Part shown: piece after piece, positions 1-64,000 of the stretch
Position numbering within the stretch: position 1 is the first letter of the stretch
How the letters are laid out: each line of letters begins with the position of its first letter
NCBI RefSeq assembly: GCF_022012395.1
Contig: NZ_JAKLTQ010000001.1
Location: 186,001 to 250,000 of the forward strand
Length of the DNA stretch: 64,000 nucleotides
Direction of reading: 5' to 3'
Origin: Arthrobacter hankyongi
GTDB taxonomy: Bacteria; Actinomycetota; Actinomycetes; Actinomycetales; Micrococcaceae
Notes under the pieces: model-generated
The model's input: the letters and a program-made list of their open reading frames with translations, nothing else
Told to the model about the DNA's origin: nothing
Databases searched by the model: none
Program-made: the position numbers and the translations under genes

Positions 1-1009
1 TCCACCGCGCGACGGGCTTCATTTCCGCCACCAGCGGGTGCACCGGCCGCCCCGGAAGCAGGCTAGCCAGCACCGGCTTCACCCGGGCGAACAGGTCAGG
101 CACACCGGCCAGGTCCGCCAGCACAAAGTAGCCGTCGAAACGTACCGTGGGGATCAACTGCTGGACCATCTCAAGTTGCATGACCACCACGACCAGCAGC
201 AGCAAGCCATTGCCGGTTAGCAGGTAGCCGGTACCGGCAGCGAGCAGGCACCATACGTTGAAATACAGCCCGCCCAGGTCGGTGCGCAGTCGTCCGGCCC
301 GCCCCAGCCGGTAGGAATCGGTGACGTTGGTGAAGAAGGCCGGAAAGACGATGTAGATGCCATAGCCGATGACGCCGGGCCGGGCACCCCCGTAGCGGCA
401 GGCAGTGGCATGGCCCAACTCGTGGATGAGCGCCCCGACCATAAGCAGGACCATCAAGCCGAGCAGCAGTACCGGGGCCTTCAACACGTCGTCCAGTGCC
501 TGCAGGATCCCGCCCTGCAGGAACAGCACCACGTCCAGCACCACCAGCGCCGCCAGGACCAGCACCACAATGGGCGGATAGAAGGCCGGCCTGAGCGCGC
601 CCGCCAGGGCATTGACCAGGGGTTCGGGCAGGAGCGTCCCGCGGAACCGCAGGGACAGCAGCGGATCCGCCCGCGGCTGCACGGCCTCCGGGTCCGGCCG
701 CCGGTTGCCGTCGGCCACCAGGCCCAGCGGGCTCAGTGTCCCGCTGATCAGCTGGTTCAGTCCCTCGGTACTCAGCCGGCGGCCAAAGGACCGGGTGACG
801 GCGTCGGCCACCTCCTCCGGGGCGCGCCCGGGTGCCAGTTCCCTGACCACCAGATGCAGCAGCTCGGAAACCTGGAGCAGCTGACCGTCGCCGCGCCGGA
901 CCAGGTAGGTGGTGTCCACCAGACCGGAACCGGATGCGGCCCCGAGCAGTTGGACGCCGTCGGCCCGGACCCAGCGCGGAGCGGGGACGGTGCTGGAATC
1001 AGTTGTCAT
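1..1009 (-). CDS. M50-family membrane zinc peptidase with N-terminal PqqD/RRE-like domain (partial)
   Basis: The gene enters at the window edge, so its C-terminus is missing; 336 codons are visible. It starts at ATG 1009 behind GGTGAGG. Residues about 30-100 (motif LQVSELLHLVVREL, ending SPLGLV) read like a PqqD-type winged-helix peptide-recognition domain. Several hydrophobic membrane segments follow. The site-2-protease signature HELGH is at residues 196-200, and a second metal motif (PTVRFDG, Asp292) lies further on. Proteins of this make-up are usually called putative peptide zinc metalloproteases (YydH-like) and sit beside ribosomal peptide genes. It lies just downstream of a precursor-like gene on the same strand, so maturation, cleavage or export of that peptide is the inferred role. 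The peptidase fold is clear; the recognition domain is inferred from pattern. Confidence 0.8.
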   Translation of the reverse strand, partial: MTTDSSTVPAPRWVRADGVQLLGAASGSGLVDTTYLVRRGDGQLLQVSELLHLVVRELAPGRAPEEVADAVTRSFGRRLSTEGLNQLISGTLSPLGLVADGNRRPDPEAVQPRADPLLSLRFRGTLLPEPLVNALAGALRPAFYPPIVVLVLAALVVLDVVLFLQGGILQALDDVLKAPVLLLGLMVLLMVGALIHELGHATACRYGGARPGVIGYGIYIVFPAFFTNVTDSYRLGRAGRLRTDLGGLYFNVWCLLAAGTGYLLTGNGLLLLVVVVMQLEMVQQLIPTVRFDGYFVLADLAGVPDLFARVKPVLASLLPGRPVHPLVAEMKPVARW

Positions 1010-1049
1010 CTTGCCTCACCTGACGAGTTGGAATCCGGGGCACGGCCGA

Positions 1050-1089
1050 ATGCGTCCGGTACCGCCGCGGGCGGTGGTACCGGACGCAT
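1050..1089 (-). promoter_or_regulatory. Intergenic hairpin between precursor and peptidase genes
   Basis: The two 14-base arms (1050-1063 and 1076-1089) are perfectly complementary, and the 12-base loop could pair further. No T-tract follows. It sits between the precursor stop (1103) and the peptidase start (1009). Such hairpins in peptide operons often act as partial terminators or RNA-stability elements that keep precursor mRNA in excess over enzyme mRNA. That role is inferred. Confidence 0.6.
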
Positions 1090-1102
1090 CCAGCTGCCGT
1101 GG

Positions 1103-1291
1103 CTACTGCCCGACGAGGATCGTCTGCACAGCGGCGCTGTTGGCCTCCGACAGAGCGGTCGCGACGTTCAGCGCCACCGAAGAGTTCGATGCGTAAACGT
1201 CGGCCCAGTTGAAATTGAAGAAGAGCGTCTCACGCACGGGCAGCAGCTCCGCACGCTGTGCCTCCAGCTCAACCAAAGTCACTTCGTTCAT
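1103..1291 (-). CDS. RiPP-like precursor peptide 1 (62 aa)
   Basis: A 62-residue peptide starting at ATG 1291 behind a strong GGAGGAGGTG site. The leader-like part carries QRAELLPVRETLFF (residues 12-25), shared with the other two short peptides here. The C-terminal part is rich in Ala, Val, Asn and Ser, has no Cys, and ends VQTILVGQ. Asn36, Asn42, Thr45, Ser48 and Gln56 are conserved in spacing with the second peptide and with the CxxC repeats of the secreted protein at 1582-2346 (Thr and Ser replace the two Cys). The peptidase gene lies directly downstream on the same strand. A charged conserved leader, a hydrophobic variable core, several paralogues and an adjacent peptidase fit a ribosomally made, modified peptide. 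The class is not recognised: no Cys for lanthionines and no C-terminal Thr as in daptides. Confidence 0.75.
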   Translation of the reverse strand: MNEVTLVELEAQRAELLPVRETLFFNFNWADVYASNSSVALNVATALSEANSAAVQTILVGQ

Positions 1292-1396
1292 TGTTCTTTC
1301 ACCTCCTCCCCCCAACTCGCTTTGACAACCCCGAGTCAACACCGGGCACCGTCTTGGAACCGTCCCTGTCCCGTCCCGCCTGCGTTTTTCTTGCGT
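1118..1396 (-). repeat. 279-bp segmental duplication, copy 1
   Basis: This stretch matches 2791-3069 in the same orientation. It spans most of the precursor gene, its ribosome binding site and about 105 bp of upstream DNA. The upstream part differs at a single base; the coding part at only a few. The copies diverge abruptly after the shared TTGCGT at 1391-1396. Confidence 0.95.
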
Positions 1397-1407
1397 CTTT
1401 CCTGCGT
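1346..1407 (-). promoter_or_regulatory. Six direct heptamers in 11-bp phase upstream of precursor 1
   Basis: Read on the minus strand, heptamers beginning ACG occur at 1401-1407, 1390-1396, 1379-1385, 1368-1374, 1357-1363 and 1346-1352 (ACGCAGG, ACGCAAG, ACGCAGG, ACGGGAC, ACGGTTC, ACGGTGC), each followed by 4 bp. Direct heptamers with an 11-bp period are the known layout of SARP binding sites, and a SARP gene lies at 3392. The spacing is seen directly; the link to that regulator is inferred. No clear -10 box was found downstream. Confidence 0.65.
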
Positions 1408-1581
1408 TTGGGCTTCGTCGCGGTTTCTGCGCAGGTTTGCCGCTGCAGGAGTGTGGGATTGCCGTTGGCCGCGGATATGAGCTGCACCGGGCCACCCGCG
1501 CCCGCCGGCCCTTCGCGGAAACCGGCCGCGCCGATACAGTCCTTCAGGCACGTTCCATCCAGCAACAGAAAGGTTCCACGA

Positions 1582-2346
1582 ATGAGAGGCATTTCCTCCG
1601 CTGCAGGCATCATCCTGGCGCTGGCCACCGGCTCCGTCCTGGCCGGCGGCACCACACCCGCAGGCGCCGCGGCTGGCAACTGGACATCGCACGGCACCGA
1701 ACGCGCCGAACGGGCCGGCGCTGCCTGGGGACGCAGCCTGGATTCGGCCAGTTCGGCACAGCCGTCGGCAGCCCGGCCCGAGGTGCGTGATACGTCGCAG
1801 GACCTGGTGCATGTGTCCGGCGGCCCGGCGAAGGCCGATGCCTTGGCGGCGGCGTCGGCGGCCTGCGACGGTTGTTCCGGTGACGCCACCACGCTGCAGG
1901 TGGCCTATTTCGACGGCGGCAAGGGCACTGCAGCTGCGGACAATGTCGCCTCGGCCTGGGCAACCTGCGCCGGCTGCTCGGCCTCCGCGGTGTCGGTACA
2001 GATTGTGCTGGTGCCGCGCCGCGGCGCCATCGACGCCAACAACCGGGCCATTGCGGTCAATGCCTCGTGCGCCGGCTGTTCCACGTCGGCGGCGGCCCTG
2101 CAGTTTGTGCTGGCCTCCGGCCCGCGGCGCCAGCTTTCGGCAGCCGCCGCGGAGCTGGTGGGGCAGGCGAGGGCACAGCTGGCGGAGCGGCTGGAGTCCG
2201 CGGCCCGGAAGCCGAATGCCCGCACCGCGAAGACCGACGCCAGGTCCGCGGCGGCGCAGACCGCCCGGCAGTTGGAGCAAATCATCGCCAAGGATCTGGG
2301 CACCGTCGATATCCGCCGCCAGCTCGACGTCCAGGTCGGTTCATAG
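1582..2346 (+). CDS. Secreted protein with three 34-residue CxxC repeats
   Basis: A 254-residue protein starting at ATG 1582 behind AGAAAGG. It has a Sec-type signal peptide (hydrophobic stretch within residues 1-30, Ala-rich cleavage region). Three repeats follow with CxGC at residues 95-98, 129-132 and 163-166, each with Gln 11 residues after the first Cys, so the period is exactly 34. The rest is an Ala/Arg/Gln-rich, probably helical tail. It lies between the precursor genes and is transcribed divergently from precursor 1. Its third repeat aligns without gaps to the core of the precursors. It could be an extracellular binding partner, a scaffold, or a tandem relative of the peptide itself. 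Function unknown; membership in the peptide locus is inferred from position and shared sequence. Confidence 0.8.
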   Translation: MRGISSAAGIILALATGSVLAGGTTPAGAAAGNWTSHGTERAERAGAAWGRSLDSASSAQPSAARPEVRDTSQDLVHVSGGPAKADALAAASAACDGCSGDATTLQVAYFDGGKGTAAADNVASAWATCAGCSASAVSVQIVLVPRRGAIDANNRAIAVNASCAGCSTSAAALQFVLASGPRRQLSAAAAELVGQARAQLAERLESAARKPNARTAKTDARSAAAQTARQLEQIIAKDLGTVDIRRQLDVQVGS

Positions 2347-2362
2347 CCTCAGGCGCCGGCAC

Positions 2363-2402
2363 AAAAAACCGGACCCCGTTCCCGGCTCCGGGAACGGGGT
2401 CC
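2363..2402 (-). terminator. Rho-independent terminator after precursors 3 and 2
   Basis: The hairpin at 2371-2402 has near-perfect 15-base arms around a tiny loop. On the minus strand it is followed by six T (2363-2368). It lies downstream of precursor 2 (stop 2513) and just after the secreted-protein gene on the plus strand, so it may serve both transcripts. Confidence 0.85.
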
Positions 2403-2512
2403 TGCTCATGGCGGTGGCCGCCGGCGGGGAAGGCGGAGCGGCGTGGAACGGCGGGCATGCCGCATCTGCTGCCGCATGCCCGCCGAACCTGTGGGGCGTG
2501 GCCGCCGGTGCG

Positions 2513-2710
2513 TTAGCGGGTCATCGAAACGATGTCCTGCCAAGCACCCGCATGGGCCACCGAACCGATGGTTGCCGCGTTGATGGCAAACGCCAGGTTG
2601 ACGCCCACCACCGGTGCCACATTGATATCGAAGAACAGTGTTTCCCGGTTCGGGAGCAGCTCGGCGCGCTGGCCGGCAAGCTCGTCGAACCCGAGGATTT
2701 CTCCTGCCAT
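2513..2710 (-). CDS. RiPP-like precursor peptide 2 (65 aa, diverged)
   Basis: A 65-residue peptide starting at ATG 2710 behind GGAAAGG. It keeps the block QRAELLPNRETLFF (residues 14-27) of the other precursors, but the rest differs. Asn38, Asn44, Thr47, Ser50 and Gln58 are in the same register as in precursors 1 and 3. It ends VSMTR. It lies 65 bp downstream of precursor 3 on the same strand, before a strong terminator, so the two probably form one transcript. This diverged paralogue shows which positions are conserved: the leader block and the N-x5-N-x2-T-x2-S-x7-Q frame of the core. Confidence 0.75.
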   Translation of the reverse strand: MAGEILGFDELAGQRAELLPNRETLFFDINVAPVVGVNLAFAINAATIGSVAHAGAWQDIVSMTR

Positions 2711-2775
2711 GTTCGATTGCCTTTCCGCTGGGCCCGGCGCCGCCTGCGCAGGCGGCGCCGGGCGGGCCTGCCTGA

Positions 2776-2964
2776 TTACTGGCCGATGGCGATCGTCTGA
2801 ATGGCGGCGCTATTGGCCTCCGACAGGACAGTCGCGACGTTCAGCGCCACCGAATGGTTCGATGCGTAAACGTCGGCCCAGTTGAAATTGAAGAAGAGCG
2901 TCTCACGCACGGGCAGCAGCTCCGCACGCTGTGCCTCCAGCTCAACCAAAGTCACTTCGTTCAT
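2776..2964 (-). CDS. RiPP-like precursor peptide 3 (62 aa, near copy of precursor 1)
   Basis: A 62-residue peptide starting at ATG 2964 with the same ribosome binding site as precursor 1. It differs from precursor 1 at only five positions: Ser37 to His, Ala46 to Val, Val55 to Ile, and the tail TILVGQ becomes TIAIGQ. All lie in the core and the leader is unchanged, so leader and core have evolved differently since the duplication. It is the first gene of a two-gene transcript with precursor 2 and is divergent from the SARP gene at 3392. Confidence 0.75.
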   Translation of the reverse strand: MNEVTLVELEAQRAELLPVRETLFFNFNWADVYASNHSVALNVATVLSEANSAAIQTIAIGQ

Positions 2965-3069
2965 TGTTCTTTCACCTCCTCCCCCCAACTCGCTTTGACA
3001 ACCCCGAGTCAACACCGGGCACCGTCTTGGAACCGTCCTTGTCCCGTCCCGCCTGCGTTTTTCTTGCGT
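2791..3069 (-). repeat. 279-bp segmental duplication, copy 2
   Basis: Second copy of the segment at 1118-1396, same orientation, 1673 bp away. It carries most of precursor 3 and its whole promoter-proximal region. Beyond 3069 the sequence is unrelated to copy 1. Confidence 0.95.
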
Positions 3070-3080
3070 TAAATTCCCGT
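3019..3080 (-). promoter_or_regulatory. Phased heptamer array upstream of precursor 3
   Basis: The five inner ACG heptamers of the precursor 1 array recur at 3019-3025, 3030-3036, 3041-3047, 3052-3058 and 3063-3069. A sixth, ACGGGAA at 3074-3080, lies outside the duplicated segment yet keeps the 11-bp phase. That the phase is kept in non-duplicated DNA argues for selection on the array. Confidence 0.6.
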
Positions 3081-3391
3081 CGCTTTCGGCAAGTGTGACG
3101 AATTGCGGCAATCCTGCGGAGAATCCGGGCTCCGGATGCGCTGGCAGCGCGGAAGGGGTATCCCTGGCCAAGAGCTTCCGGTACCGTCCAGTTCGACACC
3201 TGGGGTACCGGCCCAACTGGCCGGTGGCACACTGCCGGCGACTAAGGGGGAGGAAACAGCGACGGCGCGGCCTGCGCAGGGGCGGAACAGGACAGGCGCC
3301 GTCCGAGGAATATCCATAGCTCGCACCACAAAGCCACGCGCGGTTGCTCAGGACCGCTGGTGGTGGAGCCGCGGTAACAACGGGGGAACTA
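3081..3391. other. Intergenic region between precursor 3 and the SARP gene
   Basis: No convincing coding sequence. It contains an inverted repeat near 3179-3212 (CCGGTACC with GGTACCGG) and the ribosome binding site GGGGGAAC for the SARP gene. Promoters for the divergent genes must lie here, but no confident -10 or -35 pair was identified. Confidence 0.5.
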
Positions 3392-4159
3392 ATGGAACAG
3401 CTGGAAACCCTTGAACGGGAGTACCCGCAGAACGACGAAAGATCCGACGCTGCCCAGGCTGCCGGCTGGCAGCTACAGCTGCTCGGGACCTGGAACCTGC
3501 AACTCGACGGCAGGCATGTCCGTGTGCCCCGCAGTGCACAGCGGCTGATCACCGCGCTCGTACTGCTGGACGCGCGGCCCAGGGCCTATTTGTCCGGGCT
3601 GCTCTGGCCGGACAGCAGTGACGAGCAGGCCGCCGGGAACCTGCGGAACTGCGTCTGGAGGATTTCCCATGATTTCCCGGGCCTGCTCAGTGCCAGCAAG
3701 GATCCTCTTATGCTCAGCCCCGGTGTCCGGGTTGACACCAGGCTGTTGGCGGCCAGCCTCGATGCGGACGGGGCGTTCCCCCGGCCGCCGTATGCCAAGG
3801 AAACGATCGAAGTGCTCGGCCGGGCGGAACTGCTTCCCGGCTGGTACGACGACTGGGTTATGCACAGCCAGGAGCGGATCCGGGAGCTGCGCATTAGCGC
3901 GCTCGAACGGATGGCCGAACTCAGCCTCGAAGCGGGCCAGGTGGCGACGGCGATCGATGCGTCGCTGGCTGCCGTGGCCGCCGATCCGCTGCGGGAGAGC
4001 GCCCACCGGCTGCTGATCCAGAGCCATCTTGCCGCCGGCAACCGGGCGAGCGCCCACCGGGTGTATGGCAAACTCCAGTCCCGCCTGAACGACGAACTGG
4101 GGATTCCGCCATCGCCCGAACTGGAGAGCCTGATCCTGGCTCCGCAGCCGCCGGCCTGA
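3392..4159 (+). CDS. SARP-type transcriptional regulator (wHTH + BTAD)
   Basis: A 255-residue protein starting at ATG 3392 behind GGGGGAAC. Residues about 25-110 form an OmpR-like winged-helix DNA-binding domain (LGTWNLQLDG, then AQRLITALVLL and LWPDSSDEQAAGNLRNCVWR). The rest is a BTAD helical domain with TPR-like repeats, ending LGIPPSPELESLIL. This is the short SARP class that activates natural-product clusters by binding direct heptamers with 11-bp period. It is divergent from precursor 3, and both precursor promoters carry such arrays, so it is the likely activator of the peptide locus. The family call is firm; the target assignment is inferred. Confidence 0.9.
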   Translation: MEQLETLEREYPQNDERSDAAQAAGWQLQLLGTWNLQLDGRHVRVPRSAQRLITALVLLDARPRAYLSGLLWPDSSDEQAAGNLRNCVWRISHDFPGLLSASKDPLMLSPGVRVDTRLLAASLDADGAFPRPPYAKETIEVLGRAELLPGWYDDWVMHSQERIRELRISALERMAELSLEAGQVATAIDASLAAVAADPLRESAHRLLIQSHLAAGNRASAHRVYGKLQSRLNDELGIPPSPELESLILAPQPPA

Positions 4160-4189
4160 TCCCTCCGGCAGCCCGGCCACGGCCGGGGC

Positions 4190-4233
4190 CCGGGGAGACG
4201 GCACCAGGTCCTGCCCTGGCACCGGCTCCCCGG
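4190..4233. terminator. Possible hairpin between convergent SARP and gatB genes
   Basis: Eight-base arms (4190-4197 and 4226-4233) flank a GC-rich loop between two convergent genes. There is no T-tract, so this is weak. Confidence 0.3.
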
Positions 4234-4242
4234 CCGGGGTCG

Positions 4243-5757
4243 TCAGCCCTGGACGCCGAGGCGCTCGAAGATCAGCTCGCGGACGCGGCCGGCGTCGGCC
4301 TGCCCGCGGGTGGCCTTCATCACGCCGCCGACGATGGCGCCGGCCGCCTGCAGCTTGCCGCCGCGGATCTTCTCGGCCACTTCCGGCTGGGCCGCCAGGG
4401 CCGCGTCGATCGCCTCCAGCAGTGCACCGTCGTCGGACACCACGGCCATGCCGTGCTTGTCCACGACCTCGGACGGCGTGCCTTCGCCGGCGAGCACATA
4501 TTCGAGCACCTTGCGGGCCAGCTTGTCATTGATCTTGCCGGCACTGATCAGCGAATCCAGCTCCACAATGGTTTCGGGCGTGACGCCCAGCTCGGCAGGA
4601 TCCACCTCCGCTTCCTTGGCGCGGCGGGACACCTCGCCCATCCACCATTTGCGTGCCACGGCCGGGGTGGCCCCGGCGGCGATGGTTTCCTCGATCGAAT
4701 CCATCACGCCGGCGTTGACCACGTCGCGGAACTCCGCGTCCGAATAGCCCCAGGCGTCCTTCAGGCGCTTGCGGCGCTCGGCCGGCGGCTCGGGCAGCTG
4801 CGCGCGCAGCTCTTCGATCCATTCCTCGGAGGTAACCACCGGCACCAGGTCCGGTTCGGGGAAATAACGGTAGTCGTCGGCGTCGGACTTGGGCCGGCCC
4901 GCGGTGGTGGTGCGGGTGTCCTCGTGCCAGTGGCGGGTCTCCTGTGTCACGGCGGCCCCGGACTCCAAAACCGCGGCATGGCGCTGGATCTCGAAGCGCA
5001 CCGCCCGCTCGACCGAACGCAGCGAGTTCACGTTCTTGGTCTCCGAGCGCGTGCCGAAGGTGGTCGAGCCCTTGGGCATCAGCGACACGTTGGCGTCGCA
5101 GCGCACGTTGCCGCGTTCCATCCGCGCATCCGAGACGCCCAGGTTCTTCACGATCTCCCGGATGGCGGCCACGTAGGCCTTGGCCAGCTCGGGGGCACGG
5201 GAGCCTGCACCGACAATCGGCTTGGTCACGATCTCCACCAGCGGCACGCCGGCCCGATTGTAGTCCACCAGCGAGAAGTCAGCGCCCTGGATGCGTCCGG
5301 TGGCCCCGCCCAGGTGGGTCAGCTTGCCCGCGTCCTCCTCCATGTGCGCCCGCTCGATCTCCACGGTGAAGACGGTGCCGTCCTCCAGTTCGATGTCGAT
5401 CGAGCCGTCGAAGGCAATCGGATCCTCGTACTGCGAGGTCTGGAAGTTCTTCGGGGTGTCCGGGTAGAAGTACTGCTTCCGGGCGAAGGTGCACGAGGGA
5501 GCGATCCGGCAGCCCAGCGCCAGGCCGATCTTGATCGAGTACTCCACCGCGGCCTTGTTCACCACCGGCAGCACGCCGGGCAGGCCCAGGCACACGGGGG
5601 TGACGTTGGTGTTCGGCTCGTCGCCGAAAACGTTGGGGGCCGCGGAGAACATCTTGGTCCGCGTGTTCAGCTCCACGTGGACCTCGAAGCCCAGCACCGG
5701 GTCGTACTTCTCCATTGCCTCTTCGAAGGAGAGGATCTCGTCCGTTACGGCAGTCAT
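4243..5757 (-). CDS. gatB: Asp-tRNA(Asn)/Glu-tRNA(Gln) amidotransferase subunit B
   Basis: 504 residues. GatB holds the mischarged tRNA and activates its Glu or Asp side chain for amidation with ammonia from GatA. The family motifs are visible: FEVHVELNTRTKMFSAAPN near the start, PVCLGLPGVLPVVN, DYNRAGVPLVEIVTKP, and the C-terminal helical GatB/YqeY tail. Length is normal. The start ATG 5757 directly abuts the gatA stop (5758), so the subunits are co-translated. Last gene of gatCAB. This points to an indirect route to Gln-tRNA and/or Asn-tRNA, as is usual in actinobacteria. Confidence 0.97.
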   Translation of the reverse strand: MTAVTDEILSFEEAMEKYDPVLGFEVHVELNTRTKMFSAAPNVFGDEPNTNVTPVCLGLPGVLPVVNKAAVEYSIKIGLALGCRIAPSCTFARKQYFYPDTPKNFQTSQYEDPIAFDGSIDIELEDGTVFTVEIERAHMEEDAGKLTHLGGATGRIQGADFSLVDYNRAGVPLVEIVTKPIVGAGSRAPELAKAYVAAIREIVKNLGVSDARMERGNVRCDANVSLMPKGSTTFGTRSETKNVNSLRSVERAVRFEIQRHAAVLESGAAVTQETRHWHEDTRTTTAGRPKSDADDYRYFPEPDLVPVVTSEEWIEELRAQLPEPPAERRKRLKDAWGYSDAEFRDVVNAGVMDSIEETIAAGATPAVARKWWMGEVSRRAKEAEVDPAELGVTPETIVELDSLISAGKINDKLARKVLEYVLAGEGTPSEVVDKHGMAVVSDDGALLEAIDAALAAQPEVAEKIRGGKLQAAGAIVGGVMKATRGQADAGRVRELIFERLGVQG

Positions 5758-7272
<1,515 letters not shown>

Positions 7273-7281
7273 GGCTGCTTC

Positions 7282-7578
7282 TTACTCCTCGTCCAGAATT
7301 GCAGGGACCTTGAATCGTCCGTCTTCGGCATCGGGGGCCCCGGACAGGGCCTGCTCGTTGGTCAGCGTCTGGCCCGGGACATCCTCGCGGAATACGTTGG
7401 TCAGCGGAATCGGGTGGGACGTGGCGGGCACGTCGTCGCCAGCCACCTCGCTGACCGTCTTGATCGAGTCGACGATGACGTCCAGTTCGCCGGCCATCTT
7501 GTCCAGTTCTTCCGCGGTCATCTCAATGCGGGCCAGCTGCGCCAGATGCGCCACGGCCTCACGATTGATCTCAGACAT
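7282..7578 (-). CDS. gatC: Asp-tRNA(Asn)/Glu-tRNA(Gln) amidotransferase subunit C
   Basis: 98 residues starting at ATG 7578 (MSEINREAVAHLAQLARIEM), the normal GatC length. GatC wraps the GatA-GatB interface. The C-terminal PLTNVFREDVPGQTL matches the family tail. A longer in-frame extension upstream lacks the family pattern. First gene of the gatCAB operon. Confidence 0.95.
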   Translation of the reverse strand: MSEINREAVAHLAQLARIEMTAEELDKMAGELDVIVDSIKTVSEVAGDDVPATSHPIPLTNVFREDVPGQTLTNEQALSGAPDAEDGRFKVPAILDEE

Positions 7579-7691
7579 GGGTCTCCTGCAAATGGTGGAT
7601 GGGTTGTTGCTACCCAGTCTACCGGCGGCCGGGAGCGCGGGAGTCCGGTGTCGGGCCCGGGTTCCTCCCGCCGCCGCCCGCGATATGGGGC

Positions 7692-8186
7692 TCAGAGAGC
7701 CAGCCGGAAAACCCACAGCCGGATATCGGTGCCCGGCACCAGCCAGTCCCGCTCCGGCACGCGGGCGAAGCCCAGCGACTCATACAGCCGGTGGGCCCGG
7801 ACCCAGTCGGCGCCGGTGGTCAGGCTGACCGCGTCGACGCCATCGATAGTCCGGGCGTAGTCGATGATCGCCCGCACCAGGGCCCTACCCACGCCCGAGC
7901 GCTGCGCGGCCGGGTCCACCGCCAGCATGCGGAACTCCAGCTCGCCGGGACGGGCAATATCGGCGTACGGCCCGTCCGCCAAGGTCAGTGCCACCGCGCC
8001 GGCAACCTTGCCTTCCAGTTCGGCGACCCAGACCGTGGCGTGCTCGGCCCGGTGCGCCACGTCCCCGAGCCGTTCAAGGTAGGCATCGGCCTCGGTCAGG
8101 TGCCCGCCGTGGAGGTAGGCCGCCCGGGTGAGCCGGGCGACGTCGTCGTAATCCGCCTCCACGGCGGGCCGGATGGTGATGCTCAC
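7692..8186 (-). CDS. GNAT-family N-acetyltransferase
   Basis: 164 residues starting at GTG 8186, which overlaps the stop of the upstream amidase gene (GTGA, 4 bp), so the two are translationally coupled. The acetyl-CoA loop is LAVDPAAQRSGVGRALV, and the C-terminal YESLGFARVPERDW is typical of GNAT folds. The substrate cannot be told. An upstream in-frame extension exists but lies inside the amidase gene and lacks family pattern. Confidence 0.85.
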   Translation of the reverse strand: MSITIRPAVEADYDDVARLTRAAYLHGGHLTEADAYLERLGDVAHRAEHATVWVAELEGKVAGAVALTLADGPYADIARPGELEFRMLAVDPAAQRSGVGRALVRAIIDYARTIDGVDAVSLTTGADWVRAHRLYESLGFARVPERDWLVPGTDIRLWVFRLAL

Positions 8187-9667
8187 TTGCCCGCGGGCAC
8201 CGGCCGCGCTGCCGCCGGCAGCAGCGCCTCGATCTGGCGGGCCAGCCACAGCAGGTCGGAATCGGCGCCCGGCACGGTGTCCAGTTCGATGCCGATCGGC
8301 AGGCCGGCGCTGCTGGTGCCGGCCGGCAGCGAGATCCCGGCCAGGCCGATGACGCCGGCCAGGTTGGTATGCCGGATGACCGTTTCGAAGACCGGCAGTT
8401 GCCGGCCGTTGAGCTCGATGGCCGTGCCGGAGGTGTCCTTGCCGTTGCCGATTGCCGGCGCGGTCACCGGGGCGGTCGGCTGGATGACCGCGGACACGCC
8501 CGCTTCCTCCACCACGGCCCGGTAGAGCTTCAGGGCCTTGTCCGCGTCCTTCAGCGCCTTCTTGTAGGCCCCGTCCCCGGCCTTGCGGAGCTTGGCCGAG
8601 GCGGCGAACACCGCCTGCACGTCGGGGCTGGCAATGCCGTCCACCAGCCCCGCGTAGGTGACCGGTGTCCCGCCGTCGGCCAGGTACTTCGCCAGGTCGT
8701 CGCCGACCTCGTGGAGGGCGATGGTCTGCCCGGCCGGATCTGCCAGGTCCAGCACCGGACGCAGCTCCAGCGGCACCAGCTCGGCACCGGCCTCCTGCAG
8801 CGTGGCCAGCACGGTCCGGAAGCAGGCGTCCACCTCCGGTTCCAGGTCGCGGGCAAAGGTGCTTTCGGGAACGCCCAGGCGCAGTCCCTCGAGCGGCTGC
8901 CCCGCCGTCTCGGCCCGGCGGCGGGCCGCGGCCGGCAGCTTCAGCCCGGCCAGGACGGCGTCAAGCAGGATGATGTCCGCCACGCTGCGCGCGATCGGCC
9001 CCACGGTGTCGCGGGTATGCGAAATCGGCAGCAGGCCGCCAGACGGATAGCGCCCGGCCGAGGGACGGAATCCGACGACGCCGCAGAAGGCCGCGGGAAT
9101 CCGCACCGAACCGCCGGTGTCCGCGGCCAACGCCGCCGGCACCAGTCCGGCGGCGACGGCGACGGCCGAGCCTCCGCTGCTGCCGCCGGCGACCTTGGTG
9201 GGGTCGAAGGGATTGCGCACCGGACCGAAGGCGGCGTTGTTGGAGGTGATCCCGAAGGAGAGCTCGTGCAGGTTGGCCTTGCCGGCGATCAGTGCGCCAG
9301 CCTTGCGCAGCCGCTCCACCACCGGTGCATCGGCGGCGGGCCGGTACTCCTTCAGCGTGGGCGTGCCGCCGGTGGTGGGCAGGCCGGCGGCATCGATGAT
9401 GTCCTTGAGGACCACCGGAATGCCGGCCAGCGGAGCCGGGTCCGCACCGTCCGGAATCCCGCGGCCGGCTTCGAGCAAGGCCGGGAAGTTGTCGTGGATC
9501 AGGGCACCAAGCTTGCCGGCCCATTCCCGGCGTTCCGCGAGCGCCTCGAGATATTCGCCGGCTCCCAGCTGCCCTGTCCGCAGGCGTTCCGCAGCCTCCG
9601 TCACGGTGAGGTCCGCGGCATGGACGGAGGTAAGGGCAGGCGCGGGTGAAGTGGTGCTGTGAGTCAT
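8183..9667 (-). CDS. Amidase (amidase-signature family)
   Basis: 494 residues starting at ATG 9667. It hydrolyses amide bonds with a Ser-cisSer-Lys triad: VVLKDIIDAAGLPTTGGT (Lys), VAGGSSGGSAVAVAAG (cis-Ser) and DTGGSVRIPAAFCG (Ser nucleophile). Family length is normal and no signal peptide is seen. It resembles GatA but is probably a separate small-molecule amidase. It is coupled to the acetyltransferase downstream, which hints at a shared small-molecule pathway; the substrate is unknown. Confidence 0.88.
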   Translation of the reverse strand: MTHSTTSPAPALTSVHAADLTVTEAAERLRTGQLGAGEYLEALAERREWAGKLGALIHDNFPALLEAGRGIPDGADPAPLAGIPVVLKDIIDAAGLPTTGGTPTLKEYRPAADAPVVERLRKAGALIAGKANLHELSFGITSNNAAFGPVRNPFDPTKVAGGSSGGSAVAVAAGLVPAALAADTGGSVRIPAAFCGVVGFRPSAGRYPSGGLLPISHTRDTVGPIARSVADIILLDAVLAGLKLPAAARRRAETAGQPLEGLRLGVPESTFARDLEPEVDACFRTVLATLQEAGAELVPLELRPVLDLADPAGQTIALHEVGDDLAKYLADGGTPVTYAGLVDGIASPDVQAVFAASAKLRKAGDGAYKKALKDADKALKLYRAVVEEAGVSAVIQPTAPVTAPAIGNGKDTSGTAIELNGRQLPVFETVIRHTNLAGVIGLAGISLPAGTSSAGLPIGIELDTVPGADSDLLWLARQIEALLPAAARPVPAGK

Positions 9668-9802
9668 TATTCAATGGTGATGGACGGCACGCCGTGGGGC
9701 GCCGAACCGCCACGCCGTGTACCTCACATTTCTTACCCCAAAAAGGTCCTGATTCCTCTCAGTTGACTCTCGGTTGGCGCCCGGCTAGTGTTAGGAAATT
9801 TT

Positions 9803-12520
<2,718 letters not shown>

Positions 12521-12554
12521 TCCGCCCCTGCCGCCCGGATCGTTCCGGCCGCTG

Positions 12555-13298
12555 CTACTCTGCGGCGGCGTCGATCACCACGACCGTGATGTTGTCCCGG
12601 CCGCCGGACCGCAGCGCCGCCTGGATCAGCGAATCCACCGCATCCTGGGGATGCGCCAGCGCGGCGAGGATGGTGTGCAGGTGGTCATCGCTGACCTCGC
12701 TGGTCAACCCATCGGAACAGATCAGCATCCTGTCCCCGGTTTCCACGGGCAGGAGCCAGAAGTCAGGCTCGGCATCCTCGCCGGTGCCCAGGGCCCGGGT
12801 GACCACGTTGCGCCTGGGATGCACCAGCGCCTGCTGCTCACTGATCCGCCCGAGGTCCAGCAGCTCCTGGACCTCGGAATGGTCCTTGGTGATCTGCTGG
12901 AGCCGGCCGCCGCTGAGCCGGTAGGTCCGCGAGTCCCCGACATTGAACACCAGCCAGTGCGGCCCGCCGTCGGCCGGCACGAGCGCCACGCCGCTGACGG
13001 TCGTGCCGGCCCGGGCGTCCGCCGCGGCCCGGATCCGCTGGTCCGCCAGCGCGATCAGCCGCCGCAACTGCTCGACGCCGAGGGCATCGGCCGCGCGGAC
13101 GCCGTTCGCCGTGCGGCCGGCAACCTCCGCCTGCAGCGTCTCGACGCAGATCCGGCTGGCCACCTCCCCGGCCTCGTGGCCGCCCATGCCGTCCGCGACG
13201 GCGAACAGCGGCGGGGCCACGAGGAGCGAATCTTCGTTCAGCTGCCTGCGCAGCCCGCGGTCGGTACCCTGCCCGACCGTCAACTTGATGGCCACCAT
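12555..13298 (-). CDS. PP2C-type Ser/Thr protein phosphatase
   Basis: 247 residues from ATG 13298. Metal-binding motifs of PPM phosphatases are present: NEDSLLVAPPLFAVADGMGGHEAG, LICSDGLTSEVSD and GGRDNITVVVID. It is the soluble catalytic domain alone, with no membrane anchor. The cyclase gene ends 4 bp upstream, so the two probably form one transcript: a phosphatase and a cyclic-nucleotide enzyme made together. Confidence 0.93.
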   Translation of the reverse strand: MVAIKLTVGQGTDRGLRRQLNEDSLLVAPPLFAVADGMGGHEAGEVASRICVETLQAEVAGRTANGVRAADALGVEQLRRLIALADQRIRAAADARAGTTVSGVALVPADGGPHWLVFNVGDSRTYRLSGGRLQQITKDHSEVQELLDLGRISEQQALVHPRRNVVTRALGTGEDAEPDFWLLPVETGDRMLICSDGLTSEVSDDHLHTILAALAHPQDAVDSLIQAALRSGGRDNITVVVIDAAAE

Positions 13299-13302
13299 GC
13301 GC

Positions 13303-14433
13303 CTAGTCCACCACCAGACCGGTACCGCGGCCATGGGCCAGCGTCACTGGGTGGATCTCGCCGAAGCCGCGCACGGTGCGCACTTTCTGGGGAATGAGCA
13401 CGAAACGCTCGTCCCCGGCCAGGGTGGCGGCGGTGCTCGAATCGAGCAGTACCGTTCCGGGCTCGGACAGGGCGGTCAGCCGGGAAGCCAGGTTCACGGT
13501 AGGGCCGAAGATATCCCCCAGCCGGGAGAGGATGCCGCCCCAGACCATCGCCACCCGGGCCGAAGGCAGCAGGTCGTCGTCGCCGATGGCCTTGGCCAGG
13601 GCGAGCGATATCTCGGCGCCGGCCTGCGGTGTCGACGCGATGAACAGCACTTCGTCGCCGATGGTCTTCACCAGCCGGCCGCCGCCCACGGAGATGATCT
13701 CCGCGCAGCGGTGCTCGAAGCGCTGGACCAGCTGCGCCAGGGTCTTCTCGTTCATCTGCCGGGACAGGCTGGTGTAGGAGACCAGGTCCGCGAAGCCGAC
13801 GGCGCGCAGCAGCGGCAGCGAGCCGTCGTCTTCCTCCTCGGCCCGGGCGCCCAGCCCGGCCTCGGCCCGGACCGTCAGCCGGGATACCGCCGCATTCAGC
13901 TGGCGGCGGTAGGAGTACAGCAGCACCTGTTCGAGCGGTTCGATCAGGTTCGGCAGCTCGGTGACCAGCCGCTTGCGCGCCTGGGGATCGGTGATGCCCA
14001 GGCGGTGCACCATTTCCTCCACCACCGCTTCGACCTGCCACACCACCATGCGGTCGGTCATCTGGCCGATGGACCGGGTGATGGAAATGGCCGCTTCCTC
14101 GGTCAGCCGCTCCTCGCGCACCAGGTCAATGATGGTGGTCAGGGCCTCGATGTCCGCCGGGGTGAACGCCATGTCGTCGTCGCCGAGGTTGGCAAAGCCC
14201 AGGGCACGCCAGAGCTTGCGCGCCGAGAGCAGCGAGACACCGGCCGCCGCGGCCACCTCGCGGCGCTTGAGCGTCCGTTCCCCGCCCAGCAGCCGCAGTT
14301 CCAGATCCCGCACCGCCTGCCGGTCCACCTTCTCCGGGTAGGGGTCCTCGCGCAGGTCTTCGCGCACGGCCGCCAGCTCTTCGCGCGGAATGATCCGGGG
14401 CATGGACAGGGTCATCGGCTCAGGTTCATCCAT
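13303..14433 (-). CDS. Class III adenylate/guanylate cyclase with N-terminal regulatory domain
   Basis: 376 residues from ATG 14433 (GAGGGG 9 nt upstream); GTG 14469 would add 12 residues. Residues about 30-190 form a helical regulatory domain like that of mycobacterial Rv1264, which inhibits its cyclase according to pH. The catalytic domain has both metal Asp residues (VGFADLVSYT and TIGDEVLF), Lys before the second (RLVKTIGDE), and NLASR for the transition state. No membrane segment is seen. It probably makes cAMP; the regulating signal is inferred from the family. Confidence 0.88.
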   Translation of the reverse strand: MDEPEPMTLSMPRIIPREELAAVREDLREDPYPEKVDRQAVRDLELRLLGGERTLKRREVAAAAGVSLLSARKLWRALGFANLGDDDMAFTPADIEALTTIIDLVREERLTEEAAISITRSIGQMTDRMVVWQVEAVVEEMVHRLGITDPQARKRLVTELPNLIEPLEQVLLYSYRRQLNAAVSRLTVRAEAGLGARAEEEDDGSLPLLRAVGFADLVSYTSLSRQMNEKTLAQLVQRFEHRCAEIISVGGGRLVKTIGDEVLFIASTPQAGAEISLALAKAIGDDDLLPSARVAMVWGGILSRLGDIFGPTVNLASRLTALSEPGTVLLDSSTAATLAGDERFVLIPQKVRTVRGFGEIHPVTLAHGRGTGLVVD

Positions 14434-14531
14434 GTCTTGGCGCCCCTCGTCCTGTCCGCTGCTCAACACCTGCCACCCCTTCTGCCGTCGTCATCCGGCT
14501 GCTACTAATCTACCGGCCAATCCGCCGGGTT

Positions 14532-15152
14532 CTACCCACCGTAGAAGCCGGCGTCGTCGCCAGGGTCCCCGGCCCCCGCCCCCAGGCCGGTGTCGGAGCC
14601 GTCCGCCAGGGCGGGACCTTGCGGCAGCGGGCCGGTACCGGCAGCGGCGGCCGGCTGCGGCAGGTCCTCGATCGCCCGGGCCACCAGGGTGCGGAACCGG
14701 TAGACTTCCGGCACGTCGACCAGCTTGGTCGAACGGCCCGGGCCCGCCTCGGCCCGCAACGTTCCGCTGCGCAGCATCCGCTGCAGCAGCGACTGTTCGG
14801 CATGGACCTCGCAGATGCCCGACAGCCGGGTCTCCTGTTCGCTGCGCCGGCCCCAGCCGCGCCGGACCAGCAGCCGCCGGTTGGTCAGCACGTACCGGGT
14901 GGACGACCAGCGCAGCAGCGGCACCACAAACAGCCGCAGAGCAAGCACGGCGGCGGCCACCAGCACCGCAGCCTGCAGGAACGGCTGCCACTGGGCCACC
15001 CAGGCGACGCCCAGCTCGCGGGTAATCCGGCCGGAGCCGAAACCGCCGGCCAGCAGCACCAGCAGCAGTGCCAGGAACGGCCAGAACAGGGTACGGGCCT
15101 GAGGAAGCGTGGCCACAATGACCTGCTCCCCCGGCTCAAGCCTCAGCTGCAC
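14532..15152 (-). CDS. Membrane protein with bacterial PH domain
   Basis: 206 residues from GTG 15152 behind GGGAG; an earlier in-frame start at 15176 lacks this site. Two hydrophobic segments (about residues 18-40 and 60-85) are followed by a bacterial PH/DUF304 domain (STRYVLTNRRLLVRRGWGRRSEQETRLSGICEVHAEQS). The C-terminal tail is Gly/Ala/Pro-rich. Placement next to birA is common in actinobacteria. Function unknown; a membrane-associated scaffold is plausible. Confidence 0.82.
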   Translation of the reverse strand: MQLRLEPGEQVIVATLPQARTLFWPFLALLLVLLAGGFGSGRITRELGVAWVAQWQPFLQAAVLVAAAVLALRLFVVPLLRWSSTRYVLTNRRLLVRRGWGRRSEQETRLSGICEVHAEQSLLQRMLRSGTLRAEAGPGRSTKLVDVPEVYRFRTLVARAIEDLPQPAAAAGTGPLPQGPALADGSDTGLGAGAGDPGDDAGFYGG

Positions 15153-15209
15153 GGCTGCTCCCGGACACCACAGCACACCGGTCCCGGGCTGGTGTCAACC
15201 ACGGGCAAA

Positions 15210-16097
15210 TCAGGACCCTTCATCGGGACGCAGATGCACCACGTCGCCGGCGGCGACCACATGCTCGGTTCCGTCCGCCGACCGCACCCGCAGCGCGCCG
15301 TAGCTGTCCAGTCCCACGGCCTCGCCGACAATCTCGGCGCCGCCGGGCAGCTCGGCGCGCACCTGCTGCCCGAGGGTGGACATCGCGGCGCTCAGCCGCG
15401 ACAGCAGGCTGGTGCCGTCGGGCCATTCGGCGTCGGCCTTGCCGTTGACGTCGCAGAACTGACGGTAGCGCTGCGCGAAAATCCGCAGGTAGGACATCAG
15501 CAGCACGGTCCGGTCCGTCGTCGCACCCTTTTCCAGAGCCACCGAGGTGGCCGTGGGCACCGGCAGCTCCTCGGCGGCGAGGGTGACATTGAGTCCGGTT
15601 CCGACCACGACGGCCGGCGGCGTACCGTCCGGATAGGTGACCATCTGCGCCAGGATGCCGGAAATCTTCTTGCCGTTGACCAGCACGTCATTGGGCCATT
15701 TCACGGTGGCTTCCAGCTTCGCGTGGTCGCCGAGCGCCTCGGCCAGGGCGAGCGCCGCCACCAGCGAGCACCAGCCGTAGCTCTGCGTCGGCAGCGGCAT
15801 GCCGGCCCGGTTGTGCGGGCGCAGCAGGATGCTGACAATCACCGAGGAACGGGCCGGAGCCGTCCATTCGCGGTCCAGCCGGCCCCTGCCGGCCGTCTGC
15901 TCCTCCGCCGTGAGCACGCTCAGGTCGGACCAGCCGACCTTGTCGGCAGCCGCCTTGGCAGCCAGATCAGCGTTGGTGGATCCTGTGGACTCGACCAGTT
16001 CCAGCCGCCGGTACGGTCCCAGCGGCGCGCAGACGGCGTCGCTCAGCCCGTCCAGATCAAGGGCGGGACGGTCGACGTCGGGAAAACTCTGGCTCAT
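15210..16097 (-). CDS. birA: Biotin-protein ligase
   Basis: 295 residues from ATG 16097. It makes biotinyl-5'-AMP and transfers biotin to the carrier Lys of acyl-CoA carboxylase. Motifs: ESTGSTNADL, GRGRLDREWTAP (adenylate site), KWPNDVLVNGKKISGIL and the C-terminal SH3-like GLDSYGALRVRS. There is no N-terminal DNA-binding domain, so it is not a biotin repressor. It is divergent from the carboxylase beta subunit gene, and its substrate (BCCP fused to the alpha subunit) is encoded at 24990. Confidence 0.95.
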   Translation of the reverse strand: MSQSFPDVDRPALDLDGLSDAVCAPLGPYRRLELVESTGSTNADLAAKAAADKVGWSDLSVLTAEEQTAGRGRLDREWTAPARSSVIVSILLRPHNRAGMPLPTQSYGWCSLVAALALAEALGDHAKLEATVKWPNDVLVNGKKISGILAQMVTYPDGTPPAVVVGTGLNVTLAAEELPVPTATSVALEKGATTDRTVLLMSYLRIFAQRYRQFCDVNGKADAEWPDGTSLLSRLSAAMSTLGQQVRAELPGGAEIVGEAVGLDSYGALRVRSADGTEHVVAAGDVVHLRPDEGS

Positions 16098-16179
16098 GGC
16101 ACCATCCTACTGAGCACTGCCGCAGGGGACACCCCCGGCGCGCGGCCAGACCCGGTTGGCAAAAGCTCCGGCGGGGAAA

Positions 16180-16196
16180 TTGTAGGATTGCTACAG
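16180..16196 (+). promoter_or_regulatory. Palindromic operator TTGTAG-N5-CTACAG upstream of accD
   Basis: An inverted repeat with 5-bp spacer between birA and accD. The same palindrome, in perfect form, precedes the carboxylase alpha gene at 24881. A second copy for accD lies at 16256. Likely a dimeric repressor site (TetR-like proteins such as FasR control these genes in relatives); the regulator is not identified. Confidence 0.6.
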
Positions 16197-16255
16197 CAGA
16201 TGTCCTGCCCGCACTCACTAGACTGGGAGCGACGGTGCCCGGACGGCCGCGGCTT

Positions 16256-16284
16256 TTGTACGAAACCTACTTAAATCCGGCACC
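16256..16284 (+). promoter_or_regulatory. Second accD operator with conserved 29-bp block
   Basis: TTGTAC-GAAAC-CTACTT is followed by AAATCCGGCACC. Position by position, 25 of 29 bases equal those of the block at 24881-24909 upstream of the alpha subunit gene. It ends 57 bp before the accD start, where a promoter would sit. Confidence 0.65.
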
Positions 16285-16341
16285 TGCACCCGTAGGCAGT
16301 TTTATGTTCTTTATTTCTCGCATGCAGAATCCGGAGTATCC

Positions 16342-17937
16342 ATGAGCCTCGATCAAGAACTTGATCTTCAGACCACTGCCGGCAAGATCGCGGATTTCCG
16401 CCGCCGCCAGGCGCTGTCCCTGGAGCCCTCAGGTCCCGAGGCCATCGAGAAGCAGCATGCCCGCGGCAAGCACACTGCCCGCGAACGGATCGAAATGCTG
16501 GTGGACGAAGGATCCTTCGTGGAATTCGACGCCTTCGCCACGCACCGCTCGACCGCCTTCGGCATGGAGCGGAAAAAGCCGCTCGGCGACGGCGTCGTCT
16601 CCGGCTACGGGACGGTGGACGGCCGGCTGGTGGCCGTGTACAGCCAGGATTTTTCCGTCTACGGCGGATCGCTCAGCCAGGTCAACGGCGAAAAGATCGT
16701 CAAGGTCCAGGAATTCGCCCTCCGCAACGGCTGCCCGGTCGTCGGCATCAATGACGGCGGCGGCGCGCGCATCCAGGAAGGCGTGGCGTCGCTGGCCATG
16801 TTTGCCGACATCTTCCGCAACAACGTGGCTGCCTCGGGCGTGGTCCCGCAGATTTCGCTGATCATGGGCCCGTGCGCCGGCGGCGCCGCCTACTCCCCCG
16901 CCCTGACCGACTACGTGGTGATGGTGGACAAGACCTCTCATATGTTCATCACCGGACCGGACGTGATCAAGACCGTCACGGGCGAGGAGGTGGACATGGA
17001 GACGCTCGGCGGGGCGCGCCAGCACAATGCCAACACCGGCACCGCCACCTACCTCGCCACCGATGAGGCAGACGCCGTCGAGTTCGTCCGCGAACTGCTG
17101 GAGTTCCTGCCCTCGAACAACCTGTCCGAGGCACCTCGGGCCGGCTTCGGCGAGAATCTGGAGGTCAGTGCCGAGGACCTGCTGCTGGACGGGCTGATTC
17201 CCGATGCGGCCAACCAGCCCTACGACATGCGCACCGTCATCGAGCAGGTCCTCGATGACGGCAACTTCCTGGAGATGCAGGCCCTCTACGCTCCGAATGT
17301 CATCATCGGCTACGGCCGGGTCGAAGGGGCCACGGTGGGCGTGGTGGCAAACCAACCGATGCAGTTCGCCGGCACCCTGGACATCAATGCCTCGGAAAAG
17401 GCGGCGCGCTTCGTGCGCCACTGCGACGCCTTCAACATCCCGATCCTGACCCTGGTGGATGTGCCCGGCTTCCTGCCCGGCAAGGACCAGGAATTCAACG
17501 GAATTATCCGCCGCGGTGCCAAGCTGCTCTATGCCTATGCCGAGGCCACCGTGCCGAAGCTGACGGTGATCACGCGCAAAGCGTACGGCGGGGCGTACAT
17601 CGTGATGGGCTCGAAGAAGCTGGGCGCGGACCTGAACCTGGCCTGGCCGACCGCGCAGATCGGCGTGATGGGCGCCCAGGGGGCGGTCAACATCCTGTAC
17701 CGCCGCGAGCTGGCAGAGGTGGGCGCCGACGGCGGGGATGTGGAGGCACGCCGCCAGGAGATTATCGCCCGGTACGAAGAGGAGCTGCTCAACCCCTACC
17801 AGGCGGCCGAACTGGGCTACGTGGACGCGGTGATCGCGCCGTCGGAGACCAGGCTGCAGATTGTCCGCGGCCTGCGGGCGCTGCGCGACAAGCGCGCCAC
17901 CATGCCGCACAAGAAGCACGGCAACATCCCGCTGTAG
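16342..17937 (+). CDS. accD: Acyl-CoA (acetyl/propionyl-CoA) carboxylase beta subunit
   Basis: 531 residues, ATG 16342. Carboxyltransferase that moves CO2 from biotin to acetyl- or propionyl-CoA, giving malonyl- or methylmalonyl-CoA for lipid synthesis. The two crotonase-like halves are complete, with oxyanion-hole glycines in [15 protein letters not shown] and [13 protein letters not shown], and the usual C-terminus [12 protein letters not shown]. The epsilon subunit follows, and the alpha/BCCP subunit is 7 kb away under the same operator. It resembles mycobacterial AccD5-type subunits; the preferred acyl-CoA is not decided. Confidence 0.95.
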
Positions 17938-17995
17938 CCGGAGCGCCCGGGCCGCCGGCGGCTTCAGGGGCAACGAGGAAAGTAACGAGGAACGA

Positions 17996-18226
17996 GTGTA
18001 TTCAGATCCAGAGACCGCACAGGCGCCGCTGCTGACGGTGGCCAGGGGCAATCCGACGCCGGAAGAACTGGCCGCGCTCACCGCCGTTGTCCTCGCCCTG
18101 CAGCCGGCCGACGACGGTCAGGAGCCCGCCACCGGCCGGCCGCGGCGCCGCAGCCCGCGCCGCCGGGAGCTGTTGCGTCCGGTGATACCGTTCGGCCCGG
18201 GAGCCTGGCGGCACACCTTCCGTTAG
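17996..18226 (+). CDS. Acyl-CoA carboxylase epsilon subunit
   Basis: 76 residues from GTG 17996 behind GAGGAAC. Small actinobacterial subunit that ties alpha to beta. The family core LLTVARGNPTPEELAALTAVV is present, then a basic linker and a short C-terminal part (FGPGAWRHTFR). It lies 58 bp after accD, so it is co-transcribed. Confidence 0.88.
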   Translation: MYSDPETAQAPLLTVARGNPTPEELAALTAVVLALQPADDGQEPATGRPRRRSPRRRELLRPVIPFGPGAWRHTFR

Positions 18227-18252
18227 CCGGCCTGTTATCCGGTGGCCCGCGC

Positions 18253-19404
18253 TCAGCCGCGCGGGTCCATTACCGTACCCAGGAACAGCGGCATGCCGGT
18301 GCCTTCGTGGATGATCTGGTACAGGAACGGCCGGTCGAAGACCAGTTCGACCTCCGGTCCCGGCGGCGAACCGCAGATCATGGCGAACTGAGTCACCGCC
18401 GCGGCTACCGTGCCTTCCTCGGCCACCGTGATGTTCACGGCTTGGGCGGCGGAGGCGATCTCGGCATCCTCGTGGATGGCTTCGAAGTCCGGGCGCGGCC
18501 CGAAGGTTTCGGCCAGGCCGAGACCGGCCAGCACCGGCATCAGGTCCAGCGAACACTGGTGCTCCCACTTGGGCAGCCCCAGCGCCACCAGGACGGCCGG
18601 AGCGGCTGCCAGGCGGTCTTCGATCTCCGCCAGCTGCGCGGCGTCGAAGACCGGGCGGCCCCGGGCCGGCAGGACCAGCCGCATCAGGAAGCCCTCGGTG
18701 TAGGGCAGCTCCACGGCCCGCCAGCCCGGACCGGCCGCATAGCTGAGAGTCCGCAGCCCGAACATCATGGGGACGGAGGCCTTCGTGCCGTCGGCCAGGG
18801 TGAACGGATCGGCGTCCTCGGCCGGCTCAAAGGGCTCCGCCCAAGCCGCGGCGAAGGTGAGCACGTTCAGCAGGCTCAAGGAGGTGCCGGCGTCCAGCTC
18901 CAACGGTGCCTGTCCGATCCGGCCGCCGCTATGCTCCCGTACCCAGCCATCCAGAGCCGCCCGGGCGGCGGGGGTGCCGAATTCGACCTGCCGGACCTGG
19001 CAGCCAAAGTGGGCGGCCAGGGTTTCGAGGAATCCTGTGCCGACGGGCAGGCCGCGGGCGGCGAAGATCGCGTTAGCCAGATGCAGCACCGGCCGCTGCG
19101 GCGGCTGGTCCGCACCGGCACAGGCCGGGTCCCCGTCGTACTCCGCCCACTGGGCCAGCAGGGCGCCCATGGCCTCGTCCCGGTGCTCCAGCGGGAAACC
19201 GAGTACGGCATCCAGCTCGGCCGCGGTCCCGGACCCCGCGCCGGCCCGCAGCATCGCCAGCCCCGCCAGCAGTCCGGCGGGGCTGGCCACCTGGTTGCCG
19301 TCCGGGGCACTGCCCAGCAGCGCCGCCCCCAACCGCCAGGCCGTTCGCCGCAGCCGTTCGACCGGCGCTGCCGTCCTGCTCCCGCTCGCCATCTGTCCCG
19401 CCAT
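18253..19404 (-). CDS. Serpin (serine/cysteine protease inhibitor)
   Basis: 383 residues, the normal length of a serpin core. Visible landmarks: NAIFAARGLPVG, LSLLNVLTFAAAWAEPF, and the C-terminal FDRPFLYQIIHEGTGMPLFLG, matching serpin strands. The hinge of the reactive loop is EEGTVAAAVT (residues 329-338), which follows the inhibitory consensus (P17 Glu, P14 Thr, small residues P12-P10). The scissile bond would be near Met342-Gly345. No signal peptide is seen, so it may act in the cytoplasm. Convergent with the epsilon subunit gene. Its neighbour at 19510 is a metallopeptidase, not a serpin target class. Confidence 0.9.
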   Translation of the reverse strand: MAGQMASGSRTAAPVERLRRTAWRLGAALLGSAPDGNQVASPAGLLAGLAMLRAGAGSGTAAELDAVLGFPLEHRDEAMGALLAQWAEYDGDPACAGADQPPQRPVLHLANAIFAARGLPVGTGFLETLAAHFGCQVRQVEFGTPAARAALDGWVREHSGGRIGQAPLELDAGTSLSLLNVLTFAAAWAEPFEPAEDADPFTLADGTKASVPMMFGLRTLSYAAGPGWRAVELPYTEGFLMRLVLPARGRPVFDAAQLAEIEDRLAAAPAVLVALGLPKWEHQCSLDLMPVLAGLGLAETFGPRPDFEAIHEDAEIASAAQAVNITVAEEGTVAAAVTQFAMICGSPPGPEVELVFDRPFLYQIIHEGTGMPLFLGTVMDPRG

Positions 19405-19497
19405 GCGTCCCCCTTAGGCCCCCGGGTCCCGCCTGCCGGGACACGGGACCCAAGCTACCGGCCGCTGCGGACAGTTACTGCCGCAGCGGAATCCCGG

Positions 19498-19503
19498 TAG
19501 GCT
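19498..19503 (+). promoter_or_regulatory. -10 box (TAGGCT), probably leaderless
   Basis: TAGGCT ends 6 bases before GTG 19510; no ribosome binding site is visible. Confidence 0.55.
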
Positions 19504-19509
19504 CGTCGC

Positions 19510-21225
19510 GTGAGCAACCAGCCAACTCAGACCACGCCCGGCACAGCTGCCACGGACCGGCTGCCCTCGGCCATCGACGACGCCGCCAACGACTACGCGC
19601 AGCGGCTGCTGGAGCTCAGCCCCACGCTCGCCACCAGTTTGGGTGTTCCGGGCCACGAAACGGAGTACGACGACTACTCCCCTGCCGGCGCCGAGGCCCT
19701 GGCCGCGGCCGCCCGGCGGACCTTGGAGCGGCTGGACGGGCTGGAACCGGCCGACGCCGTGGACCGGGTCACCGTGGACGCCATGCGTGAGCGGCTGGAC
19801 CTTGAGCTCCAGATCCACGGCACCGGCTGGGACCTGGCCGAGCTGAACAACATTGCCTCGCCGGCCCAGGGTATCCGCGCGGTCTTCGACCTGATGCCTA
19901 CCGACACCGTCGAAAACTGGGAGCACATCGCCGGCCGGATGACCAACCTCCCCGCCGCCATCGACGGCTACATCGCGTCCCTGCGCGAAGGCCGGAACCG
20001 CGGCCTGGTAGCCGCGGCCCGCCAGGCCCGGGCCGTCATCGAGCAGACCACCGCCTATGCGGCCGACGACGGCTACTTCCATGCCTTCGCCGCCGGCGCC
20101 CGCGCGGCGGACGGCGAACTGCCCCGCCAGCTGCGCGGGACGCTCGCCGCCGCGGCCCGGACCGCGGCGGAAGGCTACCAGGCGCTGGCAGCCTTCCTGC
20201 GCGACGAATTGCTGCCGGCCGCGCCGGACAAGGACGCGGTGGGACGCGAACGCTATGCCCTGATGTCCCGGCAGTTCCTCGGCGCCGCCGTCGACCTTGA
20301 GGAAACCTACCGGTGGGGCGTCGAGGAACTGGACCGGATCATCGCCGAGCAGGAGTCCGTGGCGCAGCAGATCCGCCCGGGCGCCGGCGTCGAGGCGGCG
20401 ATGGCGCTGCTGGACGCAGACGAGTCCCGCAGGCTGCACGGCACCGAGGCGCTCAGGGCCTGGATGCAGGAGCTCTCCGATGCCGCCGTCGAGGCCTTGG
20501 GCGGCACGCACTTCGAGATCCACGAACCCATGCGCCGGCTCGAATGCCGGATCGCCCCGACGCACGAGGGCGGCATCTACTACACCGGCCCGTCCGAAGA
20601 CTTCTCCCGGCCCGGCCGCATGTGGTGGTCGGTGCCCGAGGGCGAGGACTCCTTTTCGACCTGGAAGGAAACCACCACCGTCTATCACGAGGGCGTGCCG
20701 GGGCACCACCTGCAGGTTGCGACGGCCATCTACCGCCGCGGCCTGCTGAACGACTGGCGCCGCAATATCTGCTGGGTGTCCGGCCACGGCGAAGGCTGGG
20801 CGCTCTATGCCGAGCGGCTGATGGACGAACTGGGCTTCCTCGCCGATCCCGGGGACCGGATGGGCATGCTGGACGCGCAGCGGATGCGCGCCGCCCGCGT
20901 GGTGTTCGACATCGGGGTGCATCTGGAACTCGAGGTACCCGCCCGCTGGGGTACGGGCGCCTGGACGCCGGACAAGGGTTACGAGTTCCTGCGCCGGAAC
21001 ATCGCCATCAGCGAAGGCCAGCTCAACTTCGAGTTCACCCGCTACCTTGGCTGGCCGGGCCAGGCACCTTCCTACAAGCTGGGCCAGCGCCTCTGGGAAC
21101 AGATCCGGGACGAACTGCGCCGCCGCGAGGGCGATGCGTTCGACATCAAGGCTTTCCATACCACCGCGCTGAACCTCGGCTCGGTCGGACTGGACACGCT
21201 GCGGCGCGCACTGCTCGGAGCGTAG
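19510..21225 (+). CDS. DUF885-family metallopeptidase
   Basis: 571 residues from GTG 19510. The zinc motif YHEGVPGHHLQ (about residues 395-405) and the downstream SGHGEGWALYAERLMDELG give the expected metal ligands and catalytic Glu of the DUF885 clan of gluzincin-like peptidases. Length is normal; there is no signal peptide. Members act as cytoplasmic or exported carboxy- or aminopeptidases; the substrate is not predictable. Confidence 0.88.
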   Translation: MSNQPTQTTPGTAATDRLPSAIDDAANDYAQRLLELSPTLATSLGVPGHETEYDDYSPAGAEALAAAARRTLERLDGLEPADAVDRVTVDAMRERLDLELQIHGTGWDLAELNNIASPAQGIRAVFDLMPTDTVENWEHIAGRMTNLPAAIDGYIASLREGRNRGLVAAARQARAVIEQTTAYAADDGYFHAFAAGARAADGELPRQLRGTLAAAARTAAEGYQALAAFLRDELLPAAPDKDAVGRERYALMSRQFLGAAVDLEETYRWGVEELDRIIAEQESVAQQIRPGAGVEAAMALLDADESRRLHGTEALRAWMQELSDAAVEALGGTHFEIHEPMRRLECRIAPTHEGGIYYTGPSEDFSRPGRMWWSVPEGEDSFSTWKETTTVYHEGVPGHHLQVATAIYRRGLLNDWRRNICWVSGHGEGWALYAERLMDELGFLADPGDRMGMLDAQRMRAARVVFDIGVHLELEVPARWGTGAWTPDKGYEFLRRNIAISEGQLNFEFTRYLGWPGQAPSYKLGQRLWEQIRDELRRREGDAFDIKAFHTTALNLGSVGLDTLRRALLGA

Positions 21226-21276
21226 GACGCTCCCCCGAGACATCCGCCCATCAATGGGCAGTTCGTCACACTCCGG

Positions 21277-21293
21277 CCGGGAATAATTCCCGG
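21277..21293 (+). promoter_or_regulatory. 17-bp palindrome upstream of the symporter
   Basis: CCGGGAAT-A-ATTCCCGG is a perfect inverted repeat 126 bp before the transporter start. It could be a repressor site or, less likely, the terminator of the peptidase gene (no T-tract). Confidence 0.4.
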
Positions 21294-21419
21294 GACCCTC
21301 GGATTGGCGCCGGTTTTCAGCCGCCGCACCCCGGCGTCCGGCCATCACCAGGACCTCGCGGGTGAAACATTTCTCAATACTGGCTTGGATCTGTTACAAG
21401 CCAAACCTACGGTCTTTCA

Positions 21420-22826
21420 GTGACTACAGCCAACACCGCACCCCGCGCCGGCAGGAAGCTGCCCGGCTGGGCCCGCTCCTTCGGCGCCCAGATCATCGCC
21501 GCGCTCGTCGCCGGCCTCATCCTCGGCCTCTGGGCCAAATCCCTCGGCGAACCCGCCGAGGGACAGGCCAACTGGCTGACCCAGACCCTGACCACCATTG
21601 GCGCCAGCTATGTCTCGCTGCTCAAAGCCGCCGTCGCTCCGCTGATCTTCACCGCCGTCGTCAGCTCCGTCGCGAACCTGCGTGCGGTGTCGAACGCCGC
21701 CCGGCTGGCCTGGCAGACCCTGCTCTGGTTTGCCATCACCGCCTTCATCAGCGTGCTGATCGGCATCGGCCTCGGCGTCGCGCTGCAGCCGGGCGCCACG
21801 GACACCCCCACCGAGCCGGCCGGGTTCAGCGGCAAGACCGGCGATTGGTGGGCCTTCCTGACCGGCCTCATCCCGTCCAATTTCCTCGGCCTCGAGGCCG
21901 CCACCAAGACGGCGGACACCGGTGCGCTGACCACCACCGTGGGCTTCAACGTGCTGCAGATCCTGGTCATAGCCATCGCCGTCGGCATCGCCGCATTGAA
22001 GCTGGGCAAGCCGGCCGAGCCCTTCCTGGCCCTGAACGCCTCCGCGCTGGCCGTCATCCAGAAGGTGCTGTGGTGGATCATCCGCATTGCCCCGATCGGT
22101 ACCATCGGCCTGATCGGCAAGGCGGTGGCCACCTACGGCTGGAACACCATCGGGTCCCTGGGTATGTTCACCGTCTCCATCTACGCCGGCCTCGCCCTGG
22201 TGCTGTTCGTGGTCTACCCGGTGCTGGCCAAGTCCCACGGCCTGTCCGTCCGGCAGTGGTTCTCGGGGGCCTGGCCGGCGATCCAGCTGGCTTTCGTCTC
22301 CCGGTCCTCGATGGGCACCCTGCCGCTGACCCAGCGCGTGACCGAACGCAATCTCGGCGTCCCCCGGGCCTACGCCTCGTTCGCCGTGCCGCTGGGCTCG
22401 ACCACCAAGATGGACGGCTGCGCTTCCATCTACCCGGCCGTGGCCGCGATCTTCGTGGCGCAGTTCTTCGGCATCCAGTTGGACTTTGTGGACTACCTGC
22501 TGATCGTCATCGTTTCGGTGCTGGGCTCGGCGGCCACCGCCGGCACCACCGGTGCCACCGTCATGCTGACCCTGACGCTGTCCACCTTGGGCCTGCCGCT
22601 GGAGGGTGTGGGACTGCTGCTGGCCATCGACCCGATCCTGGACATGGGCCGCACCGCGGTTAATGTGGCCGGGCAGACGCTGATCCCCACCATTGTGGCC
22701 AAACGGCAGGGCATCCTGGATACCTCGCTCTACAATGCGCACCGGACCAGCGACCCCTTCGCGGATGACGCCGTGGCCGACGCAGCGGCCGCCGACGACG
22801 CGGAGCTGGCTGGCGCGCGCGCCTGA
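21420..22826 (+). CDS. Dicarboxylate/amino acid:cation symporter
   Basis: 468 residues from GTG 21420 (ribosome binding site weak). DAACS-family membrane carrier for C4-dicarboxylates or Glu/Asp with Na+ or H+. The signature region is clear: SRSSMGTLPLTQR, the substrate loop PLGSTTKMDG, and DPILDMGRTAVNVAGQ near the end. About eight membrane helices plus re-entrant loops are expected. The C-terminus is acidic. A terminator follows at 22842. Confidence 0.93.
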   Translation: MTTANTAPRAGRKLPGWARSFGAQIIAALVAGLILGLWAKSLGEPAEGQANWLTQTLTTIGASYVSLLKAAVAPLIFTAVVSSVANLRAVSNAARLAWQTLLWFAITAFISVLIGIGLGVALQPGATDTPTEPAGFSGKTGDWWAFLTGLIPSNFLGLEAATKTADTGALTTTVGFNVLQILVIAIAVGIAALKLGKPAEPFLALNASALAVIQKVLWWIIRIAPIGTIGLIGKAVATYGWNTIGSLGMFTVSIYAGLALVLFVVYPVLAKSHGLSVRQWFSGAWPAIQLAFVSRSSMGTLPLTQRVTERNLGVPRAYASFAVPLGSTTKMDGCASIYPAVAAIFVAQFFGIQLDFVDYLLIVIVSVLGSAATAGTTGATVMLTLTLSTLGLPLEGVGLLLAIDPILDMGRTAVNVAGQTLIPTIVAKRQGILDTSLYNAHRTSDPFADDAVADAAAADDAELAGARA

Positions 22827-22841
22827 GGCCCCTTCCCCACC

Positions 22842-22868
22842 GTGGCCCCGGCGTTGCCGCCGGGGCCA
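22842..22868 (+). terminator. Terminator after the symporter gene
   Basis: GTGGCCCCGGC pairs with GCCGGGGCCAC across a short loop, then CGCCTTTAAGG. GC-rich hairpin 15 bp after the stop codon. Confidence 0.65.
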
Positions 22869-23148
22869 CCGCCTTTAAGGCAGGGTACGTATTTCCGAGG
22901 CAAGGCAGGTCCGGGGCTTAAAGGGACAAGGCCGATGCATCCCCCAACGGTGCACCGACCTTGCGTCCTGCCGGGTGCGTGGACTTGGCTGGGACCACCA
23001 ATCCAGCAGGACATTCCCCGGATAATAGTACGGCGCGCCGGCAACCTTGTTGACAAATCATCTTTTCATTACCGGCAGGTCACAACTCGGCCACGGCGAA
23101 GCCTCCGGACCCCACGGCGCGCCCCGGCCGGCCCCGCCGCTGCGGACG

Positions 23149-23257
23149 TGTGCCGTCGTGTCCGGCCTTGGCCCGGCTGCCGCCCCGCAGCGGTACCGAC
23201 ACGCCGCCGCACCGCCCGAATCCCGAAGACGATCGGACACCGGAGACCCGTGCCGCC
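23149..23257 (+). repeat. Dispersed intergenic repeat, copy A
   Basis: About 110 bp that match 50797-50906 in the same orientation, with only about eight differences in the first 65 columns. The ends carry complementary GTGTCCG and CGGACAC, so the element could fold. It lies in the 472-bp gap (22827-23298) before maf; no gene is seen in that gap. Confidence 0.75.
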
Positions 23258-23284
23258 GGCCCGCCGGTTTCGGCACCCGACCGC

Positions 23285-23290
23285 TACGCT
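23285..23290 (+). promoter_or_regulatory. -10 box (TACGCT) before maf, probably leaderless
   Basis: TACGCT ends 8 bases before GTG 23299; no ribosome binding site is seen. Confidence 0.5.
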
Positions 23291-23298
23291 TGTGTTCC

Positions 23299-23940
23299 GT
23301 GACTGAACTGCGCCTGATCCTTGCCTCCGCCTCCCCCGCCCGCACCAAGCTCCTGACGGACGCACGCATCGCCCACACGGTGCTGGTCTCGGACGTGGAC
23401 GAGGACGCCGTCACCGCCCGGTACGGCCTGACCGACCCGCATGACACCGCCCTGCTGCTGGCCCGGGCCAAGGCCGAGGCGGTGGCCGCCCTGCCGGAGG
23501 CCGACGGCGCCTTGGTGCTCGGTTGCGATTCGGTCTTCGAACTCGACGGCGAACCGCACGGCAAGCCGTATGAAGCGGAAGTAGCCCGGGAGCGCATCCG
23601 GCGGATGAGCGGACGGCACGGCGTGCTGCATACCGGCCACTGGCTGGTGGACTGCCGCGACACCGATCCCGAGGACGGGGCGGGCTCGGGGGCCACCATC
23701 GGCGCCGTGGCCTCGGCCGGGGTGTTCTTCGCCCAGCTGACCGACGCGGAAATCGACGCCTACATCGCCACCGGCGAGCCGCTGCAGGTGGCCGGGTCCT
23801 TCACCATCGATGCCCGGGGCGGAGCCTTCATCGAGCGCGTCGACGGCGATCCGCACGCCGTGATCGGACTCTCCGTCTCCACCCTGCGCAAGCTGCTGGC
23901 CAGTGCCCACGTGCAGATCACCGACCTCTGGGAGCGGTAG
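23299..23940 (+). CDS. maf: Maf-like nucleotide pyrophosphatase
   Basis: 213 residues from GTG 23299 (MTELRLILASASPARTKLL). Maf proteins hydrolyse non-canonical or modified nucleoside triphosphates and are linked to septum control. Motifs: LILASASPARTKLL, VLGCDSVFELDGEPHGKP and GSFTIDARGGAFIERVDGDPHAVIGLS. Starts further upstream add unrelated sequence from the dispersed repeat. The next gene starts 1 bp after its stop. Confidence 0.93.
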   Translation: MTELRLILASASPARTKLLTDARIAHTVLVSDVDEDAVTARYGLTDPHDTALLLARAKAEAVAALPEADGALVLGCDSVFELDGEPHGKPYEAEVARERIRRMSGRHGVLHTGHWLVDCRDTDPEDGAGSGATIGAVASAGVFFAQLTDAEIDAYIATGEPLQVAGSFTIDARGGAFIERVDGDPHAVIGLSVSTLRKLLASAHVQITDLWER

Positions 23941-23941
23941 G

Positions 23942-24865
23942 ATGCCCGCGACCAGGAAACCGGCCGCAGGCAGCTGGCCCCGGCGCGCCGCCGCCGCGGC
24001 CGCCGTCGTCGCCGCCCTACTGGCCCTGGTGCTGCTGGCCAAGTGGCTCCGGACGCTGCCCGGCGTCCAGGAATTCGTGCTCCAGTATCCCGGCTATGCC
24101 CCGCTGCCGGCCCAGGCACCGCAAGGACTGCCGGCCTGGTTGGGCTGGCAGCACTTCCTGAACGCCTTCTTCCTCGTGCTGATTGTCCGCTCCGGCTGGC
24201 AGGTGCGGACCACCACCCGGCCGCAGGGGTACTGGACGCGGAACAACCAGGGCCTGCTGCGGACCAGGAACCCGCCGCAGAAAATCAGTTTGGACCTGTG
24301 GTTCCACCTGTGCCTGGACGCGCTCTGGGTACTCAACGGGGCCATCTTCATTGTCCTGCTGCTGGCCACCGGGCAGTGGATGCGGATTGTGCCGACCAGC
24401 TGGGACGTTGTCCCGAACGCGCTCTCCACCGCCCTGCAGTACGCCTCGCTGGACTGGCCGGTGGAGAACGGCTGGGTGAACTACAACGCCCTGCAGCTGC
24501 TGGCCTACTTCGCCACGGTGTTCATTGCGGCACCGCTGGCCATCCTCTCCGGCCTGCGGATGTCCGCGGCCTGGCCCAAGGACGCAGCAGGGCTCAACCG
24601 CGCCTTCCCGATGGAGGCCGCCCGGGCGGTCCACCTCCCGGTGATGCTCTACTTCGTGGCCTTCACCGCCGTGCACGTCTTCCTGGTCTTTGCCACCGGG
24701 GCGCTGCGGAACCTGAACCACATGTATGCGGCCCGCGACGACGGCGGCTGGCTCGGCTTCTGGCTCTTCGCCGCCTCCGTGGCCGTCATGGCCGCGGCCT
24801 GGGTGCTGGCCCGGCCGCTCTTCCTGCGGCCCGTCGCCAGCCTGATGGGCAAGGTCTCACGGTAG
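23942..24865 (+). CDS. Cytochrome b561-type membrane protein
   Basis: 307 residues from ATG 23942. After a short basic N-terminus come about five membrane helices. Four His residues in helices ([40 protein letters not shown]) are placed to bind two b hemes, as in cytochrome b/b6-like subunits of membrane oxidoreductases. No partner enzyme gene is adjacent, so its electron donor is unknown. It is nearly fused to maf (1-bp gap). Confidence 0.8.
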
Positions 24866-24880
24866 TCACCGGCGTCCGCG

Positions 24881-24909
24881 TTGTAGGACACCTACAAAAA
24901 TCCGGCACC
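24881..24909 (+). promoter_or_regulatory. Palindromic operator TTGTAG-N5-CTACAA upstream of the carboxylase alpha gene
   Basis: A perfect inverted repeat (24881-24897) followed by AAATCCGGCACC, matching the block at 16256-16284 in front of accD. It begins 109 bp before ATG 24990. Both halves of the carboxylase would be switched together. Confidence 0.7.
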
Positions 24910-24989
24910 GTGGGCCCGGCAACCGTGCCGTTAATAGGCGAAAACCACAAATCCACGCTACGCTCCCTTGGGATAGAAGGAGCCAAAGA

Positions 24990-26759
24990 ATGACCAAGCG
25001 CATCACCAAGGTACTGATTGCCAACCGAGGTGAAATTGCGGTCCGCGTAATCCGCGCCGCCCGCGATGAAGGTATCGCCTCAGTAGCCGTCTACGCCGAA
25101 CCGGACCGGGATGCGCTGCATGTGCGCCTGGCCGACGAGGCATTCGCCCTCGGCGGCAGCACCGCCGCCGAATCCTACCTGGTGATGGACAAGCTGCTGC
25201 AGGTGGCCGAGGCCGCCGGCGCCGACGCGGTCCATCCGGGCTACGGCTTCCTGTCCGAGAACGCCGAGTTCGCGGCCAAGGTCATCGAGGCCGGGCTGGT
25301 CTGGATCGGCCCGCCGCCGGAAGCCATCGCCCAACTCGGCGACAAGGTCCAGGCCCGGCACATCGCGGAGAAGGTCGGAGCCCCGCTGGTCCCGGGTACC
25401 GCCGATCCGGTCCGGGACGTGCAGGAAGTGCTGGACTTCGCGGACGCCCACGGCCTGCCACTGGCCATCAAGGCCGCCTACGGCGGCGGCGGACGCGGCA
25501 TCAAGGTGGTCCGCGGCCGGGAGGAGATCCCCGAGGCGTACGAGTCCGCCGTCCGCGAGGCGACCGCGGCATTCGGCCGGGGCGAGTGCTTCGTCGAGCG
25601 TTTCCTGGACGCCCCGCGGCACGTGGAAACACAGTGCCTGGCCGACGCCCACGGCAATGTAGTGGTCGTCTCGACCCGCGACTGCTCGCTGCAGCGGCGG
25701 AACCAGAAGCTGGTCGAGGAGGCCCCTGCCCCGTTCCTGAGCGAGGAGCAGAACCACCGGCTGTACGCCGCTTCAAAGGCCATCCTGCGGGAGGCCGGCT
25801 ACGAGGGTGCGGGCACCTGCGAATTCCTGGTCGGCCAGGACGGCACCATCTCCTTCCTGGAGGTCAACACGCGGCTGCAGGTCGAGCACCCCGTCTCCGA
25901 GGAAGTCTCCGGACTGGACCTGGTCCGCGAGCAGTTCCGCCTGGCCCGGGGCGAGGAGCTTGGCTACCCGGACCCGGAACTGCGCGGACACTCCATCGAG
26001 TTCCGGATCAACGGCGAGGACCCCGGCCGCAACTTCATGCCCGCCCCGGGCACCGTCCAGACGCTCAGGCTGCCGGCGGGCCCCGGCGTCCGGGTGGACT
26101 CGGGCATCGAGGCCGGCGAGGCAGTGGGCGGCAACTTCGACTCGATGCTGGCCAAACTCATCGTGACCGGCAGCAGCCGCAAGCAGGCCCTGGAACGGGC
26201 CCGGCGCGCCCTGGACGAGATGGAGATCGGCGGCATGCCCACCGTGCTCCCGTTCCACCGGGCCGTGGTCACCGATCCGGACTTCGCCCCCGCGGAAGGT
26301 CCGTTCAAGGTGCACACACGCTGGATCGAAACCGGGTTCGTCAACGACATCCCGGCCTTCGACACCGCGGACCTGAGCGCACCCGCCGACGACGCCGATC
26401 GCCAGCGGGTGACCGTGGAGGTCGGCGGCAAGCGCCTGGAGGTGGTGCTGCCCGCCGGGCTCGGTGCCGCCGTAACGGCACGGCCCAACGGCAAGCCCAA
26501 GCGCCAGCGCGGCCGCGGCCCGCAGGCCGGCACGGCAGCCGGCGGCGACGACCTGACCTCGCCGATGCAGGGCACGATCGTGAAGGTCGCCGTCAGCGAC
26601 GGCGACACGGTCGCCGAAGGTGATCTCGTCGTCGTGCTCGAAGCGATGAAGATGGAACAGCCGCTGACGGCCCACAAGGCTGGAACCGTGTCGGGGCTGA
26701 GCGCCAAACCCGGCGACACCGTCACTGCCGGCACCGTGCTGGCAGTGATTGCCGACTGA
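24990..26759 (+). CDS. accC: Acyl-CoA carboxylase alpha subunit (biotin carboxylase + BCCP)
   Basis: 589 residues from ATG 24990 behind AGAAGGAG. The N-terminal 450 residues are an ATP-grasp biotin carboxylase ([50 protein letters not shown]). A linker leads to a C-terminal biotinyl domain with VLEAMKMEQ, where Lys is biotinylated by BirA. This fused form is the actinobacterial AccA/AccC type serving several beta subunits. Its beta and epsilon partners are at 16342 and 17996. A terminator follows. Confidence 0.96.
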
Positions 26760-26781
26760 TTTTCCGCTTCCCAAAATGGCC

Positions 26782-26817
26782 GGAAAGGCCCCGCAGCACT
26801 GGCCGCGGGGCCTTTCC
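26782..26817 (+). terminator. Terminator after the carboxylase alpha gene
   Basis: GGAAAGGCCCCGC pairs with GCGGGGCCTTTCC across a 10-base loop, followed by GTTACC. Strong 13-bp stem 22 bp after the stop. Confidence 0.8.
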
Positions 26818-26967
26818 GTTACCTAGTATTAACAGAGTCGTGGCTAGCCATCGGAGCGTTACTAAGTATGCTTTGTTACAACCGGTTGGTCCGTTAGCCA
26901 TCACTCGAGGAGGAATCCACAGGAACCGGCCGGCAGAAGCAACGCCATTGAAAAGGAGCTGTGCATC

Positions 26968-27234
26968 ATGGGTTTCATTGCATTTCTTATTCTCGGACTC
27001 ATCGCAGGCGCCATCGCGAAGCTGATCCTTCCCGGCGACCAGGCCGGCGGCTGGATCGCCACCATGGTCCTCGGCGTCATCGGCGCCCTGCTGGGCGGCT
27101 GGGTCGGCAGCGCTGTCTTCGGCGTCGGCCTGGAGAATTTCTGGAGCTTCCAGACCTGGATCGTGGCCATCATCGGCTCAATTGTCGTCCTGCTGATCTG
27201 GGGCTTCTTCACCCGCAGCCGGCACGCACACTAA
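26968..27234 (+). CDS. GlsB/YeaQ/YmgE-family membrane protein
   Basis: 88 residues from ATG 26968 behind AAGGAG. Three membrane helices with glycine-rich turns (GLIAGAIAKLILPGDQAGGW, GVIGALLGGWVG) mark the transglycosylase-associated / stress membrane protein family. Function is not firmly known; members respond to stress. It stands alone between two terminators. Confidence 0.9.
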   Translation: MGFIAFLILGLIAGAIAKLILPGDQAGGWIATMVLGVIGALLGGWVGSAVFGVGLENFWSFQTWIVAIIGSIVVLLIWGFFTRSRHAH

Positions 27235-27286
27235 CTCCGGCCTGGCTTCCGTTGCCCTGCGGCGTCCGGAACAAGCTCAGCAAAAA

Positions 27287-27313
27287 GGGCGGCACCCGAA
27301 ACGGGTGCCGCCC
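27287..27313. terminator. Bidirectional terminator
   Basis: A perfect 12-bp stem (GGGCGGCACCCG with its complement) around AAA. Five A (27282-27286) precede it and TTCT follows, so it works for the plus-strand GlsB-like gene and the convergent minus-strand transporter. Confidence 0.85.
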
Positions 27314-27337
27314 TTCTGCTGCCGCGGGGCCGGAGCC

Positions 27338-28735
27338 TCAGGCTACGTTGTTCTCGTAGTCCTTGTCGCGCGTCTCGGCGGTCATGAACAGCGCCACCAG
27401 GGTCAGCACGGCGGCCAGGGCCAGGTACACGCCGACCCAGACGGTGTTGCCGCCGCCGGCCTGCCACAAGGCGATGGCCACGAAGGAGGCCGGAGCCGCA
27501 CCCAGCACCGAGGAGAGGTTGTAGGCCACGGCGGAGCCGGTGTAGCGCACGTTCGCCGGGAACAGTTCCGGCAGGATGGAGGCCATCGGACCGAAGGTCA
27601 GGCCCATCAGCGCAAAGCCGACAATCAGGCCGACCATGGCCGCGCCCTTGCCCGGACCGAACATCAGCGTCCAGGCGGCGCCGAAGACCAGGATCCCCAG
27701 CGTCACCCAGATCAGGAACTTGCGCCGGCCGAACTTCTCGGCCAGCGGGCCGGACAGCACGGTGAAGATGCCGAAGAAGATCACGCCGATGATCAGCATG
27801 GTGAGGAACTCGGGCCGCTCGATGCCCAGGCCGGGCACGAAGGTCGCCGGATCAAAGGCCTTGCCCTTGGCTTCGGCCGCTGCCGCGGCCTGCTCCACCG
27901 TGGCCGGGGCGGTGCCGTAGGTCAGGGTGAACGAGGTGGTCAGGTAGAAGAGCACATAGGTGGCCAGCATGATGAAGGTGCCGGCCACGACGGGGCGCCA
28001 GTGCTTCTTCATAGTCGCCTTGAACGGGGACTTCTCGACCTTGTGCTGTTCGACGACCTTCTGGAAGGACATGGACTCGACCAGCTTCAGGCGCACCCAC
28101 AGGCCCACCGCGACCATGATGGCCGAGAGGACGAACGGCACCCGCCAGCCCCAGGCCATGAACTGCTCGGGGGTCAGGCCCAGCTGCAGCCCGACGAAGA
28201 TCAGGTTGGCGATGATGAATCCGATCGGCGCACCCAGCTGCGGGAAGGTGCCGTAGATGGCCCGCTTGTTGGCGGGGGCATTCTCGGTGGCCAGCAGCGC
28301 CGCCCCGGACCATTCACCGCCGAGGGCCAGGCCCTGGGCAAAACGCAGCAGCACCAGCATCAGCGGGGCCAGCACCACGAAGGACCCGGTGGCCGGCGGC
28401 AGGAAGCCGATGAGGAAGGTGGCGATACCCATGGTCAGCAGCGAGGCAACCAGCGTGCCCTTGCGGCCGAGCTTGTCACCGTAGTGGCCAAAGATCACCG
28501 AACCGACCGGACGCGCAACGAAGGCGACGCCGAAAATCGCGAAGGCGCTCAGGATCGCGTTGATGTTGGTCGCGTTCGGGAAGAACAGCGCGGGGAAAAC
28601 CAGCACCGACGCTGTTGCGTACGCGTAGAAGTCGTAGAACTCGATCGTGGTGCCGATGAGGCTGGCGAAGATGACGCGGCCGCGGGTGTTCACCGGTGCC
28701 GTTGGACTCTTGGCAAGCGGTGTGGATTTAGACAT
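27338..28735 (-). CDS. MFS transporter, metabolite:H+ symporter (MHS) family
   Basis: 465 residues from ATG 28735. Twelve membrane helices are expected. MHS signatures are present: GTTIEFYDFYAYATAS at the start, FGHYGDKLGRK (A-motif) between helices 2 and 3, RFAQGLALGGEWSGAAL. It resembles ShiA/ProP-like carriers of organic acids, shikimate or betaines; the substrate cannot be told. A direct repeat lies upstream (28824-28853). Confidence 0.9.
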   Translation of the reverse strand: MSKSTPLAKSPTAPVNTRGRVIFASLIGTTIEFYDFYAYATASVLVFPALFFPNATNINAILSAFAIFGVAFVARPVGSVIFGHYGDKLGRKGTLVASLLTMGIATFLIGFLPPATGSFVVLAPLMLVLLRFAQGLALGGEWSGAALLATENAPANKRAIYGTFPQLGAPIGFIIANLIFVGLQLGLTPEQFMAWGWRVPFVLSAIMVAVGLWVRLKLVESMSFQKVVEQHKVEKSPFKATMKKHWRPVVAGTFIMLATYVLFYLTTSFTLTYGTAPATVEQAAAAAEAKGKAFDPATFVPGLGIERPEFLTMLIIGVIFFGIFTVLSGPLAEKFGRRKFLIWVTLGILVFGAAWTLMFGPGKGAAMVGLIVGFALMGLTFGPMASILPELFPANVRYTGSAVAYNLSSVLGAAPASFVAIALWQAGGGNTVWVGVYLALAAVLTLVALFMTAETRDKDYENNVA

Positions 28736-28823
28736 GGAATTCGGCTTTCGACGTGCCGGAGGCAGGCTCGCGCCCGGTCCGGCGAATGGAAGATTCGGTC
28801 AATTGTAGTGCTTACTTACCAAC

Positions 28824-28853
28824 ATCCGGACATCGGTTCCACTATCTGGACAT
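28824..28853. promoter_or_regulatory. Direct repeat ATCCGGACAT / ATCTGGACAT in a divergent promoter region
   Basis: Two ten-base repeats with one mismatch start 20 bp apart (28824 and 28844), between the transporter (start 28735, minus) and the small gene at 28896 (plus). They are about two helical turns apart, so one regulator could bind both. Confidence 0.45.
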
Positions 28854-28895
28854 TCCTGCTATAAGCAGCGCAACCCGTCAGCGGGAGGTGGGACG

Positions 28896-29219
28896 ATGGC
28901 TGCCATGAATGGTGGTCCAGCGCGCGTCACGCGGGAACCCTACGGGCGCGAGCCCTATGTCAGGGCCCGGATCGGCCGGGACACCGTGGACGGCAAGGCC
29001 ATCGCCTGGACGCGCACCGAGGTGCAGGTCAAGTGGGTGGACCGGGACGGCGCCATGCGTACCGACTGGGTGCCGGCGCAGGCGGTGCGGCGAATCAGCC
29101 GGGACGAGTCCGCCTGGCGGGACCCCTACGATGACTACGGCTTCTACTATCCCGCGGACGGCACGGACGGCGGACCGGGCAATGGTCCCCCCGCGGCACG
29201 TCACGATGCGGCAAAATAG
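28896..29219 (+). CDS. Conserved hypothetical protein (107 aa)
   Basis: 107 residues, ATG 28896 behind GGGAGGTGGG. Not recognised. It is charged, Arg/Asp/Tyr-rich and has no membrane segment. The middle (GKAIAWTRTEVQVKWVDRDGAMRTDWVPAQAVRRI) could form a small beta barrel; the C-terminus is disordered-looking (Gly/Pro/Asp). It lies 5 bp before tex on the same strand, so the two are probably co-expressed, which would suit a nucleic-acid-related role. That role is speculation. Confidence 0.75.
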   Translation: MAAMNGGPARVTREPYGREPYVRARIGRDTVDGKAIAWTRTEVQVKWVDRDGAMRTDWVPAQAVRRISRDESAWRDPYDDYGFYYPADGTDGGPGNGPPAARHDAAK

Positions 29220-29224
29220 ATCGG

Positions 29225-31618
<2,394 letters not shown>

Positions 31619-31641
31619 CCGGCCCGCCGGCCGCAGCAGCC

Positions 31642-32223
31642 ATGCTCCCCTTCGAAACCGAGGATGAGTTCCTGACCGTCAGCTACATCGCCAGCGACAT
31701 TGCCGACGACGGCGGCGAACCCGACGTGGGCCTGGTGCAGGGGTGGTGGTCGCGGCTGTCGCGCTCGGACCTGACCGCACCGGCCGAGGGGCTGGCGAGC
31801 ACCGAATTCTGTGTCATCCACCCCACGGACCCGCAGGCGGTGCTGGAGGCCATGTCGGAAGACTATGCGATCGCCATGATTGCGGCCATCGAAGCGATCG
31901 GCGAGAACGGTGCGCTGCGGGACGAGGAGGTCGGGCGGCTGATCGCCTTCGCCGACATCAAGGTGGCCCCGATCGCCGAGGGCACCGGGCTGGAGCTGGT
32001 CCTGATCGAGAAGATCCTGGCCCGGTTCTCCGCCGGAATCGATACCTGGGCGGTGATCTTCAACATGGACCCGGCGCTGCTGGCGGAGTCGGAGGACGAT
32101 CAGTGGCCGGAAACCCAGCAGCTCACCGCACCGTTCCCGCCCTCCTTCACCGAGGTGTCCACTGGCTCGCGCGGGCAAACCCTGGTGTGGAACAGCCGGG
32201 GCCGGCACCGGCCCCCGGCGTGA
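31642..32223 (+). CDS. Conserved hypothetical protein (193 aa)
   Basis: 193 residues, ATG 31642. Not recognised. Acidic, no signal peptide or membrane segment. One segment (AEGLASTEFCVIHPTDPQAVLEAMSEDYAIAMIAAIEAIG) looks like an alpha/beta unit. It follows tex by 23 bp on the same strand and is probably co-transcribed with it. Confidence 0.65.
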   Translation: MLPFETEDEFLTVSYIASDIADDGGEPDVGLVQGWWSRLSRSDLTAPAEGLASTEFCVIHPTDPQAVLEAMSEDYAIAMIAAIEAIGENGALRDEEVGRLIAFADIKVAPIAEGTGLELVLIEKILARFSAGIDTWAVIFNMDPALLAESEDDQWPETQQLTAPFPPSFTEVSTGSRGQTLVWNSRGRHRPPA

Positions 32224-32267
32224 GCAGCACCACGGCTGCGCTTCCGGGGTGCGGCGCAATCCGGCTG

Positions 32268-32273
32268 TAGGCT
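32268..32273 (+). promoter_or_regulatory. -10 box (TAGGCT) before a 47-residue gene
   Basis: TAGGCT ends 6 bases before GTG 32280, with no ribosome binding site. This supports the reality of the short gene. Confidence 0.5.
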
Positions 32274-32279
32274 GGACGG

Positions 32280-32423
32280 GTGGTCAAGGTCATCGGAAAA
32301 ATCGCCCCGCTGGAAGTCAAGGAACTCGAAGCGGAAGGCGAAACCTACGCCGATGCCAAAGCCGCCCTCGAAGGCCAGGTTCCCGAGGGCTGGCGGCTGA
32401 TCCAGACCCTGACCATCGCCTGA
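32280..32423 (+). CDS. Small protein (47 aa)
   Basis: 47 residues from GTG 32280, ending TGA 32423. The sequence starts MVKVIGKIAPLEVKELEAEG and ends EGWRLIQTLTIA; the middle is YADAKAALEGQVP. Evidence it is real: a leaderless-type -10 box at the right distance, strong GC third-position bias, and an alpha/beta-like amphipathic pattern. Similar short proteins with a GWRLI motif seem to occur in related bacteria. Function unknown. Confidence 0.6.
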   Translation: MVKVIGKIAPLEVKELEAEGETYADAKAALEGQVPEGWRLIQTLTIA

Positions 32424-32465
32424 CGTCCGTCCCAGCGCACTACAAGGGAAGTTACGCCGCAGGCC

Positions 32466-33326
32466 TCAGCCGCGCTTGGGAGCCAGGCAGTAGCCGACCC
32501 CGCCGACCGTCTTGATCCAGCGCGGCAGCTCCGGATCCTCCCCCAGCTTCCGGCGGAGGTTGGCCATGTGCACATCGATGGTGCGCACGTTCACCGCGGA
32601 ACCGTAGGCCCCGCCGTCGTAGGAGTCCACCTTGACCCGCCGGGCCAGCTCCGCCTTGCTGCGGACCACCCGCCCGCCTTCCATCAGGGCATCCAGCAGG
32701 TCGAACTCGGTGCGGGTCAGGTCCACGGTGGCGCCCCCGATGGTCGCCCGCCGGCTGCGGCGGTTGATGGTCAGGCCGTTGTGTTCCAGAATCCCCTCCG
32801 GCGCCCCGGCCTCGGCCGGGGCCGGCACCGGGCTGCTGTACCCGGGCACGGGCGCCGCCGGGGCGGACACGGGTGCGGCTTCCGGCACCGGGACGGGCGC
32901 GGCGGCCGCCGGGTTTTCCAGCCGGACGTCCGGCCCGGAGGTTGCCGGTTGTCCGCTGCGGGGGCGGCGGAGCATGGCCGTGACCCGGGCCCGCAGTTCG
33001 CGCGGCCGGAACGGCTTGGTCAGGTAGTCGTCGGCACCTGATTCCAGGCCCAGCAGGGTATCGAGTTCCTCCGCACGGGCGGTCAGCATGATGATGTAGG
33101 CGTCACTGAACTGGCGCACCTGGCGGGCCACCTCAAAGCCGTCGATATCCGGCAGGCTCAAGTCCAGCGTAATAATGGCCGGCCGGTGCTCGCGGACGGC
33201 TTCGATCCCCGCGGTGCCTGTGGGCGCCACGACGACCTCGAAGCCGGAACTCCCCAGCACTACGGAGATCAGGTCGCGGATATCCGCGTCGTCCTCCACC
33301 ACCACGGCAACCCGCTGGTCGGCCAT
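32466..33326 (-). CDS. Orphan response regulator, OmpR/PhoB type (paralogue 1)
   Basis: 286 residues from ATG 33326 behind GGGGGAATTG. The receiver domain has the acidic pair (VEDDADI), phosphoacceptor region LDLSLPDIDGFEVARQVRQF and the Lys of DDYLTKPFRPRELRARV. A long Pro/Ala linker (about residues 130-175) leads to a winged-helix DNA-binding domain (TRTEFDLLDALMEGGRVVRSKAELAR). No histidine kinase is nearby. It is clearly paralogous to the regulator at 49864-50640. Targets unknown; OmpR-type proteins bind 11-bp direct repeats such as those found at 57.2 and 61.1 kb. Confidence 0.92.
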   Translation of the reverse strand: MADQRVAVVVEDDADIRDLISVVLGSSGFEVVVAPTGTAGIEAVREHRPAIITLDLSLPDIDGFEVARQVRQFSDAYIIMLTARAEELDTLLGLESGADDYLTKPFRPRELRARVTAMLRRPRSGQPATSGPDVRLENPAAAAPVPVPEAAPVSAPAAPVPGYSSPVPAPAEAGAPEGILEHNGLTINRRSRRATIGGATVDLTRTEFDLLDALMEGGRVVRSKAELARRVKVDSYDGGAYGSAVNVRTIDVHMANLRRKLGEDPELPRWIKTVGGVGYCLAPKRG

Positions 33327-33463
33327 CAATTCCCCCACTCATGGCATACGCTGCACGCCGGCTGTGTCAAAACGATTCACCGGCCCGATTACTTCAGATT
33401 CTAGCGCGGCCGGAACCCGGATCCGGGCAAGGAGCCCGGCCCGCCGCGCAGGTCCCTGTACTG

Positions 33464-34867
33464 CTAAAGGTGCACGTGCAGCCGGCGGGCAGCCTCGGAG
33501 ATGGAACCGGTCAGCGACGGGTAGACGGTGAAGGTGTTCGCCACATCGTCCACATGCAGCTTCTGCGTGACGGCAAGGGCAATCGGGAAGATCAGCTCGG
33601 ACGCGCGCGGGGCGACCACGACGCCGCCGATGACGGTACCCGAGCCGCGGCGCGCGATGATCTTGACGAAGCCTTCTGTGACATTCATCATCTTGGCCCG
33701 CGGATTGGTGGTCAGCGAGAGCTTGATGATGTCGCCCTGGTACTTCCCCGCCGCGACATCTTCCTCGGTCACCCCCACGGTGGCAATCTCCGGGCTGGTG
33801 AAGATGTTGGAGGCGACCCGCTTGAGCTTCAGCGGCGTCACCGAGTCCCCGAGCAGATGCGCCACCGCAATCCGGCCCTGCATGGCGGCCACCGAGGCCA
33901 GGGCGAGCACACCCGTGCAATCGCCGGCGGCATAGATGTTCGGCGCGGTGGTGCGCGAGACGCCGTCCACCTTGATGTGCCCGCTCTCGGACACCGCGAC
34001 ACCTGCGGCTTCCAGCCCGATGCCCTCCGTATTGGGAATCGAGCCGACGGCGACCAGGCAGTGCGAGCCGTCCACCGTGCGCCCGTCCGAGAGCGTGACC
34101 CGGACCCCGTCCCCGGTGCGGTCCACCGCGGCGGCGCGGGACTTGGACAACACCGTCATGCCGCTGCGCGCGAAGACGTCTTCGAGCACCTGGGCGGCAT
34201 CCGCGTCTTCGCCCGGCAGCACCCGGTCGCGGGAGGAGACCAGGGTCACCTTGGTCCCGAGCATCCGGTAGGCCGAGGCGAACTCGGCGCCGGTGACGCC
34301 CGAGCCGATGACGATCAGATGCTCGGGGACCGAGGTCATGTTGTAGAGCTGCGTCCAGTTCAGGATCCGTTCACCGTCGAACTTCGCCGAGGGCAGTTCG
34401 CGCGGCGTGGCGCCGGTGGCGATCAGGACGGCGTCGGCTTCCACCGTCTGCTCGCCGCTCTCGGTCCGGACGCTGATGGTGTTGGCGTCCAGCAGGCGCC
34501 CCTCGCCGGTGATGATGTTCACCCCGGCACGCTCCAGCCCGCGGCGGATATCGGCGGACTGGGTTTCGGCCAGCTTGAGCAGGCGCTCGTTGACCGTGCG
34601 CATGTCCGCGTAGGCGGCCTTCGCCTCGGCATCGAAGCGCACGCCGAGGTCGTGCGCGCCGGCCACCCGGCGCATGGCGTCCGCGGTGGCGATCAGGGTC
34701 TTGGACGGCACGACGTCGGTGAGCACGGCGGAGCCACCCATGCCCTGGCGTTCGATGACGGTCACCTTCGCCCCGAGCGAGTTGGCCACCGAGGCGGCTT
34801 CGTAACCGCCGGGGCCTCCACCGAGAATGACAAAACGCGGGGCGCTGAAATCTATCTGTGTCGTCAC
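33464..34867 (-). CDS. lpdA: NAD(P)H-quinone dehydrogenase, LpdA type
   Basis: 467 residues from GTG 34867; ATG 34885 would add six. Flavoprotein disulfide-reductase fold: FAD site ILGGGPGGYEAASVA, NAD site VIGSGVTGAEFASAYRMLG, and FAD site ATNIYAAGDCTGV-type near residue 310 (PNIYAAGDCTGV). Where true lipoamide dehydrogenases have CxxxxC, this has GGSAVLTDVVPSK with no Cys, as in mycobacterial LpdA, so it should reduce quinones rather than disulfides. The C-terminal dimerisation domain is intact. Confidence 0.9.
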   Translation of the reverse strand: MTTQIDFSAPRFVILGGGPGGYEAASVANSLGAKVTVIERQGMGGSAVLTDVVPSKTLIATADAMRRVAGAHDLGVRFDAEAKAAYADMRTVNERLLKLAETQSADIRRGLERAGVNIITGEGRLLDANTISVRTESGEQTVEADAVLIATGATPRELPSAKFDGERILNWTQLYNMTSVPEHLIVIGSGVTGAEFASAYRMLGTKVTLVSSRDRVLPGEDADAAQVLEDVFARSGMTVLSKSRAAAVDRTGDGVRVTLSDGRTVDGSHCLVAVGSIPNTEGIGLEAAGVAVSESGHIKVDGVSRTTAPNIYAAGDCTGVLALASVAAMQGRIAVAHLLGDSVTPLKLKRVASNIFTSPEIATVGVTEEDVAAGKYQGDIIKLSLTTNPRAKMMNVTEGFVKIIARRGSGTVIGGVVVAPRASELIFPIALAVTQKLHVDDVANTFTVYPSLTGSISEAARRLHVHL

Positions 34868-34938
34868 CAGTTCATTCTGTCGCATGCCGGACCGGCGCCT
34901 CAACCTGCCCCCGCTGTGGAGGCCTGCAGTACCAGCAG

Positions 34939-35046
34939 GTAGCGCCTCCCGGCTGCCCGCAACTCGCTGCGCTCGTTGTGGGGCCCTCGCCGGTAGCGCC
35001 TCCCGGCTGCCCGCAACTCGCTGCGCTCGTTGTGGGGCCCTCGCCG
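34939..35046 (+). repeat. Perfect tandem duplication of a 54-bp unit
   Basis: The unit at 34939-34992 is repeated exactly at 34993-35046, between divergent lpdA and punA. The second copy ends two bases before the punA -10 box (35048). Exact identity means the duplication is recent. Two copies only, no spacers. Confidence 0.95.
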
Positions 35047-35047
35047 G

Positions 35048-35053
35048 TAGGCT
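35048..35053 (+). promoter_or_regulatory. -10 box (TAGGCT) of punA, probably leaderless
   Basis: TAGGCT ends 7 bases before GTG 35061. The 54-bp tandem repeat lies immediately upstream, so the -35 region falls inside the duplicated unit. Confidence 0.55.
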
Positions 35054-35060
35054 GGGTGCT

Positions 35061-35861
35061 GTGACTACTGACCCTTTTAATCTGGCTGCCGAGGCCGCCG
35101 CCTTTATTGCCGCCGAGACCGGTGTGGCCAGCCACGACGTCGCCCTGGTCCTCGGCTCCGGCTGGGGCGGGGCGGCCGGGCTGATCGGCGAGGCGACCCA
35201 TTCGCTGCCGGCGGACCGGATCCCCGGCTTCGCCGCCCCCGCCGTCGAAGGCCATACCGGTACCGTCAGCTCCATCCTGACCACTGACGGCAATCGGGCC
35301 CTGGTCCTGGGCGCACGCACCCATTACTACGAAGGCAAGGGGGTGCGCGCCGTCGTCCACGGGGTGCGCACCGCGGCAGCGGCCGGCTGCCGGACGCTGG
35401 TGCTGACCAACGGCTGCGGCGGCCTGAACCCGGACTGGGCCCCGGGCACACCGGTGCTGATCAGCGACCACATCAACCTCACCGCGGCCTCCCCGCTGGA
35501 GGGGGCGACCTTCGTGGACCTGACCGACCTGTATTCGGCACGCATCCGCGCCATCGCCCGGGAGGTGGATCCCGGCCTGGACGAAGGCGTCTATGCGCAG
35601 TTCCCCGGCCCGCACTACGAAACCCCGGCCGAGGTCCAGTACGCCAAGCGGATCGGCGCCGACCTGGTGGGCATGTCCACCGCGCTGGAGGCGATTGCCG
35701 CCCGGCATGCGGGCATGGAGGTCTTTGGGATCTCATTGGTCACCAATCTGGCCGCCGGCATCAGTCCGGTGCCGCTGAGCCACGAGGAGGTACTGGCGGC
35801 CGGTGCTGCCGCCGGTCCGCGCATCTCCCAACTCCTGGCGGGCATTATTGCCAAGCTATAG
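35061..35861 (+). CDS. punA: Purine-nucleoside phosphorylase (trimeric type)
   Basis: 266 residues from GTG 35061. It cleaves purine nucleosides with phosphate to base and ribose-1-phosphate. Motifs: LVLGSGWGG, EGHTGTVSS, HYYEGKG (phosphate site), NGCGGLNPDWAPG, GPHYETPAEV and GMSTALEAIAARHAGMEVFGISLVTNLAAG. The next gene is a phosphohexomutase that can isomerise pentose phosphates, and deoC lies at 48830; together they would complete nucleoside salvage. Confidence 0.94.
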   Translation: MTTDPFNLAAEAAAFIAAETGVASHDVALVLGSGWGGAAGLIGEATHSLPADRIPGFAAPAVEGHTGTVSSILTTDGNRALVLGARTHYYEGKGVRAVVHGVRTAAAAGCRTLVLTNGCGGLNPDWAPGTPVLISDHINLTAASPLEGATFVDLTDLYSARIRAIAREVDPGLDEGVYAQFPGPHYETPAEVQYAKRIGADLVGMSTALEAIAARHAGMEVFGISLVTNLAAGISPVPLSHEEVLAAGAAAGPRISQLLAGIIAKL

Positions 35862-35945
35862 GAGTACGGCGTTCCCGCAGCCTCCGCCCACTTACGCCCA
35901 TCCGCCCGCCGGAGCATCCGGCGCCGACCACCCGCAGGTAGCCCG

Positions 35946-37739
35946 ATGACATCGTCCCCCGCCCCCTTGGAACTCCTCGCCGCCGCCGAGGCCTGGCTCG
36001 CCGCGGACCCGGACCCACAGACCGCCGCGGAGCTGCGCGAACTGATCGACCGGGCGGCCGGGGACGGCCAGCCCGCTGCCGCGGCGCAGGCCGATCTGGC
36101 GGACCGTTTCGCCGGGACCCTCGCCTTCGGCACCGCGGGCCTGCGCGCGGCCCTCGGGGCCGGTCCCGGACGGATGAACCGGGTGGTAGTCAGGCGCACC
36201 GCGGCAGGCCTGGCGAAGTTCCTGCTGGACACCGCCGGCGGCAGCTACGTCCCCCGGGTGGTGGTCGGCTACGATGCCCGGCACAATTCGGCCGCCTTCG
36301 CCACCGAATCCGCCGCCGTCTTCACGGCCCTGGGGCTGCAGGCCTTCCTGCTGCCGGCGGCGCTGCCGACGCCGGTGCTCGCCTACGCGGTCAAGGCGCT
36401 GGACTGCGACGCCGGCGTCATGGTCACGGCCAGCCACAATCCGCCGCAGGACAACGGCTACAAGGTCTACCTCGGCGGCCGCGTGGTACCCGGCGAAGGC
36501 CGGGGGGCGCAGATCGTGCCCCCGTACGACGCCGCCATCGCGGCCCGGATCGACTATGCCGCGGCGTTGGAAACGATCCCGCTGGCGCCCTCGGGCTGGG
36601 AACTGCTGCCCGCCTCCGGCGAGCCCGGATCGATCGAGGACGCCTATGTGGAGGCGGTGGCCGGCGTCGCGCGGCCGGACCTGTTCCCGCACCGGAAGCT
36701 GAAGATCGTGCTCACTCCCCTGCACGGCGTCGGCGGCAGGACGCTGGCGGCCGTGCTCCGCCAGGCCGGCTTCACCGACCTGCACCCGGTCCAGGCCCAG
36801 GCGGACCCGGATCCGGACTTCCCCACCGTGGCGTTCCCCAATCCCGAGGAAGCCGGTGCCCTGGATCTGGCCCTGGCGGCAGCCGAGGAACTCCAGGCGG
36901 ATATCGTGCTGGCCAACGACCCGGACGCAGACCGCCTCGCGGTGGCGCTGAAGGTCCCGGAAACCGGCCGCTGGGCGATGCTCCGCGGCGACGAAACGGG
37001 CGCGCTGCTCGGCGCCCACATGGTGGCGCGGCTCCGGGCCGCCGGGACCCCCGGGGGCGCCCCCACCGAGGACACCGGTCCTGCGGAGGACGCGGCCACT
37101 GCGGTTTTTGCCAATTCGATCGTCTCCTCCCGGCTACTGGGCAAGATCGCCGCGGCTGCCGGGCTCAAGCATGTGCAGACCCTGACCGGGTTCAAGTGGA
37201 TCGCCCGGGTGCCACAGTTGGCGTACGGCTACGAGGAAGCCCTGGGCTACTGCGTGGCGCCGGATCTGGTCACGGACAAGGACGGCATCTCCGCGGCTCT
37301 GCTGGCCGCGGAGATGGCTGCCGATGCCTTGGCGGCAGGCCGGGAACTGCGCACCGACCTGGACGAGCTGCAGCTGGCCCACGGCGTCCACGCCACGGAC
37401 CAGCTCTCCGTCCGGGTCGGCAGCCTGGACCTGCTCGATGCCATGATGAAGCGGCTGCGGGACAGCCCGCCCGAATCCTTCGGCGGATCTGCGGTAACCA
37501 GCATCGTGGACCTGACCGAAGGCAGTGCCGGGCTACCGCCGACCGAGGGACTGCAGTACCTGACCCGCGACGATTCGCGGGTGATCATCCGGCCCAGCGG
37601 CACCGAGCCGAAGCTCAAGTGCTACATCGAGGTCATCCGGCCGGTCCCGGCGGCAGACCTGCTGGAGCAGGTGCATGCGGAGATCGGCGGCACGATCGAA
37701 CTGATCCGCGAAGATATCAGCGACGCGCTGGGGCTGTAG
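35946..37739 (+). CDS. Phosphohexomutase (phosphoglucomutase/phosphomannomutase family)
   Basis: 597 residues, ATG 35946. The phosphoserine loop is VMVTASHNPPQDNGYKVY, the metal loop is LANDPDADRLAVAL, the sugar loop EEALGYCVAPD, and the phosphate-binding C-terminus IIRPSGTEPKLKCY. The long form with N-terminal extension is typical of PGM2/phosphopentomutase-like members. Lying 84 bp after punA, it may convert ribose-1-phosphate to ribose-5-phosphate; substrate inferred from context. Confidence 0.92.
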   Translation: MTSSPAPLELLAAAEAWLAADPDPQTAAELRELIDRAAGDGQPAAAAQADLADRFAGTLAFGTAGLRAALGAGPGRMNRVVVRRTAAGLAKFLLDTAGGSYVPRVVVGYDARHNSAAFATESAAVFTALGLQAFLLPAALPTPVLAYAVKALDCDAGVMVTASHNPPQDNGYKVYLGGRVVPGEGRGAQIVPPYDAAIAARIDYAAALETIPLAPSGWELLPASGEPGSIEDAYVEAVAGVARPDLFPHRKLKIVLTPLHGVGGRTLAAVLRQAGFTDLHPVQAQADPDPDFPTVAFPNPEEAGALDLALAAAEELQADIVLANDPDADRLAVALKVPETGRWAMLRGDETGALLGAHMVARLRAAGTPGGAPTEDTGPAEDAATAVFANSIVSSRLLGKIAAAAGLKHVQTLTGFKWIARVPQLAYGYEEALGYCVAPDLVTDKDGISAALLAAEMAADALAAGRELRTDLDELQLAHGVHATDQLSVRVGSLDLLDAMMKRLRDSPPESFGGSAVTSIVDLTEGSAGLPPTEGLQYLTRDDSRVIIRPSGTEPKLKCYIEVIRPVPAADLLEQVHAEIGGTIELIREDISDALGL

Positions 37740-37755
37740 CCGGCCACCGGCGCGG

Positions 37756-38523
37756 TCAGCGGTCAAAACGGTCCAGCACCAGGTTGACCAGGTCCGCCAG
37801 AGGTTCCTCATCGGGTACCAGCAGCGGCCGGGCCACCACGTCGGCGCCGCAGCCGGCGGCCAGCGAGGCGAAATAGCCCGGCGCGAGCAAATAGCTGGCC
37901 ACCACCACCCGGGCGCCCGCGGCCCGAAGGCCACGCCGGGCGATCTACTCCTGCTCGGCCGCGACGGCGTCCTTCAGCGCCGGCCGTGTGGCCGAGATGT
38001 AGCCGGCAGCGACCGGCTGGCCGATGAACTGCGCCAGCTCCGCGGCCATCTGCCCGCAGTCCGCCACCGCACGTTCATCCGTGGAGCCGGCGCAGGCCAA
38101 AACCACGCGGTCGGCGCGGCGCAGCCCGGCCTGCTGCAGCCGCCGGGCCAGCACCCGGACCAGCCGGCCGTCCGGCCCCAGCGCCCCGCTCACGGTGGTC
38201 CCGGGCTGTGCTTCAGCCGCCGCGGCGAGATCGACATGCACGTGGTAGCCGGCGGACAGCAGCAGCGGCACCACCCGGGCCTTGTCCTGCAGCCCTGCCA
38301 GCACGGTGGGCACATCGGGCTGCTGCACGTCCACGTAGGCCTCGGCCACGTCCAGGTCCGGCCGGCGCCGGGCCACGGCGCGGACCAGCGCGGCGATCGC
38401 GGCCTGCCCGGCGGGCGAGGAGGTGCCGTGCGATGCCGCGACCAAGGTGGTGGTGCCGGTCAGTCCGCCCCGCGGCCCGCGGGCCGCCGGTGCACCGGCC
38501 GTCGCCGGTGCGGGGGCAGTCAT
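37756..38523 (-). pseudogene. Sirohydrochlorin chelatase (CbiX/SirB-like) interrupted by an amber codon
   Basis: The frame starts at ATG 38523 (overlapping the nirD stop as ATGA) and reads 192 residues to TAG at 37945-37947. The same frame then continues for a further 62 sense codons to TGA at 37756. The continuation (RVVVASYLLAPGYFASL, RPLLVPDEEPLADLVN) is typical of the family C-terminus, so the TAG is internal. The N-terminal part has the metal-site His in VAASHGTSS and VPLLLSAGYHVHVDL. The enzyme inserts iron into sirohydrochlorin to make siroheme for NirB. A single base change from GAG or CAG would explain it. Alternatives: sequencing error, readthrough, or a truncated active protein. 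Confidence 0.85.
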
Positions 38524-38909
38524 GCCGCCCCGCCGCGGGCCGCTGCCAGGCCTACGACGACGGCGCCGTCCTCGATCCGGACCGGATAGGCGGGCAGGTA
38601 ATGCTCCGGGCCGGCCAGGCACTCGCCGGTCTCGAGCAGGTAGACCTCTTTATGCAGCGGCGAGGCAATGGTCGCGCGGGGACCGGAGCTGCCCACGATG
38701 CCGCGGGCCATCACGTAGGCTCCGGTGGCCGGGTCCCGCTGGTCCACCGCATAGACCTCGGAATCCGAGATCCGGAACAGGGCCAGCTGCCGGCCGGCCA
38801 CCAGCGCTGCTTCGCCCCAGCAGGGTTCGAGGTCGTCCACCTGACAGACGCGGTGCCACTGGATCCCGTCCACGGCGGACAGTGTCTCGGGAGAAATCAT
38901 TACGGTCAT
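38520..38909 (-). CDS. nirD: Nitrite reductase small subunit NirD
   Basis: 129 residues, ATG 38909. Rieske-like fold that supports NirB. The Cys/His cluster ligands of true Rieske proteins are absent, as is usual for NirD. Conserved pattern: WHRVCQVDDLEP, VAGRQLALFRI, VYAVDQRDP, ARGIVGS and the HKEVYLLETGECL segment. It is divergent from nirB (300 bp apart) rather than downstream of it, and overlaps the chelatase gene by 4 bp. Confidence 0.9.
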   Translation of the reverse strand: MTVMISPETLSAVDGIQWHRVCQVDDLEPCWGEAALVAGRQLALFRISDSEVYAVDQRDPATGAYVMARGIVGSSGPRATIASPLHKEVYLLETGECLAGPEHYLPAYPVRIEDGAVVVGLAAARGGAA

Positions 38910-39208
38910 CGTGGTCCCCGTTCTGGTAGCGGATAGGAATCAGCAGATATGCCACAACGTTAGGAAACCGATGTTTCGGCGGGCCCGCAGCGGCGTAACG
39001 CGGAAGTAAAACGCGGCTCACCGCCCCCGGCCGGTCCGGTGATGGCCGCGGGAATTGTTTCGGGCACGTTTCAGGATCCTCACGCCCGCCCCCGGGTTTA
39101 CCCAGTCAAATGTCAACCGGAAGAAACAGAAGGGCAATCGGCAGGCAACGGCCGTTTCCTAGGCTGGAGGCCAAGTTCCGGCAATGACCCGCATCCGAAA
39201 GGCCCGCC
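38910..39208. promoter_or_regulatory. nirD-nirB divergent regulatory region with a GTAAC-type box
   Basis: No gene. GTAACGC (38995-39001) and GTAAAAC (39006-39012) are direct heptamers 4 bp apart, equivalent to GTAAC-N6-GTAAA. This resembles GlnR boxes that control nitrogen genes in actinobacteria. A TAGGCT box lies near 39161. GlnR control is inferred. Confidence 0.4.
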
Positions 39209-41956
39209 ATGACCCAGAACACCCGCAGGATTGTCGTCGTCGGCGGCGGCCCCGCCGCCCACCGCTTTGTCGAAGCCATGTCTTCCCGGGGCGCCGTCGC
39301 CAACGGCACCTTTGCCATCACCGTGCTGACCGAGGAGATCCACCTGCCCTACGACCGGGTGTCCCTGAGCAAGGCGCTGACCGACACCGAGGTGGACCTG
39401 ACCCTGGGCGGAAAGTCGCTCTGGGACCAGGACGGCATCACGCTGGTCACCGGCGCCCGCGCCGTGGACATCGACCTCGAGGCCCAGGCGGTCATCACCG
39501 CAAACGGTGCCCGTTTCGGCTACGACGAACTGGTGCTCGCCACCGGGTCCAACGCCGCCACCCTGCCGATCCCGGGCCACGAACACACCAGCGTCTACCG
39601 CACGCTCGAGGACGTCTGGTCGATCAACCGCAAGGTGTCGGAGCTGACTGCCAGGCTGGGCCGGACCATCAACGCCGTCACCGTCGGCGGGGGCCTGCTG
39701 GGCCTGGAAGCCGCCGCGGGCCTGCAGGGCCTCGGCGCCAACCCGGTGGTGATCGACGGCGGCAAGTGGCTGATGGGCACCCAACTGGACGAGGGCGCCG
39801 GTCAGGCCATGGGCCGCCTCATCGCGGCCAAGGGCCTGGAGGTCCACGGCGGTGTCTATCCCGCCGCCGTGCTCGCCGAAACCGGGGCCGACGGCGGGAC
39901 CCAGGTCACCGGCGTCGAAATGGCCGACGGCCGGGTCATCGATGCGGACCTGGTGGTGGTCTCCATCGGCGTCCGGCCACGCGACGAGATTGCCCGCACC
40001 GTGAACCACCGAGCCAAAGCCGAGGCCGCAGCGGCCGCAGGCATCAAGACAGAGGACCTTGGCGACGAAGACTTCGTCCCCGTTTTCCGGATGGGTACCC
40101 GCGGCGGCATCGTGATCGACGCAAGCTGCGCCACCGACGTCGAGCACATCTGGGCGATCGGCGAGGTCGCCAACTTCGGCGGCATGTGCGTGGGCCTGGT
40201 CGCCCCGGCCAATACCATGGCCGAAATCGTCGCGGACCGCCTGCACGGCGGCGATGCGGCCTTCACCGGCTTCGACACCGCCACCAAGCTCAAACTTTCC
40301 GGCGTGGACGTGGCCAGCTTCGGCGACGCCTTCGCCCGGACCCCCGGCGCGCTGGAAATCGTCTACGCGGACCCGGCCCGCGGGGTGTACCAGAAGCTCG
40401 TGGTCACCGACGACGCCCGGACGCTGCTGGGCGGCATCTTCGTCGGCGATGCCGCACCCTACACCTCGCTGCGCCCGCTGCTGGGCCGCGAGCTGCCGGC
40501 CGAGCCGGGTGCCTACCTCTCCGCTGCCGGCGGCGGAGACGCGCCGGACACGGAGTTGCCGGACGACGCGGTGCTCTGCTCCTGCAACAACGTCGCCGCC
40601 GGCAGCATCCGGGAAGCGGTCAACGGCTGTGGCAGCTGCGAAGGCCAGGATCCGGTGCAGGACCTCGGCGGGCTCAAGGCCTGCACCCGGGCCGGCACCC
40701 AGTGCGGCTCCTGCGTGCCGATGCTCAAGAAACTGCTCGAAACCGAACTGGCCAAGTCCGGGATCGCCGTCTCGAAGGCGCTTTGCGAGCACTTCACCAT
40801 GTCCCGCGCCGAACTGTTCGAAGCCGTCCGGGCGCTGGAGCTGACTTCGGCCGAGGAGATCCTGGCCCGCTTCGGCACCCCGGTCCAGACCGTCACCGAT
40901 GCCGGCACGCCGGCGGCCGCCGCCCCGCTCGGCTGCGACATCTGCAAGCCGGTGCTCGGCTCCATCCTCGCCTCCCAGCACGGCTCCTACCTGCTTGACG
41001 GCGGCCGCGGCATCCTGCAGGACACCAACGACCGCGCGCTGGCCAATATGCAGAAGAACGGCACCTACTCGGTGGTCCCGCGCATCCCCGGTGGCGAAAT
41101 CACCCCGGAGAAGCTCGGCGTCATTGCCCGGGTGGCCGAAAAGTACGGCCTCTACACCAAGATCACCGGCGCGCTGCGGATCGACATGTTCGGCGCCCGG
41201 CTCGAGCAGCTGCCGGAAATCTGGCGGGAACTGGTGGAGGCCGGCTTCGAGTCCGGCCACGCCTACGGCAAGGCACTGCGCAACGTGAAGTCCTGCGTCG
41301 GCTCGACCTGGTGCCGGTACGGGGTCCAGGACTCGGTGTCCATGGCCATCAACCTGGAGCTGCGCTACCGCGGCCTGCGCTCGCCGCACAAGCTCAAGAT
41401 CGGCGTCTCCGGCTGCGCCCGCGAATGCGCCGAGGCCCGCGGCAAGGACGTGGGCGTGATTGCCACCGCGGACGGCTGGAACCTGTATGTCGGCGGCAAC
41501 GGCGGGGCCACTCCGGCCCACGCCCAGCTGCTGGCCAAGGATCTGGACGACGAAACCTTGGTCAAGTACATCGACCGCTACCTGATGTACTACATCCGCA
41601 CCGCGGACCGGCTGCAGCGCACCGCCCGCTGGGTGGAGGAGCTCGATGGCGGCATCGGGCATGTCCGCGACGTGGTCGTCGACGACAACCTCGGCATCGC
41701 CGGGGACCTGGAAGCGGCGATGTCACGCCACGTGGAGAACTACGAGGACGAGTGGGCCGCGACGCTGAAGGACCCGGAGCGGCTGCGCCGGTTCCGCTCC
41801 TTCGTCAACGCCCCGCAGGAGGCGGACGGCTCCATCCTCAACATCCGCGAGCGCGGCATGATCCGGCCCGCCACCGAGGATGAGGTGGCGGCGGCAGCCG
41901 CCGGGTCCGGCCCGGTGCTGCTGGGCGCCTCCATCCCCCTCCGTCCCGCCGACTGA
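39209..41956 (+). CDS. nirB: NADH-dependent nitrite reductase large subunit NirB
   Basis: 915 residues, ATG 39209 with GAAAGG upstream. Reduces nitrite to ammonium. Order: FAD/NADH oxidoreductase domain (VVVGGGPAAHRFVEAM, GGGLLGLEAAAGLQ), a BFD-like [2Fe-2S] domain (LCSCNNVAAGSIREAV, GTQCGSC), then the siroheme/[4Fe-4S] nitrite reductase domain with Cys pairs SCVGSTWCRYG and GVSGCARECAEARG. Full length and intact. It depends on siroheme, whose synthesis genes follow (41985, 43010) and precede (interrupted chelatase). Confidence 0.96.
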   Translation: MTQNTRRIVVVGGGPAAHRFVEAMSSRGAVANGTFAITVLTEEIHLPYDRVSLSKALTDTEVDLTLGGKSLWDQDGITLVTGARAVDIDLEAQAVITANGARFGYDELVLATGSNAATLPIPGHEHTSVYRTLEDVWSINRKVSELTARLGRTINAVTVGGGLLGLEAAAGLQGLGANPVVIDGGKWLMGTQLDEGAGQAMGRLIAAKGLEVHGGVYPAAVLAETGADGGTQVTGVEMADGRVIDADLVVVSIGVRPRDEIARTVNHRAKAEAAAAAGIKTEDLGDEDFVPVFRMGTRGGIVIDASCATDVEHIWAIGEVANFGGMCVGLVAPANTMAEIVADRLHGGDAAFTGFDTATKLKLSGVDVASFGDAFARTPGALEIVYADPARGVYQKLVVTDDARTLLGGIFVGDAAPYTSLRPLLGRELPAEPGAYLSAAGGGDAPDTELPDDAVLCSCNNVAAGSIREAVNGCGSCEGQDPVQDLGGLKACTRAGTQCGSCVPMLKKLLETELAKSGIAVSKALCEHFTMSRAELFEAVRALELTSAEEILARFGTPVQTVTDAGTPAAAAPLGCDICKPVLGSILASQHGSYLLDGGRGILQDTNDRALANMQKNGTYSVVPRIPGGEITPEKLGVIARVAEKYGLYTKITGALRIDMFGARLEQLPEIWRELVEAGFESGHAYGKALRNVKSCVGSTWCRYGVQDSVSMAINLELRYRGLRSPHKLKIGVSGCARECAEARGKDVGVIATADGWNLYVGGNGGATPAHAQLLAKDLDDETLVKYIDRYLMYYIRTADRLQRTARWVEELDGGIGHVRDVVVDDNLGIAGDLEAAMSRHVENYEDEWAATLKDPERLRRFRSFVNAPQEADGSILNIRERGMIRPATEDEVAAAAAGSGPVLLGASIPLRPAD

Positions 41957-41984
41957 CCAGCCCCGCCGTCCCGAAGGAGTCCCC

Positions 41985-43013
41985 ATGAACCTCACCGCAG
42001 ACCTGACCGGCCAGACGGTCCTGGTCGCCGGCAACGCCGCGGCCGCCCGCCGCGCGGTCCGCCGCTTCCGCACCAGCGGTGCCACCGTGCGCACGCTCAC
42101 CTCCCCGGCGGACTTCAGTCCCGGCCTGCTCGACGGCGTCGTGCTGGTGGCCGCCATCGACGACGGCGACGGCGGCTGGGCTGCGCTGCCGGCGGCCTGC
42201 CGGCGGCACGGCGTGCTGCTGGTGCGCGAGCCGGCCGCTGTGCCCGGCGGGCAGGTGACGCTGGTGGGCGGCGGTCCAGGCACCGAGGACCTGCTCACGG
42301 CCGGGGCCCTGGCGGCGCTGCGCGAGGCCGACGTCGTTTTCTACGACCGGCTGGCCCCGCACCGGAGCCTGGACCGACTGGCCCCCGGCGCCGAACTGGT
42401 GGACGTCGGGAAGCGCCCGGGCCACCATCCGGTGGGGCAGTCCGAGATCGAGCGGCTGATGATCGAGTCCGCCCGGGCAGGCAACAATGTGGTCCGGCTT
42501 AAGGGCGGTGACCCCTTCGTCTTCGGCCGCGGCGGCGAGGAAGTGGCCAGCTGCGCCGAGGCCGGCGTGCCGGTCAGCGTGGTCTCCGGGGTCACCAGCG
42601 CCATCGCGGTTCCGGCGGCGGCCGGCATCCCGGTCACGCACCGCGAGGTCAGCCGGATGTTCACCGTTGTGTCCGGGCACGCACCGCTGACCGAGGAGGA
42701 ACACACCCACCTGGCCGGACTCGGCGGCACCATCGTGGTGCTGATGGGAGTGGGGACGCTGCCGCAGCTGGCCGCCGGCCTGCGCCGGGCCGGCATGCGC
42801 GCGGACATGCCGGTGGCCGTCGTTGAACGCGGCTACAGCGATTCCCAGCGCACCACAGTCTCGGATCTGGCCGACATCGTGACCGCTGCGGCCACGGCGC
42901 GCTGCAAGTCCCCTGCCGTGCTGGTCATCGGCGAGGTGGTGCGCCAGGCAGGCAGCTGCCGCGAGCAGGCCGCGCAGCTGGCCGGACTCGCCGGCCGGCT
43001 GGAGGCAGTATGA
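41985..43013 (+). CDS. cobA: Uroporphyrinogen-III C-methyltransferase with N-terminal SirC-like remnant
   Basis: 342 residues, ATG 41985 behind GAAGGAG. The C-terminal 250 residues are a SAM-dependent methylase making precorrin-2 (VTLVGGGPGTEDLLTAGALAALREADVVFYDRL, VVRLKGGDPFVFGRGGEE, VSGVTSAIAVPAAAGIPVTHR). The first about 85 residues (QTVLVAGNAAAARRAVRRFRTSGATVRTL) look like the Rossmann start of precorrin-2 dehydrogenase but are too short for a full domain. Oxidation to sirohydrochlorin may therefore need another enzyme. 28 bp after nirB; overlaps hemD by 4 bp. Confidence 0.9.
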   Translation: MNLTADLTGQTVLVAGNAAAARRAVRRFRTSGATVRTLTSPADFSPGLLDGVVLVAAIDDGDGGWAALPAACRRHGVLLVREPAAVPGGQVTLVGGGPGTEDLLTAGALAALREADVVFYDRLAPHRSLDRLAPGAELVDVGKRPGHHPVGQSEIERLMIESARAGNNVVRLKGGDPFVFGRGGEEVASCAEAGVPVSVVSGVTSAIAVPAAAGIPVTHREVSRMFTVVSGHAPLTEEEHTHLAGLGGTIVVLMGVGTLPQLAAGLRRAGMRADMPVAVVERGYSDSQRTTVSDLADIVTAAATARCKSPAVLVIGEVVRQAGSCREQAAQLAGLAGRLEAV

Positions 43014-44143
43014 ACACGCCGACGGCAGTACCGCTGGCGGCGCCGGACACCGGATCGCTGACCGGCTTCCGGATCGGGGTCACCTCCGACCGGCGGTCAT
43101 CGGACCTGATCGAGGCGCTGGAACGCCGCGGAGCCACCGTGATGCACGCCCCGGCCTTGAAGATCGCCCCGGTGGAACAGGACCGCCAACTGCTTGAGGA
43201 CACCGCAGAGGTGCTGGCCGCCGGCCCGGATATCAGCGTGATCACCACTGCGTACGGGATGCGGCGCTGGTTTGAGGCAGCGGACGCGGCCGGCGTCGGC
43301 GAGGAATTAACGGAGGTGCTCGACCGGTCCCGGATCTATGTCCGCGGCCCCAAGGCCCGCGGCGCGGTCCGCGCGGCCGGGCTGGACGACGCGGGCATCA
43401 GCCACGACGAGCGCACCGCCTCGGTGGTGGACCTGCTCTTGGACGAGGGCGTGCGCGGCACCACCATCGCGGTCCAGCAGCATGGCTATTCGGACGCCTG
43501 CCAGCTCGAACGGCTGCGCGGCGCCGGTGCCAGGGTGCTGACAGTGACACCCTACCGGTGGGTGAAGCCGGAAGGTGCCGAGGACAAGGTGCCGCGGCTG
43601 ATCGAGGCAGTCTGCGGCCGCCGGCTGGACGTGGTCACCTTCACCAGCGCCCCGGCGGTGGACGCCCTGTGCAGCACCGCCCACGAGATGGGCCTGCATG
43701 GAGAACTCGTCGAGGCCTTCCGCGGCGGCGTGGTGGCCGCGGCCGTGGGTCCGGTCACCGCCCAGCCGCTGATCGACGCCGGCATCCGGCCGATCATGCC
43801 GGAGCGGCACCGCATGGGTGCCCTGATCCGGCTGGTGGTCGAGCACATTTCCGCACACCTGGTGGCCCGCTATGCCACTGCCCTCGGCGAGGTGCAGATC
43901 CGCGGCCGGTCCGTCCTGCTGGACGGCGCGCGGGCGGACCTCTCCCCCGCGCCGATGGTCCTGTTCCGCGAGCTGGCCGCGGCCGGTGGAGCCGTGCTGA
44001 CCCGCGACGCGATGGCCGGCTGCCTGCCGGACGCGACGGCGGAGAACGCCCTGGACATGGCGGTCAGCCGGCTGCGCCAGTCCCTGCCGGACCCGCGCCT
44101 GGTCACGACGGTGGTCAAGCGCGGCTACCGGCTGAACGTGTAG
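43010..44143 (+). CDS. hemD: Uroporphyrinogen-III synthase fused to a winged-helix DNA-binding domain
   Basis: 377 residues, ATG 43010 overlapping the methyltransferase stop. Residues about 15-265 are a HemD fold (FRIGVTSDRRSSDLIEALERRGA, TTAYGMRRWFEAA, VVTFTSAPAVDAL). Residues about 280-377 form an OmpR-type winged helix (LSPAPMVLFRELAAAGGAVLTRDAMAGCL, AENALDMAVSRLRQSL, TVVKRGYRLNV). Such fusions occur in actinobacterial nitrite clusters and probably act as regulators, with the HemD part as sensor or enzyme. It closes the nir/siroheme block. Confidence 0.9.
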   Translation: MNTPTAVPLAAPDTGSLTGFRIGVTSDRRSSDLIEALERRGATVMHAPALKIAPVEQDRQLLEDTAEVLAAGPDISVITTAYGMRRWFEAADAAGVGEELTEVLDRSRIYVRGPKARGAVRAAGLDDAGISHDERTASVVDLLLDEGVRGTTIAVQQHGYSDACQLERLRGAGARVLTVTPYRWVKPEGAEDKVPRLIEAVCGRRLDVVTFTSAPAVDALCSTAHEMGLHGELVEAFRGGVVAAAVGPVTAQPLIDAGIRPIMPERHRMGALIRLVVEHISAHLVARYATALGEVQIRGRSVLLDGARADLSPAPMVLFRELAAAGGAVLTRDAMAGCLPDATAENALDMAVSRLRQSLPDPRLVTTVVKRGYRLNV

Positions 44144-44300
44144 TGCTGCTCGTTCCGCTTTGGAGGCTTAGATTCGCGGAAGGCCGGCTTGGATTCCGGG
44201 AGGCTGTTCTCAGGCCGAAGACCCGGCGTGCGCCCGGCCGCGCCGCCGACCCGGACACTGTGCCGCCGCTTTGTTGATCTGCTTAAAGTACGCAGCGCTA

Positions 44301-44328
44301 GTGGGTATTTTCGTTAGTTCGTCGGGGG
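44301..44328 (+). repeat. Left terminal inverted repeat of the IS
   Basis: 28 bases that equal the reverse complement of 45879-45906 except at four positions. Confidence 0.93.
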
Positions 44329-44329
44329 T

Positions 44330-44662
44330 TCAGGTCCAGGCGGTGGGGTCGGCCAGGTAGAGGCCGCAGGCGGTGTCGAGGGCCTGTTCGGCGGTGCCGG
44401 ACGGCATTCCGTCGGGCAGCCAGGAGTCTTCGTAGTCGTCGTGGCTGGCCCGCCAGATGGCGAAGCCCCAGTCGTTGGCGTAGCCGGTGTAGCGCAGCCG
44501 GCAGAGCCTGAGCGTTTCCCCGCCGGGCAGGGCCGCGTCGACGTAGGCGAACCCGCCCCGGAAGCGGGTCTGGATCCGGTCGATCTGCGGCCAGCGCTCC
44601 CTGGCGCGGGCGGTAAGCCGTTGGTGCAGGGAGGTCTTGGTAGAGTCCGGGATCCTGGCCAT
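44330..44662 (-). CDS. Accessory protein carried inside the IS (110 aa)
   Basis: 110 residues from ATG 44662 (MARIPDSTKTSLHQRL); ATG 44671 would add three. It ends right at the inner edge of the left inverted repeat, so it belongs to the element. Features: basic N-terminal helix, then GGFAYVDAALPGGETLRLCRLRYTG and WGFAIWRASHDDYEDSWLP, with a C-terminal ADPTAW. Not recognised by function. It is divergent from the transposase with 79 bp between the starts, so a shared promoter region is likely. Confidence 0.7.
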   Translation of the reverse strand: MARIPDSTKTSLHQRLTARARERWPQIDRIQTRFRGGFAYVDAALPGGETLRLCRLRYTGYANDWGFAIWRASHDDYEDSWLPDGMPSGTAEQALDTACGLYLADPTAWT

Positions 44663-44741
44663 GGGGACCATTGTGCCCCGGTGCCCGCCGGTGCGGCAGG
44701 GGTCTTGCCCTGTCGCACCGGCCGGGCGGATAACGGAAGGC

Positions 44742-45878
44742 GTGAGGGTTTCCAGTCCGTTTGTGATTGTCCTGACCGATGCCCGGGAAGAGGAGCTGAG
44801 GGTACTGGTAGCCGCGGGGCGCACCCGGCAGCGGGACGTTCTGCGGGCCAGGATCGTGCTGGCCGCGGCCCGCGGGGACCCGAACGCGGTGATCGCCAGG
44901 GACCTGGGCGTGCACCCGGACACGGTGCGCAAATGGCGCAAACGCTTCGCCTCCGGCGGGCCGGACGGGCTGGCCGACCTGCCCCGGTCCGGGCGCCCGC
45001 GCACCTTCACCCCGGTCCAGGTCGCCCTGGTCAAGGCCCTGGCCTGCACCCCGCCGCCGGAGGAGCTGGCCCTCTCGCGCTGGTCGGTCACCGAACTGGC
45101 GCACGAGGCCGTCGACCGGCATGTGGTGGGGTCCATCAGCGCCGCCACGGTGGCCCGGTTCCTGGCCGAGGACGCGATCAAACCCTGGCAGCACAGCTGC
45201 TGGATTCATCCCCGCGACCCGGATTTCGGGCCCAAGGCCGCCCGGGTGCTGGACCTCTACGCCCGGACCTGGGACGGAGAACCCCTGGGCCCGGACGAGT
45301 ACGTGATCAGCGCCGACGAGAAGTCCCAACTGCAGGCCCTGCACCGGATCCATCCCGCCACCCCGCCGGGCCCGGGCCGCCCCCGGCGGGTGGAGTTCGG
45401 ATACCGCCGCGGCGGAACGCTGGCCTATTTCGCCGCCTACGACGTCCACCGGGCGAAGGTCACCGGCACGACTGCCGATACCACTGGCATCGCTCCCTTC
45501 GCGGAACTGGTGGAGAAGGTCATGACCACCGGACCCTATACCTCCGCGCACCGGGTGTTCTGGGTAGTGGACAACGGTGCCTCCCACCAGGGGCAGGCCT
45601 CCGTTGAGCGCATGGCCGCGGCCTGGCCGAACGCGGTCCTGGTCCACCTGCCCGTGCACGCCTCCTGGCTGAACCAGGTCGAAATCTACTTCTCCATCCT
45701 CCAGCGCAAGGCCCTCACCGGTGCCGACTTCGCCGGCCTGGACCAGCTCACCCAACGCATCTTCACCTTCCAGGACCGCTACAACACCACTGCCAAACCC
45801 TTCGGCTGGAAATACACCAAAGCGGACCTCAACAACTACCTCAAACGCCTGGCCCGACACGAACAACTGCCCGCATAA
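44742..45878 (+). CDS. IS630-family transposase
   Basis: 378 residues from GTG 44742 behind GGAAGG. N-terminal helix-turn-helix (IARDLGVHPDTVRKWRKRFASGG) and winged region, then a DDE catalytic core: Asp in YVISADEKSQLQAL, Asp in VFWVVDNGASHQG and Glu in SWLNQVEIYFSILQRKAL. Full length with no frameshift, so the element may be active. Confidence 0.95.
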   Translation: MRVSSPFVIVLTDAREEELRVLVAAGRTRQRDVLRARIVLAAARGDPNAVIARDLGVHPDTVRKWRKRFASGGPDGLADLPRSGRPRTFTPVQVALVKALACTPPPEELALSRWSVTELAHEAVDRHVVGSISAATVARFLAEDAIKPWQHSCWIHPRDPDFGPKAARVLDLYARTWDGEPLGPDEYVISADEKSQLQALHRIHPATPPGPGRPRRVEFGYRRGGTLAYFAAYDVHRAKVTGTTADTTGIAPFAELVEKVMTTGPYTSAHRVFWVVDNGASHQGQASVERMAAAWPNAVLVHLPVHASWLNQVEIYFSILQRKALTGADFAGLDQLTQRIFTFQDRYNTTAKPFGWKYTKADLNNYLKRLARHEQLPA

Positions 45879-45906
45879 CCCCCGGCGAATTAACGAAAAT
45901 GACCAC
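45879..45906 (-). repeat. Right terminal inverted repeat of the IS
   Basis: Partner of 44301-44328; begins one base after the transposase stop codon. Confidence 0.93.
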
Positions 45907-48554
45907 TAGCCCTCAGGTTCTGCGGGCTTCTCACCGGTTGAGCCTTGAGCACGCCAGCCAGGGCCGGGCTCCACCGTTTGGATGCCGCGCTGGAAGATAT
46001 GGACGGTCCACGCTTGGCCGTCCCAGTACCGCAGCTCGTAGCGTCCGTCTGGATCCGTGTACCACCCCGGCAGCCCCCCAGGTTTCCACGGTTCGGGCGG
46101 TCTGGCAGCGGATGGCTTCATCTGGTCAGCCCGCAGTCGTATCGCCAAGACAACAATGGCAAGGCAAACCCCGCAGATGAACACCAGCAGCATAAACATC
46201 GCAGTCAATGCCGCAAGCAAGCCGGCGGCACCCGCTCGATGTGGTCCGATGGTGATGTCGCCTCCGGGAGCCTGGGGATCGCCAGAAACGCGGATGAGAA
46301 ACTTCCCCGGCTTGTCGATCTCGATGGTTCCGATCGCTCGTGCGGAATGCCCTCCGATGGAATAGGCCGAGAAGCCTTCGAAGGGACGGAACGGAACGTC
46401 CTGACCGCCGTCGCTAGATGTTAGGGACACGCTGAAGGGTGGGAGTTCTACAGCCTCGTCGGTAGCTCCCGGACCTTCGAAGTACAAGGTGTAGCTGCCC
46501 GTGGAGTCGATAATGACCTCAGCCTGCCCAGGGACGGGAATGTGCAGCAGGTCGTCCTCGACTGGCCGGTTCATGGACTGTAAAGCGAGTATAAGGGCAG
46601 CAGTGGATCCCATGACCGCTGCGCCGGCGACCCACAACCACAGCTGGGATTGCCGGAGGGGCCGGCGTGGCGGTCCGCCTTGTAAGGCTGGCGGAGGATT
46701 GGCCTGTGCCGGCGGAGGCGGCTGTGGCGAGGACCCGAGCGCTGCGAGCGCCTTGCTGGCCGCGATCAAGACGAGCCCACTTTGATCGCCCGCGAGTCGC
46801 TCAAGCCCCCGGACGGCAGCCATCCTGACCGCGGGGTTTGCAGCAAACGTCAATTGGTACAGGCTCTGGACGCTCCTGTGGCGGGTTACCGGGCGGGCAT
46901 CCGACATGGCCTTCCGGACCTTTTTCGGGAGATCCGGCCATTCCCGGTCGTCGGCGCATGGTCTCGGCGACGGCGGTGCCGGCTCATGGCCACCGACGCT
47001 CCGGTGCGAATCCTGGCGACGCAGTCTGCCAAGGGTAATCGAGGCTGCCACCTCGACAGCCGCCTCGTAGTCGAAGTCCCGATTTCCCTCCGAGAGGATC
47101 AGGTATGCGCTGTGTTCACCCACGCCGGGCACGACAGCGCGTGTACGGCGCACATCGATCGTCGCAGGGACTGTCATTCCGCCGACCTCGTCAACCATCC
47201 GGCAGACGGCGTTCCAGTGCTGGGTGATTTCTGGCACATCACCGCGGCTTCGCGGCCGCCACCAGATTTTACGCTGCACCGGAGGGATCACGAAGAACAG
47301 TCTGTCTTGAAGGCCCAGCCGTTCGAGCTGCCCGAGCTCCCAGAGCAGACCACCAGTGGTTCCGCCTACCGCGACGATGAGCGAGGCATCGCGCATCCAC
47401 TGGACCAAAGTGATGTGCCAGCTCTCAGCGGGCAAGCTCGATTTCGCGGCTCCGATAGGACCCGTGATGGCAGCGAAGGCGCCGGGGTTCTCCGCGGCGA
47501 GGACCGTTCCTTCAGCCCAGAGCCGCCTCAGCAGTACTTCTTCGAGCGGCGGCCTCCCAAATTTTCCCGCCGGATATCGGATGGCCTCTGCTCGCACGCG
47601 CCATCGGTCAGTTGGGAATGAGCGCAGGTAAAGCACGTCCGGTCGCGCGCCAGCGGAGCCGCCGGACCTCGACTTGCGAACAGCAAGCTGGAATCGCCCG
47701 AGCATCCTGATCCAGGCGGCAGCGAACCGCCACACCAGCCGGACCTGCACGATTAGCAGCGGCAGGATGATCGGTCCGGCCCCCGCAGCCACGAGCAGCC
47801 AGAGGCCCTCCCATGTAACAAAGAAGACCCCGGCCACTGCGCCTATAGCCGTGCCGTACATGAAGCGCACGCGCCTGCTGGGTGACTCCCAAGTGCCGAC
47901 CAGCTCCTCGGCCAACTCTTCGGCGCGCTTCGACCCGCGAGGCTCCGGTCGCCGAAACAGCGCGTCGACAATGATGCGCACATTGAGGTAGCCGGCCAGC
48001 AAAAGTGAAAGCACCGCCCACTGGACAATCGCCGGCTCCGATGCGACCCGCAGGAGAATGTTGGACTGTGCAATCGCCGCGCCGGTGATGAGGGCCAGCG
48101 CACCGGCCGCGATGGCAGTCGAGAGCACCCGCAGCAGAGCCGTGTCCTGCCACGACGCTCGTGAACCTAGACCGGCGCGCGCGGATTCGGCCAGCACGCG
48201 GATACTCCAAGCAGAGATGGCAGCCAGTGGAGCCGTGAAGGGTGTCACAGGGCCAGCCAGACCAACGAACCGCGCTGCCAGCAGCAGTTCCAGGATCCCC
48301 AGGATGACCGTCAAGAGGGCGACTCCCCGGGCGGCGAGGAGGTTCCCCGTGCGCAGCGGGCGGACGAGGGCGAACGCAACGGCGACCGCGGGAAGCCAGA
48401 CCACAAATGCGAGGGACTGCGCAGAGCCTGCCCATAATTCGTCACCGAGCAGCAGTGTGAAGGACAGTCCGGTGATCCATAGCGCAATCCCGCCTCGCCA
48501 TACGCTTCGACGACGTCGAGCGATCCGAGAGACTTCTACGGTTCCCATCATCAT
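45906..48554 (-). CDS. Large membrane protein with TIR/SLOG-like, HEAT-like and DUF2510 domains
   Basis: 882 residues from ATG 48554 (two more ATG codons follow at once; no clear ribosome site). Order: four to six membrane helices (to about residue 290), a Rossmann-like domain (PDVLYLRSFPTD ... ASLIVAVGGTTGGLLWELGQLERLGLQDRLFFVIPP) like membrane-linked TIR/SLOG domains, short HEAT-like helices (SVQSLYQLTFAANPAVRMAAVRGLERLAGD), another helix, a beta-rich external domain, a final helix, and a C-terminal DUF2510 (LPGWYTDPDGRYELRYWDG). Codon use is less GC-biased than in neighbours, suggesting transfer. The stop TAG spans the IS boundary but is unchanged by it. Function unknown; a membrane-anchored nucleotide sensor is one possibility. 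Confidence 0.75.
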   Translation of the reverse strand: MMMGTVEVSRIARRRRSVWRGGIALWITGLSFTLLLGDELWAGSAQSLAFVVWLPAVAVAFALVRPLRTGNLLAARGVALLTVILGILELLLAARFVGLAGPVTPFTAPLAAISAWSIRVLAESARAGLGSRASWQDTALLRVLSTAIAAGALALITGAAIAQSNILLRVASEPAIVQWAVLSLLLAGYLNVRIIVDALFRRPEPRGSKRAEELAEELVGTWESPSRRVRFMYGTAIGAVAGVFFVTWEGLWLLVAAGAGPIILPLLIVQVRLVWRFAAAWIRMLGRFQLAVRKSRSGGSAGARPDVLYLRSFPTDRWRVRAEAIRYPAGKFGRPPLEEVLLRRLWAEGTVLAAENPGAFAAITGPIGAAKSSLPAESWHITLVQWMRDASLIVAVGGTTGGLLWELGQLERLGLQDRLFFVIPPVQRKIWWRPRSRGDVPEITQHWNAVCRMVDEVGGMTVPATIDVRRTRAVVPGVGEHSAYLILSEGNRDFDYEAAVEVAASITLGRLRRQDSHRSVGGHEPAPPSPRPCADDREWPDLPKKVRKAMSDARPVTRHRSVQSLYQLTFAANPAVRMAAVRGLERLAGDQSGLVLIAASKALAALGSSPQPPPPAQANPPPALQGGPPRRPLRQSQLWLWVAGAAVMGSTAALILALQSMNRPVEDDLLHIPVPGQAEVIIDSTGSYTLYFEGPGATDEAVELPPFSVSLTSSDGGQDVPFRPFEGFSAYSIGGHSARAIGTIEIDKPGKFLIRVSGDPQAPGGDITIGPHRAGAAGLLAALTAMFMLLVFICGVCLAIVVLAIRLRADQMKPSAARPPEPWKPGGLPGWYTDPDGRYELRYWDGQAWTVHIFQRGIQTVEPGPGWRAQGSTGEKPAEPEG

Positions 48555-48829
48555 GGCGTTCGGTTCGGATTCGAGGATTCGCGAAGCGCGGACCCGCCAG
48601 AGATATACCTTCTCTGATCGTACCGGTCAATGAAGTCATGGAAAAGCCATTCGAGGCCTTCCCAAGGTCAGGTGAGAATGGCAGTTGTGACCGGCGTTAA
48701 CGGGCAAGGCTGGTAAGCGGCGAAGCAGCCCTGGTTCCCGGCTTCCGAAGTGCCGTTTTATGCAAAGATGGGAGTCCAGACAGGGACCCGCCGCAGCGCG
48801 GGCCGGGACCATCCAGCAAAGGGAACACC
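48555..48829. other. Intergenic region between the membrane gene and deoC
   Basis: No coding sequence is supported. Lower GC than flanks up to about 48700. AAAGGG at 48820 is the deoC ribosome binding site. Promoters for the divergent genes must lie here but none stands out. Confidence 0.5.
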
Positions 48830-49501
48830 ATGTCCGATATCGCCTCGTACATCGACCACACGCTGCTCAAGCCCGAGGCGTCCCGCGAGGACATCCTCCG
48901 AGTCTGCGAGGAAGCGGTGAAGTACGGTTTCGCCTCCGTCTGCGTGAACCCGATCTGGACGGCGCTGGTACACAACAAGCTGAAGGGCTCGGGTGTGAAG
49001 ACCTGCAGCGTGGTCGGCTTTCCGTTCGGCGCTACGCCGACGGACGTGAAGGTCTACGAGGCACGCGGCGCCAACCTGGACGGCGCCGACGAGATCGACA
49101 TGGTGATCAATATTGCCGCAGCACGGGCCAATGACCGCAGCTCCCTGTACATGGATATTGCCGCCGTGGCGGATGCCGTCCACGCCGGCGGGGCCATCCT
49201 GAAGGTCATCCTGGAAACCCATCTCCTCACCGATGATCAAAAGGTCATGGTCTGCGAGGCAGCGGCCGAGGCCGGCGCCGATTTCGTCAAGACTTCCACC
49301 GGGTTCAGCGGCGGCGGCGCGACCATGGAGGACATCGAACTGATGCGCCGGAGCGTTGGACCCAGGATCGGGGTGAAGGCTTCCGGCGGGGTGCGCAGCA
49401 TCGAGGACGCGCGCGCCATGATCCAGGCAGGCGCGACACGAATTGGTGCCAGCTCATCTGTCGCTATTGTTAACGGTGAGCAGGGTGCGGCCGCCTACTA
49501 A
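48830..49501 (+). CDS. deoC: Deoxyribose-phosphate aldolase
   Basis: 223 residues, ATG 48830. Splits 2-deoxyribose-5-phosphate to acetaldehyde and glyceraldehyde-3-phosphate. [15 protein letters not shown] at the start, VVGFPFGA, and the Schiff-base Lys in [11 protein letters not shown] with the second Lys in [10 protein letters not shown]. Length normal. Complements punA at 35061 in nucleoside catabolism. Followed 46 bp later by a small membrane protein gene. Confidence 0.96.
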
Positions 49502-49547
49502 GGCCGGCTTCCCGCCCTCACCCACCCGCACTACCGAGGAGATTCCC

Positions 49548-49775
49548 ATGGCCCGCACCACCCAGCGCCAGCATGCCGGCGAAGGCCGCTTGGCCGGCAA
49601 CGTCATCGCCTTCATCATCGTGATGGTGCTCTTGCTGGCGTCCTTCGTCGCCTTCGCCATGTCGCCGGAAATCGGCTACGTCCCGGCCTTCACGCTGGGC
49701 CTGGTCCTGTTCGCACTGGCCTTCTTCATCCCGCAGCAGATCCTGGGCCGCTCGGATTCACACGAAGTCCGCTGA
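49548..49775 (+). CDS. Small membrane protein (75 aa)
   Basis: 75 residues from ATG 49548 behind GAGGAG. Two hydrophobic helices (about residues 18-38 and 45-63), basic N-terminus and a short charged tail. Not recognised; short two-helix proteins after deoC seem to be a lineage feature. A strong terminator follows. Confidence 0.75.
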   Translation: MARTTQRQHAGEGRLAGNVIAFIIVMVLLLASFVAFAMSPEIGYVPAFTLGLVLFALAFFIPQQILGRSDSHEVR

Positions 49776-49790
49776 CGGCTTCTGCCGTGC

Positions 49791-49832
49791 CGACGGCCCG
49801 TCCTCCCCGCTTGGCGGGAGGGCGGGCCGTCG
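49791..49832. terminator. Terminator between convergent genes
   Basis: A long stem (CGACGGCCCG with CGGGCCGTCG, plus an inner CCTCCC/GGGAGG pairing) followed by GCTTT on the plus strand. Sits between the small membrane gene and the convergent response regulator. Confidence 0.8.
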
Positions 49833-49863
49833 GCTTTCCCGGCGGGTCCTGGTGGGCCGCCGG

Positions 49864-50640
49864 TCAGTCCTGCAGTTGCGGGGCCAGCCGGTAGCCGACA
49901 CCGCGGACGGTCTCCAGCCAGCGCGGGGACCGCGGGTCGTCGCCGAGCTTGCGGCGGAGGTTGCCGATGTGCACCTCGACGGCACGCTCGTCCGCCTCGC
50001 TGACAAAGGCTCCGGTGTCGTAGTGCTCGTACCGCAGCCGGCGGACCAGGTCCGGCTTGGTCCGGACCACCCGGCCGCTCTCCATCAGTGCATGCAGCAG
50101 GTCGAACTCGGTCCGGGTCAGTTCCACGTCCCGGCCGCCAAGCTGCGCGGTGCGGGTCGAATGGTCGACCAGCAGGCCGTTGTGCACCAGTGCCCCCGAT
50201 TCCGGTTCCGCCGTGGCCCCGTTTGCCGCCGTCCCCGGCTCCGCGGGCCCGGGGTGGTCCGACCCGGCATGGCGCGGCCGGCGCAGCATGGCCGAGACCC
50301 TGGCCCGCAGCTCGCGCGGACGGAACGGCTTGGTCAGATAGTCGTCCGCGCCGGCTTCCAGCGCCAGCAGGGTGTCCGTTTCCTCGGCGCGCGCGGAGAG
50401 CATCACGATATAGCCGTCGCTGAACTGACGTACCTGCCGCACCACCTCGAACCCGTCGAAATCCGGCAGGCCCAGATCCAGCGTGATGATGTCCGGCTGA
50501 TGGAGCCGCACCGATTCGACGCCGTCGGCACCGGTGGCGGCGGCGTAGGTTTCGAATCCTGATTGTTGCAGCACCGTTTCGAGAACGCTGCGGATATCCC
50601 CGTCATCCTCGATAATGACCGCCACACGTTGGTTGTCCAC
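49864..50640 (-). CDS. Orphan response regulator, OmpR/PhoB type (paralogue 2)
   Basis: 258 residues from GTG 50640 behind GGGGGGCAAC. Receiver: IEDDGDI, LDLGLPDFDGFEVVRQVRQFSDGYIVMLSARAEE, TKPFRPRELRARVSAMLRRPR. Shorter linker than paralogue 1, then winged helix (TRTEFDLLHALMESGRVVRTKPDLVRRL) ending GVGYRLAPQLQD. No kinase gene adjacent. High similarity to 32466-33326 in both domains implies duplication; the linker has diverged most. Confidence 0.92.
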   Translation of the reverse strand: MDNQRVAVIIEDDGDIRSVLETVLQQSGFETYAAATGADGVESVRLHQPDIITLDLGLPDFDGFEVVRQVRQFSDGYIVMLSARAEETDTLLALEAGADDYLTKPFRPRELRARVSAMLRRPRHAGSDHPGPAEPGTAANGATAEPESGALVHNGLLVDHSTRTAQLGGRDVELTRTEFDLLHALMESGRVVRTKPDLVRRLRYEHYDTGAFVSEADERAVEVHIGNLRRKLGDDPRSPRWLETVRGVGYRLAPQLQD

Positions 50641-50796
50641 GTTGCCCCCCGACTTCGTGCCTGAACTAAAACTTAGGCTGCCCCAATAGTGTTCTTGAGC
50701 TGCAGTATACCTGCCTGTCAAAAGGGCGCGCCGGGGCGGCAGGATATTGCGGAAGCCGCCTGCAGGCGTGGGCCCGATGCCCGCGGCTGCGGCCGC

Positions 50797-50906
50797 TGTG
50801 CCGCCGTGTCCGGCATTGGCCGGCTGCCGTCCCGCAACGGTGCCGGCACGCCGTCGCACCGGCCCGAAGGCCGGACAGGATCGGACACCGGTGGCCCGTG
50901 CCGCCG
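50797..50906 (+). repeat. Dispersed intergenic repeat, copy B
   Basis: Matches 23149-23257, same orientation. It lies in the 424-bp gap 50641-51064 between the response regulator and the VanZ gene. The only other item seen in the gap is a TATACT box at 50988-50993. Confidence 0.75.
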
Positions 50907-51064
50907 CCTCCCTGCCGCCGGCCGGGGTCGGAAGACGCAGCGGCCGAACCGTCTTTACCCTATGGCTTTGCCGGTAGCGGTGCTGTCTATACTGGGGCCC
51001 ATCCCGGCCGTGCCCCGTGCCCGCCGTGGGGAACACCGTTCCGGGGAAAGGAAACGGCCGCGAC

Positions 51065-51526
51065 ATGCCCGCACCCAGCAGCAGGACGTCCGCCGCCCGC
51101 CCGGTCGTGTGGACGGCCTTCGGACTGTACCTCGGGCTGCTGGCGTTGATCGTGCTGTGGCCGGTGCCCGTGGACCGGCCGGCCACCGGGGCCCTGCAGG
51201 ACGTGCTCGACGCCTTGCACCGGCATGGCGTACCGGCCTGGATCAATTACGGCACGGTGGAATCGGCGGCCAATGTCCTGCTCTTCGTGCCGTTCGGCCT
51301 GTTCGCCGGTCTGCTCCTGCCGCGGCGCCGGCGCTGGCTCGTCCTCGCCGGCGCCGTGCTGCTGTCCGCAGGAATCGAGCTGGCGCAGTCCAGCCTCCTG
51401 CCTGAACGCTTCGGCACGGTCCAGGACGTGCTGGCCAACACCCTGGGTGCGGCCCTCGGCGCCGCCGCCAGCTTCCTGCCCAGGCCGGTGTGGCTGTTCG
51501 GCCGCGGCCCGGCCAACGACGGCTGA
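51065..51526 (+). CDS. VanZ-family membrane protein
   Basis: 153 residues from ATG 51065 with GGAAAGGAAA upstream. Four membrane helices with the VanZ pattern: ESAANVLLFVPFGLFAGLLLPRR, SAGIELAQSSLLPERFGTVQDVLANTLGAALGA. VanZ homologues are linked to glycopeptide resistance and lipid or wall phenotypes; the exact role here is not known. An earlier in-frame GTG lacks a ribosome site. Confidence 0.88.
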   Translation: MPAPSSRTSAARPVVWTAFGLYLGLLALIVLWPVPVDRPATGALQDVLDALHRHGVPAWINYGTVESAANVLLFVPFGLFAGLLLPRRRRWLVLAGAVLLSAGIELAQSSLLPERFGTVQDVLANTLGAALGAAASFLPRPVWLFGRGPANDG

Positions 51527-51627
51527 AGTGCCGCCGGTCACGTCGGCCGCGGCGGCCGCCGATCGTCGCTTAATCTGGAACCGTAGCGCCAAGGCGGTTG
51601 GCGCGCGGAGCGGTGAGGGACGTGTCA

Positions 51628-52941
51628 ATGCGAATTTCAGTTATCGGTTGCGGCTATCTGGGCGCGGTCCATGCCGCAGCCATGGCCAAGCTGGGCCATG
51701 AGGTCGTCGGGGTCGACCTGGACGAGCGCAAGGTCGCGGAGCTGCAGGCCGGCCGCGCCCCGTTCTTCGAACCCGGGCTGCCCGAGCTGCTCGCCGAGGT
51801 CCAGGCCACCGGAAGGCTGAGGTTCAGCACGTCGGTGGCCGACGCCGCAGGGTCCCAGGTGCACTTCGTCTGTGTCGGCACCCCGCAGCGCAAGGGCGAG
51901 TACGCGGCGGATCTGACCTTCGTGGACTCGGCCTTCGCCGAGCTGGCCGGCTACCTGCACGACGGCGACATCGTGGTGGGCAAGTCCACGGTGCCGGTGG
52001 GCACCGCCGCCCGGCTGGCCGAGGCGGTGGCCGCCAAGGCGCCCGGAGCCGTGCTGGCCTGGAATCCGGAGTTCCTGCGCGAGGGGCATGCCGTGGCCGA
52101 CACCCTGACCCCGGACCGCTTCGTCTACGGTGTGCCGGACGGCGCGCCCGGAGAGGCCGCAACCGCGGCCCTGGACGAGGTCTACAGCGCGCCGCTGGCC
52201 GAGGGCACCCCGCGGCTGGTGGTGGACTACGCCACTGCCGAACTGGTCAAGACCGCTGCCAACTCATTCCTGGCCACCAAGATCTCCTTCATCAACGCGA
52301 TGGCCGAGCTTTGCTCCGCCGCCGGCGCAGATGTGACCAAACTCGCCGACGCGATCGGCATGGACAATCGGATCGGGCGCAAGTTCCTCAACGCCGGCAT
52401 TGGTTTCGGCGGCGGCTGCCTGCCCAAGGACATCCGTGCGTTCATGGCCCGCGCCGGCGAGCTTGGCGCGGACCAGGCCCTGACCTTCCTGCGCGAGGTG
52501 GACGCGATCAATATGCGCCGGCGCACCCGTGTGGTGGAAATGACCCGCGAGCTGTGCGGCGGCTCCCTGCTGGGCCGGCGGGTGACCGTCCTCGGTGCTG
52601 CGTTCAAGCCCGATTCCGACGACGTACGCGATTCCCCGGCCCTCTCGGTGGCCGCCCAGCTGCAGCTGCAGGGCGCCACCGTCACCGTCACGGACCCGGA
52701 AGCGCTGCAGAACGCCAAGGCGCGTTTCCCCGAACTGCACTATGAGCCGGTGCTGGACAATGCCTTGGACGGCGCCTACGCGTTGCTGCTGCTGACCGAG
52801 TGGAAGCAGTACCGGAACCTGGACGCGGCCGCCGTCGGCGCGCAGGTGGCCGAAAAGAACATCCTCGACGGCCGCAACGTGCTGGACCCGGCGGCCTGGC
52901 GGGCCGCCGGGTGGAACTACAAGGGCATCGGACGCCCGTAG
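51628..52941 (+). CDS. ugd: UDP-glucose 6-dehydrogenase
   Basis: 437 residues from ATG 51628 behind GAGGGAC. Oxidises UDP-glucose to UDP-glucuronate for surface polysaccharides. NAD site ISVIGCGYLGAVHAAAMA, catalytic Cys in GIGFGGGCLPKDIRAF, Lys in VKTAANSFLATKISFINAMAE, and C-terminal UDP-binding domain (LGAAFKPDSDDVRDSPAL). Length normal. Confidence 0.94.
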   Translation: MRISVIGCGYLGAVHAAAMAKLGHEVVGVDLDERKVAELQAGRAPFFEPGLPELLAEVQATGRLRFSTSVADAAGSQVHFVCVGTPQRKGEYAADLTFVDSAFAELAGYLHDGDIVVGKSTVPVGTAARLAEAVAAKAPGAVLAWNPEFLREGHAVADTLTPDRFVYGVPDGAPGEAATAALDEVYSAPLAEGTPRLVVDYATAELVKTAANSFLATKISFINAMAELCSAAGADVTKLADAIGMDNRIGRKFLNAGIGFGGGCLPKDIRAFMARAGELGADQALTFLREVDAINMRRRTRVVEMTRELCGGSLLGRRVTVLGAAFKPDSDDVRDSPALSVAAQLQLQGATVTVTDPEALQNAKARFPELHYEPVLDNALDGAYALLLLTEWKQYRNLDAAAVGAQVAEKNILDGRNVLDPAAWRAAGWNYKGIGRP

Positions 52942-53068
52942 CATCGGCCCGAGTTGGGCACGCTCCGGCCCACGGGATAGAGTTTTTCCTGACCTCGGCG
53001 GCGCTGCCCGCAGCTTGGCTAACGCGCAGCGGTTCCGCCCTGACTCTATGCACTACGGGAGATACACC

Positions 53069-53569
53069 ATGGCCCTCAACGCCTCCACCACCCTGCCCTA
53101 CTCCGTCGCCCAGGTGACCGATACGTTCACCAGCGAGGCATTCCTCCGCCATATCAGCGAACTCGTGGGCGGGACCCTGGTTTCCGCGGACCTGGACGGT
53201 TCCGTGGACGGCGCGTTCAACCTGACCGTGGTACGCAAGCTGCCCACCACCCGGCTGCCGGAAATTGCACGCAAGGTCGTCGGCGAGTCCCTGACCGTGA
53301 CCCAGACCGAACGCTGGCAGGCGCCGGCCGCCGACGGCAGCCGCATCGCCGACCTCGAGGTCAAGGTCGCCGGTGCCCCCGTGGATGCCAAGGCAGTGCA
53401 GCAGCTGGTGGCGGACGGCAGCTCCACCCGCGTGGAGCTGCAGGGCGAAGTCAGCTCCGGGATTCCGTTCCTGGGCGGCAAGATCGCCTCCGCCGCCGAG
53501 CCGGTGCTGGCCAAGGCGCTCAACCTGCAGGCAACCCAGGCCGAGGCCTGGATCGCCAGCCAGGCCTGA
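53069..53569 (+). CDS. DUF2505-family protein
   Basis: 166 residues from ATG 53069 behind GGGAGATAC. START/SRPBCC-like fold expected: MALNASTTLPYSVAQVTDTFTSEAFLRHISELVGG at the start and TQTERWQ, DLEVKVAGAPVDAKAVQQL, TRVELQGEVSSGIPFLGGKIA later. Widespread in actinobacteria; may bind a hydrophobic ligand. Function unknown. The next small gene starts 14 bp later. Confidence 0.88.
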   Translation: MALNASTTLPYSVAQVTDTFTSEAFLRHISELVGGTLVSADLDGSVDGAFNLTVVRKLPTTRLPEIARKVVGESLTVTQTERWQAPAADGSRIADLEVKVAGAPVDAKAVQQLVADGSSTRVELQGEVSSGIPFLGGKIASAAEPVLAKALNLQATQAEAWIASQA

Positions 53570-53583
53570 GCGGACACGCCGCA

Positions 53584-53805
53584 GTGCAGCTGCCCGCGGC
53601 CCTGGCCTGGATCCTGATCCTGGCCGGTGTCTGGAGCCTGTGTGTCTGGCCGCCCATGCTCCTGCGCGTCTGGAAGGACCCGCGGGCCCGCGACGAACGC
53701 GGCGGTGCCACCCGGTACCTGATGGTGAATTTCATGCTCGCCACCACGTCCATGATCTTCGGCATCGCCACCTTGGTGATCGGGGTCCGGAGCCTGGTTT
53801 CCTGA
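53584..53805 (+). CDS. SCO4848-family membrane protein
   Basis: 73 residues from GTG 53584. Two helices with LAWILILAGVWSLCVWPPMLLRVWKDPRA and TRYLMVNFMLATTSMIFGIATLVIGVR, matching a small actinobacterial family. Function unknown. Likely co-transcribed with the DUF2505 gene; a strong terminator follows. Confidence 0.85.
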   Translation: MQLPAALAWILILAGVWSLCVWPPMLLRVWKDPRARDERGGATRYLMVNFMLATTSMIFGIATLVIGVRSLVS

Positions 53806-53861
53806 CGACGATGGGGGGCGCTGATGCCCCCAGCGTTTTCCCAACCTGCTTCCAGCAGGAT

Positions 53862-53893
53862 GAGGCCTGTGCAGCACCCGCTGCACAGGCCTC
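53862..53893 (+). terminator. Terminator with perfect 14-bp stem
   Basis: GAGGCCTGTGCAGC and its exact complement flank ACCC. No long T-run follows, but stem strength and position after the gene pair support it. Confidence 0.75.
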
Positions 53894-54023
53894 CGGCGTT
53901 AAGCGGCAATCTTTCGTTGACAGCGCCAACCTGCAATAGCAGGGTGGTGGATACCCGCTGGAAGCACGCCAGAGTGGGTGGTGGGCTGCGGCGGATAAGG
54001 TTCGCCGGTCTGGTTGGGGAGAC

Positions 54024-56141
54024 ATGAGCGCATTCTTCAGGTCCTGGAACACGGCAGCACCGATGCCCGCCTCGGCGCAGCGGCGCGGCATGTGTGCCCG
54101 ACGCCGCTGGCGCCCCGGCACGGCGCTGAGCCTCGCCGTCGTTTTGGCTGCCCTGCCTGGCACGGCCAATGCCGCGCCCAACCCGCTGATCGCCGAATTC
54201 GAACAGGGCTCGCCGGGAGCCGGGGACCCCTACTTCCCGCTCGCCGGCAACGGTGGCTACGACGTCGGGCACTACCAGCTGGACCTGGACTACAACCCGC
54301 CCACCGATGAACTCAACGGCCACGCCACGATCACTGCCCGGGCCACGCAGGATCTGTCCTCGTTCAATCTGGACCTGCGGTCGCTGACGGTCCATGCGGT
54401 GCAGGTGGACGGGGTCACGGCCGCCTGGACCCATACGCCGGACGGGGAACTGACCATCATGCTGCCGCAGGGCATCCGGCGCGGGCAGCGGTTCACGACG
54501 GTCGTCGAATACGGCGGAGTCCCGAAGCCGATCACGAAACCCGGGCAGGCAGGCTTCATCCACACCGCCGACGGTGCGGTGGTCACCGGACACCCGCTCA
54601 GCGCGCCGACCTGGTTCCCGGTCAACAACACGCCGCGGGACAAGGCCAGCTTCAGCTACCGGATCACGGTCCCGGACAACTGGGAAGTAGTAGCCAACGG
54701 TGCGCTGCGCAAGATGTCCCGCCAGGCCGGGCGCACCACGTTCAACTGGGCGGCGGATGAGCCGATCGCGCCCTACCTCGCCTCGATTAGTGTCGGCCGC
54801 TTCGACTTCCGCGACTACACCCGCGCGGGCGTCCACTACTGGGACGCCATGGACCCGGCACTGGGGAAACTGGTGCTGCCGCGCAACGGAAACGGACTGG
54901 CGTGGTCCCAGACCGCAGATGCCTCGTACAAGCGGCTGTCGCGGACCATCAGCGTGCCCAAGGACGGCGCAGAGCTGGGTTTCTGGATGGAGCGGGACAC
55001 CGAACCTGGCTGGGATTTCGCGTTTGTGGAGGCCCGGGTGGCGGGCACGGACAAGTGGACCACGTTGCAGGACAGCACCGGCCATGCAAGCCAGGACACC
55101 GGGCTGTCCTGCCCCGCCTGGCACGCGGTGCATCCGTTCCTGAAGCATTACCAGAGCGCCGGCGGCAAGGGCGGCTGCAAGCCCAGCGGCAGCACGGGCG
55201 CATGGTGGGCGGCCAGCGGCTCCAGCGACGGCTGGGAACAGTGGCGGGTTGATCTGGGCCGCTTCGCCGGCAAGGACGTGGAGCTGGCCATCACCTATGC
55301 CAGCGACATCTCCGGCCAGCACGACGGCGTGCTGCTCGAAGACATCAAGGTCTCCACCGGCGAGGGTTCCACGTCCTTCGAACCGGACCGTCAGCGGGAC
55401 CGGCTCAACGGCTGGAAAGCCACCGGCGCGCCGAAGGGCAGCCCGGAGAACGGCAACGACTGGACGGCCGGAGTCTCCGCGCCACGCTCGATCGGGTCGA
55501 AGGTCAAGGAAGCCCTCTCCCGCCAACCCCGCATCATCCACTTCCTGTCCAAGCTCTTCGGCACGTACCCCTTCAAGGAAGCCGGCGGCGTGGTCACCTC
55601 GGCGGAGGGGCTGGGGTTCGCGATGGAAAGCCAGTCCCGGCCGCTGTACTCCAAGGATTTCTTCTACGACGCCGCCGGGGCGGACTCGCTGATGGTCCAC
55701 CAGCTCGCCCACCAGTGGTTCGGCGGAGCGGTTTCCCTCGACAGCTGGAAGGATGCCTGGCTCGCCGATGGCTTCGCCACTTACGCGCAGTGGCTGTGGA
55801 ACGAGGACCGCGGCCTGGGCACGGCACAGCAAACCCTGGAGTTCTACGCCGATATTCCGGCCAAGGACCAGTTCTGGGACCTCAAGGTGGCAGATCCCGG
55901 TCCCGACAACGTCTTTGACCCAAGCCTGCAGACACGCGGTGCCATGGTGCTGCAGCAACTGCGCACCACCGTGGGCGACGACGTGTTCTTTTCAATCATG
56001 CGCCGCTGGATGAAGGAACACAGCGGGGGCAATGCCTCCACCGCGGACTTCATCCAGCTGGCGGAGCGAGCTTCCGGGAAAGACCTGTCCAAGCTGTTCA
56101 GTATCTGGCTGTCCACCGCAGGCAAGCCCGGCGTGCTGTAG
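54024..56141 (+). CDS. Secreted M1-like metallopeptidase with altered zinc motif
   Basis: 705 residues from ATG 54024 behind GGGGAG. A basic N-region and hydrophobic segment (about residues 33-52, ending ANA) form a signal peptide. Residues 60-270 are an M1 N-terminal beta domain. A lectin-like insertion of about 150 residues follows (SQTADASYKRLSRT to EGSTSFE), like those of secreted actinobacterial M1 and immune-inhibitor-A enzymes. The catalytic motif is HQLAHQW (His559, Gln560, His563) instead of HExxH, and the third ligand is Asp582 (LADGFA) instead of Glu. Loss of the catalytic Glu suggests a weak or inactive enzyme, perhaps a binding protein. Confidence 0.88.
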   Translation: MSAFFRSWNTAAPMPASAQRRGMCARRRWRPGTALSLAVVLAALPGTANAAPNPLIAEFEQGSPGAGDPYFPLAGNGGYDVGHYQLDLDYNPPTDELNGHATITARATQDLSSFNLDLRSLTVHAVQVDGVTAAWTHTPDGELTIMLPQGIRRGQRFTTVVEYGGVPKPITKPGQAGFIHTADGAVVTGHPLSAPTWFPVNNTPRDKASFSYRITVPDNWEVVANGALRKMSRQAGRTTFNWAADEPIAPYLASISVGRFDFRDYTRAGVHYWDAMDPALGKLVLPRNGNGLAWSQTADASYKRLSRTISVPKDGAELGFWMERDTEPGWDFAFVEARVAGTDKWTTLQDSTGHASQDTGLSCPAWHAVHPFLKHYQSAGGKGGCKPSGSTGAWWAASGSSDGWEQWRVDLGRFAGKDVELAITYASDISGQHDGVLLEDIKVSTGEGSTSFEPDRQRDRLNGWKATGAPKGSPENGNDWTAGVSAPRSIGSKVKEALSRQPRIIHFLSKLFGTYPFKEAGGVVTSAEGLGFAMESQSRPLYSKDFFYDAAGADSLMVHQLAHQWFGGAVSLDSWKDAWLADGFATYAQWLWNEDRGLGTAQQTLEFYADIPAKDQFWDLKVADPGPDNVFDPSLQTRGAMVLQQLRTTVGDDVFFSIMRRWMKEHSGGNASTADFIQLAERASGKDLSKLFSIWLSTAGKPGVL

Positions 56142-56159
56142 ACCGCCGGCGCCGGCCGG

Positions 56160-56468
56160 TCAGGCCCGGGGTGGTTCCTGGCCGGCCGGAAATTGCGGCT
56201 CGCCCAGCACCCTCAGATGCTCGTTGTACTCGTCGATGGAGAGCTCGCCGCGGGCAAACCGCTGGTCCAGGATCTGCCGGGCCGGGCTGCGCGGCGGCGG
56301 GAGCACCTTGTGCCCGGCCGGACCCGCCACGGCCCACTCCGGGCCCTGTACAGACCGGCTGCCGGTGAAGGCGCGCACCACCAGCGTAGCCAGCAGCGCA
56401 ATGATGGCCACCAGCAGCAAGCCGAATATCCAGGCCCAGCCCATTTCAAACCAGTATCCCCGCATCAT
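56160..56468 (-). CDS. SHOCT-domain membrane protein
   Basis: 102 residues, ATG 56468 behind AAGGAG. One membrane helix (about residues 12-35), a linker, and a C-terminal SHOCT motif (SPARQILDQRFARGELSIDEYNEHLRVLGE). SHOCT helices occur at the ends of many small membrane proteins and may drive oligomerisation. Convergent with the M1-like gene. Confidence 0.9.
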   Translation of the reverse strand: MMRGYWFEMGWAWIFGLLLVAIIALLATLVVRAFTGSRSVQGPEWAVAGPAGHKVLPPPRSPARQILDQRFARGELSIDEYNEHLRVLGEPQFPAGQEPPRA

Positions 56469-56585
56469 GCTGACTCTCCTTTAATCCCGGAAACGCATGG
56501 CCGACGAGTCGGTCGTACGGCCAGAATACCCGCAGGCCATGGGAAGAAATAGGGGCCGGGGCAGCTGGCCCGGCCGTCCCGCCGT

Positions 56586-56927
56586 TCACCGGTTCAGATT
56601 GACGATGATGTCATTGCCGCGGGTGTCGATCCGGCGCATGCCCACTTTCCCGATGGACGCGGTGGAACCAATCAGCAGGCAGGAGTCGAAGCTGTCCCGG
56701 TAGATGTGGACCGGCCCGAATTCGCCGGCCCAGACGCCGTCAGCGCTTTCGGCGTAGAAACAGAAGTACCGGTTCCCGGTGTTGAGCACGTGGGCCGTAC
56801 TGCCGGGTCCGATGACCCACCAGCCGCGGGTACCCCACTGACCGTCCTGGGCGCAGGCATCCGGGGCGTAGAACATCACCGCCACGTTCACGCTGCTGGA
56901 CGTATTGTTCCGGAACCGGACCTCCAC
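56586..56927 (-). CDS. DUF1036-like protein
   Basis: 113 residues from GTG 56927. Beta-rich. The pattern VRFRNNTSSSVNVAVMFY, GTRGWWVIGPGSTAHVLN and RYFCFYAESADGVWAG resembles DUF1036 proteins. No signal peptide. It starts 6 bp after the stop of the 76-residue gene, so it is the second gene of that transcript. Function unknown; expression is probably tied to the protease cluster through the shared promoter motif. Confidence 0.75.
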   Translation of the reverse strand: MEVRFRNNTSSSVNVAVMFYAPDACAQDGQWGTRGWWVIGPGSTAHVLNTGNRYFCFYAESADGVWAGEFGPVHIYRDSFDSCLLIGSTASIGKVGMRRIDTRGNDIIVNLNR

Positions 56928-56933
56928 TGCCGC

Positions 56934-57164
56934 TCACCGCCCCGGTTCCGGCTCGATACGGACCAGTTCGGCCACCGTCATCGTCGGGATGTCCTCCAGG
57001 CTGCGCGGCGGCAGGGCCGCGGAGCCTGCGCCGTAGGTTTCCTCCGGCCGGTGCTCGGCGTGCTCCGCCTCGCGGCCCATGCGCTGATCCACTTCCAGCG
57101 GGGCGGTGCCGCCAAAAGCCTCCGTGGGATCCGGTTCCCGGGCAGGGCCGTGGTGCTTGGACAT
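56934..57164 (-). CDS. Small hypothetical protein (76 aa)
   Basis: 76 residues from ATG 57164 behind GGAGGAAAAC. Not recognised. Hydrophilic, rich in Glu, Pro, Arg and His, probably disordered, with a C-terminal segment LEDIPTMTVAELVRIEPEPGR. First gene of a two-gene transcript whose promoter carries the phased GTAAC-type heptamers. It could be a regulator, chaperone-like partner or inhibitor of the neighbouring hydrolases; this is speculation. Confidence 0.65.
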   Translation of the reverse strand: MSKHHGPAREPDPTEAFGGTAPLEVDQRMGREAEHAEHRPEETYGAGSAALPPRSLEDIPTMTVAELVRIEPEPGR

Positions 57165-57232
57165 GTTTTCCTCCACAGTGTTCCGGGGCCAGGACGACAA
57201 GTCTGCAGGCGGCGTGCCCGGCTGCCTCTGCC

Positions 57233-57264
57233 ACTGTAGGCACGGCGCGTTATCGGCGCGTTAC
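57233..57264 (-). promoter_or_regulatory. Activator site and -10 box, minus-strand promoter
   Basis: On the minus strand: GTAACGC (57258-57264), 4 bp, ATAACGC (57247-57253), 8 bp, then TACAGT (57233-57238). The same layout occurs at 57285-57316 and 61071-61102. The -10 lies about 69 bp before ATG 57164. Confidence 0.7.
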
Positions 57265-57284
57265 GGCGGCCGGCCGCCGCCCAA

Positions 57285-57316
57285 GTAACGGCGTTGTAAC
57301 GGCAGGCGGCTATACC
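57285..57316 (+). promoter_or_regulatory. Activator site and -10 box before the metzincin gene
   Basis: GTAACGG (57285-57291), 4 bp, GTAACGG (57296-57302), 8 bp, then TATACC (57311-57316), 56 bp before GTG 57373. Heptamers cover the -35 position, as expected for an OmpR- or SARP-type activator. Confidence 0.7.
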
Positions 57317-57372
57317 GGCCATGCGGCACGATGTACCGCTGGTGGAACCCGGACAGACCCAAGGAGACAACG

Positions 57373-58059
57373 GTGAGCGAAAACAACCAGAACCACTTCT
57401 GCACGATCAGGACTGCCGCACCGACCGAGGGCAATACCAAAGCGGCACTGCTCAACGAGTCCCGGTGGGACGTTTCCCGGATCAAGATCGGGTTCCTCGA
57501 AGGTGATCCGGACCTGCGCCGGCGCGTCCTGGCAGTGGCACAGGAATGGACCGGGCCGGACATGGCCAACCTGGAATTTGCCTCGGCCAGCGACACCGAC
57601 GCCGACCTGCGGGTTGCCTTCGAGCAGGGCAATGGATCCTGGTCCTATTTGGGGACCCATGCCCAGCAGATTCCGGTGTCCGAGCCGACGATCAACTTTG
57701 GCTGGCTCACCCCGGATTCGGACGACGACGAACTGCGGCGCGTGGTGCTGCACGAGTTCGGGCACGCCATCGGACTCATCCACGAACACCAGAATCCGCA
57801 GCGGCCGATCCAGTGGAACCGCGCAGCGGTCATCGCCGACCTCTCCGGACCGCCGAACAACTGGTCGCCGGAGACGATCGAGCACAACATCTTCGAGAAA
57901 TACGATCCGGCCGCGCTGACCAGCACGGACACCGACAGCCAGTCCATCATGATGTATCCGATCCCTGCGTCCTGGACCACCGATGGTTTCTCCGCCGGTC
58001 TGAACAGCAATCTGTCCGACACGGACAAGGAATTCATCCGGACCGCCTATCCGTGGTGA
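57373..58059 (+). CDS. Metzincin-type zinc metalloprotease
   Basis: 228 residues from GTG 57373 behind AAGGAGAC. Zinc motif HEFGHAIGLIHEHQNP (His127, His131, His137) and Met-turn SIMMYPI mark an astacin/matrixin-like protease. No signal peptide or propeptide is seen: the mature-like domain starts by about residue 30 (WDVSRIKIGFLEGDPDLRRRVLAVAQEW). It could therefore act in the cytoplasm, leave by another route, or need activation. It leads a transcript with the caspase-like gene (18 bp later). Confidence 0.9.
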   Translation: MSENNQNHFCTIRTAAPTEGNTKAALLNESRWDVSRIKIGFLEGDPDLRRRVLAVAQEWTGPDMANLEFASASDTDADLRVAFEQGNGSWSYLGTHAQQIPVSEPTINFGWLTPDSDDDELRRVVLHEFGHAIGLIHEHQNPQRPIQWNRAAVIADLSGPPNNWSPETIEHNIFEKYDPAALTSTDTDSQSIMMYPIPASWTTDGFSAGLNSNLSDTDKEFIRTAYPW

Positions 58060-58077
58060 GCTGACGGCAGGGCAATC

Positions 58078-60480
58078 ATGGCCGACTACGCGGTGGTGGT
58101 GGGCATCTCCCACTATCCCCAGCTGTCCCTGGACGACCTGCAGGCCCCGGACCGCGATGCCCAGGGCATCTATGACTGGCTGGTGGATCCCGACGGCGGA
58201 AGCGTGCCGCGGGAGAACGTGCGGTTCGTCCGCCAAGCGGACTTCGGACCGCCGGCGCCCGGGGACAGCGTGGAACCGACGGAGGCCCGGGTCCAATCCG
58301 CTTTGAACTGGGTGGCAGACCAGACCCGCAACACGATGGGAGACCGGCTGTACCTGTACTTTTCCGGCCATGGCTTTGCCCCCGTGCTGGAGGAAGGGGC
58401 GATTTTCACCGCGGAGGCGGACCTGGACTGGCCGCACCACGTCTACGCCTATGATTGGCTCCGCTGGTTCCGGCAGGCCCTGGAGTTCCGCGAGTATGTC
58501 CTCTGGATGGACTGCTGCATGAACTTCCAGCGGACCGTTCCAGTCAACAAAGTGGAGCGCCGCCCGGTGACCGGCACCGGTGTGCCCGGACCAGTGTTCG
58601 TGGGCATCGCGGCACAGACCAAGAGCGCCTTGGAATACACCATGGACGACGGCAACGTGCACGGGGTGTTCAGCTGGACCCTGCTGAAAGGCCTTCGGGG
58701 GGCAGCCGCCAACGACCGTGGCCGGATCACCGGCGAAAGCCTCAAGTCCTTCCTGCACGGCGCCATGCCGGAATTCCTGCCGGACAGCGCAAAGGCGGCG
58801 TCGGCCGTGGACCTGTACCCGTTCATCCGGACGGATGACGGCATCTTGTTCAAAAAGCTGTCCCAACGTCCCACGTTCAATACCGCGCTCAGCTTCCCGG
58901 CCGGCGCCGCGGGCAAGGAACTCAAGATCTGGACCGGCCGGCCGCATGCCGCCGTCGTATCCGAAACCCTGGCCTCCGACCGCTGGGCCGGGACGCTGGT
59001 GCGCGGTCTCTACGTCGCGGAGGTCCCCGGACTCGGGCTGCGCCAGGGCTTCCAGGTTTCCGGTGCCGGGGACGTGCGCGCGGACATTACGTCCGGCGGC
59101 CCGCAGGTCCGGCCCCCTGACCCGGCGGCGCTGTACCGGATCGAGGTCATCGCCGAAAATCCGGCCGCGGCCATCCTGGTCACCGATTACACGCTGAGCC
59201 CGGTCTTGTCCGACACCGGCACGTTGAAGGAACTGGACATGCCCGGGGTCTACAAGATCCGGGTCGAGTTTGGCCGCGATATCAACGCCGTGCGGGAGCA
59301 GGTCGTGCTGCTTGACCGCGACATGTCCAATCCCGCGACGGCCGCGCCCCGGCTGGCATCTCCGGCCCCGATCCCCGGCAGCGCCTTCTCCCGCGACGTC
59401 CACGTCGGCCCGTTCCTGGATGCGGCCCGGCGCCAAGGCACGTTCAAGGAGCCGGTCGCCGGCAATGCCGCCATATCGGTGCTGGCCCGTTACCGGCAGG
59501 CAGACATCGTTCCCGCGGCGGATACTCCGGAGCATCCGCTGGCCGGACTCGAACTGCTGGACGGTTCGGGCGGGACCATCGCCACGCTGGTCGAGGGCAG
59601 CAGCCTTGAGGGCGCGGGTTCTACGGACCCGCAGGCCGTCTGGGAGCAGGAGGTCCCGCCCGGCGTCTACTTCCTGCGCGCCAACCTCGCCGGCGGCCGC
59701 CTGATCGACGGCACCGTGATCGCCAGTCCCGGCTGGGTCACCCAACTGGCCCTGCAGCGCTCGCCTGCCGGCCCCGGGGACGGGACCGGCCCTTCGCCGA
59801 TCGACGACGCCGCCATCTTCATCCGCCCGGCGGGAGGGGAATCGAGGCCGTGGAAGGAGGACAAAGTCATTGAGGGTGCCCGGATCGGGCTCGCCCAAGG
59901 CCGCAACCCGCTGGCACTGGGCCGGGGCACCGAACTGCAGCGGCTGCTGCTCCAGGAGTACGAGGACCCGGTTGCCGGCATCCTCGGCTGCCACCTGCTG
60001 CTGCGTGCCGCCGACTCCTCCTCCGGCCTCCGGCCGGAGGAGGCGCAGCTGCTGGACGCGGCCGTGGCCCGGCTCCGCACGACGCTGGGGCATGGCCATC
60101 CGGACGTGGAAGCCCTGTCCCTGCGCTGCGCCGACGCGTCGCTGCGCCGGGTGGATCCGATCGCGGCACCGCCGGTCTTCGAAGCTGGCTGGAAGCTGCT
60201 CATCGAAGCCAGCTATGCCAATCCGGCCCTGGTCCCGATCCAGCTCTGGCAACAGGTACACGCCGGCGCCTGCTTCGGCGCGTACTTCGCCTGGTCCGCC
60301 GACCAGGCATCCATGGAGAGCCACGGCCGCCAGCTGCTGCAATGGCTGGCCGGTGCCCGGCGGGCCGCCGGTGGACAGCTCTCGGACGAGGCCCGGTCCG
60401 CCGCGCTGGTCCAACTCATTCCGGCAGCCGCGCTGGAGGAGCTGTGGCAGGACCGGCCCGGCATCCTGCCCGTCCCATGA
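58078..60480 (+). CDS. Caspase-like protease (peptidase C14) with C-terminal extension
   Basis: 800 residues, ATG 58078. Residues 1-260 are a caspase/metacaspase-type p20 domain: YAVVVGISHYPQLS, LYLYFSGHGF (His98) and YVLWMDCCMNF (Asp145, Cys146, Cys147). The usual DCCHSG is changed to DCCMNF, so the dyad is kept but the loop differs. Residues 270-600 hold Ig-like beta repeats, and 600-800 a helical region. No signal peptide. The next gene overlaps its stop by 4 bp. A metacaspase beside a metzincin suggests a proteolytic cascade; roles in stress, cell death or phage defence are inferred from the family. Confidence 0.85.
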   Translation: MADYAVVVGISHYPQLSLDDLQAPDRDAQGIYDWLVDPDGGSVPRENVRFVRQADFGPPAPGDSVEPTEARVQSALNWVADQTRNTMGDRLYLYFSGHGFAPVLEEGAIFTAEADLDWPHHVYAYDWLRWFRQALEFREYVLWMDCCMNFQRTVPVNKVERRPVTGTGVPGPVFVGIAAQTKSALEYTMDDGNVHGVFSWTLLKGLRGAAANDRGRITGESLKSFLHGAMPEFLPDSAKAASAVDLYPFIRTDDGILFKKLSQRPTFNTALSFPAGAAGKELKIWTGRPHAAVVSETLASDRWAGTLVRGLYVAEVPGLGLRQGFQVSGAGDVRADITSGGPQVRPPDPAALYRIEVIAENPAAAILVTDYTLSPVLSDTGTLKELDMPGVYKIRVEFGRDINAVREQVVLLDRDMSNPATAAPRLASPAPIPGSAFSRDVHVGPFLDAARRQGTFKEPVAGNAAISVLARYRQADIVPAADTPEHPLAGLELLDGSGGTIATLVEGSSLEGAGSTDPQAVWEQEVPPGVYFLRANLAGGRLIDGTVIASPGWVTQLALQRSPAGPGDGTGPSPIDDAAIFIRPAGGESRPWKEDKVIEGARIGLAQGRNPLALGRGTELQRLLLQEYEDPVAGILGCHLLLRAADSSSGLRPEEAQLLDAAVARLRTTLGHGHPDVEALSLRCADASLRRVDPIAAPPVFEAGWKLLIEASYANPALVPIQLWQQVHAGACFGAYFAWSADQASMESHGRQLLQWLAGARRAAGGQLSDEARSAALVQLIPAAALEELWQDRPGILPVP

Positions 60481-61031
60481 CTGCATCCGGGACGTTCTTC
60501 GAGTATCCGGTCGCCGGGGAACTGGCCGTCTCCTTCCAGCGCTATCCCTATCCCGAGACCGGCCGGCTGAACGCACTGCCCACCAGCCTGGGGGCGCTGC
60601 CGGTCTGCTCCACCGCACCCGGCAGGATCCTGCTCCCCTGCCCGGCCGGCGAGGCATTCTGGATCGGGTTCCTGCCGGCTGCCGGGGCGGCGCCGGCCGC
60701 CGTCGGCCTCCTTGCCGTCACCGGTTCCGGGGACGGGATCGATGCCGTCTCCGGACGGGCGGCCGCACCGGGCGCACCGGATACCTGGTTCCAGGTACCG
60801 CCACGGCGGCAGCTGGAGGGCATCCACCGGCCCGACGGCGGCTGGTGGGCGCTGGCGCGGACCGCCGCGGCGGAGGCCCCGGCCTGCAGCCGGCTGCAGC
60901 TGTGCATCCGCCGGCCCGCCGCCCCGCTGGTGCTAGAGATCGTGCTCACCGACGAACGGGAATTCGAAGCGTCCTGCGGCACGCCGGTCCCGGAACCGGG
61001 CCCGGGCTACGGCGGCTGGCGGCTGCCGTAA
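60477..61031 (+). CDS. Hypothetical protein coupled to the caspase-like gene (184 aa)
   Basis: 184 residues from ATG 60477, overlapping the upstream stop (ATGA). Not recognised. Pro/Gly/Ala-rich, mostly beta-like, no membrane segment; patterns YPYPETGRLNALPTSLGALP and DTWFQVPPRRQLEGIHRPDGGWWALAR. Tight coupling implies it works with or on the caspase-like protein, for instance as a subunit, substrate or inhibitor. Confidence 0.7.
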   Translation: MTASGTFFEYPVAGELAVSFQRYPYPETGRLNALPTSLGALPVCSTAPGRILLPCPAGEAFWIGFLPAAGAAPAAVGLLAVTGSGDGIDAVSGRAAAPGAPDTWFQVPPRRQLEGIHRPDGGWWALARTAAAEAPACSRLQLCIRRPAAPLVLEIVLTDEREFEASCGTPVPEPGPGYGGWRLP

Positions 61032-61070
61032 GACCCCGCAACGGCTGCAGGTGTCCCGTCCAGGTTTCCG

Positions 61071-61102
61071 GTAACAGCCCAGTAACGGCCGTCCGCTACC
61101 TT
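61071..61102 (+). promoter_or_regulatory. Activator site and -10 box before the patatin gene
   Basis: GTAACAG (61071-61077), 4 bp, GTAACGG (61082-61088), 8 bp, then TACCTT (61097-61102), 41 bp before GTG 61144. Same architecture as the two promoters at 57.2-57.3 kb. Confidence 0.7.
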
Positions 61103-61143
61103 CGCCCCATTCACCTAGGTAGATAATCCGAAAGGACGGTGTC

Positions 61144-62277
61144 GTGTCCTACCGCGAACGGGCCGGCTCCCCCGGCCCCAAGAAACTGCTGGCGCTGGAC
61201 GGCGGCGGTATCCGGGGCGTCCTTTCGCTCGAAGTCCTCGCCCAGATCGAGCGGACCCTGCGCGCCGAACTTCGCCACGGGGAAGACCGCGGTGAGGACT
61301 TCGTGCTCGCCGACTACTTCGATTACATCGCCGGCACCAGCACCGGGGCGATCATTGCCGCCGGGCTGTCCTTGGGCTGGCCGGTGGAACGATTGCGCAG
61401 GCTATACGCCCTGAACGGCGAGGAAATGTTCGACAAGGCACTGCTGCTGCGCCGCTACCGGTACAAGTACGACAGCAGCCGGCTGGCCGCCATGCTGCAG
61501 CGCGAATTCGGTGCTGCCACCACCTTGGGCGGAGATCAGCTGCAGACCCTGCTGATGATGGTGCTGCGCAACGCCACCACCGACTCGCCGTGGCCGCTGA
61601 GCAACAACCCGAGGGCCAAATTCAACACGCCCCAACGCTCCGACAACAACCTGGACCTGCCGCTGTGGCAGCTGGTCCGGGCCAGCACGGCGGCACCGGT
61701 GTATTTCCCGCCCGAGATCGTGACCGTGGGAGACCAGGAGTTCGTCTTCGTCGATGGCGGGCTGACCATGTACAACAACCCTGCCTTCCAGCTGTTCCTC
61801 ATGGCCACCTTGGATGCCTACGGTCTCGGATGGGAAACCGGCGAAGGGAAGCTGCTGCTGGTCTCGGTGGGCACCGGTGCCGCGCCCCACGCAAACGCCT
61901 ACCTGGCTCCCGGAGACATGAACCTGCTCTACAACGCTTCCTCCGTGCCGGGGGCGCTGATGTATGCGGCCGCAACCGAGCAGGACCTCTTGTGCAGGAT
62001 CTTCGGCCGCTGCCGCCACGGTGCCGCCGTCGACCGTGAGATCGGCGACCTCCGGCATGACCGCGGACTGATGGACCGGCGGCTCTTCAGTTACGTGCGC
62101 TACAACGCCGACCTGTCCCGGGCCGGGCTCGATGAGCTCGGACTGCCCGACGTCGATCCGCAGTCGGCGCAGCGGATGGACTCCGTGGAGCACATCGGCG
62201 ATCTCCAGCGGATCGGCATGTCCTTGGCCCGCGATGTGGAGGCCGCCCATTTCGAGGGATTCCTGGACCACCAGTAG
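61144..62277 (+). CDS. Patatin-like phospholipase
   Basis: 377 residues from GTG 61144 behind GAAAGGACGG. Lipid acyl hydrolase with Ser-Asp dyad: oxyanion loop DGGGIRG (residues 19-25), nucleophile Ser66 in GTSTG, and Asp204 in VDGGLTMYNNP. No signal peptide, so it probably acts on the inner face of the membrane. Patatins of this type (CapV-like) occur in bacterial defence operons, but no nucleotide cyclase of that kind is adjacent. Seven bp before the glycosyltransferase gene. Confidence 0.93.
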   Translation: MSYRERAGSPGPKKLLALDGGGIRGVLSLEVLAQIERTLRAELRHGEDRGEDFVLADYFDYIAGTSTGAIIAAGLSLGWPVERLRRLYALNGEEMFDKALLLRRYRYKYDSSRLAAMLQREFGAATTLGGDQLQTLLMMVLRNATTDSPWPLSNNPRAKFNTPQRSDNNLDLPLWQLVRASTAAPVYFPPEIVTVGDQEFVFVDGGLTMYNNPAFQLFLMATLDAYGLGWETGEGKLLLVSVGTGAAPHANAYLAPGDMNLLYNASSVPGALMYAAATEQDLLCRIFGRCRHGAAVDREIGDLRHDRGLMDRRLFSYVRYNADLSRAGLDELGLPDVDPQSAQRMDSVEHIGDLQRIGMSLARDVEAAHFEGFLDHQ

Positions 62278-62284
62278 ATCTCCC

Positions 62285-63754
62285 ATGAAGCTCAGACGGG
62301 AAACCACGCATCGACCGTTCGTACCGTCCGGGCGGTGCGGCCAACCCTCCTGGCGGCCGGGGTTTGCCTCGGTGCTCACGCCCTACCTGCTCTTCCTGCT
62401 GCTGGGCTGGTGGACCTGGACGCAGTTCTCCCGGGCCAGCAGCATCAACGCCTACATCGCGATCGCCTGGACCCTGCCGACCTTCACCTCGGTCCTGGGG
62501 TTATACGGCGGCTACTGCACCGCCCGCCGCATGCGGAGCGAACGACGGCGGCAGGAACCTACGTCCCTGCCCGTCGTCGGCACCGATCAGCTTCTGGTGG
62601 TCATGCCCACCATTGGACGGGACGACACACTGCCTGCCGTGGAGCGGGTGATCGAGTCGATGCGGGTGTTCCTCCCCGCCTGCTTCACGAAGCTGCGCAT
62701 CGACGTCGTGATCGAGGAAGAATGCCCTGCCCGGCGCAGGATCGAGGCCCTGGCGGAGGGCACGGCCGGACTGCGGGTGGTGGTGGTGCCCCGCGGCTTC
62801 CGCACGCCCCACGGCACCCGGTTCAAGGCCAGGGCCAACGAATACGCCAACCGGCTCCGTGCGGCCGAGGGTGAGGCGCGCGAGGATGTCTGGGTCCTGC
62901 ACATGGATGACGATACCGGCGTCGGCAGCGACACCGCCCGGGAACTGGCCAGGTTCATCCTGGCGCAGCGGCAGGCAGGCGACGACGCCCTGGATCTTTG
63001 CCAAGGCGTGCTGTCCTATCCACGCGAACTGGCCGCCAACCGGCTGATCTGGCTCGCCGACGCGATCCGGCCCGGCTGCGACCTCGGGCTCTTTGCGGCC
63101 ACGACGGGACGCGGCTCGCCCCGCGCCGGACTGCACGGGGAACTGCTTTTGGTCCGGGCATCGGTCGAGGCAGCCATCGGATGGGACTTCGGCCCGCGGA
63201 CCCTCGTGGAGGACGCCCAGTTTGCCCTGCACTTTTGCGAGCGCTACCCGGGACGCAGCGGCTGGATTCCCGGTCTCTCGTACGGTGCCTCACCGGCGAC
63301 CGCCTCGGACTTCATGCGCCAGCGGGAACGCTGGGTCTGGGGACTGCTCGAACTCATGGCCGGCCGGACCGGCGTCCGACAGGCCGCGTGCCGGCGTCAT
63401 CGGCTGCTCATGCTGCATAACACGGTGGTGTGGTCCTGCGCCCCGCTGGGCCATCCGGTCTTCGTACTGATGCTCTGTGCGCTCCTGCAGGACTACCAAA
63501 CAGCACCTATCGTGCCGGCCTTGGTTCCGCTGTGGGGATTGAATGTCGCATTCTGCATCTGGCTTTATTGGGAAGGCCTGAAGCTCAACGCGCTCGCATC
63601 GGCCCGGGCATCGCGGCTGTGGTGGGAACCCGTATGCCTGTTGTTGCTGACTCCGCTGTTTTCCCTCTGGGAGATGGTGGGGATCGCCCGAGGTGTGTGG
63701 CGGTTCGCGGCCAGCGGCGAACCCCGCTTCACCGTCATCACCAAGCCGGTTTGA
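62285..63754 (+). CDS. Membrane glycosyltransferase, family 2 (egghead-like)
   Basis: 489 residues from ATG 62285. Two N-terminal membrane helices, a GT-A catalytic domain (VVMPTIGRDDTLPAVERVI, HMDDDTGVGSD with Asp208-210, VEDAQFALHF, RQRERWVWGLLE) and several C-terminal helices. The layout matches processive membrane GT2 enzymes related to egghead-type mannosyltransferases. Co-transcribed with the patatin gene, which suggests glycolipid making or remodelling. The acceptor is unknown. Confidence 0.88.
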   Translation: MKLRRETTHRPFVPSGRCGQPSWRPGFASVLTPYLLFLLLGWWTWTQFSRASSINAYIAIAWTLPTFTSVLGLYGGYCTARRMRSERRRQEPTSLPVVGTDQLLVVMPTIGRDDTLPAVERVIESMRVFLPACFTKLRIDVVIEEECPARRRIEALAEGTAGLRVVVVPRGFRTPHGTRFKARANEYANRLRAAEGEAREDVWVLHMDDDTGVGSDTARELARFILAQRQAGDDALDLCQGVLSYPRELAANRLIWLADAIRPGCDLGLFAATTGRGSPRAGLHGELLLVRASVEAAIGWDFGPRTLVEDAQFALHFCERYPGRSGWIPGLSYGASPATASDFMRQRERWVWGLLELMAGRTGVRQAACRRHRLLMLHNTVVWSCAPLGHPVFVLMLCALLQDYQTAPIVPALVPLWGLNVAFCIWLYWEGLKLNALASARASRLWWEPVCLLLLTPLFSLWEMVGIARGVWRFAASGEPRFTVITKPV

Positions 63755-63784
63755 CCTCTTGCTGCCTTCAGCCCCCAAGGACGC

Positions 63785-64000
63785 CTAACTCAGGGGCAGC
63801 GCGTACACCCGGCCGTCGAGGCTTCCAACGTAGACCATCCCGTCCGCCACCGCGGGTGAGGAATCGTCAATCGGTCCTCCGGTAGCGAATTGCCACACCA
63901 GTTTGCCGTTGGCCGCATCCAGGGCATAAAGGTTGAAATCCCGGCTGCCCACATAGACCAGGCCGCCCTGTTCCGCCGGCGAGGAGCGGATGCCGTTACC
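63785..64000 (-). CDS. PQQ-type beta-propeller protein (C-terminal end)
   Basis: The last 71 residues before the stop at 63785 are visible; the gene runs off the right edge. Two propeller blades are clear: GLVYVGSRDFNLYALDAANGK and SPAVADGMVYVGSLDGRVYALPL, the PQQ-like/BamB repeat. Convergent with the glycosyltransferase gene. The rest of the protein, and so its role, cannot be seen. Confidence 0.85.
   Translation of the reverse strand, partial: GNGIRSSPAEQGGLVYVGSRDFNLYALDAANGKLVWQFATGGPIDDSSPAVADGMVYVGSLDGRVYALPLS

What the first reader, a model, noticed from the sequence alone, without database searches (positions are those of the whole stretch)
56586..63754. Possible new effector system: metzincin, caspase-like protease, coupled partner, patatin and membrane GT2
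Two proteases of different classes, a phospholipase and a membrane glycosyltransferase lie together without signal peptides, and they share promoter elements. Caspase-like and patatin proteins are known effectors in bacterial stress and anti-phage systems, but I do not recognise this set as a described system. The caspase loop is atypical (DCCMNF), and a 184-residue protein is translationally coupled to it. A controlled self-attack, developmental lysis or envelope remodelling pathway is possible.
Basis: inference. Interest (0 to 1): 0.65.

Follow-up and report, generated by a model that had tools for sequence, protein, structure and literature searches.

The report
Caspase paired with a latent metalloprotease
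Three neighbouring genes (a zinc protease that looks locked by its own cysteine, a caspase-like protease that looks able to unlock it, and a small partner protein) travel together between distant bacteria, which suggests a bacterial version of a caspase-triggered protease cascade, so far untested.

Summary
The genes are real, but the five are not one system. The conserved unit is three genes, M-C-D: metzincin 57373-58059, caspase-like 58078-60480, 184-aa partner 60477-61031. M sits directly upstream of C in 13 of 13 other loci; D follows in 11 of 13. Hosts: seven of ten genomes of the genus (own included), three other actinobacteria, plasmids of Sinorhizobium terangae and Cupriavidus campinensis. 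Patatin and GT2 are near none of them. M is closest to myroilysin, a cysteine-switch zymogen; all 14 M proteins keep an N-terminal Cys and a Lys/Arg where myroilysin is cut, and C keeps the dyad and the two S1 Asp positions of metacaspases. I infer that C unlocks M after Lys23, as canu caspases unlock a pro-nuclease; in two genomes M-C-D directly follows a canu-like gene run. The shared-promoter claim holds: a SARP-type repeat element occurs 8 times in ten genomes: 6 before M, 1 before this patatin, 1 before a hydrolase-caspase pair (the pattern was derived from the first seven). The patatin may be a locally recruited member of the regulon. Function is untested.

The parts
57285..57313 (+). 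promoter element of the module: direct repeat GTAACGG-N4-GTAACGG (11-bp register) followed by a -10-like CTATAC
   Evidence: SARP-type spacing as stated in a passage of PMC10936776
57373..58059 (+). M: myroilysin-like metzincin (M12A), 228 aa, no signal peptide by reading; HEFGHAIGLIHE (His127/131/137, Glu138), Met-turn SIMMYP
57373..57441 (+). predicted 23-residue pro-segment of M: sole Cys10 (codon 57400-57402), predicted activation cut after Lys23 (codon 57439-57441)
   Evidence: Cys 14 of 14, Lys/Arg23 14 of 14; Lys23 aligns with position 34 (Arg) of the 5czw chain, Ala24 with the Gly after it
58078..60480 (+). C: 800-aa protein, caspase-like domain (about 1-245), predicted beta-rich middle, helical C-terminal region
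   Evidence: (low-confidence model)
58369..58371 (+). catalytic His98 of C
   Evidence: invariant 14 of 14
58510..58518 (+). Asp145-Cys146-Cys147; Cys147 is the predicted nucleophile
   Evidence: D145 and C147 14 of 14, C146 12 of 14
59845..60372 (+). helical C-terminal region of C, related to part of a separate gene in rhizobial caspase loci
60477..61031 (+). D: 184-aa partner, overlaps C by 4 nt; conserved SFQR and C-terminal LP
61071..61099 (+). second copy of the promoter element, upstream of the patatin
61144..62277 (+). patatin-like phospholipase, 377 aa; not part of the conserved module but carries its promoter element
62285..63754 (+). membrane GT2 glycosyltransferase, 489 aa; starts 7 nt after the patatin stop, not part of the conserved module

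Best explanation
M-C-D is a mobile three-gene conflict module that works as a two-step protease cascade. M is made in the cytosol as a latent zinc protease, with Cys10 of a 23-residue pro-segment blocking the zinc. C, a metacaspase-like protease with beta-rich and helical regions behind its catalytic domain, is kept inactive in a complex with D. A trigger (an invader or stress, unknown) activates C, which cuts M after the invariant Lys/Arg23; the pro-segment leaves and M degrades cytosolic proteins, stopping growth or killing the cell. Shown: the conserved unit, the gene coupling, intact active-site residues, the invariant Cys and Lys/Arg, the promoter element. Inferred: that Cys10 is the switch, that C cuts M, that D holds C, and that the outcome is abortive defence.
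For: M directly upstream of C in 13 of 13 other loci, D in 11 of 13. Among 394 class genomes only the own M scores above 133 bits. M and C distances correlate across 13 loci (r 0.93, L023 left out as a near-duplicate, no null computed; C-D 0.84 and M-D 0.80 over 11). M matches myroilysin at 2e-52, Lys23 on Arg34 of the 5czw chain, Ala24 on the Gly after it; passages state that myroilysin uses a cysteine switch and that its mature N-terminus is Gly. Cys 14 of 14 and the only Cys in 12 of 14; Lys/Arg 14 of 14; C keeps Asp27, His98, Asp145, Cys147 14 of 14 (some rows are near-duplicates, so these are not 14 independent cases). Asp95 and Asp211 line the putative S1 pocket of TbMCA2, and metacaspases cut after Arg/Lys (passages). 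Precedent: the canu caspase activates a pro-nuclease, and CanB co-purifies with it (passages). In L017 and L019 M-C-D follows a Tle1-like hydrolase, a caspase, a protein without Pfam match and an LmuA/Avs1a-like MBL protein. Other M12 homologues lie beside a caspase (L077) or a caspase-TIR fusion (L079).
Against: No functional data. The phmmer alignment to myroilysin begins at residue 18, so the Cys10 match rests on position, not on a residue alignment. D is missing beside C in 2 of 13 loci. SCO6992, taken to be AbsR1, an intracellular-looking relative of M, showed no protease activity as an MBP fusion and was called a beta-glucuronidase (passages); latency would explain this, but so would loss of protease function. 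C scores below the EACC1-caspase cut-off, and PADLOC has no match for M or D. Of 13 plasmid loci of M homologues that I opened (of 15 found), 9 have no caspase beside M by annotation or reading, nor does C match any ORF of the 8 class loci. In L077 the M12 gene lacks the basic residue although a caspase is next to it.
Confidence: 0.5

Rival explanations
1. Reverse or parallel order: M is the sensor or first protease and activates C, or both attack targets independently, with D as a shared inhibitor or substrate.
For: Both active sites are intact. D-like long proteins lie beside other proteases: an M12 gene in Kovacikia (L081) and a subtilase in G1137 (L061), so D might belong to M rather than to C.
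Against: The invariant basic residue sits at the zymogen cut site of M, and C has the acidic S1 positions that would read it; D is coupled to C, not to M.
Confidence: 0.2
2. A developmental or stress programme, not defence: the module is switched on by a SARP-type regulator during starvation or differentiation to recycle proteins or lyse sibling cells.
For: SARP-type promoter element; a BTAD regulator gene about 5.7 kb upstream of M in L058; the M-related SCO6992 promotes antibiotic production.
Against: Patchy distribution across phyla and on plasmids, neighbourhood with canu-like genes and, for M homologues, with caspase-TIR.
Confidence: 0.18
3. M is not a protease; the fold has been reused, as proposed for SCO6992/AbsR1 (beta-glucuronidase), and C acts alone.
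For: SCO6992 result; M scores 137 bits to NF050131 (AbsR1), though far below its cut-off of 650.
Against: The zinc-binding motif, the Glu after it and the Met-turn are invariant, and M is close to the active protease myroilysin.
Confidence: 0.06
4. One reading: all five genes are one system with phospholipase and GT2 as further effectors.
For: The patatin carries the same promoter element as M, and these are the only two in the genome; the GT2 begins 7 nt after the patatin. A patatin gene also lies about 3.5 kb after an M homologue on a Rufibacter plasmid, without a caspase.
Against: Neither gene occurs in the 13 other M-C loci; the GT2 has no relative at E <= 1e-20 in 38 other genomes; the patatin relatives in G004 and G005 sit beside an nSTAND1-WD40 gene.
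Confidence: 0.06

Closest known systems
canu (caspase-nuclease) anti-phage systems, CanABC
   Same: Caspase-family protease with a further (Ig-like) part, a partner protein, and a separate latent enzyme that the caspase unlocks (passages of PMC12799240)
   Different: The latent enzyme would be a metzincin, not an MBL nuclease, and lies upstream; C keeps an acidic residue (Asp27) where the CanA-like caspases of the same genus have Ser
alpha/beta-hydrolase - caspase pairings (Kaur et al. 2020; rhizobial loci L088-L090)
   Same: The caspase domain of C scores 116-135 bits to theirs by profile; the beta and helical regions of C match part of their separate third gene
   Different: Metzincin in place of the hydrolase, caspase and third protein fused, extra gene D; no VMAP, vWA or MoxR gene identified among the neighbours I scanned (not a dedicated search)
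EACC1-caspase membrane conflict system
   Same: Caspase at the N-terminus with variable C-terminal parts (passage)
   Different: 61 bits against a cut-off of 140; D shows no TM helix by reading
Myroilysin (M12A)
   Same: Catalytic domain, and an N-terminal Cys before the activation bond
   Different: Myroilysin is secreted (abstracts); M has no signal peptide by reading and sits in a caspase operon
CBASS phospholipases and patatin effectors
   Same: Patatin fold; CBASS_lipase 113 bits, PADLOC phospholipase effector 141 bits
   Different: Below the NCBIfam cut-off of 200; no CD-NTase identified among the adjacent genes, which were scanned only in part

Membership tests
Astacin/M12A metzincin (M) | HExxHxxGxxH followed by Glu, and Met-turn | tested here: met
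   invariant in 12 of 12 rows of A3; Pfam Astacin 28.0 bits over cut-off 22.5
Astacin/M12A metzincin (M) | cysteine-switch pro-segment as in myroilysin | tested here: inconclusive
   Cys and Lys/Arg 14 of 14, but the Cys itself lies outside the alignment to 5czw
Metacaspase/paracaspase-type C14B (C) | His-Cys dyad | tested here: met
   H98, C147 14 of 14; PF00656 31.2 bits over cut-off 21.4, found in 11 of 12 rows of A1 at E <= 0.1
Metacaspase/paracaspase-type C14B (C) | acidic S1 residues on helix 1 and two before the catalytic Cys | tested here: met
   D27 and D145 14 of 14; the profile aligns the D27 region with metacaspase-4, -9 and -1 chains (E 2e-4 to 0.03); S1 role from passages
canu | caspase with a linked MBL pro-nuclease | tested here: not met
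   no MBL family among the adjacent window genes scanned; a strong MBL lies directly upstream only in L017 and L019 of the loci listed; L058 has a weakly LmuA-like MBL gene (28.8 bits) about 8 kb away on the other strand
canu | caspase proteolytically activates its partner enzyme | not testable with these tools
   needs a bench test
EACC1-associated caspase | NF047832 score over the curated cut-off | tested here: not met
   61.2 against 140
CBASS phospholipase (patatin) | NF041079 over the cut-off | tested here: not met
   112.9 against 200
CBASS phospholipase (patatin) | a CD-NTase partner gene | tested here: inconclusive
   none among the adjacent genes scanned; not all neighbours were scanned
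SARP-regulated promoter | direct repeats 11 bp apart, the 3' repeat 8 bp from the -10 element | tested here: met
   window M and patatin sites: 11-bp register, 8 nt between heptamer and TATACC/TACCTT, the -10 chosen by reading; other genus sites 8-9; the sigma-70 scan scored no promoter
SARP-regulated promoter | bound by a SARP protein | not tested

The most novel reading that the evidence does not exclude
A caspase-activated pro-metalloprotease cascade operates in bacteria: a metacaspase-like initiator removes a cysteine-switch pro-segment from a cytosolic metzincin executioner, and a dedicated SARP-type regulon arms this cascade together with an alpha/beta-hydrolase-caspase system and a patatin, so that several self-destruct effectors are under one transcriptional command.
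Probability: 0.33. Interest if true: 0.82.

Novelty: new variant of a known kind. Interest (0 to 1): 0.66.

Why it matters
If true, it would be a bacterial two-protease cascade in which the executioner is a latent zinc protease, extending the recent finding that bacterial immune proteases unlock pro-nucleases (PMC12799240, passages), and it makes the step testable at one bond (M Lys23-Ala24). It would also offer an explanation for why SCO6992/AbsR1 showed no protease activity: it may be a zymogen tested without its activator. The promoter element gives a handle on how caspase-class effectors are turned on in actinobacteria.

Tried and rejected
Structure: AlphaFold models of D (pLDDT 55.9, pTM 0.61; 3 sequences) and C (51.1, 0.35; 4 sequences) were too weak. 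Foldseek of D against the PDB gave no match at E <= 0.001; the best (0.03 and up) were mostly Ig-type beta-sandwich proteins; I use the models only for 'beta-rich' and 'helical'. D matches no PDB chain at E <= 5 and no Pfam family with support. Viral contigs: no relative of M or C. Phage records: one caspase-domain hit, not followed. A whole-genome search with PF00656 missed the window's own caspase, though hmmscan finds it, so negative family searches by that route are weak. The weak D hit in M. manitobense lies, by reading, on the frame opposite a chelatase-like gene and was rejected. A regex for SARP genes found nothing and missed the BTAD gene of L058, so it was not sensitive. DUF1036 and the 76-aa gene were dropped as members because among the loci they hit only L014. 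A first promoter pattern with the wrong spacing found nothing. The context of the patatin relative in G017 was not resolved.

Bias and limits: the promoter pattern was derived from the sites before M and the patatin, so seven of its eight hits are not independent; the G001 contig 78 site and the rarity of hits are. Searches scored only 2, 8 and 10 candidates per genome and may have missed relatives of C, D and the helical region. Pseudomonadota were sampled only through plasmid records. L022/L023 and L020/L021 are near-duplicates. L023 was left out of the distance correlation; two of 15 plasmid records with an M homologue (H20, H22) were not opened.
Full report
WHAT IS THERE. The stretch 56586-63754 holds, on the minus strand, a DUF1036 gene (56586-56927) and a 76-aa ORF, and on the plus strand five genes: a metzincin (M, 57373-58059), a caspase-like protein of 800 aa (C, 58078-60480), a 184-aa protein (D, 60477-61031), a patatin (61144-62277) and a membrane GT2 (62285-63754). 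Family scans: M hits Astacin and Matrixin; C hits Peptidase_C14 (31.2 bits, cut-off 21.4) and, below cut-off, the EACC1-associated caspase (61 of 140); patatin 90.6 bits and, below cut-off, CBASS lipase (113 of 200); GT2 70.4 bits; D nothing.

THE CONSERVED UNIT IS M-C-D. C has full-length relatives in 7 of 10 genomes of the genus including the own one (two genomes have two copies), in Pseudonocardia nigra and [Mycobacterium] manitobense, in G698 of the order of P. nigra (2 of 397 genomes matched, P. nigra itself being the other), and on plasmids of Sinorhizobium terangae and Cupriavidus campinensis. That is 13 loci besides the window. 13 of 13 have M immediately upstream on the same strand (gap 4-34 nt, or a 4-nt overlap in L015), and 11 of 13 have D, which overlaps C by 4, 8 or 11 nt or, in L015, lies 1 nt after it. 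D is absent beside C in L012 and L016, and a profile search found no D elsewhere on the L012 plasmid and only a weak, rejected hit in the L016 genome. Clustering the ORFs of 13 loci (window included, L058 not) showed no further family common to all; a gene on the other strand downstream recurs in 5 loci of the genus (a codon filter hid the genes of L013, seen). tblastn found neither patatin nor GT2 in the 12 loci or in L058. The patatin has relatives in 4 of 39 genomes (own included), in G004 about 48 kb from the nearer M-C-D copy; the GT2 in 1 of 39, the own one. In 394 genomes of the class, 18 have an M homologue at 1e-20, but apart from the own one none scores above 133 bits.

M LOOKS LIKE A LATENT PROTEASE. 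In the PDB, M is closest to myroilysin (2e-52 by phmmer; 5.5e-67 by profile). HEFGHxxGLIHE and SIMMYP are invariant in 12 of 12 rows. Passages state that myroilysin, unlike animal astacins, is blocked by a cysteine, has a 37-residue pro-segment, and has Gly at its mature N-terminus. In the alignment M Lys23 lies on position 34 (Arg) of the 5czw chain and M Ala24 on the Gly that follows; the mature chain 5zjk begins, by its own alignment, at that residue. All 14 M proteins have Lys or Arg there, all 14 have the N-terminal Cys, and in 12 of 14 it is the only Cys of the protein (some of the 14 are near-duplicates). In one search, 8 of 11 M12 relatives outside the module also carry an N-terminal Cys by reading; L079, L080 and L083 do not. 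The myroilysin Cys (Cys22, recalled) could not be aligned directly, because the alignment starts after it.

C LOOKS LIKE A BASIC-SPECIFIC CASPASE RELATIVE. His98, Asp145, Cys147 and Asp27 are invariant in 14 of 14; Cys146 is Ala in L013 and L058. In TbMCA2 the putative S1 pocket is made of Cys92, Asp95, Ser156 and Asp211, MALT1 has Asp365 and Asp462 there, and metacaspases and MALT1 cut after basic residues (passages). The profile aligns the Asp27 region with the matching region of metacaspases. CanA-like caspases in the same genus (L017, L019) and the Bradyrhizobium caspase L077 have Ser at the Asp27 position. In L077, whose M12 neighbour has Phe at the Lys23 position, both features are missing; this is one case only, and it also shows that the basic cut site is not general to caspase-M12 pairs. 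The beta and helical regions of C match part of the separate gene after the caspase in S. mexicanum L087 (1e-22), Mesorhizobium L088 (2e-13), L089 (1e-8) and L090 (1e-5); with the helical region alone the values are 9e-16, 6e-5, 1e-3 and 7e-3 (E-values for a set of 2016 sequences). In 326 genomes of the phylum only the own genome matched the helical region, with ten candidates scored per genome.

D. D is a fast-evolving protein (48% mean column identity), beta-rich in a weak model. Longer proteins with a D-like region (E 4e-10 and 2.5e-7 in the same small set) lie beside a subtilase in G1137 and immediately before an M12 gene in the cyanobacterium Kovacikia; in 396 genomes of the phylum only the own genome and G1137 matched the D profile, eight candidates scored per genome. 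D-type proteins may thus be partners of proteases of several classes. Its coupling to C suggests a complex with C, as reported for CanB with CanA; this is inference.

CONTEXT. In G003 and G009 (L019, L017) M-C-D is the tail of a close-packed gene run: Tle1-like hydrolase (248 bits), caspase (47.9 bits), a protein without Pfam match, an MBL protein scoring 200-212 bits to PADLOC's LmuA model and about 140 to Avs1a, then M, C, D. The caspase - third protein - MBL part has the gene order of canu (passages of PMC12799240). I opened 13 of the 15 plasmid records with an M homologue: two are M-C loci (L012, L013), L077 has a caspase and a trypsin-like protein next to M12, L079 a caspase-TIR fusion, and 9 show no caspase beside M12 by annotation or reading. 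AbsR1-type M homologues of unnamed class genomes (probably Streptomyces) have no C-like gene in the 8 stretches scanned.

PROMOTER ELEMENT. Upstream of M and of the patatin lie GTAACRG repeats in an 11-bp register followed by a -10-like box at the same distance. SARP promoters are described as having direct repeats 11 or 22 bp apart with the 3' repeat 8 bp from the -10 element (passage of PMC10936776). The pattern GTAAYN6GTAACVN{8,9}CTAY occurs 8 times in ten genomes of the genus; the reversed control gives 0. Six are before M (own, G001, G004 twice, G005 twice), one before the window's patatin, and one, on contig 78 of G001, before an alpha/beta-hydrolase gene followed at once by a caspase-NTPase gene whose Peptidase_C14 score (20.7) is just under the cut-off of 21.4. 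Only this last site was not used to derive the pattern. The three other M-C-D loci of the genus have, by reading, a decayed copy (L018) or none (L017, L019, where M-C-D is the tail of a gene run); the five loci outside the genus show no GTAACRG within 250 nt, a narrower test than the full pattern. A sigma-70 consensus scan of the region found nothing. L058 has a BTAD regulator gene about 5.7 kb upstream of M.

LITERATURE. I saw no description of a caspase-metzincin-D module in the listings of searches (one search listed 8 of 61 papers) or in the passages read; subscription papers and most preprints are not held. Kaur et al. 2020 (passages) describe caspase/alpha-beta-hydrolase pairs and rare metallopeptidase domains in such systems, so the theme is known and the exact set is, as far as I could see, not. 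SCO6992 (taken to be AbsR1), an M relative, showed no protease activity as an MBP fusion and was called a beta-glucuronidase (passages): this speaks against M as a protease unless it too is latent.

VERDICT. Real and conserved: M-C-D. Mechanism: caspase-activated pro-metzincin, confidence 0.5. Patatin: probably a recruited member of the same regulon in this strain. GT2: a passenger or a patatin-linked gene, unknown.

Noticed in passing
L107:4580-7997 (G001 contig 78): The same promoter element precedes an alpha/beta-hydrolase gene and an 820+ aa caspase-NTPase gene, pointing to a small caspase-effector regulon in the genus.
   Followed up: partly
L017:3270-7822 and L019:3508-8057: Canu-like gene run (Tle1-like hydrolase, caspase, unmatched protein, LmuA/Avs1a-like MBL) directly upstream of M-C-D in two genomes.
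   Followed up: partly
L061:8232-10537 (G1137): A D-like 350-aa protein next to a subtilase, with (by reading) TPR-like and sigma-factor-like genes near: another protease with a D-type partner.
   Followed up: partly
L081:4838-6931 (Kovacikia plasmid): A D-like 321-aa gene directly before an M12 gene that looks split into two frames.
   Followed up: no
L079:6001-8345 (Thiodictyon plasmid): M12 peptidase (apparently without the pro-segment) next to a caspase-TIR fusion protein.
   Followed up: no
L078:5923-12090 (Rufibacter plasmid): An M12 (matrixin-annotated) gene with a patatin gene about 3.5 kb downstream and no caspase annotated between them.
   Followed up: no
L108:7438-12906 (G004) and L109:6250-11717 (G005): Close patatin relatives lie just downstream of an nSTAND1-WD40 gene with a TIR-like N-terminus by reading (in G005 it is split into two ORFs).
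   Followed up: partly
L027:1267-2352, L031:1366-2463, L070:8166-9209 (AbsR1-type proteins): The NCBIfam model named beta-glucuronidase AbsR1 covers metzincins with an N-terminal Tyr-Cys (L027 over the cut-off, L031 below it); the no-protease result for SCO6992 may reflect zymogen latency.
   Followed up: partly
window:54024-56141: M1 aminopeptidase with an InhA-like MAM domain upstream of the region; also present in L014 (79% identity).
   Followed up: no
L082:1114-5600 (Paenibacillus plasmid): An M12 gene beside two S8 peptidases and a trypsin-like protease, with immunity-protein genes near.
   Followed up: no
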